From the NCBI RefSeq assembly GCF_024832785.1, contig NZ_CP116615.1, forward strand, positions 2,542,001-2,606,000: a DNA stretch of 64,000 nucleotides. The letters are read 5' to 3'. This document shows, piece after piece, positions 1-64,000 of the stretch. The stretch is from Fontisphaera persica. Its GTDB lineage: Bacteria; Verrucomicrobiota; Verrucomicrobiia; Limisphaerales; Fontisphaeraceae. Positions within the stretch are counted from its first letter, which is position 1. Each line of letters starts with the position of its first letter. The translations under genes and the position numbers were made by a program. The notes below the pieces were generated by a model. It had not been told where the DNA came from, searched no databases, and saw only the letters and a list, made by a program, of their open reading frames with translations.

Positions 1-779
1 TCCCCGGCCAGCACGGCCCCCGCCATGGACAACAATTGCGACTGCGCGGCCAGGCCGTACATGGAAAGCACGTCCGCCTCCACAATCTTCCCCCCGCAGA
101 AGCTGATGAGCTGGTCCAGCGCCGACTCCGCGTCACGCATGCCCCCATCGCAACCCCGCGCAATCGCCTGCAGAGCCGCCTCCTCCACCTCCACCCCCTC
201 GGCCTTCGCAATGCGCGCCAGTTGCTGCACTATCAGCAGGGACGGTATGCGCCGCAAATCAAACCGCTGGCACCGCGACAAAATGGTGGGCAGCACCTTC
301 TCCGGGTCCGTCGTCGCAAAGAAAAACTTCACATGCGGCGGCGGCTCCTCCAGCGTCTTCAACAAGGCGTTGAACGCCGAGGTCGAAAGCATGTGCACCT
401 CGTCTATGATGTAAATCTTGAAACGCGACGCCGCCGGCGCGTATTTCACCGTCTCCCGCAAATCGCGCACCTGCTCCACGCTGTTGTTGCTCGCGCCGTC
501 AATCTCCAGCACGTCCATCGAGCGCCCCTCGGTGATCTCCACCACCCGGGGGTCGTCCTCGCGAAAATCCACCCTCGGCCCGTCCGTGCAGTTCAGGCAC
601 TTGGCAAAAATCCGCGCAATGGTCGTCTTGCCGGTGCCCCGCGGCCCGCAAAAAATGTAGGCATGCGCAATGCGGTTTTGCTGGATTGCCTGCGCCAGCG
701 TGCGCGTCACATGCTCCTGCCCCACCACATCGCTGAAACGCTGCGGGCGGTATTTGCGTGCTAAAACCTGGTATGCCAT
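1..779 (-). CDS. dnaX: DNA polymerase III subunit gamma/tau (N-terminal part; runs off window)
   Basis: Clamp-loader ATPase of the replicative polymerase. The frame reads leftwards from ATG at 779 and is still open at base 1, so only the first 259 codons are present. The start [20 protein letters not shown] is the classical DnaX N-terminus. It is followed by the P-loop GPRGTGKTT, a Cys-containing zinc segment (AKCLNC), the DEVHMLS Walker B/DExH-like box, the TLEEPP segment and the sensor region [18 protein letters not shown]. The likely ribosome site is GGTGA at 785-789. The SRP RNA gene lies just upstream on the same strand, a neighbourhood seen in many bacteria (ffs/scr next to dnaX). The C-terminal tau-specific part is outside the window. 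Confidence 0.96.
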
Positions 780-790
780 GAAATCACCGG

Positions 791-806
791 ACGCCCCGCG
801 GGGCGT
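791..806. repeat. 16-bp perfect palindrome in the dnaX leader
   Basis: The sequence acgccccgcggggcgt reads the same on both strands and sits directly upstream of the presumed dnaX ribosome site, between the SRP RNA gene and dnaX. It has no U-tract beside it, so it is not a standard terminator. It could fold into a short hairpin in the dnaX 5' leader. No function is shown. Confidence 0.4.
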
Positions 807-841
807 TGCCGCCTCCGCCTCGAGTTAATCTAAAAAGAAAT

Positions 842-933
842 GCCAGGGTGACCACGGCGCATGCTGAGCATACTACCGCTGCTGCCTTCCGGCCCTCACG
901 GGGTTTGTAAGTCCGCATTCCATGGGCCCTGGC
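842..933 (-). ncRNA. ffs: Signal recognition particle RNA, small bacterial type (4.5S-like)
   Basis: Read on the minus strand, the RNA begins GCCAGGGCCC and ends CACCCUGGC, so the two ends close a terminal helix. The tip carries GGCCGGAAGGCAGCAGCGGU, which contains the conserved GGAAG loop and the asymmetric AGCAG bulge of SRP domain IV bound by Ffh. Length is about 92 nt, right for the small bacterial form without an Alu domain. A T-rich tract follows the 3' end (831-840 on the forward strand), consistent with termination. It is transcribed towards dnaX. Confidence 0.93.
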
Positions 934-1048
934 AAATTCCCAAAGTCACCCCCTCATTTAGCCCCACCGGCCCACCCCCCGCAAGCCCTTATTTGCGCCC
1001 GCAAAATTTCCTTTTACCCCTTGCCCGCCGGGCTACACTTCCGGCCCG

Positions 1049-3625
1049 ATGGCTTCAGAAACACAACTGACTCCCATGATGGCGCAGTATCGCCGCATCA
1101 AAAGCGAGCTGCCCAAGGATGCCCTGTTGCTGTTTCGCCTCGGCGACTTCTACGAAATGTTCTTCGATGACGCCAAAACCGGCGCCGAAGTCTGCCATCT
1201 GGCCCTCACCCGCCGCCAGCAGGTCCCCATGTGCGGCATCCCCTACCATGCCGCCTCCGGTTACATCGCCAAACTCCTCCGCGCCGGCCACAAAGTCGCC
1301 ATTTGCGACCAGATGGAAGACGCCCGCCCCGGCCATCTGGTCAAACGCGAAGTCACCCAAATCCTTTCCCCCGGCACCCATTTCGACGAACGCCTCCTCC
1401 AGGCCGAGCGCAACAATTTCCTTGCCTCCGTCTATCCGCTCAACGGCCGCTTCGGCGTCGCCGTCGTGGACCTCACCACCGCCAGTTTCCGCGCCACCGA
1501 ATTAACCTCGGAAACCGAACTCACCGCCGAACTCGACCGCCTGGCCCCCGCTGAAATCATCGTGCCCGCCGAAGCCGCCGCCCTCCAGACCCTCCTCCGC
1601 CCCCTTCACCGCTTCCTCAACGGCTACGAAGACTGGGTCTTCGCCCCGGAAACCGCCGTCCACACCGTCCGCGAACATTTCAAGGTGGCCACCCTCGATG
1701 GTTTCGGCCTGCGCGGCCATCCCGCCGCCGTGGGCGCCGCCGGCGGCGCCTTGCATTACCTCACCCAGCACCTCCGGCGCGACGTCTCCCACCTCACCAC
1801 CCTTTCCTATTACCAAACCAGCGAGTTCCTGACTCTCGACGCCACCACCCTCCGCCACCTCGAAGTCCTGGAACCCTTGCACCGCGACGCCCCCAAAGCC
1901 GCCACCCTCCACGGCGCCTGCAACCGCACCCGCACCCCCATGGGCGCCCGCAGACTGCGCGACTGGCTCTCCCAGCCCCTCGCCAATGCCACCGCCATCC
2001 GCCGCCGCCAGGACGTCGTCGCCGCCTGGGTGCAAAACCCGCCCCTCCTCGAACAATTCCGCGAACAGCTCGAAGACATCCGCGACCTCGAGCGCACCCT
2101 CAGCCGCCTGAGCACCGGCGCCGGCAACGCCCGCGACCTCCTCGCCCTGCGCCTCGCCCTCCTCCGCCTCCCCGCCCTGCGCGAGGTTTTGCGCCAGCTT
2201 ATTGAGGCCCAATCCCGCGCCAGCGAGCCCACCCTCCTGCCCCCGGAGCCGCCGCCCCCGGACCAGCCCCCCTCCCTCCTCGAGGAGCTGACCGCCCAGA
2301 TTACCGAGCTGCCCGCCGTCGCTGACCTCATCGGCCGCGCCATGGTGGAAGACCCGCCCCTCGCCTTGAAAGAAGGCGGCCTCATCCGCGACGGCTTCAA
2401 CCCCCAGCTCGACGAATTGCGCAACGCCATGCGCGGCGGCAAAGACTGGATTGCCCAATTGCAACAGCGCGAAATCGAGCGCACCGGCATCGCCTCCCTC
2501 AAAGTGCGCTTCAATTCCGTCTTCGGCTACTACATCGAAATCACCAAGGCCAACCTTGACAAGGTGCCGCCTGAATACCAGCGCAAACAAACCATCGCCA
2601 ACGGCGAGCGCTTCATCACGCCCGAACTCAAACAAATGGAGGCCAAAATCCTCGGCGCCGAAGAACGCGCCGCCCGCCTGGAATACGAGCTTTTCCAGGA
2701 GGTCCGCGGCGAAGTCCTCCGCCATCTGCCCACCCTCCAACAAACCGCCGCCGCCATCGCCCAACTGGACGTGCTGGCCACCTTCGCCGAAAACGCCCGC
2801 CTCTTCCAATACTGCCGCCCCGACGTCCGCGACGAAGGCATCCTCTCCATCCGCGACGGCCGCCACCCCATGCTCGAACAAACCCTGGTGGAAGAACGCT
2901 TCGTCCCCAATGACGTCTTCCTGGACGGCACCACCCGCCAAATCGCCCTCATCACCGGCCCCAACATGGCCGGCAAAAGCACCTACCTCCGCCAGGTCGC
3001 CCTCCTCGTCCTCCTCGCCCACACCGGCTCCTTCATCCCCGCCACCGAAGCCCGCATTGACCTCGTGGACCGCATCTTCACCCGCATCGGCGCCAGCGAT
3101 GACCTCGCCCGCGGCCAGTCCACCTTCATGGTCGAAATGAGCGAAACCGCCAACATCCTCAACAACGCCACCCGCCGCAGCCTCATCATCCTCGACGAAA
3201 TCGGACGCGGCACCAGCACCTTCGACGGCCTCAGCCTCGCCTGGAGCATCGTCGAACACCTCCACAACGTCGTCGGCGCCAAAGTCCTCTTTGCCACCCA
3301 TTACCACGAACTCACCGAACTGGCCGCCCGCCTCCCCCGCCTCGCCAACTTCAACGTCGCCGTCCGCGAATGGCACGACAAAATCCTCTTCCTCCGCAAA
3401 ATCGTCGAAGGCGGCACTGACAAAAGCTACGGCATCCAGGTCGCCCGCCTCGCCGGCGTCCCCAAGGCCGTCATTGACCGCGCCAAAGTCATCCTGCGCA
3501 ACCTCGAAGAATCCGAGCTTACCCCCGAGGGCAACGTCCGCCAGCCCGCCCGCCAGCGCGCCGAACGCGAAAAACTTCAGGCCCTCGAACCCAATCCCCA
3601 GCTCGACCTCTTTGCCTCCAGCTAA
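1049..3625 (+). CDS. mutS: DNA mismatch repair protein MutS
   Basis: Mismatch recognition ATPase of methyl-independent or MutL-dependent repair. The 858-aa length is normal for MutS1. The mismatch-stacking Phe-x-Glu motif is seen in GDFYEMFFDD (Phe34, Glu36). Connector, lever and clamp domains follow, and the ABC-type ATPase has Walker A GPNMAGKST at 637-645, the STFMVEMSE signature and Walker B with LIILDEIGRGTSTFDG, then the ATHYHEL switch. The C-terminus ends NPQLDLFASS, in which QLDLF matches the beta-clamp binding consensus. Start ATG at 1049 fits the family (MASETQLTPMMAQY). A small Smr-domain gene follows on the same strand after 30 bases. Confidence 0.97.
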   Translation: MASETQLTPMMAQYRRIKSELPKDALLLFRLGDFYEMFFDDAKTGAEVCHLALTRRQQVPMCGIPYHAASGYIAKLLRAGHKVAICDQMEDARPGHLVKREVTQILSPGTHFDERLLQAERNNFLASVYPLNGRFGVAVVDLTTASFRATELTSETELTAELDRLAPAEIIVPAEAAALQTLLRPLHRFLNGYEDWVFAPETAVHTVREHFKVATLDGFGLRGHPAAVGAAGGALHYLTQHLRRDVSHLTTLSYYQTSEFLTLDATTLRHLEVLEPLHRDAPKAATLHGACNRTRTPMGARRLRDWLSQPLANATAIRRRQDVVAAWVQNPPLLEQFREQLEDIRDLERTLSRLSTGAGNARDLLALRLALLRLPALREVLRQLIEAQSRASEPTLLPPEPPPPDQPPSLLEELTAQITELPAVADLIGRAMVEDPPLALKEGGLIRDGFNPQLDELRNAMRGGKDWIAQLQQREIERTGIASLKVRFNSVFGYYIEITKANLDKVPPEYQRKQTIANGERFITPELKQMEAKILGAEERAARLEYELFQEVRGEVLRHLPTLQQTAAAIAQLDVLATFAENARLFQYCRPDVRDEGILSIRDGRHPMLEQTLVEERFVPNDVFLDGTTRQIALITGPNMAGKSTYLRQVALLVLLAHTGSFIPATEARIDLVDRIFTRIGASDDLARGQSTFMVEMSETANILNNATRRSLIILDEIGRGTSTFDGLSLAWSIVEHLHNVVGAKVLFATHYHELTELAARLPRLANFNVAVREWHDKILFLRKIVEGGTDKSYGIQVARLAGVPKAVIDRAKVILRNLEESELTPEGNVRQPARQRAEREKLQALEPNPQLDLFASS

Positions 3626-3655
3626 ACTTCGCCCCCACCCCGACCCGCGCCCCCC

Positions 3656-3934
3656 ATGGACTCCTCCCCCATCCAATGGCCCATTGACGGCGTCCTCGAC
3701 CTGCACTCCTTCCGCCCCCAGGACGTCGCCGATGTGCTCCAGGAATACCTCGCCCAATGCCGCGCCCGCGGCATCCTCCAAGTCCGCGTCATCCACGGCA
3801 AAGGCCAGGGCGTCCTCTGCCGCACCGTCCACGCCCTCCTTGCCCGCCTGCCCGAAGTCCAAAGCTTCGCCCTCGCCACCCCCGCCTTCGGCGGCCACGG
3901 CGCCACCATCGTCCACCTCCAACCCCTGCCCTAA
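3656..3934 (+). CDS. Stand-alone Smr-domain protein
   Basis: A 92-aa protein that is almost entirely a Smr domain. It has the start motif LDLHSFRPQDV (the D-L-H segment) and the HGKGQGVL loop in VIHGKGQG, both hallmarks of the Smr fold found at the C-terminus of MutS2 and in small MutS-related proteins. Smr domains are known as nucleases or nucleic-acid-binding modules, in ribosome quality control among other roles. It lies 30 bases after mutS on the same strand and is probably co-transcribed. The usual Smr partner is MutS2, not MutS1, so the functional link to mismatch repair is only suggested by position. Confidence 0.85.
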   Translation: MDSSPIQWPIDGVLDLHSFRPQDVADVLQEYLAQCRARGILQVRVIHGKGQGVLCRTVHALLARLPEVQSFALATPAFGGHGATIVHLQPLP

Positions 3935-4020
3935 ATCGGGACCGCCACGCGCCCTCGACCCCGGCCCGCCATGGCATTCGCACGCTTGCCGTCCTCAAAC
4001 CCCGGGCGCATACTTCCCCC

Positions 4021-5583
4021 ATGCAATTCCACACCAACCCGCTCTGGATGCTCGCCGCCATGCTGGCAACATGGACCCCGGCACTGCCGGCCGCCCAGCG
4101 TGAAATCCCGCCCGCCTTCGGCCCCTACCTCAACCTCAAGGAGGCGGACTTCACCGGCACGCGCAGTTTCACCGCCAAGGACAAAATCGTGGCCACGTAC
4201 TACTTCTACTGGTACGACATCTACACCAAAAGCCACATCATTGACCACGACGGCACCGACGCCCTCACCACCCACCCGCCCACGCTGGAGGATTTCTCGT
4301 ACCAATCCATCGCCTGGCACAAAAAGCAATTTCTCGACATGCAGGAGGCCGGCATTGACGTGGCCCTGCCGGTGTTCTGGGGCGCCCCCAGCGAGCAGGA
4401 CCCCAAAGCCGGCCTGCACTGGAGCTACGAAGGGCTGAAGGTCATGGTCCAGGCGCGTGATGAACTGGTCAAAGCCGGGAAAAAACCGCCGCTCCTCGGC
4501 CTCTTCTATGACACCAGCACCCTGCAATTCAACCAATGGGGCGTGCATGTGGATTTAACCACCGACTACGGCCGCCGCTGGTTCTACGCCACCATCCGCG
4601 ACTTCTTCTCCATGGTGCCGCCGCGGCACTGGGCCATGATTGACGGCAAACCGCTGGTGCTGCTCTACGCCGCCGCCTTCGCCAAAGCCCATGACCAATC
4701 CTGCGTGGATTATCTCATGGAACAATTCCCCAAGGATTTCGGCGGACGCCGCCCCTACTTTGTCCGCCAAAACTCATGGAATGTGAAAGCCGACAATACC
4801 GTGGCCTGGGGTGGCGCGCTGGGCCTGGTCAACCCCGGCGTGGCCTCCCTTGGCCCCGGCTATGACCATTCAGCCGTGCCGGGACGCACGCCGCTGGTCG
4901 TGGACCGCCGCGGCGGCAAGTTCTACGAGGAGCAATGGCTCAAATTCCTCCGCCGGCCATCCAATATCGTCACCCTCGAAACCTGGAATGAGTTCCATGA
5001 AGGCACTGACATCTGCGAATCCCGCGAGTACGGCCGGCAATACATCAACCTGACTAAAAAGTACGTGCGCCTCTTCAAGCAGGGCTATGTGCCGCCGTGG
5101 CCCAAGGGCGCCTATGACAAGGCGCGCTCGGTGAGCATGCTGCTGGCCGAAAAAAACACCGAACGCGGTTTGCAGTGGGTGGAAAATGATGACGGCAAAA
5201 CCACCCCCGCCACCGCCGGCGGTCTGCCCTGCCGCGCCGCCCAAATCACCCCCAAGGGCGGCACCTACATCTATTTTGTGGTGGATGAATCCTTCAAAAA
5301 ACCCGGCAAGTTCCAAGGCACTGTGGAGGTGGAGTACTTTGACGCCGCCCCGGGCGCGCTGGGTCTGGAGTACGACGGCAGCGACCCCAACGCCCCCTTC
5401 AGCGGCGCCTACACGCGCGCCAAAGAAACTGTGAAGCTGGCCGGCTCCCAAACGTGGAAGACCGCCCAATTTCAGCTCACCGACGCCCGCCTGCTCAATT
5501 CACAAAACAAAGGCGCCGATTTCCGCCTGGTGGTCCAAGCCTCCGCGCTCATGGTCCGCCGCGTGGAATTGCGCAAACCCTGA
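4021..5583 (+). CDS. Secreted glycoside-hydrolase-like protein (DUF5010 type)
   Basis: About 520 aa beginning with a short Sec signal peptide (hydrophobic LWMLAAMLATWTPALPAA). The open frame extends upstream, but ATG 4021 places a signal peptide at the N-terminus and is preferred. The body reads as a TIM-barrel-like glycosidase: VATYYFYWYD, GIDVALPVFWG, LLGLFYDTSTL, HWAMIDGKPLVLLY, and TLETWNEFHEG, which places a Glu-Asn-Glu near the end of the barrel. A beta-sandwich-like C-terminal part (about 380-520) follows. I believe this is the DUF5010/GH99-like group; the substrate cannot be told. It ends 9 bases before the convergent KDPG aldolase gene. Confidence 0.62.
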   Translation: MQFHTNPLWMLAAMLATWTPALPAAQREIPPAFGPYLNLKEADFTGTRSFTAKDKIVATYYFYWYDIYTKSHIIDHDGTDALTTHPPTLEDFSYQSIAWHKKQFLDMQEAGIDVALPVFWGAPSEQDPKAGLHWSYEGLKVMVQARDELVKAGKKPPLLGLFYDTSTLQFNQWGVHVDLTTDYGRRWFYATIRDFFSMVPPRHWAMIDGKPLVLLYAAAFAKAHDQSCVDYLMEQFPKDFGGRRPYFVRQNSWNVKADNTVAWGGALGLVNPGVASLGPGYDHSAVPGRTPLVVDRRGGKFYEEQWLKFLRRPSNIVTLETWNEFHEGTDICESREYGRQYINLTKKYVRLFKQGYVPPWPKGAYDKARSVSMLLAEKNTERGLQWVENDDGKTTPATAGGLPCRAAQITPKGGTYIYFVVDESFKKPGKFQGTVEVEYFDAAPGALGLEYDGSDPNAPFSGAYTRAKETVKLAGSQTWKTAQFQLTDARLLNSQNKGADFRLVVQASALMVRRVELRKP

Positions 5584-5592
5584 ATCCCCCGC

Positions 5593-6246
5593 TTAGCGGC
5601 CCTCCTTGGCCTCGCGCACAATCCGCGCATACTCGCCTGCCAGCCGGCTTAATTCCGCCCAGTTGGCGTCGCGCAGGATTTCCTTGGTAATCAAAGACGA
5701 GCCAATGCCCAGCGCCGCCGCCCCGGCTTTGATGAACTCGGCCGCATTTTGCAAAGTGACCCCGCCGGTGGGCACCATTTTCAAATGCGGCATCGGCGCC
5801 CGCAACGCCCGGAGATAAACAGGGCCAAGATTATCTGCCGGAAATATTTTCACAAAATCCGCGCCCGAAGTGTGGGCCAGTTGCGCCTCGGTGGGCGTGT
5901 ACGCCCCCAACATGCAGACCCGTTGCGCGCCCCGCGCCGCCGCCGCCACCTCCACCTTGGTGATGGGCGACACCACAAACTCCGCCCCCGCGTCCAACGC
6001 CGCGCGCGCCATGGCCCCATCCAGCACCGACCCCATCCCCACAATGGCATGCTGGCCCAGGGACTTGATGACGTTTTTCATCACATTCACCGCGTCCGGC
6101 ACGGTCATGGTGATTTCCAGAATGCTCACCCCCCCTTTGACCAGCGCCTCACACAACGGAACCACTTGCTCCGGCTGCTCCGCGCGGATAACGGCCACCA
6201 CGCCCAGAAAATGAATGTCCGAAATAATTTTGGCCTTCGATCTCAT
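5593..6246 (-). CDS. eda: KDPG/KHG aldolase (2-dehydro-3-deoxy-phosphogluconate aldolase)
   Basis: Class I aldolase cleaving 2-keto-3-deoxy-6-phosphogluconate to pyruvate and glyceraldehyde 3-phosphate (Entner-Doudoroff and uronate pathways). Seen in the sequence: VVAVIRAE at the N-terminus, LEITMTVP with the catalytic Glu44, AGAEFVVSP, and GADFVKIFPA with the Schiff-base Lys133, then the phosphate-binding VPTGGV. Length of about 217 aa is normal. An ATG at 6288 in the same frame would add 14 residues; I chose 6246 because family members begin close to this point. Convergent with the upstream glycosidase, which suits sugar-acid catabolism. Confidence 0.92.
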   Translation of the reverse strand: MRSKAKIISDIHFLGVVAVIRAEQPEQVVPLCEALVKGGVSILEITMTVPDAVNVMKNVIKSLGQHAIVGMGSVLDGAMARAALDAGAEFVVSPITKVEVAAAARGAQRVCMLGAYTPTEAQLAHTSGADFVKIFPADNLGPVYLRALRAPMPHLKMVPTGGVTLQNAAEFIKAGAAALGIGSSLITKEILRDANWAELSRLAGEYARIVREAKEGR

Positions 6247-6450
6247 GGCGCGTTGATTCTCAAAATCCTCTCCGCCGAGGCAAGCCAAAAACCAATGCCC
6301 CCCTTTTCAAACACCTCCCCCCATGCCACGGCATCAGCAGGCGGTTCACCCGCCTCCGCCCCGGCATGCCGGCAATCCATTCCGCCTTTTTTTCGACGCG
6401 GCCCGCATAATCCACTTGGCCGGGGCCATCGCTTTTGCTACGCTGCCGCC

Positions 6451-6855
6451 ATGCCAGAGATTGCCAACTATGTGAGCCACGGGGCGCGGCTGATTACACC
6501 CGTCATCATGGAAAAAGTGCTGCGCCAGCTCCCCATGTGGAAAATCGAATTCACGCAAATTCAAGCGCCCAAGTACCCCCACCTGGTGACTCAACTGGAG
6601 TTTCTGGTGGACGCCGTGGAAGACTTCGCCGAGGGCGCGGACAAGGAGCTGCCCTATGTGGCCGTGGCCGAGGCCCTCTTTGCCCTCATGTACGCCCACA
6701 AAAAAGTGGACATCATCCCCGACTTCATGGCCACCCTCGGCCATGCCGATGATTCCAGCGTCGTGCGCGCCGCCCTCATCCAGAATGAAAAGGCCTTCGC
6801 CGCCTACGCCCAGCGGCACAAACGCGACTGGAAACGCATCACCAGCAAGCCCTGA
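6451..6855 (+). CDS. DUF1232 (YkvA-like) protein
   Basis: A 134-aa protein. The diagnostic piece is the segment KKVDIIPDFMATLGHADDSS, which matches the DUF1232 core of a short hydrophobic stretch followed by D-x-IPDF and a DD pair. The ATG at 6451 gives a compact N-terminus (MPEIANYVSHG); the frame is open further upstream into the aldolase region without other support. The molecular role of the family is unknown. It is convergent with uvrC, the two stop codons being 3 bases apart. Confidence 0.8.
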   Translation: MPEIANYVSHGARLITPVIMEKVLRQLPMWKIEFTQIQAPKYPHLVTQLEFLVDAVEDFAEGADKELPYVAVAEALFALMYAHKKVDIIPDFMATLGHADDSSVVRAALIQNEKAFAAYAQRHKRDWKRITSKP

Positions 6856-6858
6856 AAC

Positions 6859-8364
6859 TCACCCCCCCGGGCTGCCCCCGCGCGGATCCCGCGCGGCCAG
6901 AAAAGCCGCCAGCTCCGCCGCCATTTTCCCCCCAAAACCGGGCACCTCCGCAATCTCCTCCACCGTCGCCCGCCGCAGCCGCTGCACCGAACCAAATTTC
7001 TTGAGCAGCGCCGTCTTCCGTTGCTCGCCAATGCCCGGAAATTCATCCAAAATGCTCTCCGAGATCTTCCGCAGCCGCAACTGCGCATTATACGTGTTGG
7101 CCACCCGATGCGACTCATCCCGCACCCGCTGCAACAGCTTGAGCGCCCCGCGGTCATGCGACAGCCGCAGCGGCGCCGCCTCCCCCAGCCGGTAAATCTC
7201 CTCAAACTCCTTCGCCAGACCAATCACCGGCACCTGCCCCAAACCCAGCGCCTGCAGCTCCTTCACCGCCGCATTCAACTGCCCCTTTCCCCCGTCAATC
7301 AAAATCAACTGCGGCAACTCCCCCGCGCCCCCCTCCCGCAGCAGCCGCGTGTACCGCCGCCGCACCGCCTCCGCCATGCACGCAAAATCGTCCTGTCCGG
7401 TCACCCCCTTGATTTGATAGCGCCGGTACTGCGCCCGCTCCGGACGCCCCTCCCGAAACCGCACCAGCGACGCCACCGCCAGCGTGCCGCTGATGTTGGA
7501 AATGTCAAAACCCTCGATCACCCGCGGCGGCTCCGCCAGCCCCAGCGCCGCCGCCAAATCCGCCAAATCCGCCTCCGGATTCAGCGCCACCGGCAGATTG
7601 TGCGGCGTGCGCGTGAACGTCCGCGTCTTGCGCGTCGTCTCCTGCAGCGCCGTCCACAAATCCCGCAGCTCCGCGGCCCGCTCGAACTCCAGCTTCTGCG
7701 CCGCCGCGCGCATCTCCTGCTCCAGTTTCGCGGACAGCTCGTCGCACTGGCCCGCCAGAAACTCGCACGCCGCCAACACCTGCGCCCGGTATTGCTCCAG
7801 CGTCACATTCCCAATGCACGGCGCCGTGCAAAACTTCAAATGCCCATACAGGCAATGTTTGTAATCCGCCGGCCCCGGCTGCAGCGGGCGGCACCCCCGC
7901 AGGTTGAATTGCCGCCGCACCAGCGTCATGGTCGTCCGCAGCGCCCGCCCGCTCGGAAACGGCCCAAAATACCGCGCCCCATCGTCTGTGCGCAGCCGCG
8001 TCAGCGTAAAACGCGGTATCGGATCCTGCAGGTTCACCTTGATCATCGGAAACCGTTTATCATCCCGGAAACTGATGTTGTATCGCGGCTTGAACTCCTT
8101 GATTAACCGCCCCTCCAGCAGCAGCGCCTCCGGCTCGCTCCGCACCACATGCACATCCACATCGTGAATCGCCTCCACCAGCGCCTGCAGCTTCAAATCC
8201 CACGCCATCCGCCGCGACGGCTGAAAATAGGAACTGACCCGCTTGCGCAAATCCCGCGCTTTCCCCACATAAATCACCGTGCCGAAACGGTCCTTCATCA
8301 GGTACACGCCCGGCTTGTGCGGCAACTGCGCCAGCTTTTGTCTCAGAGCATCCGACACCGGCAT
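6859..8364 (-). CDS. uvrC: Excinuclease ABC subunit C
   Basis: Endonuclease subunit of nucleotide excision repair, making both incisions around a UvrAB-marked lesion. The order of domains is complete: GIY-YIG nuclease at the N-terminus (GVYLMKDRFGTVIYVGKARD), a cysteine-bearing stretch, the UVR motif for UvrB contact (AAQKLEFERAAELRD), the RNase H-like C-terminal nuclease (GFDISN, LILIDGGKGQLNAA) and a double helix-hairpin-helix end (FPGIGEQRK, VPGFGGK). About 501 aa from ATG 8364, shorter than the roughly 600 of Escherichia coli but with no missing domain. An in-frame ATG at 8424 is possible. A GGAGG lies 12 bases upstream of the chosen start. Confidence 0.95.
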   Translation of the reverse strand: MPVSDALRQKLAQLPHKPGVYLMKDRFGTVIYVGKARDLRKRVSSYFQPSRRMAWDLKLQALVEAIHDVDVHVVRSEPEALLLEGRLIKEFKPRYNISFRDDKRFPMIKVNLQDPIPRFTLTRLRTDDGARYFGPFPSGRALRTTMTLVRRQFNLRGCRPLQPGPADYKHCLYGHLKFCTAPCIGNVTLEQYRAQVLAACEFLAGQCDELSAKLEQEMRAAAQKLEFERAAELRDLWTALQETTRKTRTFTRTPHNLPVALNPEADLADLAAALGLAEPPRVIEGFDISNISGTLAVASLVRFREGRPERAQYRRYQIKGVTGQDDFACMAEAVRRRYTRLLREGGAGELPQLILIDGGKGQLNAAVKELQALGLGQVPVIGLAKEFEEIYRLGEAAPLRLSHDRGALKLLQRVRDESHRVANTYNAQLRLRKISESILDEFPGIGEQRKTALLKKFGSVQRLRRATVEEIAEVPGFGGKMAAELAAFLAARDPRGGSPGG

Positions 8365-8615
8365 GCCAGCATTATGCCTCCAAACACCAGCCCGGACAAC
8401 CGCCATTGCACACCATTTGCCCAACTTTGTTCAGATTTTGGCTTTAGCCTTAAAGCGGTTGACAAATGGCAGCGTGACGGGAAAGATGCCCATCAGTTGC
8501 GGTTAATCACGCGCCAACGTGTATTAGTTTAACCCACGTCCGGACCGCATGGTTGGCCGATGATTTGTTTTTGTAATACCAAACGGTAGCAGTGTTGATT
8601 GAGCACATTACGGAT

Positions 8616-9923
<1,308 letters not shown>

Positions 9924-9946
9924 CCCCTTTGCGCCTTGCATCGGCC

Positions 9947-9980
9947 ATCGCCCGGCCCTTCCCCGACCGGGCGATTTTTT
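9947..9980 (+). terminator. Rho-independent terminator after the CoA-transferase gene
   Basis: A 9-bp stem atcgcccgg / ccgggcgat closes over an 11-base loop and is followed by a run of six T. It lies 24 bases after the CoA-transferase stop codon. Confidence 0.85.
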
Positions 9981-9997
9981 ATTTGCGGTGGCCGCAT

Positions 9998-10026
9998 TTG
10001 ACATTCCCGCGGCCCGCGCCTACGTT
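9998..10026 (+). promoter_or_regulatory. Sigma70-type promoter for the IscA/ErpA gene
   Basis: A perfect TTGACA (9998-10003) is followed after exactly 17 bases by TACGTT, a weak -10 box, 65 bases before the start codon. Just downstream, 10031-10044 holds the short inverted repeat TTAG-N6-CTAA, which could be an operator but is too short to assign. Position right after a terminator supports a new transcript. Confidence 0.5.
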
Positions 10027-10091
10027 TCATTAGCTGCAACTAACAGCACCATAAGCAGCTTAAGTTTGTAGCGGATTAACCGATAACTTTT

Positions 10092-10442
10092 ATGAGCACT
10101 GACACACAGACCACCCCGGTGGTGACCCTGACCGACAGCGCCGCGCGCCAGGTCAGGAGCATCCTGGACAGCGAGAAGGAAAATGCGGGCAAGGCCCTCC
10201 GGGTTTACGTGGAAGCCGGGGGCTGCTCCGGTCTGCAATATGGCATGACCTTTGATGAAAAACGGCCCGATGACTTGAGCGCGGAATTTAATGGGGTTGC
10301 CGTCGTGGTGGACCCCTTCAGCGCCAACTACCTGAAGGGCAGTGTCATTGATTACAGCGACGAGCTGAGCGGCGGCGGATTCAAAATCAAGAATCCCAAC
10401 GCCCACAGCTCCTGCGGCTGCGGCAAGAGTTTCGAGGCCTGA
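10092..10442 (+). CDS. HesB/IscA-family iron-sulfur cluster insertion protein (ErpA-like)
   Basis: A 116-aa A-type carrier that holds and delivers iron-sulfur clusters to apo-proteins. The three conserved cysteines are in place: Cys45 in EAGGCSGLQY and Cys108/Cys110 in the C-terminal SSCGCGKSF. The family's SGGGFKIKNPNA segment precedes the last pair. It has its own promoter and terminator, so it appears to be a single-gene unit, not part of an isc or suf operon here. The choice between IscA, SufA and ErpA roles cannot be made from sequence. Confidence 0.92.
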   Translation: MSTDTQTTPVVTLTDSAARQVRSILDSEKENAGKALRVYVEAGGCSGLQYGMTFDEKRPDDLSAEFNGVAVVVDPFSANYLKGSVIDYSDELSGGGFKIKNPNAHSSCGCGKSFEA

Positions 10443-10469
10443 ACGGCGCAAGCCGTCATGGTCAACAAC

Positions 10470-10501
10470 GCCGCCCCGTGCGATGCGGGGCGGCTTTTTT
10501 T
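10470..10501 (+). terminator. Rho-independent terminator after the IscA/ErpA gene
   Basis: Stem gccgccccg / cggggcggc with a 7-base loop, followed by seven T. It lies 28 bases after the stop codon and also separates the gene from the convergent glycosidase. Confidence 0.9.
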
Positions 10502-10525
10502 ACCCCTCTGAGCCGCCCGCCCCGC

Positions 10526-11986
10526 TCACCGCCCCTTCAGCCTCAGCCATCCCACGCCCGGCATCGGCAGGCTCAGCGTAATCCGGGCATCGCCGCCGCC
10601 CCCCAGCCGGCCCTGCGCCCGGCGGTCCAGGTTGGATTGCTCATCCACCACCCGCCACTCCCATTCTGTCTCCGTCTCCCACGGCAGACCGCGCAGGTGC
10701 ACGGCCAGCTCCCGCTCCGGCTGCCGGAAATTGGCAAACAGCACCTGCAGCTCTTTCCTTGCGAAATGGCGCCCCGCCAGCACCGTCATCCCTTGCGGCG
10801 CCCCCTCCGTCACCACCCGCTCCGGCGTGTCCAGCATGCGCCGGAAAGCCAGAAAGGCATAGTAATTCTTCTGCGGCGTGCCGTGAAAATTGAACAGTCC
10901 AAACCCCTGAATTTCCCCCGTGTAAAAATTGGCCACCTCCACCGGCGCCTCCTGCAAATGCGTCAGCACGCACGCCGCAAACGCCGCCCCCGCCGGCCCG
11001 CTCATCTCCCGAAACCACGCCTCCCGCTCCGGCCCCTGCCCCTCCTTGAACATCGGCCGCCAATCCTCCCGCGGCAGATAATTCCATTCATTAAAATGAC
11101 TCTCCGTGTCCCTGAAACCGTAGTCATCCAGCAGCCGCCGCATCGCCGCCGCCCGCCGGGGTATGTCCCACGGATCGCTGGTGTACCGATGCCACGATAA
11201 AAAATCCAGCGGCGCCTGCCGCGCCCGGCAATAAGCCAGGAAATTCGTGGCAAATGCCGTGGGGCGAAATTGCCCATCCACAAAATCCCCCGTCCCCCCC
11301 AGCCCCGGCCCCCCCACCTTCAAGCGCGGAAACTCGCGCTTGATTGCCCGCGCCGTCGTCTCGTAAAGCTCGAAAAATTGGGCGTCCGTCCCCGTCCACA
11401 TCGCCGGCCGCACATCCGGCTCATTCCAGATTTCCCAATACTCGATGCCGTGCCGGAAACCCTGGGCCCATCCCTCATTGTAATGCCGGATAATGCCCAG
11501 GCAGATTTCAGCCCACCGCCGCGGCTCCGGCGGCGGATGCACCCGGTATTTGCGCGGCGTGTGCTCGATGCTCTCCCCCAGCCGGTAAATAATCCGCGAC
11601 CCGGCATTGGTAATGGCCGCCAGATAATCATCCGTGCACGCAAAATCATAACTGGCCGGGTCCTGCGGATTTTGCCGGAAATCCCGGAAAATCGTGCTCA
11701 CATCCACCGCGTAAGCATTGACCCAGACCACATCGTGCACCCGCGTGTACGGCACGCCCAGTTCCCGGTGATGCGCCGTTAAATCCACCATCCCCCGATA
11801 ACACAACGGCCCCAGGTTCACCCCATGCACCGGGCGAATCACCCCGTTCGTGCGCGACGCCTCAACGATGACCCCCACGGCTCCCCCTGCCGGCGTGGCC
11901 AGCCCGGCCCCCACCAGGACGGCCAGCAACAACCCTCCCTGCCACGCGCACCGCCGCCAGCCGCTCCGTAAAAATGAGGCTCTCAT
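10526..11986 (-). CDS. Secreted clan GH-A glycoside hydrolase (GH39-like)
   Basis: A 486-aa protein with an N-terminal signal peptide (hydrophobic GGLLLAVLVGAGLATPAGGA). The catalytic barrel is recognisable: YTRVHDVVWV, RIIYRLGESIEH, EYWEIWNEPDVRP containing the usual acid/base Asn-Glu, FLSWHRYTSDPW, and HFNEWNYLP with the expected nucleophile Glu. A small beta-domain ends the protein (LQVLFANF onward). The pattern resembles GH39 beta-xylosidases, but the substrate could be another hemicellulose or glycosaminoglycan. It starts 15 bases after the MoxR gene stop on the same strand, so the two may share a transcript although their roles look unrelated. Confidence 0.72.
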   Translation of the reverse strand: MRASFLRSGWRRCAWQGGLLLAVLVGAGLATPAGGAVGVIVEASRTNGVIRPVHGVNLGPLCYRGMVDLTAHHRELGVPYTRVHDVVWVNAYAVDVSTIFRDFRQNPQDPASYDFACTDDYLAAITNAGSRIIYRLGESIEHTPRKYRVHPPPEPRRWAEICLGIIRHYNEGWAQGFRHGIEYWEIWNEPDVRPAMWTGTDAQFFELYETTARAIKREFPRLKVGGPGLGGTGDFVDGQFRPTAFATNFLAYCRARQAPLDFLSWHRYTSDPWDIPRRAAAMRRLLDDYGFRDTESHFNEWNYLPREDWRPMFKEGQGPEREAWFREMSGPAGAAFAACVLTHLQEAPVEVANFYTGEIQGFGLFNFHGTPQKNYYAFLAFRRMLDTPERVVTEGAPQGMTVLAGRHFARKELQVLFANFRQPERELAVHLRGLPWETETEWEWRVVDEQSNLDRRAQGRLGGGGDARITLSLPMPGVGWLRLKGR

Positions 11987-12001
11987 GCAGTGGGATATGC
12001 C

Positions 12002-13000
12002 TCAGGCCGCCGCCGGCGCCATGTCCGGCACTTCCTCGAGCATTTTCGTCAAAATGTGGTCGGTCGTAATCCCTTCCGCCTCCGCTTCAAAATTCAAAAT
12101 CAACCGATGCCGCAGCGCCGGCAGCGCCACCGCCTTGATATCCGCAAAGCTCACGTTGAACCGCCCTCCCGCCAAAGCCCGCACTTTGGCCGCCAGCAAC
12201 AACGTCTGCGCCCCCCGCGGACTGCTGCCAAACCGCAGGTATTGGTTGGCCAGCGGATGCGCGCCCGCCGTCTTGGGATGCGTGGCCAGCACCAGCCGCA
12301 CCGCATAATCCTGCACATGCGACGCCACCGGCACCTGGCGCACCAGTTTCTGAAACGCCAGCAACTGCTCGCGGCGCAGCACCTTCTCCACCCGGCTCTC
12401 CGCCCCGGTGGTGGTCCGATTCAACACCTCGCTCAACTCCGCCGCCGCCGGGTAGCCCACCAGAATCTTGAAGAAAAACCGGTCCAATTGCGCCTCCGGC
12501 AGCGGATATGTCCCCTCCTGGTCTATCGGATTCTGCGTGGCCAGCACGAAAAACGGCTCCTCCAGCCGCCGGATTTCTCCCCCCGCCGTCACGCTTTTCT
12601 CCTGCATGGCTTCCAGCATCGCCGACTGCGTCTTGGGCGTCGCCCGGTTGATTTCATCCGCCAGAATCAAATGCGCAAATATCGGGCCACGCTGAAACTG
12701 AAACTCCCGCCGCCCGGCGCTGGTCTCCATGACGATATTGGTGCCCAGAATGTCCGCCGGCATCAAATCTGGCGTGAATTGGATGCGATTGAAGGACAGG
12801 TCCAGCACCTCCCCCAGCGTGCGCACCAGCAAGGTCTTGCCCAGCCCCGGCACCCCTTCCAGCAGCACGTGCCCGCCGGCAAAAACCGCCGTCAACGTCA
12901 GCTCCACAATCTCCCGATGCCCCACAATGACCTTGTGCACCTCCTGCTGTAAGGCCCCAAAGGCTTCACGAAACTGCTGGACTTGCTGCTCGGTGTTCAT
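12002..13000 (-). CDS. MoxR-family AAA+ ATPase
   Basis: About 332 aa. Walker A is GVPGLGKT, Walker B is LILADEINRATPKTQSAMLE, sensor 1 lies in FVLATQNPIDQEGTYPLPEA, and the arginine-rich lid domain follows, all typical of the MoxR (AAA_3) branch. Such ATPases act as chaperones, often with VWA-domain or DUF58 proteins, to mature metalloenzymes or membrane complexes. No VWA or DUF58 gene adjoins it here, which is unusual. The start ATG 13000 gives MNTEQQVQQFREAF; the longer in-frame start at 13099 adds an Arg-rich tail and is not preferred. Confidence 0.9.
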   Translation of the reverse strand: MNTEQQVQQFREAFGALQQEVHKVIVGHREIVELTLTAVFAGGHVLLEGVPGLGKTLLVRTLGEVLDLSFNRIQFTPDLMPADILGTNIVMETSAGRREFQFQRGPIFAHLILADEINRATPKTQSAMLEAMQEKSVTAGGEIRRLEEPFFVLATQNPIDQEGTYPLPEAQLDRFFFKILVGYPAAAELSEVLNRTTTGAESRVEKVLRREQLLAFQKLVRQVPVASHVQDYAVRLVLATHPKTAGAHPLANQYLRFGSSPRGAQTLLLAAKVRALAGGRFNVSFADIKAVALPALRHRLILNFEAEAEGITTDHILTKMLEEVPDMAPAAA

Positions 13001-13110
13001 GCCCGTTGACGATGCCACGCGGCCCCGCCGCTGGCAAGCCGGCTTATCGTTTTCCCCCCTCCAGCCCCCCAGCCGGCGCCTCGCCCGCCGCCCCTCCATT
13101 TTTCCTCCGG

Positions 13111-13139
13111 TTGCCGAGCGCCTGTTTTTCTGTTACACT
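13111..13139 (+). promoter_or_regulatory. Candidate sigma70-type promoter for grpE-dnaJ
   Basis: TTGCCG, 17 bases, TACACT, ending 39 bases upstream of grpE. The complete CIRCE operator (TTAGCACTC-N9-GAGTGCTAA) is not present: only a CTAGCACTT-like half follows. Regulation of this heat-shock pair by HrcA is therefore not supported by the sequence. Confidence 0.4.
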
Positions 13140-13177
13140 AGCACTTTAGTTTAAGGAATAGACAGTGGCAGAAAGGG

Positions 13178-13807
13178 ATGATGCAGATTATGGAGCAAGA
13201 GAAACAGAATCAATCGCCTCCAGAGGCTTCAACACCAACGGCAGAGGCCAGCCAGGCCAACGCCACCGCTCCGGTGGAGGCGCCCTTTGAATCGGAGGCG
13301 CTTCAGGACGCGGCACTGGAGGAGTTGCGCCAGAAAGCCGCCAAAGCGGATGAATACTACGACCGCCTCCTGCGGCTGGCGGCCGATTTTGACAATTTCA
13401 AAAAACGCGCCGCCCGCGAGCGCCAGGACGCCATCAAGTTTGCCAACGCGGCCTTGCTGGAAAAGCTGCTGCCGGTCATGGACCATTTTGAAATGGCCCT
13501 GGCCGCTTTCGCCCAGCCAGCCAATGGCGCCGCCGGCTCCGTCCAATCGCTGCAGGCGGGCATTGTCATGGTGCATCAACAGCTCCGCAATCTCCTCCTC
13601 GAGGCGGGCCTGGAGGAAATTGACGCCCTGGGCAAACCCTTCGACCCGGCCCTGCATGAGGCCGTCGCTCAGGAAGCCACCGCCGCCGCGCCCGAGGGAC
13701 ACGTCATCAAACAAATCCGCCGCGGTTACCGGCTCAAAGAACGCCTCCTGCGCCCGGCCAGTGTCGTGGTGGCCGTGCCCCCTGAGCCCCAAGCCCCATC
13801 CGCCTGA
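13178..13807 (+). CDS. grpE: Nucleotide exchange factor GrpE
   Basis: Exchange factor that releases ADP from DnaK. About 209 aa. A low-complexity Ala/Glu/Pro N-terminus is followed by the long coiled coil (ALEELRQKAAKADEYYDRLL), the conserved DFDNFKKRAARER, and the C-terminal beta-domain with GKPFDPALHEAV, IRRGYRLKERLLRPASV. Start could be 13178, the next ATG at 13181 (better spaced from AAAGGG) or the one at 13190. dnaJ follows after 10 bases; dnaK is not in this window. Confidence 0.95.
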   Translation: MMQIMEQEKQNQSPPEASTPTAEASQANATAPVEAPFESEALQDAALEELRQKAAKADEYYDRLLRLAADFDNFKKRAARERQDAIKFANAALLEKLLPVMDHFEMALAAFAQPANGAAGSVQSLQAGIVMVHQQLRNLLLEAGLEEIDALGKPFDPALHEAVAQEATAAAPEGHVIKQIRRGYRLKERLLRPASVVVAVPPEPQAPSA

Positions 13808-13817
13808 TTCCTGACCT

Positions 13818-14969
13818 ATGGCCAAAAGGGACTATTACGAAGTGCTGGGTGTCGAGAAAAACGCCTCGGCGGAGGACATTAAAAAGGCCTATCGCAAGCT
13901 GGCGATTAAATACCATCCCGACAAAAACCCCGGCGACAAATCCGCCGAGGAAAAATTCAAAGAGCTGGCCGAGGCCTACGAAGTCCTGAGCGACCCCGAC
14001 AAGCGCGCCGCTTATGACCAATACGGCCACGCCGCCTTCGACCCGCGCGCCCGTGCCGCCTCAGCCGCCGGCGCGCGCGGCACATGGTCCGGCGAATTCC
14101 ATGATCCTTTCGACATCTTCAGCCAGGTCTTCGGCGGCAGCAGCATCTTTGAGGAAATGTTTGGCGGCGGCAGCCGGCGCGAGGCGGGCCGCGCCCAGCG
14201 CGGCTCCGACCTGCGCTACGACCTGGAAATCACCCTCGAAGAAGCCGCCCGCGGCTGCGAAAAGGAAATCCGCCTCTCCCGCCTGGAAGTGTGCGAGCAT
14301 TGCGACGGCTCCGGCGGCGAACCCGGCGCCCAACGCCGCGCCTGCTCCACCTGCGGCGGCCACGGTCAGGTCATCGCCTCTCACGGCATTTTCAGCATCC
14401 GCCAGACCTGCCCCCGCTGCGAGGGCGCCGGCCATGTCCTGGACCGCCCCTGCCGGCATTGTCATGGCGAGGGACGCCGCGAAAAACCGGCCACCATCCG
14501 CATCGCCATCCCCGCCGGCGTGGATACCGGCGTGCGCCTCCGCTCCCGCGGCAACGGCGAGGCCGGCCTGCGCGGCGGGCCGTCCGGCGATTTGCACGTG
14601 GTCATTCACGTCAAGCCCCATCCCATTTTCCAACGGGACGGCGACGACCTCATCTGCGAAGTGCCCATCAGTTTCGTCCAGGCCGCCCTCGGCGGTGAAA
14701 TCGAGGTCCCCACCCTCACCGGCAAAGCCAGCATCAAAATCCCCGCCGGCACCCAGCCCAATACCATGTTCCGCCTCAAAGGCCGGGGTATTAAAAATCT
14801 GCACGGCGATGGCGCCGGCGACCTCCTCGTCCGCATCCAGGTGGAGGTGCCCACCAAACTGAACGCCGCCCAGCGCGCCAAATTGCAGGAATTCGCGGCC
14901 ATGTGTGGCAACGACGTCAACCCCATCAGCCGCAGCTTCTTTGAGAAGGCCAAAGACTTCTTCCGTTGA
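13818..14969 (+). CDS. dnaJ: Chaperone protein DnaJ
   Basis: Hsp40 co-chaperone stimulating DnaK ATPase. A complete type I DnaJ of 383 aa: J-domain with the essential HPD near residue 34 ([10 protein letters not shown]), a Gly/Phe-rich stretch, four zinc-binding CxxCxGxG repeats beginning near 159 (CEHCDGSG), 176 (CSTCGGHG), 197 (CPRCEGAG) and 212 (CRHCHGEG), and the C-terminal substrate-binding domains ([21 protein letters not shown]). It lies in an apparent grpE-dnaJ-rsmE operon. Confidence 0.97.
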
Positions 14970-14992
14970 CCGGCCCACCAGCCCGGCCCCCT

Positions 14993-15742
14993 ATGCACCG
15001 TTTCTACCTGCCCCCGGAAGCCTGCGCCGCGCGCCCGCTGCAGTTGACCGGCGATGAAGCCCACCACGCCGCCCGCGTGCTGCGCCTGCGCCGCGGCGAG
15101 GAAGTCCAGATCCTCGATGGGCAGGGAAACCAGTTTTATTGCACGGTCTCCTCCGTGACCCCGCACGCGGTGGAGTTGCACCTGCAACGCCACGAAACCG
15201 CGCCCCCGCCCCCGGCGCAAATCACCCTCTTTCAAGCCCTGCCCAAACATAAAACTTGGGACACCCTCCTCGCCAAGGCCGTCGAATTGGGTGCCTCCCG
15301 CGTCATCGCCGTGCTCACCGAGCACACCGTCCCCCACGCCACAGCCGACCGCCAGGAACGCCAGCGCGCCCGCTGGCAACAAGCCGCCATTGAGGCCTGC
15401 AAACAATGCGGCCAGCCGTGGCTGCCCCGAGTCCTCGGCCCGCTGCCTTGGACAGATGCCCTCACCCTGTGGCCCCAGTGCGAAATCCACCTGGCCGGCC
15501 TGCTCACCCACCGCACGGCCCGCGTCCGCGACCACCTCGCTGCCTTCCGCCAGACCCATGGACGATGGCCCGCCTCCGTGGGTTTATGGATCGGCCCCGA
15601 AGGAGATTTCTCCCCCGCTGAAGTCGCCGCCCTCCTGGAGCGCGGCGTCTGCCCCATCACCCTCGGCCCCCTCGTCCTGCGCGTGGACACCGCCGCCATC
15701 GCCGCCCTCGCGCTGGTTCAGGATGAACTGCTTGGCCGCTGA
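14993..15742 (+). CDS. rsmE: 16S rRNA (uracil-1498-N3)-methyltransferase RsmE
   Basis: SPOUT-class methyltransferase modifying U1498 of 16S rRNA. About 249 aa from ATG 14993 (MHRFYLP, the usual RsmE start); a TTG overlapping the dnaJ stop would add 9 residues. Seen: the PUA-like N-terminal region with DEAHHAARVLRLRRGEEV, then the knotted SAM domain with QALPKHKTWDTLLAKAVELG, QAAIEACKQCGQPWLP, LWIGPEGDFSPAEVAAL and the C-terminal ITLGPLVLRVDTAA (LGxxILRxETA type, here with Asp for Glu). Follows dnaJ by 23 bases; rsmE next to dnaJ is a frequent arrangement. Confidence 0.93.
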   Translation: MHRFYLPPEACAARPLQLTGDEAHHAARVLRLRRGEEVQILDGQGNQFYCTVSSVTPHAVELHLQRHETAPPPPAQITLFQALPKHKTWDTLLAKAVELGASRVIAVLTEHTVPHATADRQERQRARWQQAAIEACKQCGQPWLPRVLGPLPWTDALTLWPQCEIHLAGLLTHRTARVRDHLAAFRQTHGRWPASVGLWIGPEGDFSPAEVAALLERGVCPITLGPLVLRVDTAAIAALALVQDELLGR

Positions 15743-15772
15743 AGCACCGGCAGACAGGTTGCCTCCGCCCGC

Positions 15773-17101
15773 TCAAGGCCGAGAATCCATCGTGCGCAAC
15801 GCCGCCAAACGTTGGAGCTCCTCCGCCGTCAAGGCCCGGTTGTACACGGCCACGCCGCCAATCCACCCGGTAAATCCCACACCGCGTGAACTATGAATCA
15901 CCCGCCCGATGGTGAAGGGTCCGCCGCTGCCGTCATTTTTGGGCACGTAAATGTCATGCGGAAACCACCACGGGTTCAGCCGTAGCGCCACCAGCTCACG
16001 GCCGCTCTCTTTCCACGTACCATCGGCCTGTTTGCGTAATTGGATTTGGACGCGGGTATAACGATACTGGCGCAGCTCCAGGCGCGCTTCGCCGGTTTCC
16101 GACAAAACCTTGACCCAATCCGGCGCGTCTTCGGGAGGGTTATAGTACTGCTCACGAGGAAAGCGGGGGTCCTCTTCCGGCTCTTGGGTCGCAGTACGCG
16201 CATAATATCCCTGCATGTAGGCCTGATAGGCGGAAGAAATCAACCGGTCTTGTTTCGGATTCTCCAACCATCGCTCCCCGGCCACGCCATTGAGCCAGCC
16301 GGTGATTTCATCCCTTTCATTGTCAAAGGTCATGGCGAAACACTGCCACGCGGCATCCAGCACTGCAGCCGGGGAATCAGCCGGCACCGCCGGCGACCGG
16401 TCCAACGAATTGCATTTGTGCAGCGCATAGCGGTTCAAAAAGGAACTGGCCCCATTTTCGGAAACGTGACCGCAGGCACTGCCCTCGATGTTCAGCCCGG
16501 CAAACAGCGCATATTGCCGTTGCCCCCGCTGCACCTTTTGAATACCGACGGTCTCCTTTTGCACGAGGTCCGTCCCTTCATGCCAGATGCCGGCCAGAGC
16601 ATGGTTCCCACTTTCCCGAATCGCCCAAACCACCACACTGACCGACCGGCCCGGCCCTTTGATGTCAAGGGGCGTATCCTGCAAACGCGCGCGGGGCACA
16701 AAGAGAAACGGCCGGAAACTTGGGTCCGTCTCCTTGACGATGCGCACGGCGTTGCCAAAAGGGCCGCGGCCCATAAGCGGAAAATCGGCATAGGTCGCCT
16801 CGCGGCCTTCGCCCCAGTATTCCTTGACGTAATTGGCCGCCTCCAGCGCGTAATCATTCGTGGCCCCGGAAGGCACATGCGCGACAAACCTTTCACGGCC
16901 GCCAGGCTCCCGTTTGACAAAATCCCAGAACGCCACGAAGCCGGGCATGTTGGTCACCACCGCCACGCGCCGGGCATAATCCAACCGCGGGGCGGCAGGC
17001 GCCCCTGCCAGCGCTGCGGCACTGGCCATAACCACCACCACGGGGGCCAGCCAGTTGAGCAATGGCCCCCTCCCGCGTTTTCTCAAGCCACCACAGTGCA
17101 T
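15773..17101 (-). CDS. Secreted LamG-type (concanavalin A-like) protein
   Basis: About 442 aa. From ATG 17101 there is a basic N-terminus followed by a hydrophobic signal segment (LLNWLAPVVVVMASAAALAG). The body has the strand pattern of a LamG/laminin-G-like jelly roll: FVAFWDFVKREPG, GPGRSVSVVVWAI, WQCFAMTFDNERDEITGWLNG, and the end GFTGWIGGVAVYNRALTAEE, a very common LamG tail (aVYNRALTaEEI). The frame is open to 17266, but that would bury the signal peptide. No catalytic motif is seen; carbohydrate binding is the likely role. Convergent with rsmE. Confidence 0.72.
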   Translation of the reverse strand: MHCGGLRKRGRGPLLNWLAPVVVVMASAAALAGAPAAPRLDYARRVAVVTNMPGFVAFWDFVKREPGGRERFVAHVPSGATNDYALEAANYVKEYWGEGREATYADFPLMGRGPFGNAVRIVKETDPSFRPFLFVPRARLQDTPLDIKGPGRSVSVVVWAIRESGNHALAGIWHEGTDLVQKETVGIQKVQRGQRQYALFAGLNIEGSACGHVSENGASSFLNRYALHKCNSLDRSPAVPADSPAAVLDAAWQCFAMTFDNERDEITGWLNGVAGERWLENPKQDRLISSAYQAYMQGYYARTATQEPEEDPRFPREQYYNPPEDAPDWVKVLSETGEARLELRQYRYTRVQIQLRKQADGTWKESGRELVALRLNPWWFPHDIYVPKNDGSGGPFTIGRVIHSSRGVGFTGWIGGVAVYNRALTAEELQRLAALRTMDSRP

Positions 17102-17309
17102 TCCGTTAACGACTGACTTATGCCCGTATTCCCATCCCCAATCAACGCCCTTCAATCGCCGGCCGGACCGGCCGCCATCATCCTTGCCATTCCAGCTCCA
17201 TCCTTCCCTCCGGCAAGCCTCTTCCGCTTCCTTGCACCAGTTCACGGGTGTACCAAACCGGCGCAAGCCCAGTCAAAACTTTCCCCTGACACGCTCGCCC
17301 CTGCCCGGC

Positions 17310-18800
17310 TCACGCCACCAGCGGCTCAATGTTGAACAACTGGCAATACGCCAGCAGTTCTTTTCTGAAGTCTCCGTAAAAGAATAACTGGTGAAACCCC
17401 GGATACGTCAGCAGGTTGGGCTGCGTATCCAGCTTCACCATCACCGAAACCACACACCCGCCGGCGGGCGGCACCGCCACATTGTCCACCACCGTCCCCG
17501 TGCCAATGACCATCCGCGGCCGCGCGACAATCATGTCGCGGGTGTACTCCTGCTTCTGCGGCAGCACCACATCCGCAATCGTCACCCGCTGCCCCACCGG
17601 CCAGTAAGGCCGCGGCACCGCATCCCGCGCCCCGTGATGATGCATGATGGCGTACCGCTCCGGCTTCTGGTCAAAACCCCGCAGCCGCGTGGGACATGAA
17701 CAATGCGCCCCAATCAGGCACTCCCGCGCCGTCTCAGCCACCGGGTCCTGCTGGAAGCCGGGCCTGTCAAACAACAACTGCACCAGCGCATGCGTGACCA
17801 TGGCCCCCAAATCCGCCTCGCAAGCCGCCGGAATGCCCACATCCAGCATCTTCGACCACGCGATGCACGGCAGGCTCACCTTGGTTTTCCCCAGCGCCCC
17901 CAGGCAGTCCATCGTAATCCCATCACACTCCTCCCGCTCCAACAACCGCCGCGCCACCACATAACTCTTGATGCCGTTTTCCAAATCCTCCCGCGTCGCC
18001 CCCATGATTTTGACCGCCCGCCGCAGATAATCCCGCGCCAGCCCCTGGATTTCCTTGTCCACCGGCGTCTTCTGATACTCCTCCAAAAAAGTTTGCGCCG
18101 GCACATACCGCAATTGCGTGCCAAACGGCTCCACCCGCGTGTCCTGCCGCTGGCTGCCTTTGATGACCAGGCACCGCATCTCCCGCAACTTGGCCGCCGC
18201 CCGCAACATCTTCAACCCATAACGCGCCTGCCTAAAATCACTGGTGGACGCCACAAACACCCCCGGCTTCTCCGCCACCGTCACCGTGTTCGTCGTGAAC
18301 GAAGTCCCCACCGGCGAAAAAACCACCGTCGGCAAACCACTCTCCACCGCCTTCCCCACCGTCGGCCAGGCATGCTGCTGCCGGTCCATCACCACCACCA
18401 ACAAACCATCCACCCCTTCCTCCCGCGCCGCCGCCAGCCAACCCTGCGCCTCCTCCAGCGAGTACAGGGGTTCCGCCCGCAAATCAATTTTCATCCCCAG
18501 ACTCTTTTCCGCCGCTTCCATCTCCCGCCGGTACTGCCGCATGGCGGCCTCCCCATCATAAATCGCCCCCGGCCATAATATCCCATAATCCCCCTTCCGC
18601 CGCACAAACGCCGCCTTCACCCGCGGCACATACCGCGCCCCAGGCCCCGTGGGCCGCAAAGCGGCCTCCCCGGCGGCCGCCTCCCCCTCCAGCGCCGGCC
18701 ACAACAACGCGGCCAGCGCCGTTCGGCTGGTGAGGCGCAAAAAAACGCGGCGCGAAACATCCGATGGAACGAAACCCACAGAAGCATCATCAGTTTTCAT
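17310..18800 (-). CDS. Exported L-fucose isomerase-like protein with twin-arginine signal
   Basis: About 496 aa. The N-terminus from ATG 18800 has SRRVFLRLTSRTALAALLWP, a twin-arginine type signal. The body resembles the L-fucose/L-arabinose isomerase superfamily: VDGLLVVVMDRQQHAWPTVG, PTVVFSPVGTSF, a middle domain with CDGITMDCLGA and GIPAACEADLGA (Glu in the CEAD motif that in true isomerases helps bind metal), and HCSCPTRLRG, HHHGARDAVPRPYWP. Activity on a sugar is not proven. Divergent from the Gfo/Idh/MocA gene with 146 bases between starts, so a shared control region is likely. Confidence 0.68.
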   Translation of the reverse strand: MKTDDASVGFVPSDVSRRVFLRLTSRTALAALLWPALEGEAAAGEAALRPTGPGARYVPRVKAAFVRRKGDYGILWPGAIYDGEAAMRQYRREMEAAEKSLGMKIDLRAEPLYSLEEAQGWLAAAREEGVDGLLVVVMDRQQHAWPTVGKAVESGLPTVVFSPVGTSFTTNTVTVAEKPGVFVASTSDFRQARYGLKMLRAAAKLREMRCLVIKGSQRQDTRVEPFGTQLRYVPAQTFLEEYQKTPVDKEIQGLARDYLRRAVKIMGATREDLENGIKSYVVARRLLEREECDGITMDCLGALGKTKVSLPCIAWSKMLDVGIPAACEADLGAMVTHALVQLLFDRPGFQQDPVAETARECLIGAHCSCPTRLRGFDQKPERYAIMHHHGARDAVPRPYWPVGQRVTIADVVLPQKQEYTRDMIVARPRMVIGTGTVVDNVAVPPAGGCVVSVMVKLDTQPNLLTYPGFHQLFFYGDFRKELLAYCQLFNIEPLVA

Positions 18801-18946
18801 AATCAGGTGGCAGACTATTTTGAAGTTAGGCAAATCTTGAAATAATGTCACCCCTCAAAATCCGTTGGCCTTGGGGCCCCTGACCTGCTATTACTTCCCC
18901 AGATACCTCGCCCACATAAAAGCGATAAACTTAAAAAATTGAGACC

Positions 18947-20272
18947 ATGAACCGCCGACGTTTCCTCCGCACCTCCGCCGCCACCACCACCGCGGCCCTC
19001 ACCGCCGCCGCCCTGAACAGCGCCAGACTCGGCGTTTTTGCCGCCAGCACCGACCGCCTCCGCGTGGGCCTCATCGGATGTGGCGTCCGCGGCATCGGCG
19101 CCGCCATGAATTGCGTGGACTCCAGCCCCGGTGTGGAAATCACCGCCCTTGGCGACATCTTCCCCGACCGCGTCCAGGCCGCCTACAAGCGCCTGAAAGA
19201 CAACAATGCCGGCAAAGACTGGAGCGCCACCTCCGCCTGGACCAAGGCCGACCGCGTCACCGCCACGCCCGAAACTTGTTTCAGCGGCTTCGACGCTTTC
19301 CAGAAGGTCCTCGCCGCCGGCGTGGACCTGGTCATCCTCGCTGGCCCGCCCCATTTCCGCCCGGCTCACCTCAAGGCCGCCGTTGAGGCCGGCAAACACG
19401 TCTTCATGGAAAAACCGGTGGGGGTGGACCCCGTCGGCATCCGCTCCATCCTCGCCTCCAGTGACCTGGCCAAAAAGAAAGGCCTGGCCATCGTGGCTGG
19501 CACCCAGCGCCGCCATCATCCCCCGTACATCGAGGTCATGCGCCGCGTGCGCGAAGGCGCCATCGGCGAAATCCTCGCCAGCGAATGTTACTGGAATGGC
19601 GGCTGCGTGCGGCACTATGGCTTCTACCACGAACCCAAACCAGAATGGAGCGGCATGGAAACCATGCTCCGCAACTGGTACTTCTACAGTTGGCTTTCCG
19701 GCGACCACATCGTCGAGCAACACGTCCACAACCTCGACGTCATCAACTGGGCCATTGGCGCCACCCCCGTGGAGGCCCTCGCCGTTGGCGGCCGCCAGTG
19801 GCGTACCGAACCCCAGTTCGGCAACATCTACGACCACTTCGCCGTCCGCTACCGCTACCCCAACGGCGCCATTGTCATCTCCATGGCCCGCCAAATTGAC
19901 AAGACCAAACCCAACGTCTCCGAGCTGGTCATCGGCGCCAAAGGCCGCGCCAGCGCCGGCAACATCACCGGCCCCAACGCCTTCAAATACGACGGCCCTT
20001 CCGTCAACCCTTACGAACAGGAGCACGCCAACCTCATTGCCAGCATCCGCAACGGCCAACCCCTCAACGAAGGCCGCACCGTGGCCGAGGCCACCCTCAC
20101 CGCCATCATGGGCCGCATGAGCGCCTACAGCGGCCAGCCGGTCACCTGGGACTTCGCCCTCAACGAATCCCAGCTCGACCTGACCCCTGCGGAAATCAAG
20201 GCCAACGGCTACCGCCTCGGTCCCGCGCCCAAGGTGCCCCCCGCTCCGCTGGGCAACGAAGAACTGGTTTAG
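18947..20272 (+). CDS. Gfo/Idh/MocA-family oxidoreductase with Tat signal
   Basis: 441 aa. The N-terminus MNRRRFLRTSAATTTAALTA is a twin-arginine signal, as in many exported members of this family in Verrucomicrobiota and Planctomycetota. The Rossmann domain has VGLIGCGVRGIGAAM (dinucleotide loop), VDLVILAGPPHFRPAHLKAA and the hallmark MEKPVGVDP (Lys of EKP). The C-terminal dimer domain carries QRRHHPPYIEVMRRV, SGDHIVEQHVHNLDVINWAI with the usual H-x-x-D. The likely reaction is NAD(P)-dependent oxidation or reduction of a sugar or cyclitol; the substrate is unknown. Confidence 0.88.
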   Translation: MNRRRFLRTSAATTTAALTAAALNSARLGVFAASTDRLRVGLIGCGVRGIGAAMNCVDSSPGVEITALGDIFPDRVQAAYKRLKDNNAGKDWSATSAWTKADRVTATPETCFSGFDAFQKVLAAGVDLVILAGPPHFRPAHLKAAVEAGKHVFMEKPVGVDPVGIRSILASSDLAKKKGLAIVAGTQRRHHPPYIEVMRRVREGAIGEILASECYWNGGCVRHYGFYHEPKPEWSGMETMLRNWYFYSWLSGDHIVEQHVHNLDVINWAIGATPVEALAVGGRQWRTEPQFGNIYDHFAVRYRYPNGAIVISMARQIDKTKPNVSELVIGAKGRASAGNITGPNAFKYDGPSVNPYEQEHANLIASIRNGQPLNEGRTVAEATLTAIMGRMSAYSGQPVTWDFALNESQLDLTPAEIKANGYRLGPAPKVPPAPLGNEELV

Positions 20273-20364
20273 GCCACGCACCGCTTTTCGCCCCCCACAA
20301 ATCCCTTGCGCCACAGGCCGCGCTTCGGCACATTAACTGCCGGGGCATGGACGCGCCAAAGCCC

Positions 20365-20393
20365 TTGACAAACCCCGGGCTTGCCGTTATCCA
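20365..20393 (+). promoter_or_regulatory. Promoter of the tRNA-Lys gene
   Basis: TTGACA (20365-20370), 17 bases, TATCCA (20388-20393), 27 bases before the tRNA 5' end. The preceding gene ends about 90 bases upstream. Confidence 0.55.
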
Positions 20394-20420
20394 TCACCCC
20401 CTGCCGGCGCGGCAGCGCGT

Positions 20421-20495
20421 GCCTCGGTAGCTCAATGGTAGAGCAGCGGACTCTTAATCCGTTGGTTCAAGGTTCAAGTCCTTGCCGGGGCACCA
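20421..20495 (+). tRNA. tRNA-Lys (anticodon CTT)
   Basis: 75 nt with the CCA end encoded. Acceptor GCCTCGG pairs with CCGGGGC (one T-G pair), the D arm is GCTC/GAGC, the anticodon arm is GCGGA-loop CTCTTAA-TCCGT with CTT at 20453-20455, and the T arm is CAAGG-TTCAAGT-CCTTG. It marks the left border of the repeat-rich accessory island. Confidence 0.95.
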
Positions 20496-20899
20496 TCCTC
20501 CACCCCGCGCGCACCCTGCCAGTCACATAGGCCCCACAGAGGGGCTATTCATGGGGGCGTCCTGAGCCGCCGCTTTTGTGTAAAAACAAGACTATCCAAT
20601 CATGCCACCTTGCCGCTTCACCTTTCACCCCTGCCACCTGTGGCATTGCTCCGCTGCATGTCCCGCCCTTTTTCGATTGGGCCAGCTTGGCCTTATGAAG
20701 TCGCCTCTTGTCCGCCAAATAGCATGCCCGAAGAAAGGCGTCCTGGGTTGAGGCACGCCGGCCGCTTTCTATGGTAGGACAACTCAACTTCACTCCGTCA
20801 GCCACCTGCTTTCTGGCTTCGCCCCCGCGCAGATTTTCCAGTCCCGTAGGGGCGACATGCCCCCCTCTCCCTCTGGGAGAGGGCCAGGGTGAGGGTCTG
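20496..20899. other. Gene-poor left border of the island
   Basis: No convincing gene. A short minus-strand frame covers 20545-20928, but its start lies inside the dispersed repeat and its composition resembles no protein I know. Near the right end there is a 'cctctgggagagggccagggtgagg' type repeat (about 20870-20897), which recurs at 21410-21440 and, inverted and diverged, near 26830-26855. Confidence 0.5.
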
Positions 20900-21287
20900 T
20901 AGCGCAGGCGTCCCGCCTGCGGGTTCACGGAGCCTCCCGGCTCCGTGATTGCAGAATTGCCGTCCTCAAAAAGACCCCCCTGTAAGCACCAATCCGCCCG
21001 TCATATTTTCCTGCATCGTAGCGCAGGCGTCGGCCCCATGTAGCGCAGGCGTCCTCGCCTGCGAGTTCACGGAGCCTCCCGGCTCCGTGATTGCAGAATT
21101 GCCGTCCTCAAAAAGACCCCCCTGTAAGCACCAATCCGCCCGTCATATTTTCCTGCATCGTAGCGCAGGCGTCGGCCCCATGTAGCGCAGGCGTCCCGCC
21201 TGCGGGTTCACGGAGCCTCCCGGCTCCGTGATTGCAGAATTGCCGTCCTCAAAAAGACCCCCCTGTAAGCACCAATCCGCCCGTCAT
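20900..21287. repeat. Three tandem copies of a 141/142-bp unit
   Basis: Units start at 20900, 21041 and 21183. Each begins tagcgcaggcgtc, continues through a G/C-rich palindrome, 'cggagcctcccggctccgtg' and 'gaattgccgtcctc', and ends near 'caatccgcccgtcat'. Units 1 and 2 are followed by the same 'attttcctgcatcgtagcgcaggcgtcggcccca' linker in shortened form; unit 2 has one extra base (tcctcgcc for tcccgcc), which explains the 142-base step. The copies are nearly identical, so the amplification is recent or kept uniform by conversion. Confidence 0.92.
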
Positions 21288-21521
21288 TCTTTGATTTGCC
21301 GTAATGTATGGCGTCCCGTCCCGCAGCGCGGGATAATGCCTGCGTCCCGCAGACCAAAGGGTGGCCAAGAGACCGCCGGCAGAATAATCCGACGCACGGT
21401 GACTATTTCCCTCTCCCTCTGGGAGAGGGCCAGGGTGAGGGGGCGTTTTCCCCCTTCGTTCCCTTCGTTTCCTTCTGTTCAAAATCCATGTCCATTCGTG
21501 TTCATTCGTGGTCTGTGTTTT

Positions 21522-22708
21522 AGGGAAAGCTGGGTAGATCATGACCCCGGTGGAGGGGTGGAGGCAAGTCGGGATGGTGGGGTTGGGAGAGGTTGAGGGG
21601 AGCCAGTGGATTAGGGCCCCGGCGAGGGCTGGGGCCTTGGCGTTGAGGATTTGGAGTGGGCTTTGCCATTCTTTGCCGCGGTTGGGGCGGACGAGGTTGA
21701 AGTACAGCCAGTAGGTGGTGATTTTGGCCCAAAAGTCTTGGGGGCTGGAGAAGGTTTCGCGGTCGAAGAATTCGTCTTCGACCAGGCGGTGGACGGTTTC
21801 GACGTCGCTTTGCCAGGTGTAGCGTTTGGGAGGGATGAAGCGGTGGTCGGAGCCGAGGGCGCGGACGGTGGCGGGGAGGCCTTGGTGGTGTTGGTTGACT
21901 TGGAATTCACTGCCGTTGTCGGTTTGCCAGACCAGGGTGGTGAGGTTGACGCCGTGGGCGGCGAGGTGGGCGGAGAGTTGTGTGGCCAGGAGGGTGGCGT
22001 AGGATTTGAGAGTTCGTCGGCGTAGCCGGTGAAGCAGGCGCCGGAGACTGGTTCGCGGACGGTGTATTGGAAGCGGGGAGGTGGAGGCGGTTCATTTGGG
22101 GCCAGTAATGGGGAATGTCCTGTAAATACTTGGTATCGGCGGAGAGTTGGGAGAAGAGTGGCCAGTTCCGTTTGAGGGCGCGGAGGAGTTTTTGGTGGCG
22201 GGTTTCTTTTGCGTGGGCGGAGGAGATGGTGTTGGCGGAGGACGCGGGCGATGGCGTTGTGGCTGCAGGGGAGGGCGAATTCGCGCTGGAGGCGTTCGGC
22301 GCCGAAGCCGGTTTGGTGGCGGAGTTTGACGATTTGGCCTTCGAGGCCGGAGGGGATACGGCGGGGGGAGCGTCGTGGGCGGCGGCTGTGTTCTTGGAGG
22401 GAGGAGGGCTTGCCGGGCACGTGGCGTCGGAGCCATTTACGGACGGTGTTGCGGGAACAGCCGAACTCGCGGACGGCGGCTTTGATGCCGTGGGTTTTGG
22501 CGAAGGCGACGAGTTTTTGTCGCAACCAATGGCGGTGGGTGCGCATACGGTACAATTCAAAGTAGGTGGTGTGCACGCCGGGAGGATAGCAGATGGGGCG
22601 CGCCGCTGCTGCACCTCCTCCGGAGGAGGTGCAGCAGCTCATCCTTGCGGCGTGCACTCAACACGTTGATCTTAACCACGGGGGTCATGATTCACCCAGT
22701 CTTTCCCA
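21522..22708 (-). mobile_element. Insertion sequence, DDE transposase type, 1187 bp, with 14-bp direct repeats
   Basis: The ends are inverted repeats: the left end reads AGGGAAAGCTGGGTAGATCA and continues TGACCCC; the right end read inward gives TGGGAAAGACTGGGTGAATC and continues ATGACCCC. Immediately outside both ends is the same 14-bp sequence GTGGTCTGTGTTTT (21508-21521 and 22709-22722), the form expected of a target-site duplication. Removing the element and one repeat rebuilds a left arm that matches the uninterrupted right arm near 26735-26760. The single transposase frame is broken (see the pseudogene entry), so this copy is not autonomous. Confidence 0.85.
21554..22546 (-). pseudogene. 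Transposase with retroviral-integrase-like DDE core, broken by three frameshifts
   Basis: The N-terminal part (from ATG 22546) has a helix-turn-helix: GIKAAVREFGCSRNTVRKWL, then TGFGAERLQREF and AIARVLRQHHLLRPRK. Near 22202-22212 the sense moves to another frame reading ALKRNWPLFSQLSADTKYLQ with DIPHYWPQM (first catalytic Asp in SADTKYL). Near 22074-22085, in a C/G run, it returns to the first frame (FQYTVREPVSGACFTGYADE). Near 22010-22018 it moves to the third frame: LKSYATLLATQLSAHL, WQTDNGSEFQV (second Asp), QSDVETVHRLVEDEFF (Glu) and YFNLVRPNRGKEW. No stop is met before the left IR. The core places it in the IS481/IS3-like rve superfamily; the exact family is uncertain. Confidence 0.82.
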
Positions 22709-22863
22709 GTGGTCTGTGTTTTCCATTTGACGCTCTCTGCCCCCTTTTCCCTCCACCCCATCGTCGTAGAGGGCCAAGGTGAGGGTCTGTAGCGCAGGCG
22801 TCCCGCCTGCGAGTTCACGGAGCCTCCCGGCTCCGTGATTTCTGAGTTGCCAAGGTCAAGCGG

Positions 22864-23356
22864 ACGCGCAGCGTCTGCGTCCCATCCCGCAAAGCGGAAG
22901 CGTCCCGCCGAAGTCAACTCCAACCCCGCTCTCGCCCTCTATTCCCACGCCCTAAATCAAGTCTTCATGGCTCCATCCTCTCGTCGCCGCCGTTGTCCCT
23001 CTAAGCGGCGGCAGCTACTGCGGCTAAAGAGTCATCCTCCTCGTCAGCCCGGTGACCGGCACGGCCAGCCCCAGCACCGGGCCTGCCTGTCGGCAGACAG
23101 GCGTCTTGCCTGAACCACCCCATTGACCCCGCGTCAAGAGCTATCGTCCACGACCACGCCCCAAAAACCGCGCCTTGTAACCTCCGCATGAACGGCATCC
23201 AGGCGTTTACAGCTCATCGCCTTGTCAGGTGGCGTCCCGCAAAGCAGCGCCTTTGTCACCGGCCACAGTCTGGCAGCAGGCGCAGCAGGCCAATCCACTC
23301 CGGCACGGCCTCAGTGCCGCATGATCCCTTACACCACTTGGCGGGACACCGGCGGG
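22864..23356. other. Non-coding stretch between left arm and immunity-like gene
   Basis: I see no supported gene here. Short open frames exist on both strands but none has a ribosome site with a recognisable product. The first 60 bases carry 'gcgtctgcgtcccatcccgc'-type dispersed repeat text. The remainder may be decayed Rhs-locus or toxin DNA. Confidence 0.45.
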
Positions 23357-23971
23357 TCAAGCCGCTGCCGCCAGTCGCTTTCTCACAGCTTCAATTGGCA
23401 ATCGCTTCGCAGGCAAAGCCCCCTTTCGTTCGAGCAACGCATCGTCGAGAGTTTTCAACGCGTTGGGCTTGTCACCTTGAACGAATTGAATCGCGGCCAA
23501 CACTGTGAGGCGTCCTTCCGGGCCAAGGCCAAACCAGTCCGCTGGAGTTGTGGATTCCACCTTGCGGCGAATCTCAGCTAGCCTGGAATGTTTCTCGACG
23601 AACGGAAGCGCGATGTCCGTGAGTTCGCGCGTTACCGTGTCCCGCAACTGCTCCAAGTCGTCTCTCGTATGGAACTGCCATTCGGCGAACCTCTTGTTCT
23701 CGCGCAGCAGGTGTAGCGGCGTCATCACGGTGGGAACAATCGGCTTGGCCTCCCCTTGGAGAAACGGTTCAAGGGACAGGAAGCGCAGCCCAACGTTACA
23801 ACCAAAGCAACCCGGCCCTCGTGGGTCGAGCCTGCACGGAAACGAGAACAGAGCGGCAGCTTCGTTGACTGGCCGCGTGTAAATCAAGCGCTCCACTCGT
23901 TGAAAGCCAAGCGCTGAAACAACGCCCTGCACAAAGCCGTCGAGGAGCTGTTTTGCCGATTCGAGCGTCAT
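23357..23971 (-). CDS. Candidate immunity protein (DUF4304-like), overlaps the upstream toxin gene
   Basis: 204 aa from ATG 23971, which overlaps the stop of the preceding gene as ATGA, a sign of translational coupling. The protein is soluble with no signal peptide. Its N-terminal half (KQLLDGFVQGVVSALGFQRV, then FSFPCRL, CNVGLRFLS) recalls DUF4304-like proteins, which occur as immunity proteins in polymorphic toxin loci; this match is by eye and weak. The C-terminal part has a helical segment (GRLTVLAAIQFVQGDKPNAL) reminiscent of a short repeat protein. Position directly after a toxin-like gene is the main argument for the role. Confidence 0.5.
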   Translation of the reverse strand: MTLESAKQLLDGFVQGVVSALGFQRVERLIYTRPVNEAAALFSFPCRLDPRGPGCFGCNVGLRFLSLEPFLQGEAKPIVPTVMTPLHLLRENKRFAEWQFHTRDDLEQLRDTVTRELTDIALPFVEKHSRLAEIRRKVESTTPADWFGLGPEGRLTVLAAIQFVQGDKPNALKTLDDALLERKGALPAKRLPIEAVRKRLAAAA

Positions 23972-24657
23972 GGGGCGGGTGCTGGCCACAGGATTTTGAT
24001 GGTGTTGTTGATGGTAATTCCCGACTGCTCTCCCACTGACGTAGCACCATAGGTGTTGATCCATCGGTCAGCCGAGAACTGTTGGCGGGCAGCCCGATCA
24101 AACCGATTAAAAGCGCCAACTGAAGATTTGATTTCTACGCCTCCAATCAGGCCCTTTTGCGGGTTTTCCAGGATGACGGCCATCCGGCGAGCGCCAAACG
24201 GTGTATTGAACGTCACCTCGCGCCCCCTTACCAACATTCCGTTCGCTTGCGCTTGGGCTATGAAATCGTCAACAGCACGAACGCCTGCGATGCGATTGGC
24301 ATTCGCTGTTCCCTTTGCGGCAAGGAATCCTGCCTCGGCAACCGGTGGGGCACGTGGAGCACCCGCAGTTTGGATGGTGGAAACCGGGCACACGTCATAG
24401 GCAGGGATTGTCGCCACTGTTCCGCCCGGATAGCTCAACGCTTGCGTCGTAGCGGGCGGAAACTCCGGGTCGTAAACCATGCACGACCAGCAACAGTCAT
24501 CGTAGACAACTTTGGCGTTTACGGCCCGGCACTGCTCCCAGGCTGCGCTGGGCGGCATTCCTTGGTCCGGGACGCTGGACAGGGCAGGCAAAGCAAAGCC
24601 CAGCGTCTGGCTCAGGAGCCAGAGCGCCAACCATATCGTCTGCCTATGCCTTCTCAT
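23968..24657 (-). CDS. Small secreted toxin candidate with E-x-K nuclease-like motif
   Basis: 229 aa from ATG 24657, chosen because GAAAGGA lies at the right distance and a clear Sec signal follows (IWLALWLLSQTLGFALPALS). After a cysteine-containing linker (YDDCCWSCMVYDP) and a Pro/Ala-rich stretch, the C-terminal 110 residues form a compact domain: VDDFIAQAQANGMLVRGREV, FGARRMAVILENP, GGVEIKSSVG and FDRAARQQFSADRWINTYGA. The E-x-K in VEIKSS with the preceding strand is the kind of core seen in PD-(D/E)xK nuclease toxins. I do not recognise the family as a whole. It sits between a two-TM protein and the immunity candidate. Confidence 0.55.
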   Translation of the reverse strand: MRRHRQTIWLALWLLSQTLGFALPALSSVPDQGMPPSAAWEQCRAVNAKVVYDDCCWSCMVYDPEFPPATTQALSYPGGTVATIPAYDVCPVSTIQTAGAPRAPPVAEAGFLAAKGTANANRIAGVRAVDDFIAQAQANGMLVRGREVTFNTPFGARRMAVILENPQKGLIGGVEIKSSVGAFNRFDRAARQQFSADRWINTYGATSVGEQSGITINNTIKILWPAPAP

Positions 24658-24751
24658 TCTCATCCTTTCAAGCGCCGGTGGCCGACCTTCCTCCGGCGCG
24701 GCCTGAGCGGTGCAAAATTCTTTCACACCTCTTGGCGGGACAGCCGCGTTG

Positions 24752-25105
24752 CTATTCTCCGCCACGCTCTTTCAGACCACGAAGCCCGAGCGATTTCAAC
24801 AGCAGGGTTACGCCGAAATAGCCACACAACGCCAGCACTGCGCCGACCACTGCAAAGAAGATCAGCAGGAAGGCAGCGTAGGCGAAACTGGAATCGGACG
24901 GCGCTAGTGTTCTGTGTGAAGGATCAATCAGTCCGGCGAAAAACCGGCCAGTTTGTTCCACGCCGCCCAAGCCACTTTCCATGCAGCGACGGATAGGAGA
25001 TGTGGCCGGCAAAGCACCGAGCACCCAAGGAGCAAACCAATCAACCGCAGCTCCAGCCACCGCTCCAGCAGCGGCAATGAGCAGGATTTTTGAGGGCGTT
25101 TTCAT
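24752..25105 (-). CDS. Small two-TM membrane protein, possible immunity protein of the Rhs tip
   Basis: 117 aa from ATG 25105; a GTG at 25153 in the same frame would overlap the Rhs stop codon. The first hydrophobic segment is ILLIAAAGAVAGAAVDWFAP (TM or signal anchor) and the second is FLLIFFAVVGAVLALCGYFG near the C-terminus, with a soluble loop of about 50 residues between. No family recognised. Its place directly downstream of the Rhs C-terminal tip is where cognate immunity genes usually lie, and membrane immunity proteins are known for toxins that attack membranes. Confidence 0.55.
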   Translation of the reverse strand: MKTPSKILLIAAAGAVAGAAVDWFAPWVLGALPATSPIRRCMESGLGGVEQTGRFFAGLIDPSHRTLAPSDSSFAYAAFLLIFFAVVGAVLALCGYFGVTLLLKSLGLRGLKERGGE

Positions 25106-25142
25106 GTTTGAACGAGGGGCGAGTTGCGTCTGAGCACTCGGC

Positions 25143-26360
25143 TCATTCGACACCGTAGTATTTCTTGCACTTGCAGCCGCCGTTTGCCCGAACGTATTCG
25201 CGGAATTCGTTCAACGCTGAACTGCTCATTGAGTGGGTTAGCTGATAGCGTTTGTGGCCGCGTTCGTAATCCACCCAATCGCGAATATTCCCGCTCTTGT
25301 CAGCCACAAAGTGCAGAACCGAAAGCGTGGCACGTCCGTCAGGCGACCCCTTTGCGTCCAAGTCTGGGTCATCAGGAAAACCAGTCGTTCCTTTTGCCGG
25401 ACTCATGGCGTTGTGAACGTCCTTTAGACTGCTAAAGCTGCCAAGGAGACGTTTGTTGTGGTCGCCATGTGCCACCCAGTCCTGGTAAGGATGCAGTCCT
25501 GTTCCGAGTTGCTTCGCGGCTGCGCTCGGGTCGTCGTTTCCCTTGGACGTCGTGCAAAGGTCTTTCGCCTTCTGAAGGTGCTCTTTGTATTTTGTCTTCC
25601 GCGTGTCCTCGCTGCCACCCATGCTGAGGCTGCGGTCAAAGTGATACTGCGTGCCTGGCTCGGTGATGTAGGAAGTTGAGCCAAATTTCTCGTCAACGGC
25701 CTCGTCGGCATCAGCAACCGCTTGGGCGGCATCGGCTGGGTAGCCAGCTTTCAAGGCCCACCGCCGTGTGGCGTCCCGGTGAATCCTTGTATCCCACAAA
25801 CCAAGGTAGTCGTTGCCTCCAATTGGTTCGTTGCCCAGAAACGAGTAGCAGTTCATTCCGCCCATTTCTCCCATTGGGTCTCTACTTGGCCACCTGCCAG
25901 TGTGGGGATGGTAGTAACGGTGGCCGTAATAGTACAGGCCGGTTTCCCAGTCGTAGTATTTGGTGGAGAAGAGATGATGGAAGGTCTGGGCCAGGGGGCC
26001 GGTCGCGCGGAGGAGCTCGCCAAACGGGCCGTATTCGTATTGGGCAATCCATTGCTCTGTGGCCGCATTCGACGTGTGGAGGAATAATTTCCCTTCGGCG
26101 GGACGCCGAAGGGCACACGCCGGAGGCGTGTGCTCCCCGAGACCAATAACATCCGCCCACCCCCTATGAAAACCCCATGAAGCCGAAGCCGCCCCGTTCA
26201 GTGTTTCCGACAAATCCACTCCCCACACATGCGTGCGCACCGCACCCATTGTCCCATGCACTGCGGGACAATTCCCCTCTTCGACGATTGCCCACGCGCC
26301 TATGGCTTCATTCACCTGCATCTTGTGGCTGACCTCGAACCCAATATCCCCCAAAACCAC
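25143..26360 (-). CDS. Truncated Rhs core protein with C-terminal toxin-like tip
   Basis: 405 aa from GTG 26360 with GAAGGGGAG just upstream; Rhs proteins are normally above 1000 aa, so the barrel-forming repeats are missing. Residues 41-57 (VRTHVWGVDLSETLNGA) and 107-188 (YEYGPFGELL, YYDWETGLYYYGHRYYHPHT, GRWPSRDPMGEMGG, NEPIGGNDYLGL) are the Rhs-associated core. Residues 58-96 are encoded by an inserted palindromic repeat. The tip (189-405) is the variable toxin part: HFDRS near 240, then LHPYQDWVAHGDH (His290, Gln293, Asp294, His298), similar to the His-x3-Gln-Asp-x3-His pattern of zinc phospholipase C/S1-P1 nuclease folds, and a Cys-rich end. It may be an orphan module instead of a full effector. 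Confidence 0.7.
   Translation of the reverse strand: MVLGDIGFEVSHKMQVNEAIGAWAIVEEGNCPAVHGTMGAVRTHVWGVDLSETLNGAASASWGFHRGWADVIGLGEHTPPACALRRPAEGKLFLHTSNAATEQWIAQYEYGPFGELLRATGPLAQTFHHLFSTKYYDWETGLYYYGHRYYHPHTGRWPSRDPMGEMGGMNCYSFLGNEPIGGNDYLGLWDTRIHRDATRRWALKAGYPADAAQAVADADEAVDEKFGSTSYITEPGTQYHFDRSLSMGGSEDTRKTKYKEHLQKAKDLCTTSKGNDDPSAAAKQLGTGLHPYQDWVAHGDHNKRLLGSFSSLKDVHNAMSPAKGTTGFPDDPDLDAKGSPDGRATLSVLHFVADKSGNIRDWVDYERGHKRYQLTHSMSSSALNEFREYVRANGGCKCKKYYGVE
26078..26177 (-). repeat. Palindromic dispersed repeat inserted in frame in the rhs gene
   Basis: About 100 bp holding two adjacent perfect hairpins, cccttcggc-gggac-gccgaaggg (26091-26113) and cacacgcc-gga-ggcgtgtg (26114-26132). In the rhs frame it encodes SWGFHRGWADVIGLGEHTPP and ACALRRPAEG, which breaks the expected Rhs sequence after SETLNGA. 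The text resembles GC-rich dispersed repeats that I recall from verrucomicrobial genomes, but that recollection is unverified. Confidence 0.6.
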
Positions 26361-26580
26361 CTCCCCTTCAAGCCCTCATTCGCCCCCAAATCGGCTTTTG
26401 GCTTGCCTCACCTAGGCCATAGGGGCGGTTTCGTAGCGCAAGGCGTACCCCATGTAGCGTAGGCGTCCTCGCCTGCGGGTGATACCTGCGTCCCGCAGGC
26501 CAATTCCCACCTTGCGATTCATGCACGCCTGCGTTACGGCGCATGAAAGATTAACGCACGGTTTGTTGTTTCCGAACGGG
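26361..26580. other. Upstream region of the rhs fragment
   Basis: No gene seen. It contains another tagcgtaggcgtcctcgcctgcgggtg repeat piece at about 26454-26480 and 'acctgcgtcccgcaggc' at about 26483-26500. No missing N-terminal Rhs coding sequence can be found here, so the truncation is sharp. Confidence 0.45.
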
Positions 26581-27140
26581 TCCGCTTGACCTTATCAGTT
26601 CTGCAATCACGGAGCCGGGAGGCTCCGTGAACCCGCAGGCGGGACGCCTGCGCTACGGGGAGACGCCTGCGCTACAGACCCTCACCTTGGCTTTCTGCTA
26701 CGATGGGGTGGAGGGAAAAGGGGGCAGAGCGCGTGAAGGGGGGAGATTAACCACGAATGAACACGAATGGACACAAATTTTGAACAGAAGGAAACGAAGG
26801 GAACGAAGAGGGAGAAGAGGCCCCTATCCCTAGCTCTCTCCCGGGGGAGAGGGGAACTGTTAATGGGCGTTGTGGGATTTTCGCCCGCTTTTGCTGGCTG
26901 CAGGCCAAGATGAAGTTGAGGGAACGGTAGCCGCAGAAAAATAATTATTCATCCCTTGTCCTTGGCCTGCGAGTTTCAAGCCGAATACCGCCCCACGGGA
27001 CGGGACGCCATACGTTATGGCTAATGCGAGATTGAGGTACGGATTGGTGCGTCCAGAGGCGTGTGTTTGACGACGGCAATTTTGCAATCACGGAGCCGGG
27101 AGGCTCCGTGAACCCGCAGGTGGGACGCCTGCGCTACATC
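26581..27140 (-). repeat. Right arm of the large imperfect inverted repeat
   Basis: Contains, in reverse complement and mirrored order, the modules of the left arm: tccgcttgacctt (26581), tagcgcagg block (26601-26655), 'gtggagggaaaagggggcag' (about 26710-26730), the 'aaccacgaatgaacacgaat' and 'gaacagaaggaaacgaaggg' block (26747-26810), a ctctcccgggggagagg block (about 26832-26850), and 'gggacgggacgccatac' to 'ggtgggacgcctgcgctac' (26990-27137). No gene is supported within it. A stretch at 26856-26985 has no left-arm counterpart that I can see. Confidence 0.78.
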
Positions 27141-27296
27141 GGGGACGCGTGCGCTACTTGACGCCCAGTAAGACCTTCACCCCCTGTGTCTTCGCGCCCT
27201 TGCGTCTTGGCGTTAATTAAAACCAAAAACTTCATCCCGCGCACCTGGTTCAACCCCCTTTTGCCCCTTGTTATTGGGGTTTTCGCGAAAAAAAGA

Positions 27297-27371
27297 TGGT
27301 GCGCGCTGGAGGACTTGAACCTCCGACCTCTTCCGTGTGAAGGAAGCGCTCTTCCACTAAGCTAAGCGCGC
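27297..27371 (-). tRNA. tRNA-Val (anticodon CAC)
   Basis: 75 nt with ACCA encoded. On the minus strand: acceptor GCGCGCT with AGCGCGC, D arm GC..GC region GCTTAGTGGAAGAGC, anticodon arm CTTCC-loop TTCACAC-GGAAG with CAC at 27339-27337, T arm GGAGG-TTCAAGT-CCTCC. It closes the right side of the accessory island. Confidence 0.95.
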
Positions 27372-27514
27372 ACTCGGCAAACCCGGCGCTATCCTTGCGG
27401 GATGCGCCAGCAACCGTGGCCAAATTAGGAGCATGGCCCGCCGCTGGCAAGCATTTTTCTGCGCCGGTTTTTCTTGCCGTTGCGCCGATTTCGCCCTGGC
27501 CGGCCCGCCGCAAG

Positions 27515-29149
27515 TCACTTCACCCGGCGCTCCATTGCAGCAATTTTATTGCTCACCCAGCGGTTCTTATCCGTCACGGCCTGATACATTTTCAGGGCCT
27601 CTTTGAAGCGCGAGTTTTGCTCAAACTCCTGCGCCAGCACCAGCCGCGCCTGGTTGGCCTCCTTGTCATTCTTCGCCTGGTCCAGATTTTCCCGCAGCAG
27701 GGGGATGATGCGCTCCGGTTCATTGGCATTGCGATAAGCGGCAATGCAGCTTTGCACCAGCGCATCGGGGGTGAAAGGAGGTTTGCGGTTGGGGTCATTG
27801 GCCAGATGCCGGTAGGGCAGCACGTAGGCCTCGCCGATGCGCGCCGCCAGCCAGTAATTCTCCACCAGGTTGGGCGTGCTGCACAACACCCCCGCCTGCA
27901 TGGCCATTTGCAGGCCCACCCGCTGTTGATTGGTATCGGCGCGGCTCATCAAGTCCTCCACCACCGTCAACATTTCTCCCATAATCACATACATCTCGCG
28001 GTAAGTCTTCGCCACGTTCAACCGCTGCCGGAATTGCGCGCTCAAATCCGCCTGTTGCGCCGCCAGCAAATTCTTCTGGGCCAGTAAATCTTTGCGCAAG
28101 GCGGCCCGGTCGGTGATTTGTTGCTGATATTTTTTGTCCAGCTCGGCCACCGCCGCCTGCCGGTCGGCCAGCGCCTTGCGCAGGGCCTCCATATCCGGCG
28201 CCAGGTTCAGAGCACTCAACCGGCCTGCCAAATCTTGTTCGCCCGTGGTGATGTCCAATCGCAACCGTTGGACGTTGGTCTCCAGCAGCCCCACGGAATT
28301 GACGCGCTGCTGGAGCCAGCGCAACGTGCGGTAAGCCCCGGCCACCGGCGCGATTTGCTTGTCATACTCGGCCTGCTTTTGCGCCAGTTGCTCCTCCACT
28401 GGTTTCAATTCCGCCGCGATGACGTTCAAGCTGTTTTGAATTTCCGCCATGCGATTGTTGGCCGCCGTCACATCCTCCGCGGTCAAGGCCACCTCATTCG
28501 TGCCCTGCATCCGTTTGCCGTCTTTGACCTCCTGTTGCAGTTGCGCCAGCTCACGCCGCAGCGGGGCTTGGGCGCGAGTTTTTTCGTCCACCTGTTTCTC
28601 CAGCGCATTGATTTCATCCCGCAAGGGCTGCAACGGTTTGACGACCGGGTCCACCACCGCCGCCAATGCGGCCAGCTCTGTTTGCATGGCGGCCAAATTG
28701 GTCAACACCCCCGCCGGCAAATTGGTTAACGCCGGCGGCACCCGCCGCAGCGTCATTTCCAAGTCTTGCACGCGGTTGCTCAAAACGCCCTTCCGGCGGT
28801 TGAGTTCCGCCAGCGTGGTCAGGGCGCGGTTGATTTGCTGAATTTCGGCGCGCAGGCGGTTGGCATTGGTCTCATAATCCCGCAACGCGCTGTCCATCTC
28901 TGCCAGCCGGGCTTCCAGTTTGGCCACTTCCTGGGCGAGATTCAGATTAAACTTCGTTTCAAACTTGGACTGGCCGGTTTGCTCCTTCAAATAACGCTTG
29001 ATTTGGTACCGGGCATACCACGGCCGCGGCGGCCCGTGGAGCACATCATCCACCCACCACGCCACCCCGGCGCCCAGCAGCACCAGCAAAACCAGAATAA
29101 TGAGCGCCTTGACGGAGACGCTACGCTGTTTCGGTTGTTGTCGCGCCAT
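27515..29149 (-). CDS. Membrane-anchored coiled-coil protein, unknown function
   Basis: 544 aa. A basic N-terminus (MARQQPKQRSVSVK) leads into one TM helix (ALIILVLLVLLGAGVAWWVD). Residues about 65-380 are long heptad-rich helices: KLEARLAEMDSALRDYETNA, ALNLAPDMEALRKAL, DRAALRKDLLAQKNLLAAQQ. The last 150 residues contain helical pairs (PERIIPLLRENLDQAKNDKE, ARLVLAQEFEQNSRFKEALK) that look like two or three TPR-like repeats. It resembles periplasmic coiled-coil scaffolds; no known family is recognised. It is transcribed divergently from the corrinoid protein gene. Confidence 0.7.
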   Translation of the reverse strand: MARQQPKQRSVSVKALIILVLLVLLGAGVAWWVDDVLHGPPRPWYARYQIKRYLKEQTGQSKFETKFNLNLAQEVAKLEARLAEMDSALRDYETNANRLRAEIQQINRALTTLAELNRRKGVLSNRVQDLEMTLRRVPPALTNLPAGVLTNLAAMQTELAALAAVVDPVVKPLQPLRDEINALEKQVDEKTRAQAPLRRELAQLQQEVKDGKRMQGTNEVALTAEDVTAANNRMAEIQNSLNVIAAELKPVEEQLAQKQAEYDKQIAPVAGAYRTLRWLQQRVNSVGLLETNVQRLRLDITTGEQDLAGRLSALNLAPDMEALRKALADRQAAVAELDKKYQQQITDRAALRKDLLAQKNLLAAQQADLSAQFRQRLNVAKTYREMYVIMGEMLTVVEDLMSRADTNQQRVGLQMAMQAGVLCSTPNLVENYWLAARIGEAYVLPYRHLANDPNRKPPFTPDALVQSCIAAYRNANEPERIIPLLRENLDQAKNDKEANQARLVLAQEFEQNSRFKEALKMYQAVTDKNRWVSNKIAAMERRVK

Positions 29150-29341
29150 ACTTTCAGCTTTCCAATGCTCTTTCCATTCCCCTGAACTTCAGCCCCATGG
29201 TCCCCAATGACACACACCCCCGCCCCGCCAACAGGTTGCCATGAAGTTGGACGCCTCCAGGCCGTGGAAGATTCATGGAATTGCGGATTTTGGCGCAAAA
29301 GAATGTTGGACAAAAAAAAGGGGTTGGGATTAGATGGGCTC

Positions 29342-29962
29342 ATGCAAAATTTCCAACCGTTGTTTGATGCCATTGTCAGCGGCAACGCCGCGGAAGCCAG
29401 GACGCTGACACAAAAATACATCGCCGAAAACGTCAACCAGGAGCTGCTGGTCAAGGATTGCATCATCCCCGCCATGTCCGAAGTGGGCCGGCGTTTCGAG
29501 TGCAACGAATACTTTGTGCCGGAGCTGCTGCTGGCCAATCGGGCCATGAAGGAATGCATGAAGCTGCTCTCCAGCAGCGGCCCCAAAGTGGGCCGTGTCG
29601 TCATTGGCACCGTCAAAGGCGACCTGCACGACATCGGCAAAAACCTCGTCGCGGCCATGCTCGAAGGCGGCGGTTTCGAGGTGGTGGACCTCGGCGTCAA
29701 CGTGGCGCCGGAAAAGTTCATCGAGGCGGTCAAAGCCAAAAATGCCCAAATCGTCGCCATGTCCGCCCTCCTCACCACCACCATGACCGCCATGCAGGCC
29801 ACCATTGACGCCTTCAAACAAGCCGGCCTGCGCGACCAGGTGAAATTCCTCATCGGCGGCGCGCCCATTACCCAAAAATATGCCGATGAAATCGGCGCCG
29901 ACGGCTACAGCGACAACGCCGTGGGCGCGGTCTCCCTGGCCCAAAAAGTACTGAGCCGCTGA
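29342..29962 (+). CDS. Corrinoid (cobalamin-binding) protein of methyltransferase systems
   Basis: 206 aa from ATG 29342 (MQNFQPLFDAIVSGN), matching the usual short N-terminus; in-frame starts at 29303 and 29207 exist. An N-terminal helical cap domain (TQKYIAENVNQELLVKDCII to ELLLANRAMKECMKLL) is followed by the B12 Rossmann domain with GDLHDIGKNLVAAMLEGGGF (Asp-x-His-x-x-Gly, His as lower cobalt ligand), MSALLTTTM (the S-x-L) and IGGAPIT. Such proteins carry a methyl group between a substrate methyltransferase and an acceptor enzyme. The next gene, 24 bases on, is a homocysteine methyltransferase, which suggests methyl transfer to homocysteine. Confidence 0.9.
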   Translation: MQNFQPLFDAIVSGNAAEARTLTQKYIAENVNQELLVKDCIIPAMSEVGRRFECNEYFVPELLLANRAMKECMKLLSSSGPKVGRVVIGTVKGDLHDIGKNLVAAMLEGGGFEVVDLGVNVAPEKFIEAVKAKNAQIVAMSALLTTTMTAMQATIDAFKQAGLRDQVKFLIGGAPITQKYADEIGADGYSDNAVGAVSLAQKVLSR

Positions 29963-29986
29963 GCCGTCCGGCGCACCGCCCCGCTC

Positions 29987-30868
29987 ATGCATCCCACTCT
30001 GGCCGCACTGCTGGCGCATGGCCCCGTCCTCACCGACGGCGCCTGGGGCACCCAGTTGCAAGCCCGCGGCCTGCCCGTGGGGGATTTCCCGGATGCCTGG
30101 AATTTATCTCACCCCGATGCCGTGCGCGAAGTAGCGGCCGCCTACCTCGCCGCCGGCAGCCAACTCATCCTCACCAACACCTTCGGCGCCAACCGCCTCC
30201 GTCTCGCCGAAAACGGCCTGGCCGACCAGGTCCTCCTCATCAACCGCCGGGGCGTGGAATTATCGCGCCAAGCAGCCTCCGGCCGCGCCCGGGTGTTTGC
30301 CTCCATTGGCCCCACCGGCAAGCTGCTCATGAACGGCGATGTCACCGAAGCAGAATTGAGCGCGGCCTTTCAAGAGCAGGCTCAGGCCCTGGCTGAAGCC
30401 GGCGCCGATGGCCTGGTGATTGAAACCATGGCCGATTTGACCGAGGCCACCCTGGCCGTCCAGGCCGCCAAGGCCACCGGCCTGCCCGTCGTCGGCTGCA
30501 TGGTGTTTGATTCCGGCAAGAACAAAGACCGCACCCTGATGGGCGTCACCCCTGAACAAGCCGCCACCGCCCTGGCCGAGGCCGGCGCCGATGTCGTGGG
30601 CGCCAACTGCGGGCAGGGCATCGCGGGCTTTGTCTCCATCTGCCAGCGAATGCGGGCCGTCACCGACCGCCCTTTGTGGATGAAAGCCAACGCCGGCCTG
30701 CCGGTGATGGAAGGCGGACGCACCGTGTACCACACCACCCCGGACGAGTTTGCCCGCTTTGCGCCGGAACTGGCACGCGCCGGGGCGGCATTCATTGGCG
30801 GCTGTTGCGGTACCAGCCCGGCCTTTATTCAAGCCTTGCGGGCAGCCCTGCCGCCGGCGGCCGGTTGA
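29987..30868 (+). CDS. Homocysteine S-methyltransferase domain protein (BHMT/MetH N-domain type)
   Basis: 293 aa. The barrel begins VLTDGAWGTQLQARGLPVGD and has ILTNTFGANRLRL, IGPTGKLL, and the three zinc-binding cysteines Cys208 (GANCGQG) and Cys273/Cys274 (GGCCGTSP). These activate homocysteine thiolate for methylation to methionine. The methyl donor may be betaine, S-methylmethionine or the methyl-corrinoid protein encoded just upstream; the pairing favours the last. There is no pterin-binding (methyltetrahydrofolate) domain in either gene. Confidence 0.88.
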   Translation: MHPTLAALLAHGPVLTDGAWGTQLQARGLPVGDFPDAWNLSHPDAVREVAAAYLAAGSQLILTNTFGANRLRLAENGLADQVLLINRRGVELSRQAASGRARVFASIGPTGKLLMNGDVTEAELSAAFQEQAQALAEAGADGLVIETMADLTEATLAVQAAKATGLPVVGCMVFDSGKNKDRTLMGVTPEQAATALAEAGADVVGANCGQGIAGFVSICQRMRAVTDRPLWMKANAGLPVMEGGRTVYHTTPDEFARFAPELARAGAAFIGGCCGTSPAFIQALRAALPPAAG

Positions 30869-30914
30869 GTTGAGCCGCCGCCTGGGCCATGTTAGATTCA
30901 CCCCAAAAGTAAAC

Positions 30915-31547
30915 ATGCGCCGGGTTTTAATTGTGGATGACCACGTGCTGACCCGCCTGGGCATGGTGCATTTCGTGCGCCATTGCTTCGGGCAGGTGGA
31001 AATCGGCGAAGCCGATAATGCCCAGACCGCCCTCCAACTGGCCCGGGAAACAGCCTGGGACTTAATCATCCTGGACATTGACCTCCCGGACCGCAGCGGC
31101 CTGGACATCCTCCCCGACTTGCGCCGCGCCCGACCCAAAACACCCATCCTCTTCGTCACCGGCCTGGTACAGGAAGATGTAGCCCTGCACGGCCTCAAAG
31201 GGGGCGCCTGCGGTTTTGTGGAAAAAGGCAGCTCCCCGGAGGAATTAAAACGCGCCCTGACCGCCGCCCTTAACGGCCAGCGTTACATCAGCGGCGGCAT
31301 GCGCGAACGCCTGGCCTTTCATGCCATTGAACCCGAGGAATCCTCACCCCTCGACAAGCTGAGCGAACGCGAGTTCCAGGTGTTGCGCCAACTCGGCCAG
31401 GGACACACCCTTACGGAAATTGGGCACAACCTCTCGTTGAGCGTGAAAACCATCAGCACCTACCGCCAGCGATTGCTCGAAAAACTGAACCTGCGCACCA
31501 CCGCCGATTTGGTGCGTTATGCCGTCCAAAAAGGGCTGGTGAAATGA
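30915..31547 (+). CDS. NarL/FixJ-type response regulator
   Basis: 210 aa from ATG 30915. Receiver domain: MRRVLIVDDHVLTRLGM (acidic pair), LIILDIDLPDRSGLDIL with the phospho-acceptor Asp, ILFVTG (Thr) and VEKGSSPEEL (Lys). C-terminal LuxR helix-turn-helix: LSEREFQVLRQLGQGHTLTE, LSLSVKTISTYRQRLLEKLN. A DNA-binding transcription factor controlled by phosphorylation. No histidine kinase lies next to it, so it is an orphan here. Its stop overlaps the next gene's start as ATGA. Confidence 0.92.
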   Translation: MRRVLIVDDHVLTRLGMVHFVRHCFGQVEIGEADNAQTALQLARETAWDLIILDIDLPDRSGLDILPDLRRARPKTPILFVTGLVQEDVALHGLKGGACGFVEKGSSPEELKRALTAALNGQRYISGGMRERLAFHAIEPEESSPLDKLSEREFQVLRQLGQGHTLTEIGHNLSLSVKTISTYRQRLLEKLNLRTTADLVRYAVQKGLVK

Positions 31548-32293
31548 AACCCGGCCTCCCCCTCACCGCCGCTCTCTGCCTATGGCTGCCAATAGCAGCA
31601 CCGGCCCCGGCCCAAACCGGCCCCAAACCCCTGGCCAACCCGGTGCCCGTGAACCCCGCCGTTACCAATGTGGTGTTTCAGCGCCTGGACGACCATCGCT
31701 TCCAGGTGGGCCAGGTCATCCTCCACAAAACCAGCCGGACCGTCTCCTTCCCCGCCGTGGTCAACATGAACCAGGGTCTGGTGGAATACTTCTGCGTGGG
31801 CGTCCAGGGCAAAGTGCATGAAAGCGTGCTGCGCACCGAAGTGGAGCCTTACCACGTCCATGTGGCCATGCTCCTGCTGGGCGCCAAAGGCGCGCCTGCC
31901 GGCCAACTTAACGAAGATTACCGCAAACCCGTCCCCGGCGATGCCATCACCCTCACCGTAGCCTGGGAGGACAAGGGGAAAAAACAAGAGCGCCGGGCTG
32001 AAGAGCTGGTCTGGGATGTCGCCAATCAACGCCCCATGTCCCGCGGCCCCTGGACCTACAGCGGCTCTCGCGTGTTTGACGGCCTTTTTCTGGCCCAACG
32101 CGACCGCTCCTTTGTCGCCATCATCGGTGACATTGACGCGCTGGTGAACAATCCCCGCCCCCGGCGCGAGCGCGATGACAACTGGATGGTTAACACCAAT
32201 ACCTGCCCCCCGCTCGGCACCCCCGTGACCCTTACCTTCCAACTGGGCGCGACCGGCTCCCCCACCAACGCCCCGCCTCAATCCTCCCCTTAA
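31544..32293 (+). CDS. Secreted YdjY-domain-like protein
   Basis: 249 aa with a signal peptide (LPLTAALCLWLPIAAPAPAQ). The core has VGQVILHKTSRTVSFPAVVN, LVEYFCVGVQGKVHESVLRT and VHVAMLLLGAKGAP, the pattern I associate with the YdjY domain of unknown function. The second half includes WEDKGKKQERRAEELVWD and a Ser-Gly-Ser-Arg-Val-Phe strand. Start codon overlaps the response-regulator stop (ATGA), so the two are translationally coupled; the next gene, a prenyltransferase-repeat protein, may belong to the same unit. Confidence 0.72.
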   Translation: MKPGLPLTAALCLWLPIAAPAPAQTGPKPLANPVPVNPAVTNVVFQRLDDHRFQVGQVILHKTSRTVSFPAVVNMNQGLVEYFCVGVQGKVHESVLRTEVEPYHVHVAMLLLGAKGAPAGQLNEDYRKPVPGDAITLTVAWEDKGKKQERRAEELVWDVANQRPMSRGPWTYSGSRVFDGLFLAQRDRSFVAIIGDIDALVNNPRPRRERDDNWMVNTNTCPPLGTPVTLTFQLGATGSPTNAPPQSSP

Positions 32294-32362
32294 TCCTGGT
32301 CACGGCGCGGGCTGACAAAATCCTCATTGGCCCTGGCTGGCCTTTGTGATACGCTAACTTGT

Positions 32363-33529
32363 ATGACAACCGTGGCATTGCGCACCTGGGCCAGCCGAAT
32401 CGGCGGCGCCACCTTCGCCTGCTTGCTTTGCCTTCTTCCACTGGGACTTCAGGCCGCGGATGAGTCCTTCAAAAACGAAGTCCAAATGGCCATTGACCGC
32501 GGCCTGGCCTGGCTCCGCGCCGAGCAACATACCAACGGACACTGGTCCACCCCCGAGTTGCCCGCCCTCACCGCCATGAGCCTCCTTTGTTTCAAGGGCG
32601 ACCCCGCCGGAAAATTTGCCTCCCCCGAACCCGAATTCCTCCAGCGCGGCTATCGGTTTCTGGTGGCCCAGGTCAAGGAAGACGGCGGCATCTATCATAC
32701 CAACTACGCCACCTACAACACCGCCATCAGCATCCTGGCTCTCCTGGCCGCCAACCGCGCCGATTACCAGCCGGTCATCCTCAAAGCCCGCCGTTTCCTC
32801 GTCGGCCAGCAAAACGACCTGGGCGAACCCGGCAAAATAGACACCCCCTTTGACGGCGGCATCGGCTACGGCACGCGCTACCGCCATAGCGACATGGGCA
32901 ACACTCTCTATGCCTTGGAAGCCATCTATTATAGCCGCCATCTGGTGCGGGACAGCGGCAGCAAAGAGCCGGATTTGAATTATGAGGCCGCCATTGCCTT
33001 CCTGCAAAATTGTCAAAACCTGCCCACCGTCAACCGCCAGCCCTGGGTCTCAGATGACCCACGTGACCGGGGCGGCTTCGTCTATTATCCCGGTCACAGC
33101 ATGGCCGGCGGCGTGACCAACTCCCAAACCGGCAAAGTCAGCCTCCGTTCTTACGGCAGCATCAGCTACGCCGGCATGCTGAGTTACCTCTATGCCCAAC
33201 TTAAAAAAGACGACCCCCGCGTCAAGGCTGTCTTCCAATGGCTCCAGGAAAATTACACCCTCGAAGAAAACCCCGGCATGGGCCCCGAGGGCCTCTATTT
33301 CTACTACCACACCATGGCCAAAGCCTTAACCGTGGGGGAAGTGGATGCTTTGCACTTGAAAGATGGGCGTATCGTGCCGTGGGCCAGAGCTTTGGCCATG
33401 CGCCTGCTGGACCGCCAGCAACGCAACGGCTCGTGGGTCAATGAGAGCAACCGCTGGATGGAGCGCGACCCCGTGCTCGTCACCTGCTACGCACTCATGG
33501 CTTTGGAAATGATTCACCGCCGACTCTGA
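32363..33529 (+). CDS. Secreted prenyltransferase/squalene-oxidase-repeat protein (alpha/alpha toroid)
   Basis: 388 aa from ATG 32363 with a signal peptide (GGATFACLLCLLPLGLQAAD). Repeats of the alpha6-alpha6 toroid are visible: AIDRGLAWLRAEQHTNGHWS, ALTAMSLLCF, AQVKEDGGIYHTNYATYNTA, RRFLVGQQN, DMGNTLYALEAI, GSISYAGMLSYLYA and DRQQRNGSWVNESNRW. It lacks the DxDD acid motif of squalene-hopene cyclases, so cyclase activity is unlikely. Similar exported proteins in these phyla are of unknown function. It lies 69 bases after the YdjY-like gene. Confidence 0.75.
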   Translation: MTTVALRTWASRIGGATFACLLCLLPLGLQAADESFKNEVQMAIDRGLAWLRAEQHTNGHWSTPELPALTAMSLLCFKGDPAGKFASPEPEFLQRGYRFLVAQVKEDGGIYHTNYATYNTAISILALLAANRADYQPVILKARRFLVGQQNDLGEPGKIDTPFDGGIGYGTRYRHSDMGNTLYALEAIYYSRHLVRDSGSKEPDLNYEAAIAFLQNCQNLPTVNRQPWVSDDPRDRGGFVYYPGHSMAGGVTNSQTGKVSLRSYGSISYAGMLSYLYAQLKKDDPRVKAVFQWLQENYTLEENPGMGPEGLYFYYHTMAKALTVGEVDALHLKDGRIVPWARALAMRLLDRQQRNGSWVNESNRWMERDPVLVTCYALMALEMIHRRL

Positions 33530-33556
33530 CCCGGCAGCGCCATGAGCCCCCGCCTG

Positions 33557-33820
33557 TTAGTCCTTCACCAAATCCCGCCCTTGGGCGTCCTTCATCTTGC
33601 CGGTGGCAATCATGATGACGTCATAGAGGTACCAGATGAAGAAGCCACCGCACGTCACGAGTTTAAGGATGCCCAAACCCGTGTAGCCCAGATAGAAGCG
33701 GTCCACACCAAGGCCACCCACCAAGATGGATAACAAGAGGGCCACCAGCCACTTTTTACCTTCAGGTGAGGGAGGGGTCACCGGCGCCGTGGGAGGTTGA
33801 GTTGCTTCGCCGTTGCTCAT
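33557..33820 (-). CDS. TM2-domain membrane protein
   Basis: 87 aa from ATG 33820, with AGGAAGT upstream. A Pro/Thr-rich cytoplasmic start (MSNGEATQPPTAPV) is followed by KKWLVALLLSILVGGLGVDR, FYLGYTGLGILKLVTCGG and FFIWYLYDVIMIATGKM, the two helices and G-x-x-x-D-R-F-Y-x-G loop of the TM2 domain. The domain's function is not established in bacteria. Convergent with the prenyltransferase-repeat gene. Confidence 0.88.
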   Translation of the reverse strand: MSNGEATQPPTAPVTPPSPEGKKWLVALLLSILVGGLGVDRFYLGYTGLGILKLVTCGGFFIWYLYDVIMIATGKMKDAQGRDLVKD

Positions 33821-34043
33821 AGAACTTCCTTTGGGTGTGGTTTTGATGATTGATTTGAGTTGCCATGCCTGGCCCAAGCCAAGCATGCCCTGCATGCTAC
33901 CGGCTCTTGCGGCGCCGTCAATGCAAAAGCTCCCTGCCCAGCCCAGACACCTGCCCTGCAAATTATCGCCTAATAAATTTTTTGCTGGCGTCTGTTTTAA
34001 GTTGGTGTTAACGATAACGTAACATCAGCAACCCAGCAAAACT

Positions 34044-37000
34044 ATGCAATCCATGGCGCGTTTCTGCTTTGGCGTGGCCAGGTGGTTGACTCTGGCCTCC
34101 TTCATGACAACCCTCATCCAGGCCCAAACTCCTCCCCCACTTATCACGGAGTTTATGGCCATCAACAACAACACCCTCGCCGACGAGGACAACGACCATC
34201 CCGACTGGATTGAAATCTACAACCCCGGCGACTCACCGGTGAACCTGGCCGGATGGAGCCTCACCGACCAGGCCAACAACCTGCGGCGGTGGGTTTTTCC
34301 CGCCACCAACATTGAACCGCGCAGTTTCATGATTGTTTTCGCGTCCGGTAAAAACCGTGCCACGCCGGGCGCGCCGTTGCATGCCAACTTCAATTTGAGT
34401 GGCGATGGTGAATATCTGGCCCTGGTGGACCCCACGGGAACCATCGTCTCCCAGTTTGCCCCGCGCTTCCCGCTCCAAAACCCAGACATTTCTTACGGCC
34501 AAGGCCAGGTGGTAACTTTGCTGAGCGCCAGTGCCCCGGCCAAAGTGCTCGTCCCCAACGCCGAACCACCCGCCAACTGGATGAACCTGGGCTTTGATGA
34601 CAGTGCCTGGCAGTCCGGCGTGAACGGCGTGGGCTTCCAATACGTGGTGCCGGGCTTTGCCGTGCGCAACTATAAGGCCGCCGGCAGCTTCCAGGTGGGC
34701 GGGCTGGATGTCGCCTTCCAAGTCATCACCAATCCCACCCTCCAAGCCTGGGTCAATACCACCATCAGCCCTCTCATCAACTTCCTAAACACTGGCGGCT
34801 CAGGCAATTTTACCAATGACCTGACCTTCCCCGGCCTGGTCATCAATACCGATACCGAAGATTTTGTGGTAGATGCCACCGGCCTGATTACCATACCCGG
34901 CCCCGGCCCTTACACCTTTGGCGTCAACAGCGATGACGGCTTCATCCTTCAAATCGGACCATTCCAAATGTCCTACCCCGCCCCACGCGGTCCGGCGGAC
35001 ACCCTCGCCACCTTCAATTTCCCCGCCGGCGGCAAGTATCCCATGCGCCTGGTGTTTTACGAGCGTGGCGGCGGTTCAGAACTCGAGCTTTTCGCCGCCC
35101 AGGGCACCTACGCCTCCTTTAACGCCAGCGTCTTCCGCCTGGTGGGCGACACCGCCAACGGCGGCCTGGCCGCCGAAACCCCGCCCCTGACCAGCGACAC
35201 CTTGGAAGGCTACTATGACCATCTCCGCACCGACCTCGCCACTCCCATGCTCAACCAGCGTTCCTCCGCCTATGTGCGCCTGCCTTTCCAGGTGGACAGC
35301 CCCTCGGCCGTGGAATCGCTCAGCCTGCGCCTCCGCTACGATGACGGCTGCATTGTCTATCTCAACGGCGTTGAAGTTTACCGCGCCAATGCCCCCGCAG
35401 TGCCCGCTTGGAACGCCACCGCCACCGCCAGCCACTCGGCGGCCGTGGTGGAAGTGATTGATTTGAATGATTACCGCGCTGCCTTGAATGCCGGCGAAAA
35501 CGTGCTGGCCATTCAGGGCTTCAACCTCTCCGCCGCCAACACCGATTTCCTGCTCGAAGCCGAGCTGGTGGACTTCCGCGTGCAAAACCAGACCCCGGGC
35601 TTCATTTCCCCGCCCACCCCCGGCGCACCGAATCAGCCCGGCCTTCCCGTGCAGGCGCCGCCGGCGTTGTACACCATCGCCAGCGGGGTGTACACCAACG
35701 CCGTCCTGCAATTGGAGTTGTACTCCCTGCTGCCGGGCGCGCAAATCCGTTATACCCTGAACGGCGCGTCCGTCACCGATACCTCGCCGCTTTACACCAA
35801 CGGCCAGCCGCTGCTCATCAGCAATTCCGCCATCGTCTCCACCAAAGTCTTTGCGCCTGGCTATTTCCCCAGCCGCCAGATTTCTCAATATTACACCCTC
35901 CTCGAACCCACCGTGTTCAGCTTTAATTCCCCGCTGCCGGTGGTGGTGCTGGACACCTTCAATCAAAACATCATCCCGGACATGAACCCCCGGGCCACCT
36001 GCATCATTACCGTCTTTGACAACTCCCCCACCAACCGCCGCACCACCCTCCTCAGCCGCCCTGACTTCCAGGGCCGCGTCGGCGTGGAAGGACGCGGCCA
36101 GACCTCCTGGTCTTTCCCCGACACCGATGGCCGGCACAAAAAGCCTTACAACCTCGAAATCTGGGATGAAGACAACGGCGACCGCCGGGTGTCTTTCCTG
36201 AATTTCCCGGAAGGCTCCGACTTCGCCCTCATCAACGTCTATAACGACAAAACCTTCCTCAACGATTTCCTGGCCTATGAGCTTTTTGAAAAAATGGGGC
36301 ACTACTCCGTCCGCCGCCGCTTTGTGGAAGTCTATTGGAACGGCACTCCCCCCGAAGGCACTGCCGACCGCTCCGGCAAAGTCGGTAACAACGATTATGT
36401 GGGCGTCTATCTCCTCGTCGAAAAAATCCGCCAGGACCCCAACCGCGTGGACATTGACCCGCCGCAATCCGGCGCTCCCGGCGACCCCATCACCGGCGGC
36501 TTCATTTTCAAGAAGGACAAGGCCAGCCCAGGGGATGTGCTGTTCTATACCACCAGCGGCCAGGATATCCGCATCCACGAACCGCGTCCCGACCAAATCA
36601 CCGCCACCCAGCTTGCCTGGTTGCAAAACCACCTGAACGAAATGGAGGCCGCGCTTTACGGGCCTGCCTGGCGTGACCGCACCATCGGTTACCGCAAATA
36701 CATTGATGTGGACTCCTTTGTGGACAATCACTGGATTGTGGAATTCACCAAGCAGATTGATGGCTACCGCCTCAGCAATTACATGCAGAAAGGCCGCACC
36801 GGCAAAATCAAAATGGAACCCATCTGGGACTGGAACCTCAGCTTTGGCAACGCCAACTACCTCGACGGCGGACGCACCAATAACTGGTACTACCCCTTGA
36901 TTAGCACCACCGAGCACATCTGGCTGCGCCGGCTCATCAGCGAACCCGGCGACCCTGATTTCCAGCAGGCCATCGCCGACCGCTGGGCCGAATTGGCCGC

Positions 37001-40000
37001 CGACGTTTTCAACCTCACCAACGTCCTGGCCCGCGTGGATGAACTCTCTGCTTATCTTTCCGAGGCCATCGCCCGCGATTTGGCCCGCTGGCCGCGGCTG
37101 GCCCGCTACCTCTGGCCCAACCCCAACGGCGCGTCCGGCGGCTGGCATGTGGACTACCAAAATCCGGGCACCCACGCCGCCATCATCGCCCAGATGAAAA
37201 CTTGGATAACCGGGCGCTTCAATTGGATTGACCAGCAATTTGTCAAACCGCCCACTCTCAGCCGGCGCTTCGGCCCCGCCAACGCCCCCCTCGTCATGTC
37301 CGCCCCGGCCGGCAGCATTTATTACACCCTCAACGGCGCCGACCCGCGCCTCCCCGGCGGCGCGGTGTCCCCGCAAGCCCTCGTCTATACCAATAGCATC
37401 ATCCCGCCGGACAACTCCCGCATCGTGGCCCGCGCCTGGTTGAGCAACCAATGGAGCGCGCCCGTATCCGCTCAATTCGGCGCCAGCACACCTTCGCTGG
37501 TGATTTCCGAAATCATGTTCAATCCCGCTCCCTCCAACGACCCGCGCTTCGACCAGCAGGACTTCGAATTCATCGAGCTGCTGAACACGGGCAGCGTCAC
37601 CCAGGATTTGACGGGGCTGCTCCTTTCCGGCGGCGTGGACTTCCGTTTCCCCATGGGCGACCTCGTCCCGGCGGGTTCCTCCACGCTCCAGGACTTTGAT
37701 GCTCAAGGCACCCCCTACACCAGCTCCACCCTCGGCCAGGGCGGCGGCGCCGTCGTCACCGCGGGTGGCCCGGCAGGCCAGTTTATCCGCCTTGCCACCG
37801 CCAACACCGGCACCAATCGCAACCGCATCGCCTTCGACCGCACCCTCGACGGCGTCTATGGCCGCCTCGTCGCTGAAGTGGATTTCCGCGGTGTCAACAG
37901 CTCGCCGCCGCTGGTGGGCGGCACGCCCACGGTGGCCAACTTCGATGCCGCCGGCACCACCTACAGCATCTCCGGCACAGCCGCCACCGCCACCGACGGC
38001 GGCCCCTACGGAACCTTCATGCGCCTGACTCCCGCAGTCAACAGCCTCAACAATGGCATCTTCTTCAACCGCTCCGCCGCGGGCACCTTCACCAACATCA
38101 CCGCCACTTTCGACTTCCGCCTCACGCCCGGCACCGGCCGCGCGGACGGCCTGGGCGTGGCATTTTTGAACACCGCCAACTTCGGCACTTCCGGCAACGT
38201 GGCCGTGTTCAGCGAGGAAGCCAACCTGGCCAACACGCTGGCCTTCGGGTTTGACATCTACAACAACGGCGCCCCCGCCGACCCGAACAACAACCACGTC
38301 TCCATCCACTGGAACGGCGCCCTGGTGTCCGGCGGCGTGGCCACCCCCACCTTGAATCTGGCCTCCGGCCAGTTCCATCGCGCGGAAATCACCCTCCGCT
38401 TCTCTGGGGGCTCTGTCTTCGTCACCGTGCGCATCACGCCCAACATCTTCGGCACCCCCGGCACGCCGGAGACCCTCTTCAACAACTTCCAGGTGGCCGG
38501 CGTCAACCCTTATGAAATGCGCCTGGGCATCTGCGCCCGCACCGGTGGCGAAAATGCCGCGCAGGACGTGGACAACATCAATGTCGAATTCGGCGTTGTC
38601 CCGCCCGCTCCGGGCGGTCTGTCCCTCGTCCTCCTGCCCGCCTCGGTCTTTGGCGCCAATGGCCCCGGCAGCACCTTATCCCACTACACCAATGAACCCA
38701 CCCTGGCCTCCGGCCTGGCGCTGGATTTGGTCATGGGCAACGTGGCCTCGCAGAACAGCGCCGACATCTATTACCAGGGCCGCCTCCTCACCAGCGCCCT
38801 CATCAGCTCCAATGCCGTTGAGCTGGACAACGGCCAGTTTCACCGCGCCCGCCTCGAATTGGTGCGCAACCTCGAAGGCGCGCGCCTCAATTTGACCATT
38901 GTCCCTAACAGCCTCGGCACACCCGGCGCGCCCATTACAGTGCTGACCAATGTACAAATTGACGGTCTCCTGCCCCAGGACTACCGCCTGGAGCTGGCCG
39001 GCCGCAACGGCGCCCAGATTCTTCAAGTGGACGCCGATAACGTGCGCGTGGATTATTTCCGCAACACCCCGCTCTTACTGGGGCCGGGTGAGCGCATCCT
39101 CCTGGTGAAAAACCGCGCCGCCTTTGAGTCCCGCTACGGCACCGGCTTCCGCATCGCCGGCGAATTCGAACGCAACCTGGCCAACAACAACGAACGCCTC
39201 AACCTGGCCGGTGCGCTGGGCGAACCCATCTTCTCCGTCCGTTACGAAGATTGGTATCGCCTCGCGGATGGCGCCGGCTTCTCCCTCGTCCTCGCTGGCA
39301 ACACCATGCCCGACAACGACCCCGCAGGCTGGCGCGTCAGCTCCCAATACGGCGGCTCGCCCGGCGCGGCGGACGCGGCCCCGCCCACCTTTGTCCCCGT
39401 GGTGGTCAATGAAGTCCTTTCCCGTCCCCAGCCCCCGCTGGTGGACGCTGTGGAGCTGCACAACCCCAATCCCGTGCCCGCCGACATCAGCTTCTGGTGG
39501 CTGACCGATAACTTCAATCAGCCCTACAAGTACCAATTCCCCTCCAACACCATCATCCCGCCCGGCGGCTTCCTCGTGGTCACCGAAGCCGAGTTCAACC
39601 GCCCCGGCGATCCGCGCGGCTTCGCCTTCCGCGGCGAGGGCGAGGAAGTCTATATCTTCAGTGCCAACGCCAACGGACAACTTACCGGTTACTATCATGG
39701 ATTTGATTTTGGGGCCTCCGACCTTAATGTGTCCTTTGGCCGCCATGTCATCAGCAACGGCAATGACCACCTGACGCCGCAACGCAGCATGACCTTCGAC
39801 GCCACCAACAGCGGCCCCATCATTGGCCCCGTGGTCATCAGCGAGGTCATGTATCACCCGCCCGATTATCCCGACGGAAGCGACAATAAAGAAATGGAGT
39901 TCATCGAGTTGCAAAACATCACCGACGCCCCCGTCTGGCTTTTCAACCCCGTCTATCCCTCTTTCACCTGGCACTTGCGCGACGCCGTGGATTACGAATT

Positions 40001-42566
40001 CCCCTCCGGTGTGGTTCTGCCGCCACAGGGCCGCCTCCTGGTGGTCAGCTTCAACCCTGCCACCGAGTACGTGCTGCTCGAGCAATTCCGCAACTTCTAC
40101 CGCGTGCCTCCAGATGTCCCCATCTTTGGGCCGTACATGGGCAAATTGGATAATTCCCAAGACAGCGTCGAGTTAACCCGCCCCGGCCCGCTGGACGCCA
40201 CCACCGGCCAGCCCGACCGCATCCTGGTGGACAAAGTGCGGTACTCAGACAATCCGCCCTGGCCGCAAGCCGCCGACAGCGCCGGCTTCTCCCTCCACCG
40301 CCTGAACGTGGCCGCCTACGGAAACGACCCCGCCAACTGGACGGCCGGCCCGCCCACCGCAGGCCGCGGTTTCGCCCCGGGCACTGCCCCCATCATCACG
40401 CAATCGCCCTCCGACCTGACCGTCTGGATGCATGAGACAGCAACGCTCCAGGTCAGCGCCACCGGCGACGGCCCGCTGCAATACCACTGGCGCTTCAACG
40501 GCAATCCCCTGCCCGGCGCCACCAACGCCGTCCTCGTGCTGCCCAACGTGCAGCTCGCCCAGGCCGGGACTTACCAGGCCGTGGTGCTTGGCCCGGGTGG
40601 CTTCGCCGAAAGCGCCCCGGCGCGCCTCACCGTCTGGCAGGCGGTATCCTTTGTGGCCCAGCCACGCGGCGCAGTGCTCCTGGCGGGCACCAACTACACC
40701 CTCACGGCTCAGGCCACCGGCAACGGCCCCGTGGCTTATCAATGGCAGCTTAACGGCACCAACCTCCCCGGCGCCACCGGCTCCACGCTGACGTTGACCA
40801 ATGCGCAAGTGCCGCAATCCGGGCAGTATCGCGTGCTGGCCACCGACGGCTTGGGCACCGTGCCCAGCGCGCCAGCCAACGTCCAGGTGGCCACCACTCC
40901 GACCGTCACCCTCGTGCCCACCGGCCAGGTGGTCCGCGTCGGTGGCACGCTCAGCATCACTGCGGGCTTCTCCGGCTCGGACCCCAGAGGCTTCGTCTGG
41001 AATCGCAACGGCGTGGACATCACCCGATTGGGCGAGGTGGGCACCAACCTCGTCATCAACAATGTGCAGCTCTTCGAGGGCGGCCTCTACCGCTGCGGCG
41101 TGACCAACCTCGTCCGCACCAACCCGCTCTTCCATGCCTTTGTGGCAATGGTGGTGGTGGACCCGCCCACGGATAAAACCGCCCATGTGGGCGGCACGGC
41201 GGTGCTCACCGCCAGTGCCAACCCCGTCGGCAACGCCCGTTTCCAATGGCAGCTTAATGGCACCAATCTCCCCGGCAAAACTACCGGCACCTTGGTGCTC
41301 ACCAATGTGCAAACGGCGAACGCCGGCACTTACACCGTCCTGGTGACCAATTCCATGAACGCCGCCGCCTTTGCCGCCTACTCCTGCCAGCTCACCGTCG
41401 TGGACCAACCGGCGCCGCCTTCCATCACCCAGCAACCCCTGAGCGTGCTCACCAATCTCGGCGCACATGTCGCCTTTAATGTCGGCGCAAGCGGCACGGA
41501 AATCCTCTATTACCAGTGGTGGTTCAACCAAACCAACCGCCTGGCCACCGGCACCAATGCCTTCCTCATCCTGACCAATATCTCCTCCGCCCAGCTCGGT
41601 GAATACCGCGTCGTGGTCTCCAATCACTCCGGCGTGGTGACCAGCGAGGCCGCCTTCCTCGAAGCCCCCCTGCCGCCCGCGCTGGTGGCCGGGCCGGCCA
41701 GCACCCAGGTCCTTGCTGGGGCTCAGGCAGCCTTTGAGGTCACCGCCACCGGCACCGCGCCGCTCGCCTATCAATGGTACGGCCCCCTCTTTACCCCCAT
41801 CCCGGGCGCTACCAACAGCACCCTCCTCCTGCCTGCGGCACAAGCCAGCAGCGTGGGTGACTACCGCGTCATCGTCAGCAACGCCTTTGGCGTGGTCACC
41901 AGCGGCGTGGCTTGGCTCACCCTCCTGCTGCCGCCCAGCTTGGTCCTGCAACCGCAGGACCTCACCCTCACCCCCGGCCAGACCGCCCGCTTCTTTGCCG
42001 TCGCCAGCGGCCAGGCCCCACTCGCCTTCCAGTGGTGGAAGGCGCCGGATATTCTGCTGCCCGGCCAAACCAACTCCGTGCTGGTCATCTCCAATGCCCA
42101 GCCCGCCGATGCCGGCGCTTATTTCCTGACCATCACCAACATGGCCGGCACCTTCATCAGCCGCCTGGCCTCGCTCACCATCAGTGAAGGCACGATGGAC
42201 GCCGACCAGGACGGCCTGCCGGATGACTGGGAGCGCGAAAACGGTCTGACTGTTGGCACGAACGATGCCGGTCTGGATTCTGACGGTGACGGCCACACCA
42301 ACCTCCAGGAATTCCTGGCCGGCACCAACCCGCAAGACCCGCGCAGCGTACTCGCCCTCCAAGCCGTCGTGGTCGAAGGCCAGCCCGTCCTCCAATTCAT
42401 CGCCGTCTCCAACCGGGCCTACCGCCTGGAATTCAAGGATGCTCTGGGCCAGCCCGCCTGGCAGCTCCTGACCAATCTGCCGCCGGAACCTTCCAACCGC
42501 CCGGCGCTCTTGACTGACCCCAACCCCTCTCGCACCAACCGATTCTACCGCCTCTACATCCCATAA
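34044..42566 (+). CDS. Giant extracellular lamin-tail/CotH/lectin/Ig-like protein
   Basis: 2840 aa. Signal peptide 1-28 (LASFMTTLIQAQ). Lamin-tail domain 1 from about 33 (PDWIEIYNPGDSPVNLAGWS), a PA14-like piece near 295 (FGVNSDDGFILQIG), a beta-sandwich near 408-510, a chitobiase C-terminal-like stretch near 564, and a CotH kinase-like domain about 650-1065 (GVEGRGQTSW, YVGVYLLVEKIRQDPNRVDI, WDWNLSFGNANYL). A second chitobiase-like stretch lies near 1090, and lamin-tail 2 (from 1152) is split at about 1211 and resumes at 1680. Between these lie two L-lectin-like segments (GRADGLGVAFLNTANFG). Lamin-tail 3 starts near 1786 and lamin-tail 4 near 1930. Seven Ig-like repeats (2115-2713), a calcium-type D-x-D-x-D-G segment (2719-2770) and a short tail end it. 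No C-terminal PEP-CTERM or LPXTG signal is seen. Confidence 0.88.
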   Translation: MQSMARFCFGVARWLTLASFMTTLIQAQTPPPLITEFMAINNNTLADEDNDHPDWIEIYNPGDSPVNLAGWSLTDQANNLRRWVFPATNIEPRSFMIVFASGKNRATPGAPLHANFNLSGDGEYLALVDPTGTIVSQFAPRFPLQNPDISYGQGQVVTLLSASAPAKVLVPNAEPPANWMNLGFDDSAWQSGVNGVGFQYVVPGFAVRNYKAAGSFQVGGLDVAFQVITNPTLQAWVNTTISPLINFLNTGGSGNFTNDLTFPGLVINTDTEDFVVDATGLITIPGPGPYTFGVNSDDGFILQIGPFQMSYPAPRGPADTLATFNFPAGGKYPMRLVFYERGGGSELELFAAQGTYASFNASVFRLVGDTANGGLAAETPPLTSDTLEGYYDHLRTDLATPMLNQRSSAYVRLPFQVDSPSAVESLSLRLRYDDGCIVYLNGVEVYRANAPAVPAWNATATASHSAAVVEVIDLNDYRAALNAGENVLAIQGFNLSAANTDFLLEAELVDFRVQNQTPGFISPPTPGAPNQPGLPVQAPPALYTIASGVYTNAVLQLELYSLLPGAQIRYTLNGASVTDTSPLYTNGQPLLISNSAIVSTKVFAPGYFPSRQISQYYTLLEPTVFSFNSPLPVVVLDTFNQNIIPDMNPRATCIITVFDNSPTNRRTTLLSRPDFQGRVGVEGRGQTSWSFPDTDGRHKKPYNLEIWDEDNGDRRVSFLNFPEGSDFALINVYNDKTFLNDFLAYELFEKMGHYSVRRRFVEVYWNGTPPEGTADRSGKVGNNDYVGVYLLVEKIRQDPNRVDIDPPQSGAPGDPITGGFIFKKDKASPGDVLFYTTSGQDIRIHEPRPDQITATQLAWLQNHLNEMEAALYGPAWRDRTIGYRKYIDVDSFVDNHWIVEFTKQIDGYRLSNYMQKGRTGKIKMEPIWDWNLSFGNANYLDGGRTNNWYYPLISTTEHIWLRRLISEPGDPDFQQAIADRWAELAADVFNLTNVLARVDELSAYLSEAIARDLARWPRLARYLWPNPNGASGGWHVDYQNPGTHAAIIAQMKTWITGRFNWIDQQFVKPPTLSRRFGPANAPLVMSAPAGSIYYTLNGADPRLPGGAVSPQALVYTNSIIPPDNSRIVARAWLSNQWSAPVSAQFGASTPSLVISEIMFNPAPSNDPRFDQQDFEFIELLNTGSVTQDLTGLLLSGGVDFRFPMGDLVPAGSSTLQDFDAQGTPYTSSTLGQGGGAVVTAGGPAGQFIRLATANTGTNRNRIAFDRTLDGVYGRLVAEVDFRGVNSSPPLVGGTPTVANFDAAGTTYSISGTAATATDGGPYGTFMRLTPAVNSLNNGIFFNRSAAGTFTNITATFDFRLTPGTGRADGLGVAFLNTANFGTSGNVAVFSEEANLANTLAFGFDIYNNGAPADPNNNHVSIHWNGALVSGGVATPTLNLASGQFHRAEITLRFSGGSVFVTVRITPNIFGTPGTPETLFNNFQVAGVNPYEMRLGICARTGGENAAQDVDNINVEFGVVPPAPGGLSLVLLPASVFGANGPGSTLSHYTNEPTLASGLALDLVMGNVASQNSADIYYQGRLLTSALISSNAVELDNGQFHRARLELVRNLEGARLNLTIVPNSLGTPGAPITVLTNVQIDGLLPQDYRLELAGRNGAQILQVDADNVRVDYFRNTPLLLGPGERILLVKNRAAFESRYGTGFRIAGEFERNLANNNERLNLAGALGEPIFSVRYEDWYRLADGAGFSLVLAGNTMPDNDPAGWRVSSQYGGSPGAADAAPPTFVPVVVNEVLSRPQPPLVDAVELHNPNPVPADISFWWLTDNFNQPYKYQFPSNTIIPPGGFLVVTEAEFNRPGDPRGFAFRGEGEEVYIFSANANGQLTGYYHGFDFGASDLNVSFGRHVISNGNDHLTPQRSMTFDATNSGPIIGPVVISEVMYHPPDYPDGSDNKEMEFIELQNITDAPVWLFNPVYPSFTWHLRDAVDYEFPSGVVLPPQGRLLVVSFNPATEYVLLEQFRNFYRVPPDVPIFGPYMGKLDNSQDSVELTRPGPLDATTGQPDRILVDKVRYSDNPPWPQAADSAGFSLHRLNVAAYGNDPANWTAGPPTAGRGFAPGTAPIITQSPSDLTVWMHETATLQVSATGDGPLQYHWRFNGNPLPGATNAVLVLPNVQLAQAGTYQAVVLGPGGFAESAPARLTVWQAVSFVAQPRGAVLLAGTNYTLTAQATGNGPVAYQWQLNGTNLPGATGSTLTLTNAQVPQSGQYRVLATDGLGTVPSAPANVQVATTPTVTLVPTGQVVRVGGTLSITAGFSGSDPRGFVWNRNGVDITRLGEVGTNLVINNVQLFEGGLYRCGVTNLVRTNPLFHAFVAMVVVDPPTDKTAHVGGTAVLTASANPVGNARFQWQLNGTNLPGKTTGTLVLTNVQTANAGTYTVLVTNSMNAAAFAAYSCQLTVVDQPAPPSITQQPLSVLTNLGAHVAFNVGASGTEILYYQWWFNQTNRLATGTNAFLILTNISSAQLGEYRVVVSNHSGVVTSEAAFLEAPLPPALVAGPASTQVLAGAQAAFEVTATGTAPLAYQWYGPLFTPIPGATNSTLLLPAAQASSVGDYRVIVSNAFGVVTSGVAWLTLLLPPSLVLQPQDLTLTPGQTARFFAVASGQAPLAFQWWKAPDILLPGQTNSVLVISNAQPADAGAYFLTITNMAGTFISRLASLTISEGTMDADQDGLPDDWERENGLTVGTNDAGLDSDGDGHTNLQEFLAGTNPQDPRSVLALQAVVVEGQPVLQFIAVSNRAYRLEFKDALGQPAWQLLTNLPPEPSNRPALLTDPNPSRTNRFYRLYIP

Positions 42567-42708
42567 ACCGCCACCTCCGGGGGGCGGCTCCTGCGCTGCC
42601 CCCCATCCTTAAACTCAGCGGGAAGCCTGCCGTCCGCCCCCACCCAACCCGGGCGGCGAGGGGCCCTTCCTTGCCCATGTCCACTACCCGCCCTTGATGT
42701 TTTATCTC

Positions 42709-42738
42709 TTGGACGAAAAGCCCGCTTTGCTCTATAGA
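42709..42738 (+). promoter_or_regulatory. Candidate promoter of the fmdB-like gene
   Basis: TTGGAC, 18 bases, TATAGA, 34 bases before the start codon, in the 206-bp gap after the giant gene. GAGGG stands upstream of the ATG. Confidence 0.45.
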
Positions 42739-42772
42739 ATATGGCTCTGGAGTTTATTTGAGGGAATGAGCT

Positions 42773-43120
42773 ATGCCAACGTACGAGTACGTTTGTGAGA
42801 AATGTCAGCATCAATTTGAAGTTTTTCAGAGCATGAAAGACGAACCGCTCACGGTTTGTCCCAAGGATAAATGCCCGCAGAAACGCTGGGGCAAAGGCAA
42901 AGTGCGCCGCCTTCTGGGCTCTGGAGCCGGCCTGATTTTCAAAGGCAGCGGCTTTTACATTACCGATTACCGCAGTGAAAGTTACAAGGCCGCAGCCAAA
43001 AAAGAGGCCAGCCCCTCCTCCTCCAGTTCCACCTCCAGCTCCGCCTCCTCTTCCAGCAGCGGGAGCGGCAGCTCCGGCTCCTCCGGCGGCAACAGCGGGG
43101 GCGGCAGCAAGAAAACCTGA
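42773..43120 (+). CDS. FmdB-family zinc ribbon protein
   Basis: 115 aa. MPTYEYVCEKCQHQFEVFQS is the FmdB start with its first CxxC, followed by CPKDKC, which forms the second half of the zinc ribbon, and RRLLGSGAGLIFKGSGFYIT, the usual end of the domain. The remaining 40 residues are Ser/Gly-only low complexity ending GGGSKKT. Proposed roles of the family in gene regulation are unproven. The next gene starts 7 bases after its stop. Confidence 0.92.
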   Translation: MPTYEYVCEKCQHQFEVFQSMKDEPLTVCPKDKCPQKRWGKGKVRRLLGSGAGLIFKGSGFYITDYRSESYKAAAKKEASPSSSSSTSSSASSSSSGSGSSGSSGGNSGGGSKKT

Positions 43121-43127
43121 TTGGCTC

Positions 43128-44516
43128 ATGCGCCTGACCGGCACGGGCTGGCACGCCAGCGCGTTGTGGCTCACGCTGTTAGGGGCGGGCCTCGCGCCGG
43201 CGGCCACCTCCGCCCCTGCGCCGGCTTGGCCCAAATTATTGTCCATTGAAAGCCAGTCCCGCCAGTTTGTAGCGCAGGGACCGCCGGAAATCCTGCCTTC
43301 GCCTGCCTACATCAACCAGGAAAGGCGAACCAACTTTGTCCTGCTCAATCAGGCCAATCTGGCGGTCTGGGCGGAGCGGGTCAAACAAGCCCTGCTGCGC
43401 GAGTTGGACAGCCCGGATGCCTGGCGCGGGCGCATTTTCATCAACCTCTACCGCGCGGCCGATTTGGGGGAACCCGTAACGGTCAAGGCTCAATACACCC
43501 CGCAGGGCTGGTTTTACCAGTTGCATATCCCCAGCGAGGTGGAGCCAGTCCGCCTCAACCGCGCCCTGGTGGCGGTGTTGTTGCAGGAAATGGCTGACCG
43601 CCAGGCCGGCACCCGCGCCGCCGAACTTCCCCCGTGGCTTGCCCGCGGCCTGGGAGAGCTATTGGAGCTGCGTTACGGCGCCACTTTTCGCGTGGTGCCC
43701 GATGCCGGACGCCGTGACACCGCCACCGTGCGCGTCGAGCGCCGCCTGGACCCGCTGGGGGTCATCCGCCAACGGCTGGCCGGACGCGAGCCATTGCCCG
43801 TGGATGAACTGAACTGGCCGCCGGCGCTCCTGCTGAACGAGCCGCCGGGGGAGTATTATGACCAGTGCGCCCACCTTTTTGTCCTGAGCCTGCTGCGTTT
43901 GCCGGACGGCCCCGCCTGCCTGCGCCGGTACCTGCAAGAGCATGCCGCCCGCCACTTGAACTGGCAGACCGGTTTTCTCCAGGCCTTCGCCTCACACTTC
44001 AAAAACATGCGGGACGTGGATAAATGGTGGAATGTGCAAATCGCCACCGTCACCGGCCGCGACCAGGCCAACCTCTACTCCGTCGCGGAAAGCTGGCGCA
44101 AACTCGAAGAAATCCTGGCCTGCCCCGTGCAGGTCAAAGGTGAGGATGGACGCCCCCAACGCCAGCAGGTCAGCCTCCAAACCGTGATTGAGCAATGGGA
44201 AACGGGCCGCCAGCGGGCCGTCCTGCGCCAGAAAATCGGGCAGCTCCAAATGTTGCGCGCCCGCGTCGCGCCCCCCTTGCTGCGGCTCACCGAGGATTAC
44301 CTTCGCGTGCTCCAGACCTATCTCGGGCGCCGCGAAAGGGCTGTCTTCGCCGCTGATGCCCAAGCCATGATGACCGACAATCCCCGCCTGCTGGCCCGGC
44401 GCACTGCGGCCCAGTTAAACCAATTGGACATCGTGCGGGCCGACTTGAAAGCCGCCACGCTCACCCAGCCCGCTGCGCCCTCCCCCGCCGAAGCCGCCGG
44501 CGTGCCGCGCCCCTGA
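43128..44516 (+). CDS. Secreted hypothetical protein, degenerate peptidase-MA-like
   Basis: 462 aa from ATG 43128 (the frame is open back into the FmdB gene, but this start gives a signal peptide: SALWLTLLGAGLAPAATSAP). Residues about 130-210 read ALVAVLLQEMADRQAGTRAA then LPPWLARGLGELLELRYG. The second piece has the shape of the 'PPWLaEGLAeyl' segment after the HExxH helix in gluzincin peptidases, but here the HExxH is replaced (LLQEMAD) and the expected Glu is Arg, so catalysis is unlikely. The C-terminal half is helical. I do not recognise a named family. Probably co-transcribed with the fmdB-like gene. Confidence 0.6.
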   Translation: MRLTGTGWHASALWLTLLGAGLAPAATSAPAPAWPKLLSIESQSRQFVAQGPPEILPSPAYINQERRTNFVLLNQANLAVWAERVKQALLRELDSPDAWRGRIFINLYRAADLGEPVTVKAQYTPQGWFYQLHIPSEVEPVRLNRALVAVLLQEMADRQAGTRAAELPPWLARGLGELLELRYGATFRVVPDAGRRDTATVRVERRLDPLGVIRQRLAGREPLPVDELNWPPALLLNEPPGEYYDQCAHLFVLSLLRLPDGPACLRRYLQEHAARHLNWQTGFLQAFASHFKNMRDVDKWWNVQIATVTGRDQANLYSVAESWRKLEEILACPVQVKGEDGRPQRQQVSLQTVIEQWETGRQRAVLRQKIGQLQMLRARVAPPLLRLTEDYLRVLQTYLGRRERAVFAADAQAMMTDNPRLLARRTAAQLNQLDIVRADLKAATLTQPAAPSPAEAAGVPRP

Positions 44517-44577
44517 AAACGCCCTGCCCCGTTGCCCCCGCTGCGTTGCGGCCTTTTACGCCGCCGGGATTTGCGGC

Positions 44578-45519
44578 TTAAGATTTGGAGTCCAAATCGG
44601 CAAACAATGCCTCCAGGCTGTTCAATGGCGCGCCCTTGGCGGGCGTGGGATTGAAAACGCCCGTGAGATACGTGACTGCATCCGCCAGATTGCGCACATG
44701 CCGCGGCAAAATGGCGCCGGCGGCGTTGGGATGACCGCCGCCCTGCACCCGCTCGGCCGCCTTGAGCGCCTGACCGTTCTGGCTGCGGAAGCTGGCAATC
44801 ATCATGCCATTGCTCTTGCGAAAGAGGGTGACCAGCACCTCGTACGGCGTGGCCTTGCGCTCCAGAAGCTGGAAAATAATGGCGTTGTTGTTGCCCACCA
44901 CTGTTTCCACCAGCCCCACTTTGGCCCCCAGCGGAATGATGTGTTCTTTGCTCCACTCGTAACCCAGCGGGTCTTCAATCCGGCGCTTCACCGCCATGAC
45001 CTCCAGCAGTGGATGGTTCAGCAGGGCCTCGATGCGGCCCTCCACCAGCGCGTGTAGATTCCAGAAACCATACACCTTCACCAGGTTGGCCACGTCGCAG
45101 GCAAACACAAAATCCGGATCCTCCTCCCAAAACAAATCGGCCACGTCATTCAAATGCGCCAGCCGTTCCAGCTCCGGCGAGGCCATCCCGTGCTGGACAC
45201 ACAACTCATAACACAGCCGGCCGGCCGATTTCTGAGTGTCATGGATGAACATCAGGTGTTTGGGCTGGGCCTCGCAGGGGTGATGGTCCACCAGCAGCCA
45301 GTTGGCCCGGTCCAGCCGCGGCTCAAAGGCAAAGTCCGCCACCCAGGCGGAGCGCTCGCGCAAATCGCGGTTGCGCCAGATGTTGTAGTGACACGCCTCC
45401 AGGGGCACATAGCCGCCAAACAGCTTGCGCGCCAGCCGTTGCAAAAGCACGCCGGACATCAGGCCATCGAGGTCGCTTTCATGCGTCAATATGACTTCAG
45501 GTTTCGGTAGCACCATCAT
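44578..45519 (-). CDS. DHH-family phosphoesterase
   Basis: 313 aa. N-terminal metal-binding motifs: THESDLDGLMSG (Asp-x-Asp), WLLVDHHPCEA (the DHH-type triad), and HLNDVADLFW. A DHHA1-type C-terminal domain ends with RVQGGGHPNAAGA. The family includes RecJ, NrnA (oligoribonuclease/pAp phosphatase) and related nucleases; the DHHA1 GGGHxxAAG signature supports a nucleotide or oligonucleotide substrate. Size suits NrnA-like enzymes but the N-terminal motif spacing is not typical, so a specific name is not given. Convergent with the preceding gene and divergent from recF. Confidence 0.85.
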   Translation of the reverse strand: MMVLPKPEVILTHESDLDGLMSGVLLQRLARKLFGGYVPLEACHYNIWRNRDLRERSAWVADFAFEPRLDRANWLLVDHHPCEAQPKHLMFIHDTQKSAGRLCYELCVQHGMASPELERLAHLNDVADLFWEEDPDFVFACDVANLVKVYGFWNLHALVEGRIEALLNHPLLEVMAVKRRIEDPLGYEWSKEHIIPLGAKVGLVETVVGNNNAIIFQLLERKATPYEVLVTLFRKSNGMMIASFRSQNGQALKAAERVQGGGHPNAAGAILPRHVRNLADAVTYLTGVFNPTPAKGAPLNSLEALFADLDSKS

Positions 45520-45658
45520 TCGAGAAAACCTACCCCATGCCCGCCGCTTGTCCAGCCATGTTTCACCCTGCCCCCAGCGAAGCCCGCTCCCCGCTTCCCC
45601 CTCTCCTACCCCCTGAAAATTTCTCGCCGCCCTGCCCCCGGCTTTCTAACCTTGCCTT

Positions 45659-46741
45659 GTGCACCTGGCACGCTTGAGACTGCGTGACTTTCGCAATTAC
45701 GCCCGGCTGGACGCGGCGTTTGCGCCAGGCTTTCACCTCATCCTGGGGGACAATGCCCAGGGCAAAACCAATCTCCTGGAGGCCATCTACCTGCTGGCCA
45801 CCCTCCGCTCCTTTCGCGGCGTGGGCGGCGCGCAGCTCATCCGCCACGGAGCGCGCGGCTACTGGATGGCCGCCAGCATCGTCGGCCCCCTGCGCCATGA
45901 GGTGAAAATCTTCTGGTCGCCCCGCCAGCGCAAATTGCTCCTGAACAACCAGCCCGTCCGCCGGCTGGCCGATTACTATGGCACGCTCCGCGCCGTGGTG
46001 TTTTGCAGCGAGGACACCCAGTTGGTCAAAGGCCCCGGCCGCGTCCGCCGCCGGTTCATGGATTTGCTGCTGGCGCAAACGCATCCGCCCTATCTGAACT
46101 TGTTGCAGCGGTACACCCGCGCCGTCCGCGCCCGCAATGCCCTGCTCCGCAGCCGCCGCTGGGATGAACATGCCCTGGCCGGCTTCACCCGCGAAACCGT
46201 GGCCGCCGGCGCCGAGATTATCCGCCTGCGCCGCGATCTGCTCCCCCGCCTGGCCCCGCTGGTCGGCGCCGCCCACGCCCGCATCGCGCCGCCCGGCGAG
46301 GCCCTGCAACTGGCCTACCAGCCTTCCTCCGGCGAGCTGGACCTGGCCCGGGCTTTGGAGCAAAGCCGCGAGCAAGAGCGCGCCAGCCGGTTGACCCTCG
46401 TCGGCCCGCACCGGGACGAACTGGCCCTGCTGCTCAATGGCAAGCCCGCCGCCCAGTACGCCAGCGAAGGACAAAAACGCACCCTCGCCCTCGCCCTGAA
46501 AATGGCGCAGGCGGAATTTTTGACGGATCATCTCGGCGCCCCGCCCATCCTCCTGATTGATGATGTGATGGGCGAGCTGGACCTCAAACGCCGCAGCGGT
46601 TTCCTGCCCCTGCTCGAACGCAATCGCCAGGCCCACGGCCAGGTGTTCATGACCTGCACCGAGGAAAACTGGCCACGCGAATTGAGCCGCTCGCTGCATC
46701 GCTGGGAGGTCCGCCAGGGGTCCCTGCACCCCCTTGCTTGA
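45659..46741 (+). CDS. recF: DNA replication and repair protein RecF
   Basis: 360 aa starting at GTG 45659 (MHLARLRLRDFRNYARLDAA, the RecF N-terminus). Walker A is GDNAQGKT (30-37). Also seen: YLLATLRSFRG, VVFCSEDTQLVKGPGRVRRR, FMDLLLAQTHPPYLN, the signature YASEGQKRTLALALKMAQA and Walker B ILLIDDVMGELD. It loads RecA at gaps with RecO and RecR. dnaA, dnaN and gyrB, frequent recF neighbours, are absent here, so recF is separated from the origin cluster. Confidence 0.93.
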   Translation: MHLARLRLRDFRNYARLDAAFAPGFHLILGDNAQGKTNLLEAIYLLATLRSFRGVGGAQLIRHGARGYWMAASIVGPLRHEVKIFWSPRQRKLLLNNQPVRRLADYYGTLRAVVFCSEDTQLVKGPGRVRRRFMDLLLAQTHPPYLNLLQRYTRAVRARNALLRSRRWDEHALAGFTRETVAAGAEIIRLRRDLLPRLAPLVGAAHARIAPPGEALQLAYQPSSGELDLARALEQSREQERASRLTLVGPHRDELALLLNGKPAAQYASEGQKRTLALALKMAQAEFLTDHLGAPPILLIDDVMGELDLKRRSGFLPLLERNRQAHGQVFMTCTEENWPRELSRSLHRWEVRQGSLHPLA

Positions 46742-46842
46742 CTGGGCGGCCGCCGAAAACCTTGCCGGAAGTCAAGGTTGAGGGCATCTTTGGGCATTAA
46801 GCTTCATCGTCACAGCGAAGCGCCCGCTGCCTGGACGCAATT

Positions 46843-47082
46843 ATGCGCATCTTGTTGTTTGCTCAACTGAAAGACGCCGCCGGCTGCGCGGAAATCCAGT
46901 GGCCGGCTCCCGCCGCGTTGACCGTCAGTGAGCTGTGGGAGCAGCTCCTGCGCGAACACCCGGCCCTGGCTCCCTACCGGCCCACCGTGCGGCTGGCCCG
47001 CAACGGGGAATACGTTTCGGCTGGCGCCCTTTTCCACCCCGGCGATGAAGTAGCCCTTATTCCCCCTGTCTCCGGCGGCTGA
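46843..47082 (+). CDS. moaD: Molybdopterin synthase sulfur carrier subunit MoaD
   Basis: 79 aa ubiquitin-like protein. MRILLFAQLKDAAGC opens the fold and the C-terminus ends VALIPPVSGG, the diglycine that is adenylated and thiocarboxylated. It donates sulfur to precursor Z together with MoaE. The first gene of a tight three-gene cofactor cluster, 18 bases before mogA. moaE and moaC are not in the window. Confidence 0.9.
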   Translation: MRILLFAQLKDAAGCAEIQWPAPAALTVSELWEQLLREHPALAPYRPTVRLARNGEYVSAGALFHPGDEVALIPPVSGG

Positions 47083-47100
47083 AGCTCTTGGTTCAAGGCT

Positions 47101-47592
47101 ATGAAAATTGGGCGGGTGACCATCAGTGACCGGGCGGCCAGCGGCCAATATGCCGATGCCAGCGGCCCCGAAATTGAGCGGGTGCTGCAAGAGTACCTGG
47201 GGCCAAACCACACTTTCCTGCGGACTATTGTGCCCGATGACATCCCGGCCATCGCCGCCGCCCTGCGCAAGCTGGCGGATGACGAACAATGCGCGTTGAT
47301 TGTCACCACCGGCGGCACGGGCATCACCCCGCGCGACGTCACCCCCGAGGCCACCCGGCAGGTGTTGGAAAAAGAGTTGCCCGGTTTCGGCGAAATCATG
47401 CGGCTGCAATCGTATGCCGTCGTCAAGACCGCCATTCTCTCCCGCGCCGTGGCGGGCACGCGCGGCGCCACCCTCATCATCAATCTGCCCGGTAAGCCCC
47501 GCGCGGTGGCCGAGTGCCTGGGCGCCCTGCGGGAGGCCATCCTCGAGGCCCTTGAACATTTGCAGGGACGTGACCCGCATCAACCCGCCTGA
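47101..47592 (+). CDS. Molybdopterin adenylyltransferase (MogA/MoaB type)
   Basis: 163 aa of the MoCF-binding family. Seen: VTISDRAASGQYADASGPEI, LIVTTGGTGITPRDVTPEAT (the GGTG-x-T-x-R-D motif binding molybdopterin) and GTRGATLIINLPGKPRAV (PGKP). It adenylates molybdopterin before molybdate insertion; length and motif place it with MogA/MoaB instead of MoeA. It lies between moaD and moaA with 3 bases to the latter. Confidence 0.9.
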   Translation: MKIGRVTISDRAASGQYADASGPEIERVLQEYLGPNHTFLRTIVPDDIPAIAAALRKLADDEQCALIVTTGGTGITPRDVTPEATRQVLEKELPGFGEIMRLQSYAVVKTAILSRAVAGTRGATLIINLPGKPRAVAECLGALREAILEALEHLQGRDPHQPA

Positions 47593-47595
47593 ATC

Positions 47596-48570
47596 ATGGA
47601 CGCCCACGGCCGCACCCTCGATTACCTGCGCCTGTCCATCACGGACCGCTGCAACGAACGCTGCCTCTATTGCATGCCGGAGGGATACCACGGCTGGCGC
47701 TCGCGCCCTGACCACCTGACCCGCGAGGAAATCGTGCGCGTGGCCCGGACCGCCGCCCGCCTCGGCTTCCGCAAATTCCGCCTCACCGGCGGCGAACCTT
47801 TGGTGCGCGCGGATGTCGTGGACATTGCCCGGGACCTGGCCTCCCTGCCCGGGGTGAGCTGCGTGGCCCTCTCCACCAACGGCCTGCGTCTGGCCGAGCT
47901 GGCGGCCCCACTCCGCGCCGCCGGCCTGCGCACCGTCAACATCAGCCTCGATGCCTTGAATCCGGAGCTGTATCGCCGGATTACCGGCGGCAGCCTGGCG
48001 CGCGTGCTGGCCGGCATCCGCGCCGCCGTGGCCTGTGGCTTTGAATGCATCAAACTCAACTGCGTGCTGATGCGCGGCGTCAATGAACAGGAAATCTGGC
48101 CCCTCACCCTCTTTGCCGCCGAGCACGGTCTGCCGCTGCGATTGATAGAACTGATGCCCATCACTTCCACGGAAGTGCTCGATGAACGCCACTTCCTGCC
48201 AGTCGCGGCCGCCATGCGCCTGCTCCAGCAGCATGATGATCTGATACCCGTGCCTGAAGCGCGTTTGGGCTGGGGGCCGGCGCGGTACTACCGCCTGCGC
48301 CACACCGGCGCGCTGGTGGGTTTCATCGGCGCCCTGACCACCCCCCATTTCTGCGACCAATGCAACAAAATGCGCCTGACCGCTGACGGCAAAATCCGCC
48401 CCTGCCTCGGCGACCATGGCGAACTGGATTTGCGCGCCCTCCTGCGGCGGGGCGCCAGTGACGCCGAACTGGAGCAGCTCCTGCAGGAGGCCATGGCCCG
48501 CAAGCCCCTGGCCCATTCTTTCCGCCAGGGTTTTACCCCCTGCCGGCCCATGACCGCCATCGGCGGTTGA
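47596..48570 (+). CDS. moaA: GTP 3',8-cyclase MoaA
   Basis: 324-aa radical SAM enzyme converting GTP to the cyclic intermediate of molybdenum cofactor. The N-terminal cluster ligands are Cys19, Cys23 and Cys26 (TDRCNERCLYCMPEG). FRLTGGEPLVRADVVDIARD is the SAM-binding GGEP, and the second cluster binds through FCDQCNKMRLTADG and the later IRPCLG. The tail ends PMTAIGG, the double Gly needed for activity in known MoaA proteins. Overall length is normal. Confidence 0.95.
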   Translation: MDAHGRTLDYLRLSITDRCNERCLYCMPEGYHGWRSRPDHLTREEIVRVARTAARLGFRKFRLTGGEPLVRADVVDIARDLASLPGVSCVALSTNGLRLAELAAPLRAAGLRTVNISLDALNPELYRRITGGSLARVLAGIRAAVACGFECIKLNCVLMRGVNEQEIWPLTLFAAEHGLPLRLIELMPITSTEVLDERHFLPVAAAMRLLQQHDDLIPVPEARLGWGPARYYRLRHTGALVGFIGALTTPHFCDQCNKMRLTADGKIRPCLGDHGELDLRALLRRGASDAELEQLLQEAMARKPLAHSFRQGFTPCRPMTAIGG

Positions 48571-48642
48571 CGTGCCTGCCCCTGCGCGCCCACAGGCAGC
48601 GCTTGCGGCGGCCCTCAGGGTTTTGTTAGGGTCACGCCATTC

Positions 48643-50811
48643 ATGGCATCCGCGCTAAACGCTTTTGCTGCTTCACCCCTTCGACGTAACCGCTTTCCCT
48701 TCTGGTTTTTGCCCCTGATTGGCCTGGGACCATTCTTTTGCGGACTGCTCCACGCCGCCCTGCTGCTGCATGAGACTTTTCCCTACCCCGACGGCCCACT
48801 CGTGCAACGGGCACCGGAGGCTTGGAGCCATTACAGCGGCACCTCCAACCAGCTTCGGGTGGCCCAGGGCCGGGCCTGTCTCTCCGAAACTTTGAGCGAG
48901 GACTTGCAGGTGTTTCTACCCGGACGCCCCCACACTGGCGGCGTGCTCTATGTGCGGTTTACGGTGAATTTTTCGCGGCTGCCCACCGGCGGGGGCGGCT
49001 GTTTTGCCCTGCTCAAGGATGCTGGCGTCAACAACAACCGCGCCTGCCTTTACGCCACCACCCTGGACAGCCCCGCCGGTCAATACCGCCTGGGACTGCG
49101 ACTGACCGGAGTCACTTCGCCCTTGTACGCCCAATACCATCCTCAACCTTGTGCGCTCCAAACAGACCAAGTGGTCATCCTGCGGTATCAATTGAATCCA
49201 CCAGCGGCCACCCTGTGGCTGAATCCCGCCAGCGAACAAGACCCGGCTCTGGACCTCCCGCCCGACGGCACCGCGCCGCTGGCCATCCATGCCTTCGCCC
49301 TGCGCCAATCCCTGGCCAGCGGCAATGGCATGGGCGAACTCACCCTCGACAGCTTGCGCCTCGGCTTTTCCTTTGCGGAAGTCGCGCCCCCAGGCGCGCC
49401 CCCCACCCTTTCCGCCCTGCCTGACCTGCAGTTGCCCGCAGGGGAAGTATCCCCGCCGCTGGCGCTCACCCTGGCCGATGAAGACACCCCGCTGCCCTTT
49501 ATCTTCCTGTATGGCCAATGCGACCCGCCCGAGCTGATTCCGCCGGAGGGATTTATTTTCGACGGCGCCGGCGGCGAGCGCATCCTTCGGCTGCATGCCG
49601 CCGCAGGCCGCCAGGGCCTGGCCCGCGTCACCCTCACGGCTCTGGATGATACCGGCTTGAGCGCACAACGCGCGTTTGCCGTCCGCATCGGCGCTCCCAC
49701 CTGCCAGCCCATGCCTGACCATCTGATAGGTGTAAATCAAACACTTTTGGACCTGCCCGTGCTGCTGAACGACGCCGAACAGGACCCGCTGGCCGTGACC
49801 GTGACCTGCTCGGACCGCGCTTTGTTTCCTGCGACAAACATCACGTTGGCCGGCGATGGATACGCGCGCCGGCTGACCCTGCGCCCGGCGCCTGACCGGG
49901 CCGGTCACGCCGTCTTTTCACTGGTGGTGGATGACGGTCATTTGCCAACCACCAACCAATTCCAAGTCACGGTGGCGCCCCATCCCGGCCAACTGTTGGC
50001 AGAAGAATTCGATTACCCCGACGGGCCGCTGATTCAAGTGGGCGCTGCCCGCTGGGAATCTCACAGCGGCCAGGCGGGGCAGGCCCAGGTGGAGCATGGC
50101 GCCCTGTGGCTCTGCGAAACCAATTCGGAAGATGTCAGCGCGGCGCTGGCGCCTGCCGCCCTCACCTCCGGCAGCGGTTACGTGCTGTATGCGCGTGTGG
50201 ATTTCCGCCTCCTCCGCCTTCCCACCAATGCCGTCCCCGCTTATTGGGCCCACTACAAAGACGGCGGCACCGGCTATCGCTGCCGACTCTTTATTTCCAC
50301 CAATCAGGCGCCGCCCGGGCATTATCGGCTGGGTCTGAGCAGTGCCGCCGCCCTGCCTACGGCGGAAATGCCGCAAAACCTGGCCCCGCAAGAACGCTAC
50401 ACGGTCGTCACCCGCTTCAATGTGAACAATGGCCAGTGTGTCTTGTGGCTGGACCCCGTTACGGAACAAGACCCCGCGATTATGGCCACGGACAGCGCCA
50501 GCAGCAGCACGGTGTCCGCTTGGGCCTTCCGCCAGGCGGCCAACATCGGCCTCCTCAGCGTGGACAGGCTGCTGGTAGGCACCGCCTTTGCGGATGTCAT
50601 GCCTTCGACTCCCCGGCTGGCGATTGCCCGGGAAGGCCGGCACCTTGTCTTGCGCTGGCCGGATGAACCGGGCCTTCTCCTGGAAACGGCCGAGCAACTC
50701 TCTTCCGCCCCCTGGCAGCCCCTCCCAGCCCTGCCGCCCGCGCTGGCGGGATGGCGCGCCTGGACCAATGACTTGCCCGGAAAGGTGCGTTTTTTCCGGC
50801 TGCGGCGTTGA
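48643..50811 (+). CDS. Secreted protein with two homologous beta-sandwich modules
   Basis: 722 aa. N-terminal signal/TM (FPFWFLPLIGLGPFFCGLLH). Two related modules: near 45 LLLHETFPYPDGPLVQRAPE with WSHYSGTSNQ, and near 450 QLLAEEFDYPDGPLIQVGAA with WESHSGQAGQ. Each is followed by the same order of pieces (VLYVRFTVNFSRLPTGGGG / VLYARVDFRLLRLPT; AGQYRLGLRL / PGHYRLGLSS; LWLNPASEQDPAL / LWLDPVTEQDPAI; FRQ near the end). The fold looks like a LamG-type jelly roll. Between them is a cadherin-like region (LADEDTPLPFIFLYG, VTLTALDDTGL). It ends in the usual LVLRWPDEPGLLLETAEQLS tail of verrucomicrobial exported proteins. No enzyme motif. Confidence 0.7.
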   Translation: MASALNAFAASPLRRNRFPFWFLPLIGLGPFFCGLLHAALLLHETFPYPDGPLVQRAPEAWSHYSGTSNQLRVAQGRACLSETLSEDLQVFLPGRPHTGGVLYVRFTVNFSRLPTGGGGCFALLKDAGVNNNRACLYATTLDSPAGQYRLGLRLTGVTSPLYAQYHPQPCALQTDQVVILRYQLNPPAATLWLNPASEQDPALDLPPDGTAPLAIHAFALRQSLASGNGMGELTLDSLRLGFSFAEVAPPGAPPTLSALPDLQLPAGEVSPPLALTLADEDTPLPFIFLYGQCDPPELIPPEGFIFDGAGGERILRLHAAAGRQGLARVTLTALDDTGLSAQRAFAVRIGAPTCQPMPDHLIGVNQTLLDLPVLLNDAEQDPLAVTVTCSDRALFPATNITLAGDGYARRLTLRPAPDRAGHAVFSLVVDDGHLPTTNQFQVTVAPHPGQLLAEEFDYPDGPLIQVGAARWESHSGQAGQAQVEHGALWLCETNSEDVSAALAPAALTSGSGYVLYARVDFRLLRLPTNAVPAYWAHYKDGGTGYRCRLFISTNQAPPGHYRLGLSSAAALPTAEMPQNLAPQERYTVVTRFNVNNGQCVLWLDPVTEQDPAIMATDSASSSTVSAWAFRQAANIGLLSVDRLLVGTAFADVMPSTPRLAIAREGRHLVLRWPDEPGLLLETAEQLSSAPWQPLPALPPALAGWRAWTNDLPGKVRFFRLRR

Positions 50812-50896
50812 AGCCCCGCGAAGCGGCGCAAAAAAAATAAAAAAAGATTCCAACATTTCGCCGCGAATTCCGTCTTATCCTATGTAACGGAGATGT

Positions 50897-51109
50897 ATGA
50901 GCGAGCGTGAATCAACAGCACTACCCGGCGGAGAGCGCCACCACGGCATCATGCAGTGGTTTGACGCGCGCGAGCGCAATGCCCTGCTGGCGCTGCTGGC
51001 CGCCGCCGTGCTGTTGATTCTGTGTTCGCTGGCGGGGGGGATGTCCCCCAGCTCGGCCCTGGCCGCCGAGCCACCGTCCTTTACGGTGCAGGTAATTCCC
51101 GCACCTTGA
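50897..51109 (+). CDS. Small single-TM protein
   Basis: 70 aa. GGAG is placed 4-8 bases before the ATG, which supports translation. The protein has a charged start (MSERESTALPGGERHH), then one TM helix (NALLALLAAAVLLILCSLAG) and a short tail ending VQVIPAP. It overlaps the convergent DUF1080 gene by 29 bases. No family recognised; it could be a decayed N-terminus of a larger membrane protein. Confidence 0.42.
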   Translation: MSERESTALPGGERHHGIMQWFDARERNALLALLAAAVLLILCSLAGGMSPSSALAAEPPSFTVQVIPAP

Positions 51110-51773
51110 CGTTGCGGAAAGCCGCCTCGTCGTTGTGGTCCGTCAGCAGGAGATGGCCGGCAATTTTCTTCCCAAAGTCCGGCGCCTCCCGGAATTTGCT
51201 TTTCGCCACTGCGGCCAGCAGCTCCGGGCTGCCACATTCGTACTCCAACACTTTTTCCCCGTTCAGCCAGTGCTCCACGTGGTTGCCGCGGACCACCACC
51301 CGCGAATGATTGATTTCTGGCGCCAGCTTCACGGGCGCATGCGGCCGCGGCGGCAGCACATCATAAAAAGAGGCGGTTTGTTGTTTGGGGCTTTTAATGG
51401 TGGTGTCATCAATCATCTGGTACTCGTGCCCCACGCCGCGTTTTTCTGTGAACATATACTTCACGCCATTGTTGGCGCGCGCCGGGATGCGCCACTCCCA
51501 GGACAGCTCAAAGTTTTCAAAGCGCTGCGTGGAAATGAGGTCGCCCCCGCGCTGGCCGGCCACTTTCACCAGCCAGCCATTGGTCACCACCCAGCCGGTG
51601 GTGGGAGGCGTGGCGCGATGCACACTGCGCCAGCCTTCCAGGTTTTTGCCATTGAACAACAGCCGCCAGCCTTCCGCGCGCTCGGCTGGTGTCAACGTAT
51701 TAGGCTCGGCCGCGGTCCCGGCCATTCCCAGGCACGACCACAAGACCCAAATCCACAGCGAGGTGTTTTTCAT
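51081..51773 (-). CDS. Secreted DUF1080 (3-keto-disaccharide hydrolase-like) protein
   Basis: 230 aa with a signal peptide (LWIWVLWSCLGMAGTAAEPN). The single DUF1080 domain shows GWRLLFNGKNLEGWRSV, GGDLISTQRFENFELSWEWR, NNGVKYMF, YEYQMIDD-type GHEYQMIDDT, and HNDEAAFRNVKVREL, all typical. Members of this family are concanavalin-like and some hydrolyse 3-keto-glycosides; they are abundant in Verrucomicrobiota and Planctomycetota together with Gfo/Idh/MocA proteins. An alcohol dehydrogenase gene stands 21 bases upstream on the same strand. Confidence 0.88.
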   Translation of the reverse strand: MKNTSLWIWVLWSCLGMAGTAAEPNTLTPAERAEGWRLLFNGKNLEGWRSVHRATPPTTGWVVTNGWLVKVAGQRGGDLISTQRFENFELSWEWRIPARANNGVKYMFTEKRGVGHEYQMIDDTTIKSPKQQTASFYDVLPPRPHAPVKLAPEINHSRVVVRGNHVEHWLNGEKVLEYECGSPELLAAVAKSKFREAPDFGKKIAGHLLLTDHNDEAAFRNVKVRELPAP

Positions 51774-51794
51774 AGGCCGCCCATTATGCGCTCC

Positions 51795-52823
51795 TCAGGG
51801 TTGAATGACAATCTTTCCCAGCACCTGCCGCTGGCGCAGCGCGGCAAAAGCCTCCGGCACCCGCTCCAGAGGGTAAATCGCGTGAATCACCGGCTTCAAT
51901 TTGCCGGCGGCCGCCCAGTCCAGTGTCGCCCGCATGTCGGCGCGATTGCGCCCATAACTGCCAATCAGCCGCTGTTGTTTCACAAAAAACGGCCAGATGT
52001 CGAAAGTGATTTGCCGCCCCGCCGTGGCGCCGCAGGTCACGATGGCGCCCCCGCGGGCCAGACACTCCATCACTTTGGGCAGCACGTCGCCGCCCACATG
52101 CTCCATGACCCAATCCACGCCGCGTTTATTGGTGATTTTGCGCACCTCGCTGGTCCAGCGCGCATCGGCGGGGTCCAGCGCGTATTCCGCGCCCAACTGC
52201 AAGCCCAGCTTGCGTTTGGCCTCCGTGGTGCCGGTGGTAATGACGCGCGCCCCCAGCCCCCGGGCAATCTGGATGGCCGCCGAGCCGACCCCGCTGGCCG
52301 CGCCCATGACCAGCACCCATTCCCCGGCCTTCACCGTGGCGCGGTGCGTGAGCATGTGCATGGCGGTGCTGCCCGCCAATGTCAGCGCGGCAGACGTCGG
52401 AAAATCCACCGTCGGCGGCAAGGCCACCAACAAGCGCGCCGGCACCAGCACCTTTTCCGCAAAACCGCCATCCCGCTGGATGCCCAGCAGCTCGCTGCGC
52501 AGGCATAGCGATTCCTCTCCCTGCTGGCAAAACTCGCACTGGTCGCAGAAAATGTTGGATTGCACCGCCACGCGGTCCCCCGGCCGCCAGGCGGTCACCC
52601 CCGGCCCCACCTGGGTCACCCGCCCCGCGATTTCGCAACCCGCCGTGCGTGGCAGGCTGGGCTGGATGGGCAGGCCATTTTCCTCCAGCCACAAATCCAG
52701 ATGATTCAACCCGCAGGCCATGACCTGCACCACCACCTCGCCCTCGCCGGGACGCGGGTCCGGCAATTCCCGCATTTCAAAACGCCCCGGCGTGCCGTGG
52801 GCCACCAATTGCACTGCTCTCAT
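51795..52823 (-). CDS. Zinc-dependent medium-chain alcohol dehydrogenase
   Basis: 342-aa MDR-family oxidoreductase. The catalytic domain has GLNHLDLWLEENGLP and RTAGCEIAGRVTQVGPGVTA; structural zinc is bound by CDQCEFCQQGEESLC; the NAD(P) Rossmann fold has VLVMGAASGVGSAAIQIARG. GVDWVMEHVGGDVLPKVMEC follows. The Cys at the usual first catalytic ligand position is replaced in CGLNHLD, as in many quinone-oxidoreductase-like members, so the number of catalytic zinc ligands is unsure. The substrate is unknown. It is probably co-transcribed with the DUF1080 gene. Confidence 0.88.
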   Translation of the reverse strand: MRAVQLVAHGTPGRFEMRELPDPRPGEGEVVVQVMACGLNHLDLWLEENGLPIQPSLPRTAGCEIAGRVTQVGPGVTAWRPGDRVAVQSNIFCDQCEFCQQGEESLCLRSELLGIQRDGGFAEKVLVPARLLVALPPTVDFPTSAALTLAGSTAMHMLTHRATVKAGEWVLVMGAASGVGSAAIQIARGLGARVITTGTTEAKRKLGLQLGAEYALDPADARWTSEVRKITNKRGVDWVMEHVGGDVLPKVMECLARGGAIVTCGATAGRQITFDIWPFFVKQQRLIGSYGRNRADMRATLDWAAAGKLKPVIHAIYPLERVPEAFAALRQRQVLGKIVIQP

Positions 52824-52904
52824 GCGGCATATTCAAGCGGGCCCCTGCGGGTCAGACAAGCCTTAGTTGAAAAGCCCACGCCAGCAGGAGCAGGCACGGC
52901 GACG

Positions 52905-52933
52905 AAAAAAGGCCGCCTCGGCAGGAGGCGGCC
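52905..52933 (-). terminator. Rho-independent terminator after the HlyD-like gene
   Basis: On the minus strand: ggccgcctc-ctgcc-gaggcggcc followed by TTTTTT (52910-52905). A 9-bp stem, 21 bases after the HlyD-like stop codon. Confidence 0.9.
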
Positions 52934-52954
52934 TCTGCAAGAAAAAAGGAGGGC

Positions 52955-54040
52955 TTAACGCACCCCGGCGGGCAGGCTGATGTCCACAATTTCGCCGGGC
53001 ATCAAGGCCAGCCCTTTGGGCAGCGTAATCAGCATGGGCAGGCCATATTCCATCACGCCATTTTGCACGGCCATGGGCAATATGGCGGGATTGATGGGCT
53101 CCAACTGCGTGCCCACTTTCATCACTTTGGCCTGGGCCAGCGCCCGGCCCTGGGAACGGCTGCGCACTTCCACGGTGTCGCCCACCTTGGGCTTGACGTT
53201 CAGGGGCTGGCGCACATAGGCCACAATTCGCTCGGCCTCCATGCTGCTGATGAGCACAATGACATCACCGCGCACCACGCGCTCGCCTTTGCGTTTATAA
53301 ACGGCGCTCACCACCCCGGACATGGGAGCGCGGATGACCAGCGGCGCCGACAGCGCCTTGATTTCCGCTTGTTTGGCTTCGATGGCGCGGGCAATGGCCT
53401 TGTTGGCCTCGTCCCCGCCGGCCTGGCTGGCGCCCTTTTCCAGTTTGGCCACGTTCTGCTCCATCGCCTGGATGAGGTTTTCCAGTTCTTTCACCTTGCC
53501 CCGCAACGACTCGGCGTTGGCCTTGGCCAGGTCATACTCGGCCTGCGAAGTCACCCCGCCGGCCGCGGTGGACTGGGCGCGCTTGAGCTGGGCTTCGGCA
53601 TAGACCAGTTGCGCCCGGTCATTGGCCAGCTCAATTTTGCGCTGCCAGATGTTGTGCCGCAGGCTCTCCAGGTTTTCCTGAAAGCGGAAAGTGCCCTGCC
53701 GCAAACGCTCCTCCAGAATGGTCAAATCGGCCATCATGGAATTGATGCTGGCCTTGACCGTCTCGTCTTCCATCACGCTGATGGTGGCAATGGGATCGCC
53801 CTTCTCCACCCGGGTCAGCAAGTCCACGCTTAGTTCTTGAATTTCGCCCGGCTCGGTGGCCGTGATGCTGGAGCGGATGGCCTCCACTTCCCCGACAATG
53901 CTGGGCGGGGCCACGTGCCGGTTCCACAGGTTCACGGAAAACACCAGGACGCCCAGGAAAACAATGATCGGCAGATATCCATGCCGGAACTCCCGCCAAT
54001 AATGCGACGGGGGACTCGGAATCTTGGGTAATGCGGTCAT
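52955..54040 (-). CDS. HlyD-family membrane fusion/periplasmic adaptor protein
   Basis: 361 aa. One N-terminal TM (GYLPIIVFLGVLVFSVNLWN), a first half-lipoyl segment (EPGEIQELSVDLLTRVEKGD), a long alpha-hairpin (DLTILEERLRQGTFRFQENL to QAMEQNVAKLEKGASQAGGD), the second lipoyl half (LVIRAPMSGVVSAVYKRKGE) and a beta-barrel (RIVAYVRQPLNVKPKVGDTV). Such adaptors link an inner-membrane transporter to an outer-membrane channel. No transporter or TolC gene is adjacent; the only operon partner is a DUF4956 membrane protein 14 bases upstream. Confidence 0.85.
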   Translation of the reverse strand: MTALPKIPSPPSHYWREFRHGYLPIIVFLGVLVFSVNLWNRHVAPPSIVGEVEAIRSSITATEPGEIQELSVDLLTRVEKGDPIATISVMEDETVKASINSMMADLTILEERLRQGTFRFQENLESLRHNIWQRKIELANDRAQLVYAEAQLKRAQSTAAGGVTSQAEYDLAKANAESLRGKVKELENLIQAMEQNVAKLEKGASQAGGDEANKAIARAIEAKQAEIKALSAPLVIRAPMSGVVSAVYKRKGERVVRGDVIVLISSMEAERIVAYVRQPLNVKPKVGDTVEVRSRSQGRALAQAKVMKVGTQLEPINPAILPMAVQNGVMEYGLPMLITLPKGLALMPGEIVDISLPAGVR

Positions 54041-54054
54041 CGGTGTGCCTTCTA

Positions 54055-54741
54055 CTAGATTTCAGATTCGTCCTCAGCTTTCATGCTGGTCACCCGCGAA
54101 ACCCCCTCCATGGCCTTCAATTCGGTCAGGAGGTCCTGTTCGCGTTCGGGATTGCGCAATAAAAGCCGATAGCTCAAATCTGCTCCCTCGTAACCCTCGC
54201 TGGTCCGCTGGCTGGCGCAATGGGTCTGCCGGCTGTGCCGGTCCAGGAGCCGTTTCAATTCCGGCAATTCCTTCAAGGACCGCGCCCAATGCAGGTTCAC
54301 GATGATGTCATACCGGTGCCGCGCCCCGAACATTGTCAGGCTCAGGTAGAGCAAAACCACCGAGACCATGACACACGTAATCACCGCCGCGGGAAAACGA
54401 TGCGTCCCACACGCCATTCCTACGACGATGCCCGCCAGAATGTAGGTGGTATCCAATGTGTCCCGCAGGATGTTGCGGAAGCGCACAATGGCAAACACCG
54501 CCATCAAGCCGAAGGCTGTCACCAGATTGTTGGACAACACCATCATCACCGACGTGACAATCATCGGCAAAACAATCATGGCATTGACAAACGTGCGAGA
54601 ATAGGAAAGTCCGGAATGAGTGGCCATGTACGTCCACGCGATGACATGGCCGCCCAGGAAGGCCAAACACAGCGCCAGTATCATGACTGGCAAATCCATC
54701 GGCTGCGCGGCGTAGTCACCGCGTAAAAACGTCTCTAGCAT
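54055..54741 (-). CDS. DUF4956-family membrane protein
   Basis: 228 aa. Four hydrophobic segments: LPVMILALCLAFLGGHVIAW, AMIVLPMIVTSVMMVLSNN, the family core LVTAFGLMAVFAIVRFRNIL with RDTLDTTYILAGIVVGMACG, and PAAVITCVMVSVVLLYLSLT. A soluble C-terminal domain follows (DIIVNLHWARSLKELPELKR, LLRNPEREQDLLTELKAMEG). In other bacteria DUF4956 proteins often sit with CotH or VTC polyphosphate polymerase genes, but their function is not established. First gene of a two-gene unit with the HlyD-like adaptor. Confidence 0.85.
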   Translation of the reverse strand: MLETFLRGDYAAQPMDLPVMILALCLAFLGGHVIAWTYMATHSGLSYSRTFVNAMIVLPMIVTSVMMVLSNNLVTAFGLMAVFAIVRFRNILRDTLDTTYILAGIVVGMACGTHRFPAAVITCVMVSVVLLYLSLTMFGARHRYDIIVNLHWARSLKELPELKRLLDRHSRQTHCASQRTSEGYEGADLSYRLLLRNPEREQDLLTELKAMEGVSRVTSMKAEDESEI

Positions 54742-54770
54742 ATGCCAAACAGAAAACTATTTTTCACCGA

Positions 54771-54799
54771 ATTGTAACTTTTCCAAGACTTTTTTTCAA
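54771..54799 (-). promoter_or_regulatory. Promoter of the DUF4956-hlyD unit
   Basis: On the minus strand TTGAAA (54799-54794), exactly 17 bases, TACAAT (54776-54771), then 29 bases to the start codon. This is the best sigma70-like promoter I can see in the window, in an unusually A/T-rich leader. Confidence 0.65.
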
Positions 54800-55061
54800 A
54801 TCACTCCCGCCTCAGGCGGGCCATTTTGAACCAGTTTGGTTGCCCGCAGGCCCCTTGGGGAAGGCCAGTCCATCCCCAAACGCGCCTGCGTTAATCCTTT
54901 TTCCTTTAGCAGGTTAAGTGCCAAAAGCCCGTTCACTGCTCCACTCCATTTCCTTGCCTGTTTGGCTGGTTCTCCCGGAGCACCCTTTTTCGGGCTGCGG
55001 CGAATAAAATGGCTCCCGAAGTGTGCTCCGTGCTCATTTTGCGTGAATTCCACCCTGGCTC
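54800..55061. other. Gene-free gap between the DUF4956 promoter and galE
   Basis: Short palindrome cccgcctcaggcggg at about 54807-54821. A short open frame on each strand has no ribosome site or recognisable product. Nothing else is seen. Confidence 0.4.
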
Positions 55062-56033
55062 TCAAGCGGCGTAACCTTGCGGATGTTTGCGATGCCAATC
55101 CCACGCCGATTGCACAATTTTTTCCAACTGCGGGTATTTGGGTGACCATCCCAACTCCCGCCTGGCCTTCTCCGCCCCCGCCACCAGCCGCGGCGGGTCC
55201 CCCGGACGCCGGGGCTTTTCGATGGCCTTGATGCTTTTGCCCGTGACGCGCTCGCAGGTTTGAATGACCTGCCGCACGGAATACCCATCCCCATTGCCCA
55301 AGTTGAAGAAACCCGCCCGGCCCGGTGGCAGGGCCAGGATATGGGCCTCAGCCAGGTCAATGACGTGAATGTAATCGCGGATGCAGGTCCCATCCGGGGT
55401 GGGGTAATCCGTGCCAAAAATATCGCAGCTATCCCTCTGCCCCAGAGCCACTTTCAAGACATTGGGAATAAGATGGGTCTCAATCCGGTGATGCTCCCCG
55501 AAACGCTCACTGGCACCCGCGGCGTTAAAGTAACGAAAAGCGGCAAACTCCAACCCATGGATTTGGTGATACCATTGGAGGATTTTTTCAAACATCAATT
55601 TGGACTCACCATAAGGATTGACCGGCCGCTGGGGCAAATCTTCGGTCATGGGCAGCCGCTCCGGCACGCCGTAGGTGGCACAGGTGGAGCTGAAAATAAA
55701 TTTCCGGACCCCCGCCGCGACGGCGGCATCCAAGAGATTGAGGCCGGCTGCGACGTTGTTGCGAAAATACTTGGAGGGGTTGGTCATGGATTCCCCGACC
55801 AGCGCGTTGGCGGCGAAGTGCAGAATCGCCTCCGCCTGGCTTTGCTGGACCGTGTCCATGATGGCCTGGCGGTCGGCCAAATCCCCCACCACCAGGGTGG
55901 CCCGCTCGTCCACCGCCGCCCGATGCCCCTCGGAGAGATTGTCAAACACCGTCACCCGGTACCCGGCGTTAAGCAATTGCTCGACGCATACACTGCCGAT
56001 GTAACCGGCGCCACCTGTCACCAACACATTCAT
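55062..56033 (-). CDS. galE: UDP-glucose 4-epimerase
   Basis: 323 aa from ATG 56033 (MNVLVTGGAGYIGSVCVEQL), a better family start than the upstream in-frame one at 56072. NAD-binding GxxGxxG at 7-13; catalytic Tyr141 and Lys145 in NPYGESKLMFEK; FSSTCATYG supplies the catalytic Ser/Thr; FRYFNAAGASE and PDGTCIRDYIHVIDLAEAH are the sugar-nucleotide-binding hallmarks. It interconverts UDP-glucose and UDP-galactose for the Leloir pathway and for surface polysaccharide. Divergent from the hpnA-like gene. Confidence 0.93.
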   Translation of the reverse strand: MNVLVTGGAGYIGSVCVEQLLNAGYRVTVFDNLSEGHRAAVDERATLVVGDLADRQAIMDTVQQSQAEAILHFAANALVGESMTNPSKYFRNNVAAGLNLLDAAVAAGVRKFIFSSTCATYGVPERLPMTEDLPQRPVNPYGESKLMFEKILQWYHQIHGLEFAAFRYFNAAGASERFGEHHRIETHLIPNVLKVALGQRDSCDIFGTDYPTPDGTCIRDYIHVIDLAEAHILALPPGRAGFFNLGNGDGYSVRQVIQTCERVTGKSIKAIEKPRRPGDPPRLVAGAEKARRELGWSPKYPQLEKIVQSAWDWHRKHPQGYAA

Positions 56034-56168
56034 AAGCCCGCTAGCATAGCCAAACGCCGGCCCGGCGCTCAATAAAAAATCCCGCTCCCTTGCGGCCGCG
56101 CGACTGGTGCCGACGCAAGGCCTGCGGCGGGCTTGGCCATGGGCCGGGGGTCTGCTAGTCTTGCGCCC

Positions 56169-57179
56169 ATGAACTGCTTTGTCACCGGCGCATCGGGATT
56201 CATTGGGGCCAACCTGGTGCAGGAATTAAACGCCCGCGGTCATCGCGTGCGGGCGCTGCTCCGCTCTGGCGCCGATACCCGGGCGCTGGCCGGGCTGGAC
56301 TATGAGCGGGTGACCGGGGATGTGACGCAACCTGAAACTTACGCGGAGGCGCTGCGCGGCTGCGACTGGTGTTTTCATGTGGCGGCCAGTTATCACCTGT
56401 GGCTGCCCGATTACCGGCCCATGTACGAAACCAATGTGGAAGGGACGCGCCGGGTCCTGCAAGCCGCCCTCGCCGCCGGCTGCCGGCGCATTGTTTATAC
56501 CAGCACGGTAGGTTGCATTGGCCTGCCCGACCCTGCCCTCAACCCCGTGGTGCCCACCGATGAAAGCACGCCGGTATCCGCCGCGCAAATGAGCAATCAT
56601 TATAAGCGCAGCAAATGGCAGGCAGAACAGGTGGCGCGCGAGCTGGCCGCCCAGGGCGCGCCGGTGGTCATCGTCAACCCCAGCGCCCCCATCGGCCCCA
56701 GGGATGCCAAGCCCACGCCTACCGGCAAAATCATTGTGGATTTTTTGCGCCGCCAGATGCCCGCCTATCTGGACACCGGCTTGAATTGGGTGCATGTGCG
56801 GGACGTGGCGATGGGGCACATCCTGGCCGCCGAAAAGGGCCACGTCGGGGAGCGCTATATCCTTGGCCATGCCGAAGGCAACTGGACCATGCGCCAGACG
56901 CTGGAGACTTTGGCCCAACTTACCGGCCTGCCCGCGCCCCGCTGGCAAATTCCCTATGCCGTGGCTTACCTGGCGGCGTGCGTGGACGAAACAGTGGCGC
57001 GTTTTACTGGCCGCCCGCCCCGCGCCCCGCTGGCCGGGGTGCGTATGGCGCGGTACAAGATGTTTTTCAACCCGGCCAAGGCCATTCGCGAACTGGGTCT
57101 GCCCCAGACGCCGCCGCGCCAGGCGTTTGCGGACGCGATTGAGTGGTTTCGCAACAATGGCTACGCCCCGGCGAAATAA
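56169..57179 (+). CDS. hpnA: HpnA-like hopanoid-associated sugar epimerase
   Basis: 336 aa from ATG 56169 (MNCFVTGASGFIGANLVQEL). An extended SDR: GxxGxxG at the start, VAASYHLWLPDYRPMYETNV, YTSTVGCIGLP, and the catalytic Tyr145-x3-Lys149 (HYKRSKWQAE). The stretch from VIVNPSAPIGPRD through KPTPTGKIIVDFL, then MPAYLDTGLNWVHVRDVAMG and HVGERYILG, is what I know from HpnA proteins encoded in hopanoid gene clusters. No squalene-hopene cyclase or other hpn gene is next to it. A dihydroflavonol-reductase-like role is the alternative. Confidence 0.8.
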   Translation: MNCFVTGASGFIGANLVQELNARGHRVRALLRSGADTRALAGLDYERVTGDVTQPETYAEALRGCDWCFHVAASYHLWLPDYRPMYETNVEGTRRVLQAALAAGCRRIVYTSTVGCIGLPDPALNPVVPTDESTPVSAAQMSNHYKRSKWQAEQVARELAAQGAPVVIVNPSAPIGPRDAKPTPTGKIIVDFLRRQMPAYLDTGLNWVHVRDVAMGHILAAEKGHVGERYILGHAEGNWTMRQTLETLAQLTGLPAPRWQIPYAVAYLAACVDETVARFTGRPPRAPLAGVRMARYKMFFNPAKAIRELGLPQTPPRQAFADAIEWFRNNGYAPAK

Positions 57180-57205
57180 TCCAGGCCCAAGAAAAAAAAG
57201 CCGCT

Positions 57206-58216
57206 TCAAGTGCGCCGCCCGTGCCATTCTTTTTTCGGGGGCTCGGGCAGTCCAAGAATGCGGCAGGCGGTGCGAAAATGTAATTTGGCCACTTTTTTCA
57301 GCTCCTCCGGGCCATATTTTTCCACGAATTCCCTGCCCACCTGCTCGACTTCTTCGGAGGCGCCTTTGGGGAAATTCATGCCATACTTTTCGCCCATTTG
57401 CTTGAGCCGCCGCACAAACTCGTCCCGCGCCAGAATGGAGGCCGCCGCGACGGCGAGGTCGGACTCGGCCTTGTGGCGCTGGATGACTTCGATTTGGCGC
57501 CCGAGGGATTTCAAGGCGCGTTGGACGGTCGCTTCGGTGCTGGCAAACTGGTCCACGATGGCGCGAGTGGGCGGCGGTTGCATCTGGTAGCTTACCAGGC
57601 AGAGGTTCTCGATGACCTGCCCGTGGGCCCAGGCCAGGATGAGATTGACGCTTTTCATGCCCTCGTACATGCGATTGTAGGCCTCGTTGCCAATGGGCAC
57701 CAGGCGATGCACGCAACCCGGGGTGCGCCGGATGATTTCAGCCAGCCGCGCAATTTCCTGGTCGCTGCCCACACTTTTGGAGTCGCGAATGCCCGCCTTT
57801 TTCAGGGCCTTGACGATTTCCGCGTTGACATAGACGCCCGCAGTGCAAAGCGGGCCGAAGAAATCACCCTTGCCGGATTCGTCCACGCCCAGGCGCGGTT
57901 GATTGATTTCCGGCGAGAGCATCTCCTCATAACCGAGGCTGGCGGACTTGAGGATTTCCGGCTCCAAAACAAACTCCACAAAATCACGGGCGCCCTTGCC
58001 CTGGACTACAAGCCGGTGGCGGCGGGGGTAGTAGGCCACGTTCATATCCGGCCTGGCATAGGCAAAGGCCGCGTAGGGCACTTCCCGCGGCAGGTAATTA
58101 TGGCGCTCCAGATACGTCTTGAGCGCCTCGGCCTGGGCTGGAGTCAATTCCAGCGTGAAGGTGTTGGCGGGCGGCGTCTGATCGGTCTCGGACGGGTCTT
58201 GGGATGCCTTGCGCAT
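57206..58216 (-). CDS. rnhC: Ribonuclease HIII
   Basis: 336 aa from ATG 58216. The N-terminal TBP-like substrate-binding domain is present (TLELTPAQAEALKTYLERHN to RLVVQGKGARDFVEF), which separates RNase HIII from HII. The catalytic core has LGVDESGKGDFFGPLCTAG (Asp112, Glu113 of the active site), GIRDSKSVGSDQEI, and IVDQFASTEA with the third acidic residue, then SDLAVAAASILARDEF. It removes RNA from RNA-DNA hybrids. It is convergent with the hpnA-like gene. Confidence 0.93.
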   Translation of the reverse strand: MRKASQDPSETDQTPPANTFTLELTPAQAEALKTYLERHNYLPREVPYAAFAYARPDMNVAYYPRRHRLVVQGKGARDFVEFVLEPEILKSASLGYEEMLSPEINQPRLGVDESGKGDFFGPLCTAGVYVNAEIVKALKKAGIRDSKSVGSDQEIARLAEIIRRTPGCVHRLVPIGNEAYNRMYEGMKSVNLILAWAHGQVIENLCLVSYQMQPPPTRAIVDQFASTEATVQRALKSLGRQIEVIQRHKAESDLAVAAASILARDEFVRRLKQMGEKYGMNFPKGASEEVEQVGREFVEKYGPEELKKVAKLHFRTACRILGLPEPPKKEWHGRRT

Positions 58217-58338
58217 GTGTGGGCGGCAGCATAATGGCCCTCTCCCGTGTCCGCAACGTTTTACTGGCGTCCGCGCCAAATCCGCCCGCCGCCAGCAGGC
58301 GGCTTGCCAAGGCTGGGGCAAGGGCGTATTAGTAATCC

Positions 58339-59052
58339 ATGAGCATGCGTATCTCGTCCGGAAGCCGGCGTTGGGGCTTCACGTTGATCGAACTTCTGGT
58401 GGTGATCGCCATCATCAGCATACTGGCCAGTTTGTTGCTGCCGGCGCTGGCCAACGCCAAGGCCAAAGGCAAACGCATCGCTTGTGTCAGCAACATCAAA
58501 CAGGTGGTGCTGGCGCTGACCATGTTTGCCGATGACAATGGGGACCGTTATCCCTGGGGAGTGGACAGCAACGATGGCGGCACGCGGGGGTTTGGCTCCA
58601 CGTGGCTGCATTTTTACGCCATTTCCAATGAGCTGGTGACGCCCAAGGTGTTGAAGTGCCCCAGCGATGATGACCGCACGGCGGCCAATTATTTTGGGCG
58701 CGGGCCGGATGGTTTTGCCGAGCCGAGCATGCAAAACAAGGCGCTGAGTTTTGGCATTGGCCCGGAAGCTTCAGTGCGACTGCCCACGATGCATCTGGTG
58801 CTGGATCGCAACATTATCGGCAGCAGCGACAACAGCAACTGCGACGTGGCAGGCATCCGCGGGGTCATCACCATTTTTGGGGTCAATGGCGCCTACACCA
58901 CGTCCGGCTGGGGGAGCGACATTCATAAAAACAAGGGCAACGTGGGATTGGCGGAGGGCAGCGTGCACCAGTACAATGAGCGCCAATTGAAACGGCACAT
59001 GGAGCAGACCGGCGACCCCAACCTGAGCAATTGCGTGCTCAAACCCTGGTAG
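58339..59052 (+). CDS. Type II secretion/pilin-like pseudopilin with H-x-DG-like tail
   Basis: 237 aa. The class III prepilin signal is RRWGFTLIELLVVIAIISIL with the Gly-Phe cleavage site near residue 13-14 and the Glu at +5. The pseudopilin helix continues LLPALANAKAKGKRIACVSN. Near the C-terminus DIHKNKGNVGLAEGSVHQYN matches the 'H-x9-DG' type end common in large families of such proteins in Planctomycetota and Verrucomicrobiota (here Glu-Gly for Asp-Gly). Likely assembled or anchored in the inner membrane after cleavage by a prepilin peptidase. It is a single gene with no secretion apparatus nearby. Confidence 0.85.
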   Translation: MSMRISSGSRRWGFTLIELLVVIAIISILASLLLPALANAKAKGKRIACVSNIKQVVLALTMFADDNGDRYPWGVDSNDGGTRGFGSTWLHFYAISNELVTPKVLKCPSDDDRTAANYFGRGPDGFAEPSMQNKALSFGIGPEASVRLPTMHLVLDRNIIGSSDNSNCDVAGIRGVITIFGVNGAYTTSGWGSDIHKNKGNVGLAEGSVHQYNERQLKRHMEQTGDPNLSNCVLKPW

Positions 59053-59214
59053 GAAGGCCCGCCCAGTTTGACTTTCCTGGCCGTGGGCGGGGCTGGGCCT
59101 GAGCATTTCCCTGCGGAGCTGGATACAGATTTTGGCAAGCGAGGGCGCAGGTAACATTTGTCAAGCCGCCGCCGCTGGCGTATATTCAGACAGACCCCGG
59201 GCGGGAAGGAAACC

Positions 59215-59412
59215 ATGAGCAACGCGACACAATCAGCGGCCAAACAACCGGAGCCTTTTACTCCCGGCATCACCAAGGAAATGGTGCGACAGCACGCTTT
59301 CCGCATGTACGCCGACAAATTGAAACATGCGGAATTGAGCCTGCAGGACTGGGTGCTGGCGGAGAAGGACCTGGTCAAGACGCTGGAGACGCAGGGCACC
59401 GAAGAGCGCTAA
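59215..59412 (+). CDS. Small DUF2934-like protein
   Basis: 65 aa from ATG 59215, with AAGGAAA upstream. The core EMVRQHAFRMYADKLKHAEL and SLQDWVLAEKDLVK follows the DUF2934 pattern (helix, then D-W-x-x-A-E-x-x-L). The function of the family is unknown. A longer in-frame start at 59158 would add 19 Arg-rich residues and is less likely. Convergent with the TPR gene. Confidence 0.65.
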   Translation: MSNATQSAAKQPEPFTPGITKEMVRQHAFRMYADKLKHAELSLQDWVLAEKDLVKTLETQGTEER

Positions 59413-59422
59413 AGCCGGGCGC

Positions 59423-61120
59423 CTAGAGCCAGGGCCGGAGCAATTCGCGCTCTTCCGGCTTTAGCCGGGTGAGCGGCACGGTGGGCGCCAATTGGCGGGC
59501 CAGGTTGGTTTCGCCGAGGGCGCCCAGGGCGGCCACATAAACCGCCTGCCAGCCCGGCAGGGCCTGGTCCCAGACCAGCGTGCTTTTCTGGTACGCGGCG
59601 CGCAGGCCGGCATAATCTTTGCGGCGCAGGTGCGCCAGGGCCAGGGTGGTGCGGTAGGCCATCATGTCCGGCCGTTTGGCGACGAGCGACTCGGCCACCT
59701 GCCGCGCGCCTTCGAGGTTGATTTCCAGCAGCAATTCCAGATAGGCGAGGTCATTTTGCGGCGCTTCGTCGTCGGGATAGAGTTTGACCATGTCCTGCAT
59801 GAGGCGCCGCAATTCCGCGGTGTCGCCCCGATTCTCGTAAAGCTTGATTAACGCCAGATAGGCGCGGCGGGTGTGCGTGGGAAAGGTGGCCAGCCGCCGG
59901 TAGGCGCGGGCCGCCTCGGCCACCGCGCCAATTTTTTCGGCGTATTCGCCAAGGTATTGCAAGGCGTCGGGCAAATTGGCAGCCTGGCTCTGGGCTTGGT
60001 CCCAATGGGCCACAGCCTGATTGTCGCGGCCCAGCTCGGCAGCCACACGGGCACGGTACAATTCGCGCAGCCAGCCCGGCAAGGGGACCTTGTCATTGGC
60101 GAGCAAGGTTTGCAGACGCAACCAGTCGCTCAAGCCGGCAATCGCATCGCAGAAGACCAGGAAAAAGTCCTGATTCTTGAACGCCACCGGCTCGGGCAGG
60201 ACTTCCAGCACGCGCAGGTACTCGCCCCGGCCGTTCAGCCAGCGCGCCAGCGCCAGGAGGTGGTCTTCGCCGCCGCTCTGAAACTTTTTAATGGTCTCGG
60301 CGATGATTTCTTCGCGGCGCTGGGGAGCCAGGCGCAAGGCGAGGTCTTGCAGCAGAAAATCGCGCGTCACGCCGGGAGGCAGAAGCTGCAAACGCTCGCG
60401 GCAGTATTGCACGTCTTCGAGCGTCATTTCACGGGCGCTGCTCCAGAAACCGATGGCCACCAGCACGGTGCCCTGATTGGTGGAGGTGGAGAGCTGCCGC
60501 AGGATTTCCCTGGCCTGCGCCTGCTCCGTGGCGTTGGTCATCTGGAGCAACTGCCGCGCCAGCAGCAGCCGGATTTCCTCGTCGTTGGGCGCCTGCGCCA
60601 AATAAGTGCGGCAGGCGGCGATGGATTGGGCGGCCTGGCCGCGCTGCTCGAAGAAATGGGCGGCCTGGCGCAGCGTGGCGGGGCGGTCCGGGGTGTCGCG
60701 CAGGGCCTGGATGAGGTATTGCTCGGCTTTATCCCAGCGGCGCAGAAGGAGCGCCAAATCAATGAGCATGTCGCGCTCCGCCTGGGGCGGTGGCTGGCCG
60801 CGCCACAAGGTTTCCCACAGGCTGAAGGCCTCCTCGCGTCTGAACTCCGTGAAAACCTGGGCCAGCACGCGCAGGGCCTCAGCATTGGCGGGGTTAAGAT
60901 GCAGGGCCGACTGGGCGGTTTCCACGGCCGCATTGTAATCCTTGCGCTCCAGATGGCTGCGCGCCAGCTCGGCCATGGCCTGGGCCCGGCGCAACTTCAA
61001 GCGGTCATACGCCGAGGGGGCCAGCAACAGCCCCGCCACCAGGGCCAGCAGGACCACGACCCACAATAAACGCCGCCACCATTGGGGCCGAGACTCAGGA
61101 TCCGGCAAAAACAGGCTCAT
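59423..61120 (-). CDS. Membrane-anchored TPR protein coupled to the exosortase gene
   Basis: 565 aa. One N-terminal TM (RLLWVVVLLALVAGLLLAPS), then tetratricopeptide repeats along the whole length, for example MAELARSHLERKDYNAAVET with AQSALHLNPANAEALRVLAQ, AQSIAACRTYLAQAPNDEEI, and YRRLATFPTHTRRAYLALIK. It starts 1 base after the exosortase stop codon, so the two are translationally coupled. In exosortase systems TPR proteins of the PrsT type accompany the sorting enzyme; a similar helper role is plausible but not shown. Confidence 0.8.
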   Translation of the reverse strand: MSLFLPDPESRPQWWRRLLWVVVLLALVAGLLLAPSAYDRLKLRRAQAMAELARSHLERKDYNAAVETAQSALHLNPANAEALRVLAQVFTEFRREEAFSLWETLWRGQPPPQAERDMLIDLALLLRRWDKAEQYLIQALRDTPDRPATLRQAAHFFEQRGQAAQSIAACRTYLAQAPNDEEIRLLLARQLLQMTNATEQAQAREILRQLSTSTNQGTVLVAIGFWSSAREMTLEDVQYCRERLQLLPPGVTRDFLLQDLALRLAPQRREEIIAETIKKFQSGGEDHLLALARWLNGRGEYLRVLEVLPEPVAFKNQDFFLVFCDAIAGLSDWLRLQTLLANDKVPLPGWLRELYRARVAAELGRDNQAVAHWDQAQSQAANLPDALQYLGEYAEKIGAVAEAARAYRRLATFPTHTRRAYLALIKLYENRGDTAELRRLMQDMVKLYPDDEAPQNDLAYLELLLEINLEGARQVAESLVAKRPDMMAYRTTLALAHLRRKDYAGLRAAYQKSTLVWDQALPGWQAVYVAALGALGETNLARQLAPTVPLTRLKPEERELLRPWL

Positions 61121-61121
61121 G

Positions 61122-62675
61122 TTATTCTTCCGTCACGATTAAGCGCGGCAATTCCGTCAACCACGCCCGTTGCGCTTCGGCCAGGCTGGGGTAACCGGTC
61201 AATACCGCCTCCAGGGCTTGCTGGCCCAGGTTGCGCCGCCCCAGCCAGGCCTGCCGCAGCCGTTGCCCGCGGGTAGGCTCGTGTTCCACCGAGGCTGGCC
61301 CGCCCAACGGGCGTTCTTCCATCACACAGAAGAAAACATACCACGTCCGCCCCTGCCCCGTAAAAACATACGTGCGAAAGGGCAATTCCAGCGGTCCGGC
61401 GGGAAACAGGGCGGGCGGATGCCGCTCGACCAGCTCAAAACCGGTGGCGGGCAGGCAAATCTCCGGCCGATGCACTCGTGCCATCAGCGAAGAGACCCGG
61501 CTGGGCTCCCAGCGGTTGAAGAATAGTATCCAGTGCGTGCCGTCGCCCCGCTCCCAGAGCGCCGATTCGCTGCGAGTGCTGCGCAACAGCACCCGGATTT
61601 CCTCCTCCACGGCCCGCATCCGAAAGCCGGGGGCCTCCACCGGCCAGCGGACGCTCCAGACCAGGCGCGGGCCGCGCTCGCGTTCATGCCAGCGGTACCA
61701 GGCTTCCGTCAATGCCCAGCAAGCCATGAGCCATACGCACAAGCCCAGGGCACAGCCTTTGGGCAGCCATGCCGCGCCGGCCACCTCCGCCAAAGAGGAT
61801 TTGGACTCTGGTGAGGTGGCTTTGCGCCGCAGCCCATATCCCAGCGCCGCCACACCGGCCACCAGCAGGAGGAAAAGGACCAGGCCGGCGGCATCGTGCC
61901 ATTGTTGTTGGGCTGCGGCGCCATGGCGCGCAGTCAGCCAGGCCAGCCAGCCGGTGCGCAGCATGTTCAACAACATGGCCCACCCCATGCCGGCCAGCAA
62001 TAATCCAGCGCGCCCGCCCCCGCGCAGGCGGAACCATTCGCCCATGAACAGCGCCACCATGACCGAGGTCTGCAAGGAGCGGACGCCGCTGCAGGCTTCA
62101 TTGACGCCCACGCTCAGGCCGCTGGCGAGCTTGATGATATTGCCCTGGCGAAAGGCCGCCACGCCCAGCCAATTGAGGGCCTCGGTGGTGACTGCGGTAA
62201 TCAAACTTAAAAGGCCGTTGACCACCCGTGTCTCCAACGCCGTGGGCCAGGGCACTGCGGTCAACATGAACAAGACGGGAAACGCCATGTGCCACGCCCA
62301 CCCTGCCCCGCCCACGCCCCACAAGGTGATTAAACTCACCGCCACGGCCACCCACGCCGCCAGCCACGTGACCAGGCGCCAATCGGGGTTGGCTTCATAA
62401 ACCAACTGCAACGGAAGGCACAGCGCCAGCAAGGCCGCCAGTCCCCAGCGCCAGTGCCGGGCCGCCGGTGGCTGCGGCGGGCCGGGCGGCCATCGCCGCC
62501 CAAACAAGTACAACGCCAGAAAAGGGACACCCCAACCGTAACTGTATTGCGGATTAATTTCCCATTCAGGGGCCAGCATCAGGCACACCCACAACCATAC
62601 GGCCCCCAGCAGCAACAAGGTGGGCCACGGCGCCGCCGGCGAGGGCGGCATCGCGAGGCTGGCGTTGCTGCTCAT
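61122..62675 (-). CDS. Exosortase with C-terminal EpsI-like domain
   Basis: 517 aa. Eight or so TM helices in the first 285 residues, beginning LLLLGAVWLWVCLMLA. Signature pieces: VPWPTALE, the catalytic cysteine in NEACSGVRSL (Cys195), NMLRTGWLAWL (Arg240) and QQWHDAAGLVLF (His260), the Cys/Arg/His set of exosortases that cleave and sort PEP-CTERM-like proteins. The soluble C-terminal part (from about 300) has RVHRPEICLPATGFELVERH, typical of the EpsI domain fused to or encoded beside exosortases. It has normal order for the fusion type. The TPR gene follows. No PEP-CTERM substrate is seen in this window. Confidence 0.9.
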   Translation of the reverse strand: MSSNASLAMPPSPAAPWPTLLLLGAVWLWVCLMLAPEWEINPQYSYGWGVPFLALYLFGRRWPPGPPQPPAARHWRWGLAALLALCLPLQLVYEANPDWRLVTWLAAWVAVAVSLITLWGVGGAGWAWHMAFPVLFMLTAVPWPTALETRVVNGLLSLITAVTTEALNWLGVAAFRQGNIIKLASGLSVGVNEACSGVRSLQTSVMVALFMGEWFRLRGGGRAGLLLAGMGWAMLLNMLRTGWLAWLTARHGAAAQQQWHDAAGLVLFLLLVAGVAALGYGLRRKATSPESKSSLAEVAGAAWLPKGCALGLCVWLMACWALTEAWYRWHERERGPRLVWSVRWPVEAPGFRMRAVEEEIRVLLRSTRSESALWERGDGTHWILFFNRWEPSRVSSLMARVHRPEICLPATGFELVERHPPALFPAGPLELPFRTYVFTGQGRTWYVFFCVMEERPLGGPASVEHEPTRGQRLRQAWLGRRNLGQQALEAVLTGYPSLAEAQRAWLTELPRLIVTEE

Positions 62676-62859
62676 GCCCGCAGTTTAAGCCAAATGCCGG
62701 CGCATCGCAGCAGCAAAAAACAGGGCCTGCCGTTATGGCAAGCATTCCGATGGGCCGGTTTTGCATCAACCCGGCATTCTCTTGAGGCAACGCGGCTGGT
62801 TGGCGGCTGCGGTGAATTTTCAACGCGACAGGCAGGCCGAGCTGACGCATAATGAGGCC

Positions 62860-63576
62860 ATGAGCCTGGGTACCGACTTAAAACAGGCCGCGATTATTAA
62901 CACGCTGCGGAATTGCCGGATATTTCACGGGTTATCCGCGGAGGATTTGACGGCCATTGCGGCGGCAGTGGTGGTTAAACCCCTCGAAAAAGGGGAGTAC
63001 CTGTTTCGTGAAAGCCAGCCGTCGCAGGGCTTTTACATTGTGCAGGCCGGGGCGGTGAATGTGCATCGCGTCAATGCCGCGGGCAAGGAACAGGTCATCC
63101 GGATTTTCCGGACGGGCGAGACCTTTGCGGAGGCCACCCTGGCGACCGATGCGGGTTATCCCGCCGACGCCAAAGCGGTGGAGCCGTCGCAGGTGCTGTT
63201 GGTGCAAAAATCGGCGTTTCTAGCGTTGTTGCGGCGCCAGCCGGAGCTGGCGCTGCGCATGCTGGCCGCGATGAGCCTCCATTTGCGGGCCCTGGTGGCC
63301 CAGATGGAGGACTTGATGCTGAAAGACGTGGAAACGCGCCTGGCCAACTGGCTGATTAAACGTTGTCCCCAGCCCGAGACTGCCGCCCCCGTCACCATCG
63401 AGTTAACCATGACCAAGCGCACGCTCGCGGCCGAGCTGGGCACGGTGAGCGAAACCCTCTCGCGGACGCTGGCGAAGTTCAAGGCGCAGAATCTGATTGC
63501 CGTGAAAGGCCGGACGGTCACGGTGGTCAATCCACCGGCCTTGCTGCGGCTGTTAAGGAAAAATTTGGGAGAATAA
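62860..63576 (+). CDS. Crp/Fnr-family transcriptional regulator
   Basis: 238 aa from ATG 62860 (the frame is open to 62761, without a better start). An N-terminal cyclic-nucleotide-binding barrel with LEKGEYLFRESQPSQGFYIV, GAVNVHRVNAAGKEQVIRIF and GETFAEATLA; the dimer helix (LRALVAQMEDLMLKDVETRL); then the Crp winged helix TKRTLAAELGTVSETLSRTL. No cysteine set of an Fnr iron-sulfur cluster is seen. The ligand is unknown. The next gene starts 5 bases after its stop. Confidence 0.92.
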   Translation: MSLGTDLKQAAIINTLRNCRIFHGLSAEDLTAIAAAVVVKPLEKGEYLFRESQPSQGFYIVQAGAVNVHRVNAAGKEQVIRIFRTGETFAEATLATDAGYPADAKAVEPSQVLLVQKSAFLALLRRQPELALRMLAAMSLHLRALVAQMEDLMLKDVETRLANWLIKRCPQPETAAPVTIELTMTKRTLAAELGTVSETLSRTLAKFKAQNLIAVKGRTVTVVNPPALLRLLRKNLGE

Positions 63577-63581
63577 CCACC

Positions 63582-64000
63582 ATGAATACTAGTATGGGAA
63601 TGCTCATGTTGGCTCTGGTGACCGGTTCGCTGGCAGCGGCGCCGGCCCCCATAACCCTTCCGCTTTGGCCGGCCACGCCGCCGGGGGACACTGAGGCGTT
63701 GGGGGAAGAGCGCGATACCACCAACGAGAAAAGCGGCATGGTGGCTGGCCGCCGTGTGATGCGGCTGGCGCCCGTGGCCCGGCCCACCTTGACCTTTTAT
63801 CCCGCGCCGGCGGAGCGCAACACGCGGGCCACGGTGCTGATTTGCCCCGGGGGCGCGTATCATATTCTGGCGTGGGATTTGGAGGGCACGGAAGTCGCGG
63901 AGTGGTTGAATTCGGTGGGCATCAACGCCGTGCTGCTCAAATACCGAGTGCCCATCCGCAAAAATCGGGAGCGTTGGGAGGCGCCTTTGGAGGATGCCCA
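63582..64000 (+). CDS. Secreted alpha/beta hydrolase (acetyl-esterase-like), N-terminal part
   Basis: Runs off the right edge; 139 codons are present. Signal peptide in MNTSMGMLMLALVTGSLAAA. The start of the hydrolase fold is readable: ITLPLWPATPPGD, PTLTFYPAPAERNTRATVLI, CPGGAYHILAWDLEG (the G-G-x-Y oxyanion-type turn near the first strand), VAEWLNSVGINAVLLKYRVP. This is the pattern of exported xylan/pectin acetyl esterase-like proteins in these phyla. The catalytic Ser, Asp and His lie beyond the window. Placement 5 bases after the Crp/Fnr gene suggests one transcript. Confidence 0.78.
   Translation, partial: MNTSMGMLMLALVTGSLAAAPAPITLPLWPATPPGDTEALGEERDTTNEKSGMVAGRRVMRLAPVARPTLTFYPAPAERNTRATVLICPGGAYHILAWDLEGTEVAEWLNSVGINAVLLKYRVPIRKNRERWEAPLEDA

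What the first reader, a model, noticed from the sequence alone, without database searches (positions are those of the whole stretch)
22864..26580. Four-gene toxin/immunity cassette enclosed by an inverted repeat between two tRNA genes
Directly seen: a minus-strand run of a truncated Rhs core with variable tip, a two-TM protein, a small signal-peptide protein with an E-x-K motif, and a protein overlapping it by ATGA, bounded on both sides by inverted repeat arms and then by tRNA-Lys and tRNA-Val. Known: polymorphic toxin loci hold tip, immunity, orphan toxin, immunity in this order. Inference: two toxin/immunity pairs on a moveable or recombining island.
Basis: partly seen in the sequence, partly recalled or inferred. 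Interest (0 to 1): 0.72.

Follow-up and report, generated by a model that had tools for sequence, protein, structure and literature searches.

The report
Swappable toxin cassette, phospholipase-like tip
In a bacterium of the Verrucomicrobia group, one of many swappable toxin gene cassettes carries an enzyme tip predicted to be shaped like phospholipase C, placed so that cutting it free from its carrier could also switch it on.

Summary
The four minus-strand genes, the inverted repeat and both tRNAs are real. The repeat is not private to the cassette: the arm has 66 places in this genome, faces inward in 9 of 9 mixed clusters examined (7 without any Rhs fragment between), and its core recurs in 11 of 38 other genomes searched.

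The locus belongs to a dispersed Rhs cassette family with conserved ends. The 5' module is 81-95% identical to 7 of 13 other cassettes; the 3' module recurs at 6 places; the middle has no second copy in the stretches compared.

Pair 1 is a well-supported toxin candidate. The tip has sparse relatives on Rhs proteins in about five phyla, a zinc-ligand-like pattern, and a predicted fold closest to zinc phospholipase C and S1/P1 nuclease. A membrane or exported protein follows in 17 of 17 relatives by eye. In 15 of 15 tips read, Trp stands at the Rhs self-cleavage point, like the N-terminal Trp that binds zinc in S1 nuclease, so release may also activate: inferred, not shown. The window's Rhs is truncated and may be a silent donor.

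Pair 2 has no recognisable family. The tRNA-Lys to tRNA-Val interval differs in the one sister species held.

The parts
20421..20495 (+). tRNA-Lys (CTT); DNA similarity to same-genus genome G001 from the left stops exactly at its 3' end
20860..21521 (+). cluster of the interspersed repeat (three further plus-oriented arm copies)
22709..23356 (.). 3' module of the cassette, including the left repeat arm 22727-22868; parts of it (244-491 bp, 82-92%) recur at 6 other places, each downstream of a Rhs fragment in the same relative orientation; only two of the six (L051, L056) include arm sequence
23357..23971 (-). 204-aa protein, candidate immunity partner of pair 2; no relative with a convincing score
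23968..24657 (-). 229-aa protein with signal-peptide-like start and GVEIKSS; candidate orphan toxin, family unknown
24752..25105 (-). 117-aa two-TM protein (133 aa from GTG at 25153), probable immunity partner of the tip
25143..25796 (-). Rhs tip toxin domain (217 aa, starts with Trp), Zn-PLC/S1-P1/HET-C-like
25797..26360 (-). truncated Rhs core (188 aa) with two Asp 23 residues apart and PIGGNDYLGL just before the tip
26361..26576 (-). leader between the right arm and the Rhs ORF, shared with other cassettes
26577..26737 (-). right repeat arm, part of the shared 5' module
27297..27371 (-). tRNA-Val (CAC); DNA similarity to G001 from the right stops at 27291, beside its 3' end

Best explanation
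This is an orphan Rhs tip cassette, one of a dispersed and partly tandem family in the genome, with a conserved 5' module (repeat arm, leader, start of the Rhs core), a variable payload and a conserved 3' module. The conserved ends let payloads be exchanged by homologous recombination (inferred). Its first payload is a tip of the zinc phospholipase C / S1-P1 nuclease / HET-C superfamily with a two-TM membrane protein as probable antidote. When the tip sits on a full-length Rhs protein, self-cleavage after ...D-x-x-G-L would release a domain beginning with Trp1. By analogy with S1 nuclease, where the N-terminal Trp main chain binds the zinc cluster, that new N-terminus would complete the metal site, so the toxin would be inactive inside the Rhs shell and switched on by release. 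It would then attack phospholipid (favoured, since partners are membrane or exported proteins) or nucleic acid. The second pair is probably another toxin/immunity unit of unknown type.
For: Rhs core. Tip relatives sparse: 6 of 386 other genomes of the phylum and 13 loci on 12 contigs in the named collection, about five phyla. All 12 ORFs read with their 5' end (11 distinct, L110 repeats L109) follow a Rhs core end, by eye. Trp at +1 in 15 of 15 distinct tips with a readable 5' end against 4 of 18 Rhs control tips. His at position 6 in 14 of 15; HxxxDxxxH in all 13 rows of A2 and in two further tips. AF2 model pLDDT 80.3, pTM 0.84. VIA-align: the first 14 rows are 13 Zn-PLC entries (Z 9.4-11.5) and one S1/P1-type nuclease (Z 8.1), next row Z 3.7; model residue 1 aligns to chain residue 1 in the 13 PLC rows. 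Downstream gene membrane or exported in 17 of 17 by eye; by an automatic rule 14 of 15, controls 8 of 16. Conserved ends. N-terminal Trp as zinc ligand: PMC5201275 passages. Rhs self-cleavage, with the toxin starting five residues after the catalytic Asp (D1338, A1343): PMC8636562 passages; also PMC8765631 passages. In the window Trp is at that +5 place.
Against: Foldseek alone is not significant (best E 0.47). The window tip itself reaches no Pfam family below E 0.1 (best 0.24); only relatives do, weakly. Trp at +1 is not rare in Rhs tips generally (4 of 18; 5 of 12 in the own genome, the window tip and three copies of one other tip included), and the 15 tips are related, so they are not independent events. 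The residue before Trp is the usual Leu in 9 of 15 only; the others have Met, Tyr, Arg, Glu, His and His, so cleavage there is less sure. The window's Rhs lacks a shell, so self-cleavage there is doubtful; no full-length Rhs carrier was found in this genome (longest open frame with this core 467 aa; 5 RHS-repeat hits). The window's two-TM protein has no detectable sequence similarity to the partners of its relatives. The automatic rule misses the partner of L100. One tip (L139) lacks His at position 6.
Confidence: 0.6

Rival explanations
1. A mobile element (transposon or tRNA-borne island) whose terminal inverted repeats are the 142-bp arms and whose cargo is the four genes.
For: Arms bracket the genes. 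Similarity to G001 ends at the 3' ends of tRNA-Lys and tRNA-Val, and in G001 an integrase-like gene (PF00589 E 6.9e-5, 23.1 bits, below its cut-off of 27.1) and a DnaB-like helicase lie beside tRNA-Val, so the interval is a variable site and probably an insertion site.
Against: 66 places for the arm in the genome, many in clusters with no Rhs fragment between them; no transposase among the four cassette ORFs; the one transposase-like ORF found (IS481-like, incomplete match) lies outside the arms; no second copy of the tRNA-Val end beyond 13 bp in the window.
Confidence: 0.15
2. A decaying graveyard cassette: Rhs fragments and repeats multiplied by homologous recombination, with no function today.
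For: Truncated Rhs core; many broken Rhs frames in the 2081-2125 kb array; no full-length Rhs carrier found; cassette genes differ in third-position GC (0.56-0.68) from the four neighbouring genes measured (0.74-0.84).
Against: All four ORFs are open, and the tip has the residues that are invariant or nearly so in its 12 aligned relatives.
Confidence: 0.25
3. The tip is a nuclease (S1/P1-like) acting in the target's cytoplasm, not a phospholipase.
For: The fold is shared by both activities; SmNuc1 nuclease is among the VIA-align rows (Z 8.1); Zhang et al. 2012 left both activities open for Tox-HET-C.
Against: Closest rows are phospholipases (Z 9.4-11.5); partner genes are membrane or exported proteins, which suits action at the envelope.
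Confidence: 0.3

Closest known systems
Rhs polymorphic toxins and orphan Rhs tip cassettes
   Same: Rhs core domain, variable tip at the self-cleavage motif, small gene just downstream, multiple truncated tip cassettes in one genome
   Different: Cassettes here share repeat-bearing 5' modules and recurring 3' modules around the payload; no full-length carrier was found in this genome
Tox-HET-C (Zhang et al. 2012, PMC3482391, passages read)
   Same: H, acidic, H-x-D and HxxxDxxxH in order (H-x-D in 6 of 13 aligned tips, the window's included); predicted kin of phospholipase C and S1-P1 nuclease; 3 of 13 tips match Pfam Het-C weakly
   Different: Listed there with a PVC metallopeptidase and no immunity partner; here on Rhs with a membrane partner; the Nxx[DE] element is not conserved
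YdjM phospholipase toxin domain (PMC8557891, passages read)
   Same: Predicted alpha-toxin-like domain, reported there as C-terminal module of several RHS-type toxins
   Different: No YdjM family was among the Pfam matches and no direct comparison was made; that main text holds no 'zinc', and its 'tryptophan' passages concern biosynthesis
Zinc-dependent phospholipases C (Bacillus PC-PLC, Listeria broad-range PLC, clostridial alpha-toxin N-domain)
   Same: Predicted fold; the tip's Trp1 aligns to residue 1 of the mature chains; His/Asp order (recalled for these enzymes)
   Different: 10-15% identity; those are secreted enzymes, here the mature N-terminus would come from Rhs self-cleavage

Membership tests
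Rhs polymorphic toxin | Rhs-associated core domain | tested here: met
   TIGR03696 E 2.8e-19, 69.4 bits, cut-off 32.5
Rhs polymorphic toxin | PxxxxDPxGL self-cleavage motif and two Asp | tested here: inconclusive
   PIGGNDYLGL has Y in place of the second P; Asp pair 23 residues apart, read by eye (motif); cleavage untested
Rhs polymorphic toxin | full Rhs shell and secretion head | tested here: not met
   ORF 405 aa only; so filed as an orphan Rhs tip cassette, not as a complete Rhs toxin
Rhs polymorphic toxin | cognate immunity protein next to the tip | tested here: inconclusive
   two-TM ORF overlapping or directly following; position and topology only
Zn-PLC / S1-P1 / HET-C superfamily | fold | tested here: met
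   predicted model only: VIA-align first 14 rows, Z 8.1-11.5, next 3.7; Foldseek alone not significant
Zn-PLC / S1-P1 / HET-C superfamily | ordered zinc ligands Trp1, His, Asp, His, HxxxDxxxH | tested here: met
   equivalence to known ligands by order, not by coordinates; metal binding untested
Zn_dep_PLPC (PF00882) | match to the Pfam model at its curated cut-off | tested here: not met
   window tip has no match at E <= 0.1; relatives match weakly: 5 of 13, best 0.0095, and 3 of 5 in A1 at E <= 5, best 0.00034; so not filed as a PF00882 member
Tox-HET-C | Nxx[DE] element of the published signature | tested here: inconclusive
   signature; NIRD occurs once in the window tip but is not conserved in A2 (by eye)
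Zn-PLC / S1-P1 / HET-C superfamily | phosphodiesterase activity | not testable with these tools
   no assay
Transposon with terminal inverted repeats | repeats confined to the ends of the element | tested here: not met
   66 places in own genome, core in 11 of 38 other genomes
Transposon with terminal inverted repeats | transposase between the ends | tested here: not met
   none among the four cassette ORFs; smaller ORFs not scanned
Transposon with terminal inverted repeats | target-site duplication | not tested
   -
tRNA-borne genomic island | synteny break at the tRNA 3' end | tested here: met
   20495 and 27291 against G001; one relative only
tRNA-borne genomic island | integrase and attachment repeat in the window | tested here: not met
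   no integrase among the ORFs scanned; longest outside match to tRNA-Val 13 bp, in tRNA-Lys; an integrase-like gene is present at this site in G001

The most novel reading that the evidence does not exclude
A family of Rhs tips, spread over about five phyla, in which the cut that frees the toxin also makes its catalytic site: the Trp exposed by Rhs self-cleavage is itself a zinc ligand, so the toxin is a true zymogen inside the shell, while the membrane antidote covers the released form.
Probability: 0.4. Interest if true: 0.72.

Novelty: new variant of a known kind. Interest (0 to 1): 0.5.

Why it matters
It gives a sharp, testable idea of why this enzyme fold suits Rhs delivery: enzymes of this fold use a free N-terminal Trp, and the Rhs protein would make one by cutting itself. 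It also shows, in one genome, a family of toxin cassettes with conserved ends and variable middles, a concrete substrate for payload exchange in a poorly studied phylum.

Tried and rejected
The arms as ends of a private transposon: rejected. Pfam, NCBIfam, PHROGs and PADLOC for the four proteins gave nothing usable beyond the Rhs core; a weak PrsW hit for protein 4 (E 0.0057, below its cut-off) is taken as chance. Solved-structure search with the tip profile gave only coiled-coil chance hits, and with protein 3 only ribosomal S6 at E 0.14 or worse. Protein 3: phylum search, 3 of 386 other genomes with weak partial matches, E 0.002-0.007; relatives, 3 of 38 other genomes, of which G036 matches residues 48-116 at E 5e-13 and the leader at E 0.009 in short ORFs, so only its N-terminal part recurs; viral contigs nothing, plasmids nothing below E 0.3. 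Protein 4: 2 of 292 other genomes with weak matches. The structure model of the protein 3 C-terminal part failed and was not searched. The two-TM proteins as one sequence family: only L098, L102 and L105 clearly form one; L100 and L101 match each other weakly and were scored in profiles they had been added to; the window protein did not join. The window two-TM protein was not searched genome-wide. Neighbour-gene orientation as the cause of the inward-facing repeats: the left side fits in most clusters, the right side does not, so left unexplained. Rfam: only the two tRNAs. Papers: PMC3482391, PMC8636562, PMC8765631, PMC6838775, PMC8557891 and PMC5201275 were read as passages only; the rest as search listings. 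That activation by self-cleavage through an N-terminal Trp is not in print rests in one open-access library.
Full report
What is there. The window is 2542001-2606000 of a single-contig 4.73-Mb genome. The four ORFs, the ATGA overlap, the inverted repeat and the two tRNAs are as described. The Rhs ORF holds a core domain above its curated cut-off but is only 405 aa.

The repeat. The arm finds 66 places in the genome (lower bound) and, through matches of roughly 25-60 bp to its core, 11 of 38 other genomes searched; the one same-genus genome has none. Within clusters plus copies always precede minus copies: 9 plus-to-minus neighbours, 0 minus-to-plus (window and 18 of the stretches fetched; L053 and L054 not included; matches under 46 bp dropped; clusters cut at 4.5-kb gaps). 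Of these 9 mixed clusters two (window, L055) hold a Rhs fragment between the arms; seven do not (L056 at 2873684-2875194, L057, L062, L065, L066, L067, L068). The inverted geometry is therefore a property of the repeat family, not of this cassette.

The cassette family. The Rhs part has 56 matches in the genome, many in an array at 2081-2125 kb. I aligned the 14 Rhs fragments whose match starts at residue 1-3: 7 of the 13 others match the window continuously for 417-571 bp at 81-95% identity, four of them across the whole arm, leader and ORF start, three from the inner half of the arm; one (L058) matches in two parts; five only around the ORF start. On the other side parts of window 22709-23356 match six places over 244-491 bp at 82-92%, each downstream of a Rhs fragment in the same relative orientation (read); two of the six include arm sequence. 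Between 23357 and about 25821 no stretch of 130 bp or more matches the 22 own-genome stretches compared. Protein searches of the whole own genome with the tip and proteins 3 and 4 found only the window at their thresholds, though a profile later found a remote second tip (below); the two-TM protein was not searched genome-wide. Conserved ends with a variable middle are what exchange by homologous recombination would give; the exchange itself is inferred.

The site. Against same-genus genome G001 the left flank is colinear up to 20495, the last base of tRNA-Lys, and the right flank from 27291, beside the 3' end of tRNA-Val. G001 has, past tRNA-Lys, a 960-aa ORF with no DNA match to the window and two Rhs cassettes, and, past tRNA-Val on another contig, an integrase-like gene (below its Pfam cut-off) and a DnaB-like helicase. 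The two contigs are not joined, so whether they meet is unknown. One relative only.

The tip. Relatives occur in 6 of 386 other genomes of the phylum and at 13 loci on 12 named contigs from Phycisphaerae, Verrucomicrobia/Lentisphaerae, Omnitrophota, Treponema and Bacillota/Clostridia; some are the same records in both. The Treponema and Bacillota ones are remote (25-30% identity). A profile of 13 rows finds a second such tip in the own genome (L056, E 6.9e-7) and one in G001 (L139, E 1.5e-6), the latter in a cassette past tRNA-Lys. Invariant in the 13 rows: H52, F53, D64, R66, G98, L101, H102, Q105, D106, A109, H110; near-invariant W1, H6, T10, D35, A77, L97, D142, D147, F198. H-x-D at 52-54 holds in 6 of 13. 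Pfam matches of members are weak but nearly all point to one superfamily: DUF6765 6 of 13, VWA7_N 6, Zn_dep_PLPC 5, Het-C 3 at E <= 0.1, with one unrelated hit and none for the window tip; that DUF6765 and VWA7_N belong with this superfamily is recalled. The AF2 model (pLDDT 80.3, pTM 0.84) gives Foldseek E no better than 0.47, although its first seven rows are phospholipases C. VIA-align on the same candidates puts 13 Zn-phospholipase C entries (Z 9.4-11.5) and one S1/P1-type nuclease (Z 8.1) on top, then falls to 3.7, and pairs model residue 1 with chain residue 1 in the phospholipase rows. The tool warns that Z under about 13 can be chance for helical bundles; the gap below the family and the ligand pattern are why I accept it.

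Trp at the cut. In S1 nuclease the mature chain starts with Trp and its N-terminal main chain binds the zinc cluster (PMC5201275, passages). Rhs toxins cut themselves after a PxxxxDPxG(L/W/F) motif (PMC8636562, PMC8765631, passages); in the first paper the catalytic Asp is 1338 and the toxin starts at 1343, that is, at Asp+5. In 15 of 15 distinct tips with a readable 5' end Trp is at that +5 place (window, L094, L099, L100, L101, L102, L103, L104, L106, L107, L108, L109, L111, L056, L139). The residue just before it is Leu in 9; Met, Tyr, Arg, Glu, His and His in the other 6, so the motif is not canonical there. Dropped: L097, L098 and L105 (5' end not held or broken), L110 (copy of L109), L093, L095 and L096 (same records as L100, L104, L106). 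Control: among 30 Rhs loci of the phylum 18 tips could be called and 4 start with Trp (12 loci gave no call); in the own genome 5 of 12, the window tip and three copies of one other tip included. Fisher p is 6e-6 (15 of 15 against 4 of 18), but the 15 are related, so it measures conservation rather than independent events.

The partner. In the window a two-TM ORF overlaps or follows the tip. Among tips with a readable next gene it is a membrane or exported protein in 17 of 17 by my reading (window, L056, L094, L097-L102, L104-L109, L111, L139; L103 has no downstream sequence). An automatic rule (longest next ORF, hydrophobic 19-residue segment) gives 14 of 15, missing L100 where a longer wrong-frame ORF was chosen; L056 and L105 were not put through it. 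Controls by the same rule: 8 of 16, 9 with a lipoprotein seen by eye; p 0.015 for 14 of 15 against 8 of 16, and 0.007 for 16 of 16 against 9 of 16 by eye before L105 was added. By sequence only L098, L102 and L105 are clearly one family, and the window protein does not join. So partnership rests on position and topology.

Function of this copy. The Rhs fragment lacks the shell, and no full-length Rhs with this core was found here (longest open frame with a match 467 aa). It may be a silent donor. All four ORFs are open; third-position GC (0.56-0.68) is lower than in the four neighbours measured (0.74-0.84), as expected for imported payload.

Pair 2. Neither protein has a recognisable family; only the N-terminal part of protein 3 recurs (G036).

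Known and new. Tox-HET-C (PMC3482391) and YdjM (PMC8557891) were already predicted to be phospholipase- or nuclease-like toxin domains, the latter reported on Rhs proteins. I made no direct sequence comparison beyond Pfam, so this tip may belong to the wider reach of either. What I did not find in the passages and searches named is the link between Rhs self-cleavage and a zinc-binding N-terminal Trp, or a membrane partner for such tips.

Noticed in passing
own genome, clusters listed (window 20878-27138 is one): Repeat arms within a cluster always face inward: 9 plus-to-minus neighbours and 0 minus-to-plus, with or without a Rhs fragment between. Cause unexplained.
   Followed up: partly
G000:C1 around 1740186 (L140, L175): An open frame of 10,034 aa with one RHS repeat hit above cut-off; the 19-kb stretch fetched is open throughout.
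   Followed up: partly
G000:C1:2080000-2125000 (L052-L054): Tandem array of Rhs core fragments, all matches on the minus strand, many with broken frames; at three places a 3' module abuts the next 5' arm.
   Followed up: partly
L089:2157-6264 (G001): Integrase-like gene and DnaB-like helicase beside tRNA-Val in the sister species: the tRNA-Val 3' end looks like an integration site.
   Followed up: partly
G155:C1:482000-595000: Another genome of the phylum has 29 of its 36 listed Rhs core matches in this stretch, mostly short frames: a larger orphan-tip array.
   Followed up: no
L102:1903-2757: A relative of the tip sits behind only 65 residues that look like a signal peptide plus the last bit of a Rhs core, hinting that truncated forms may be exported by the general pathway.
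   Followed up: no
window 21611-22657 minus: IS481-like transposase remnant (partial match, 69.7 bits against a cut-off of 224) just outside the left arm.
   Followed up: no
window 26093-26140: A palindromic GC-rich stretch inside the Rhs core ORF looks like a small repeat read in frame.
   Followed up: no
L116 and L119 (genome G036): The signal-peptide leader and residues 48-116 of protein 3 recur in short separate ORFs of another genome of the order, so the leader may be a shared module.
   Followed up: partly

What the first reader, a model, noticed from the sequence alone, without database searches (positions are those of the whole stretch)
24752..26360. Orphan Rhs tip with a His/Gln-Asp/His motif followed by a two-TM protein
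The Rhs core is short and lacks all upstream repeats, but the 217-residue tip is intact and carries LHPYQDWVAHGDH, similar to the metal site of zinc phospholipase C and S1/P1-type nucleases. The next gene is a small two-TM protein, which fits a membrane immunity protein against a lipase or membrane-acting toxin.
Basis: partly seen in the sequence, partly recalled or inferred. Interest (0 to 1): 0.6.

Follow-up and report, generated by a model that had tools for sequence, protein, structure and literature searches.

The report
Rhs toxin tip, phospholipase-C-like zinc enzyme
A bacterial toxin fragment here belongs to a new family built like zinc phospholipase C, and it starts with the tryptophan those enzymes need as their first residue, exactly where the parent Rhs protein is expected to cut itself, so the cut may switch the enzyme on.

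Summary
The 405-codon minus-strand ORF (25143-26360) carries one Rhs core end and a 217-residue tip, and overlaps a two-TM gene. Relatives of the tip end full-length Rhs proteins elsewhere: one in a Lentisphaerae genome is about 2,225 aa, has a Sec signal peptide, and is followed by a 98-aa two-TM gene. AlphaFold models of this tip (pLDDT 87) and of a divergent relative (79) both align end to end with zinc phospholipase C and S1/P1 nucleases, above unrelated rows.

In known family enzymes the free N-terminal Trp binds the metal, and in Listeria PC-PLC one extra residue before it abolishes activity. Rhs self-cleavage would therefore double as zymogen activation. This is inferred, not shown.

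Weaker points: membrane or exported neighbours are usual for Rhs tips in this phylum, and the window's two-TM protein has no detectable homologue. Lipase versus nuclease is undecided. The window copy is a short cassette.

The parts
25143..26360 (-). Short orphan Rhs ORF (405 codons, GTG start) ending in the toxin tip
25797..26042 (-). Rhs-associated core end (82 residues, QYEYGPFG...NDYLGL) with both aspartates of the self-cleavage dyad (RDPMGE, Asp codon 25878-25880; DYLGL, Asp codon 25809-25811; 23 residues apart)
   Evidence: TIGR03696 69.4 bits; coordinates; RhsA D1324/D1346 are 22 apart (PMC8765631)
25794..25799 (-). Predicted cleavage point L|W: Leu codon 25797-25799, tip Trp1 codon 25794-25796
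   Evidence: cut after DPLGL with the new N-terminus at the next residue in P. laumondii Rhs1 (PMC8636562)
25146..25796 (-). 217-residue tip with phospholipase C / S1-P1 nuclease-like fold
   Evidence: AlphaFold pLDDT 86.8, pTM 0.87; VIA-align Z 8.4-11.5
25413..25796 (-). Predicted metal ligands W1, H6, D35, H52, H102, D106, H110, H128 (codons starting at 25794, 25779, 25692, 25641, 25491, 25479, 25467, 25413)
   Evidence: invariant or near-invariant; coordinates; order matches the SmNuc1 ligands (PMC11705217)
24752..25153 (-). Two-TM protein, candidate membrane immunity gene; overlaps the tip gene by 11 bases
   Evidence: no homologue detected
26085..26144 (-). In-frame stretch containing a palindromic repeat (GAGCACACGCCTCCGGCGTGTG) inside the Rhs leader; the same insertion lies in two other Rhs cassettes of the genome
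23968..24765 (-). Protein with a signal-like N-terminus and a C-terminal stretch that reads like an Rhs-type nuclease toxin; next gene in the overlapping run
   Evidence: no Pfam match above cut-off; resemblance by eye only
23357..23971 (-). 205-aa protein overlapping the previous gene; candidate immunity of the second pair
   Evidence: inference from position

Best explanation
The tip is a zinc hydrolase toxin of the phospholipase C / S1-P1 nuclease fold, in a new Rhs-tip family carried by Verrucomicrobiota and some Planctomycetota, Omnitrophota, spirochaetes and Firmicutes. In the full-length relative a Sec-exported Rhs shell carries it. The aspartyl self-protease of the Rhs core cuts after DxxGx. 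That cut creates a new N-terminal Trp1 whose amino and carbonyl groups complete the metal cluster with H6, D35, H52, H102, D106, H110 and H128. While the tip is still joined to the shell, Trp1 is not free and the enzyme should be inactive, so release and activation are one step. The most likely substrate is the head group of membrane phospholipids on the outer side of the cytoplasmic membrane, with a membrane-embedded immunity protein next door. The window copy is a short cassette of this toxin, more likely a reservoir or locally used module than a delivered one. Shown by computation: fold, ligand conservation, position of Trp1, the full-length relative. Inferred: cleavage here, metal binding, inactivity before cleavage, lipid substrate, immunity.
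For: Fold: AlphaFold pLDDT 86.8 / pTM 0.87 and 79.2 / 0.81 for a divergent relative. VIA-align Z 8.4-11.5 and 6.2-8.9 to PC-PLC, alpha-toxin, SmNuc1, S1 and P1, with the next unrelated rows at 3.6 and 5.3. Sequence: members of the family reach Zn_dep_PLPC 3.4e-4, Het-C 1.4e-4, DUF6765 3.4e-6, VWA7_N 7.5e-4. Ligands: W1, H6, D35, H52, H102, D106, H110, H128; spacings W-H +5, D-H +17, H-D +4 equal those of SmNuc1. Trp position: residue +1 after DxxGx is W in 18/20 and Y in 2/20 family tips, against W in 9/125 other Rhs tips. Seven of these were found through matches that left residue 1 out. In both models residue 1 aligns to residue 1 of PLC and P1, 21 of S1 and 27 of SmNuc1, the mature N-terminal Trp. 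Cleavage point: P. laumondii Rhs1 is cut after DPLGL and its toxin starts at the next residue. Need for a free Trp: PC-PLC W1 binds metal by its main chain, W1F is tolerated, and one added residue kills activity. Full-length Rhs with signal peptide, same tip and 98-aa two-TM gene in G177.
Against: The ninth ligand (H-x3-[DE] in PLC and S1) is absent at its usual spacing; conserved D142 or D147 may replace it. The last histidine spacing is D-x3-H, not D-x5-H (it is so in Het-C). Plain Foldseek gave no significant E-value. The window tip alone matches no Pfam model above cut-off. Membrane neighbours are common after all Rhs tips here. The window ORF lacks the Rhs shell, so self-cleavage of this copy is uncertain. 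Family members are related, so the Fisher p overstates independence.
Confidence: 0.6

Rival explanations
1. Same fold and metal site, but the tip is an S1/P1-type nuclease or nucleotidase rather than a lipase.
For: Residues 1 to about 204 align with SmNuc1 (Z 8.4 and 7.0), S1 and P1; the W1/H6 spacing is that of SmNuc1.
Against: For both models the highest Z values are to phospholipases; many of the neighbouring genes are multi-TM, though that is weak evidence.
Confidence: 0.3
2. Trp1 is conserved for another reason (packing of the tip in the shell, cleavage preference, or ancestry from secreted PLCs) and is not a metal ligand made by Rhs cleavage.
For: No coordinates of the metal site were available here, so the geometry is untested; +1 residues in Rhs proteins are varied, so nothing about cleavage forces a Trp there, nor forbids another role.
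Against: Other Rhs tips show no Trp preference at +1 (9/125), so shell or protease needs do not explain it; two models place residue 1 on the ligand Trp of all known relatives.
Confidence: 0.25
3. The window copy is a silent or decaying cassette, one of a family of short Rhs pieces kept as recombination stock; the mechanism applies only to full-length relatives.
For: No shell, GTG start, palindromic insertion in the leader; similar cassettes with the same leader lie elsewhere in the genome; another genome holds a long array of short Rhs-core ORFs.
Against: The tip frame is intact with all eight ligands, and the immunity-like gene overlaps it.
Confidence: 0.5

Closest known systems
Zinc-dependent phospholipase C (B. 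cereus and Listeria PC-PLC; alpha-toxin catalytic domain)
   Same: Helical fold over residues 1 to about 205, N-terminal Trp, ordered His/Asp ligands; Listeria PC-PLC is also inactive until residues before Trp1 are removed
   Different: Here the residues before Trp1 are an Rhs core with its own protease rather than a propeptide cut by another enzyme; D-x3-H spacing; ninth ligand not at the usual place
S1/P1 nucleases (S1, P1, SmNuc1)
   Same: Fold, W1-H6 spacing, D-H +17 and H-D +4 spacing, Trp freed by processing
   Different: Lower Z than to phospholipases; last-His spacing differs; activity untested
Tox-HET-C / Pfam Het-C
   Same: HxxxDxxxH motif and predicted PLC/S1-P1 kinship in polymorphic toxins (PMC3482391)
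   Different: Window tip does not reach the Het-C model; Zhang et al. discuss Het-C with PVC-type secretion, and the passages read do not describe an Rhs-linked N-terminal Trp
T6SS Rhs effectors with C-terminal self-cleavage (P. laumondii Rhs1, P. protegens RhsA)
   Same: Rhs core end with two Asp motifs 22-23 residues apart, cut after DxxGx
   Different: The full-length relative in G177 has a Sec-type signal peptide; in the window copy the shell is missing

Membership tests
Rhs / YD-repeat proteins | Rhs-associated core end (TIGR03696) above curated cut-off | tested here: met
   69.4 bits against 32.5
Rhs / YD-repeat proteins | Upstream YD-repeat shell | tested here: not met
   Window: stops upstream, no repeats. 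A relative in G177 has the full protein, about 2,225 aa
Phospholipase C / S1-P1 nuclease superfamily | Helical PLC/P1 fold over the whole domain | tested here: met
Phospholipase C / S1-P1 nuclease superfamily | Ordered metal ligands W, H, D, H, H, D, H, H | tested here: met
Phospholipase C / S1-P1 nuclease superfamily | Ninth ligand, Asp/Glu four residues after the last His | tested here: inconclusive
   Not at that spacing; conserved D142 and D147 are candidates
Phospholipase C / S1-P1 nuclease superfamily | Free N-terminal Trp on the metal | not testable with these tools
   Position fits the expected cleavage point; needs N-terminal sequencing and a structure
Pfam Zn_dep_PLPC / Het-C / DUF6765 / VWA7_N | Curated score cut-off reached by the window tip | tested here: not met
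   Only DUF6765 at E 0.24, 11.4 bits against 26.6; relatives reach 3e-6 to 1e-3
Tox-HET-C | HxxxDxxxH motif | tested here: met
   LHPYQDWVAHG in the window, invariant; motif from PMC3482391
Two-TM immunity family of this tip | Homologous two-TM gene next to the tip in different genomes | tested here: inconclusive
   Homology significant among L024, L027, L007 (E 2e-10 to 9e-5); window protein finds none

The most novel reading that the evidence does not exclude
Rhs self-cleavage is itself the chemical activation step of the cargo: it makes the N-terminal Trp that a trinuclear zinc enzyme needs, so the toxin is a built-in zymogen that cannot act until the shell's protease fires. This would be shared by diverse tips across several phyla.
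Probability: 0.6. Interest if true: 0.78.

Novelty: new variant of a known kind. Interest (0 to 1): 0.62.

Why it matters
Rhs self-cleavage is known to free toxins from their cage. Here it would also complete the active site, which would explain how a producer can make such an enzyme without harming itself before release, and it gives a direct test: cleavage position, zinc content and activity with and without residues before Trp1. It also puts a probably membrane-active zinc enzyme class among Sec-exported Rhs toxins of little-studied Verrucomicrobiota.

Tried and rejected
A genome-contig scan with the single tip found nothing; with alignment A1 it found 13 loci. No relatives in viral contigs or plasmids. 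PADLOC, NCBIfam and PDB sequence searches gave no tip relative. Plain Foldseek E-values were not significant, best 0.28. 'A membrane neighbour proves a membrane toxin' was tested against 101 other Rhs tips and dropped. The two-TM proteins as one homologous family: only three of nine link by sequence. Two apparent motif hits, L082 and L039 (184 aa), were set aside as chance matches because they lack the ordered ligand pattern. The bracketing of cassettes by inverted repeat clusters looked like a mobile unit, but most brackets elsewhere hold no clear gene.

Full report
Observation. Window 25143-26360 (-) is a 405-codon frame with a GTG start; residues 110-188 match the Rhs-associated core at 69.4 bits (cut-off 32.5), and the rest is a 217-residue tip. 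Upstream frames are closed. The two-TM ORF 24752-25153 overlaps the tip gene by 11 bases. The host is a single-contig genome of 4.73 Mb in the same phylum as the Lentisphaerae and Verrucomicrobia records found below.

Relatives. In 387 genomes of the phylum the tip alone finds six others, and an alignment of five finds 13 others. A genome-contig scan adds Phycisphaerae, Omnitrophota, Treponema and Firmicutes records. From its ATG with a Sec-type signal peptide this is about 2,225 aa, followed 27 bases later by a 98-aa two-TM gene.

Fold. Members of the family reach Zn_dep_PLPC, Het-C, DUF6765 and VWA7_N in Pfam with E-values down to 3e-6, though the window tip itself does not pass a cut-off. 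The AlphaFold model of the window tip has pLDDT 86.8 and pTM 0.87. VIA-align puts it on PC-PLC and alpha-toxin chains at Z 9.5-11.5 and on SmNuc1 at 8.4, with the next row at 3.6. A divergent tip from another genus of the same class, modelled separately (pLDDT 79.2), gives Z 8.2-8.9 to phospholipases and 6.2-7.0 to S1, P1 and SmNuc1, with the next row at 5.3. The second set is weaker, and for helical proteins middling Z must be read with care, but the same superfamily fills the top of both lists.

Metal site. W1, H6, D35, H52, H102, D106, H110 and H128 are invariant or nearly so over 15 sequences. SmNuc1 uses Trp27, His32, Asp71, His88, His141, Asp145, His151, His175 and Asp179 (PMC11705217): the first steps (W-H +5, D-H +17, H-D +4) are the same. 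The D-x3-H step is that of Het-C, which Zhang et al. already linked to PLC and S1-P1 (PMC3482391). The ninth ligand is not at its usual place.

The first residue. Every closely related tip begins with Trp directly after the fifth residue of the DxxGx motif. P. laumondii Rhs1 is cut after DPLGL, with N-terminal sequencing placing the toxin start at the next residue (PMC8636562); P. protegens RhsA is cut at the same place (PMC8765631). A ligand pattern that ignores residue 1 picks 18 tips, 16 Trp and 2 Tyr. Seven of the relatives were found through matches that left residue 1 out, so the search did not create the result, though the members are kin and the p value (about 1e-13) should not be taken as if they were independent. 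In both models residue 1 is the first aligned residue and falls on residue 1 of PLC and P1, Trp21 of S1 and Trp27 of SmNuc1, the residues that become N-terminal after processing and hold a metal by their main chain. In Listeria PC-PLC, Trp1 replacements other than Phe reduce activity, one added residue in front abolishes it, and the proenzyme is inactive (PMC10576769).

Mechanism. Putting these together, the most likely story is a zymogen: joined to the Rhs core the tip cannot place Trp1 on the metal; the core's aspartyl protease cuts after DxxGx, frees Trp1 and so both releases and activates the enzyme. Steps shown: fold, ligands, position. Steps inferred: cut in this family, zinc, inactivity before the cut, lipid substrate. 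I found no paper in the open library describing this link; that is a limited search.

Neighbour gene. The window and six relatives have a two-TM hairpin next (L021, L022, L024, L027, L030, L007), L031 has two TM plus a soluble part, several have four or five TM, and others have a lipoprotein or secreted protein. A control on unrelated Rhs tips of the phylum shows that exported or membrane neighbours are the rule (73/101 against 15/17, p 0.23), with a modest excess of multi-TM genes here (9/17 against 22/101, p 0.014). TM segments were called with a simple hydropathy window, not a trained predictor. Sequence homology links only L024, L027 and L007, and the window protein finds no convincing match in 377 genomes. 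So membrane immunity is plausible, not established.

The window copy. It belongs to a set of short Rhs cassettes in this genome with a common leader, two of which carry the same palindromic insertion; some other cassettes carry signal-peptide-like starts (L084, L085). Whether the window copy is exported or cut is unknown. A second overlapping pair (23357-24765) follows.

Verdict.

Noticed in passing
window 20916-22833 (-) and 26612-27120 (+): A palindromic repeat (GAGCCGGGAGGCTCCGTGAACCCGCAGG) has 86 copies in the genome, 6 in the window; clusters with mixed strands always run minus-left, plus-right, and three of them bracket Rhs cassettes, while most others examined bracket no clear gene.
   Followed up: partly
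window 23357-24765 (-): A protein with a signal-like start and nuclease-like C-terminus and an overlapping 205-aa gene follow the two-TM gene; no relative of the first in 240 genomes of the phylum.
   Followed up: partly
L064-L068 (G117:C1 about 482-533 kb, 583-596 kb, 3456-3468 kb): One genome of the phylum carries a long array of short orphan Rhs tips, each with its own next gene, many of them exported or membrane proteins.
   Followed up: partly
L024 (292-codon frame ending at 2757, +), L084 and L085: Short proteins with a signal-peptide-like start joined straight to an Rhs core end and a tip: possible Sec-exported mini-Rhs toxins.
   Followed up: no
window 21611-22657 (-): Transposase-like ORF whose C-terminal half looks frame-shifted; by eye only.
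   Followed up: no
L006 and L026 (downstream of the tip), L016-L020: Ankyrin-repeat lipoprotein in place of the two-TM gene next to the same tip family, and a different secreted-looking protein next to the L016-L020 tips: the immunity slot is polymorphic.
   Followed up: no
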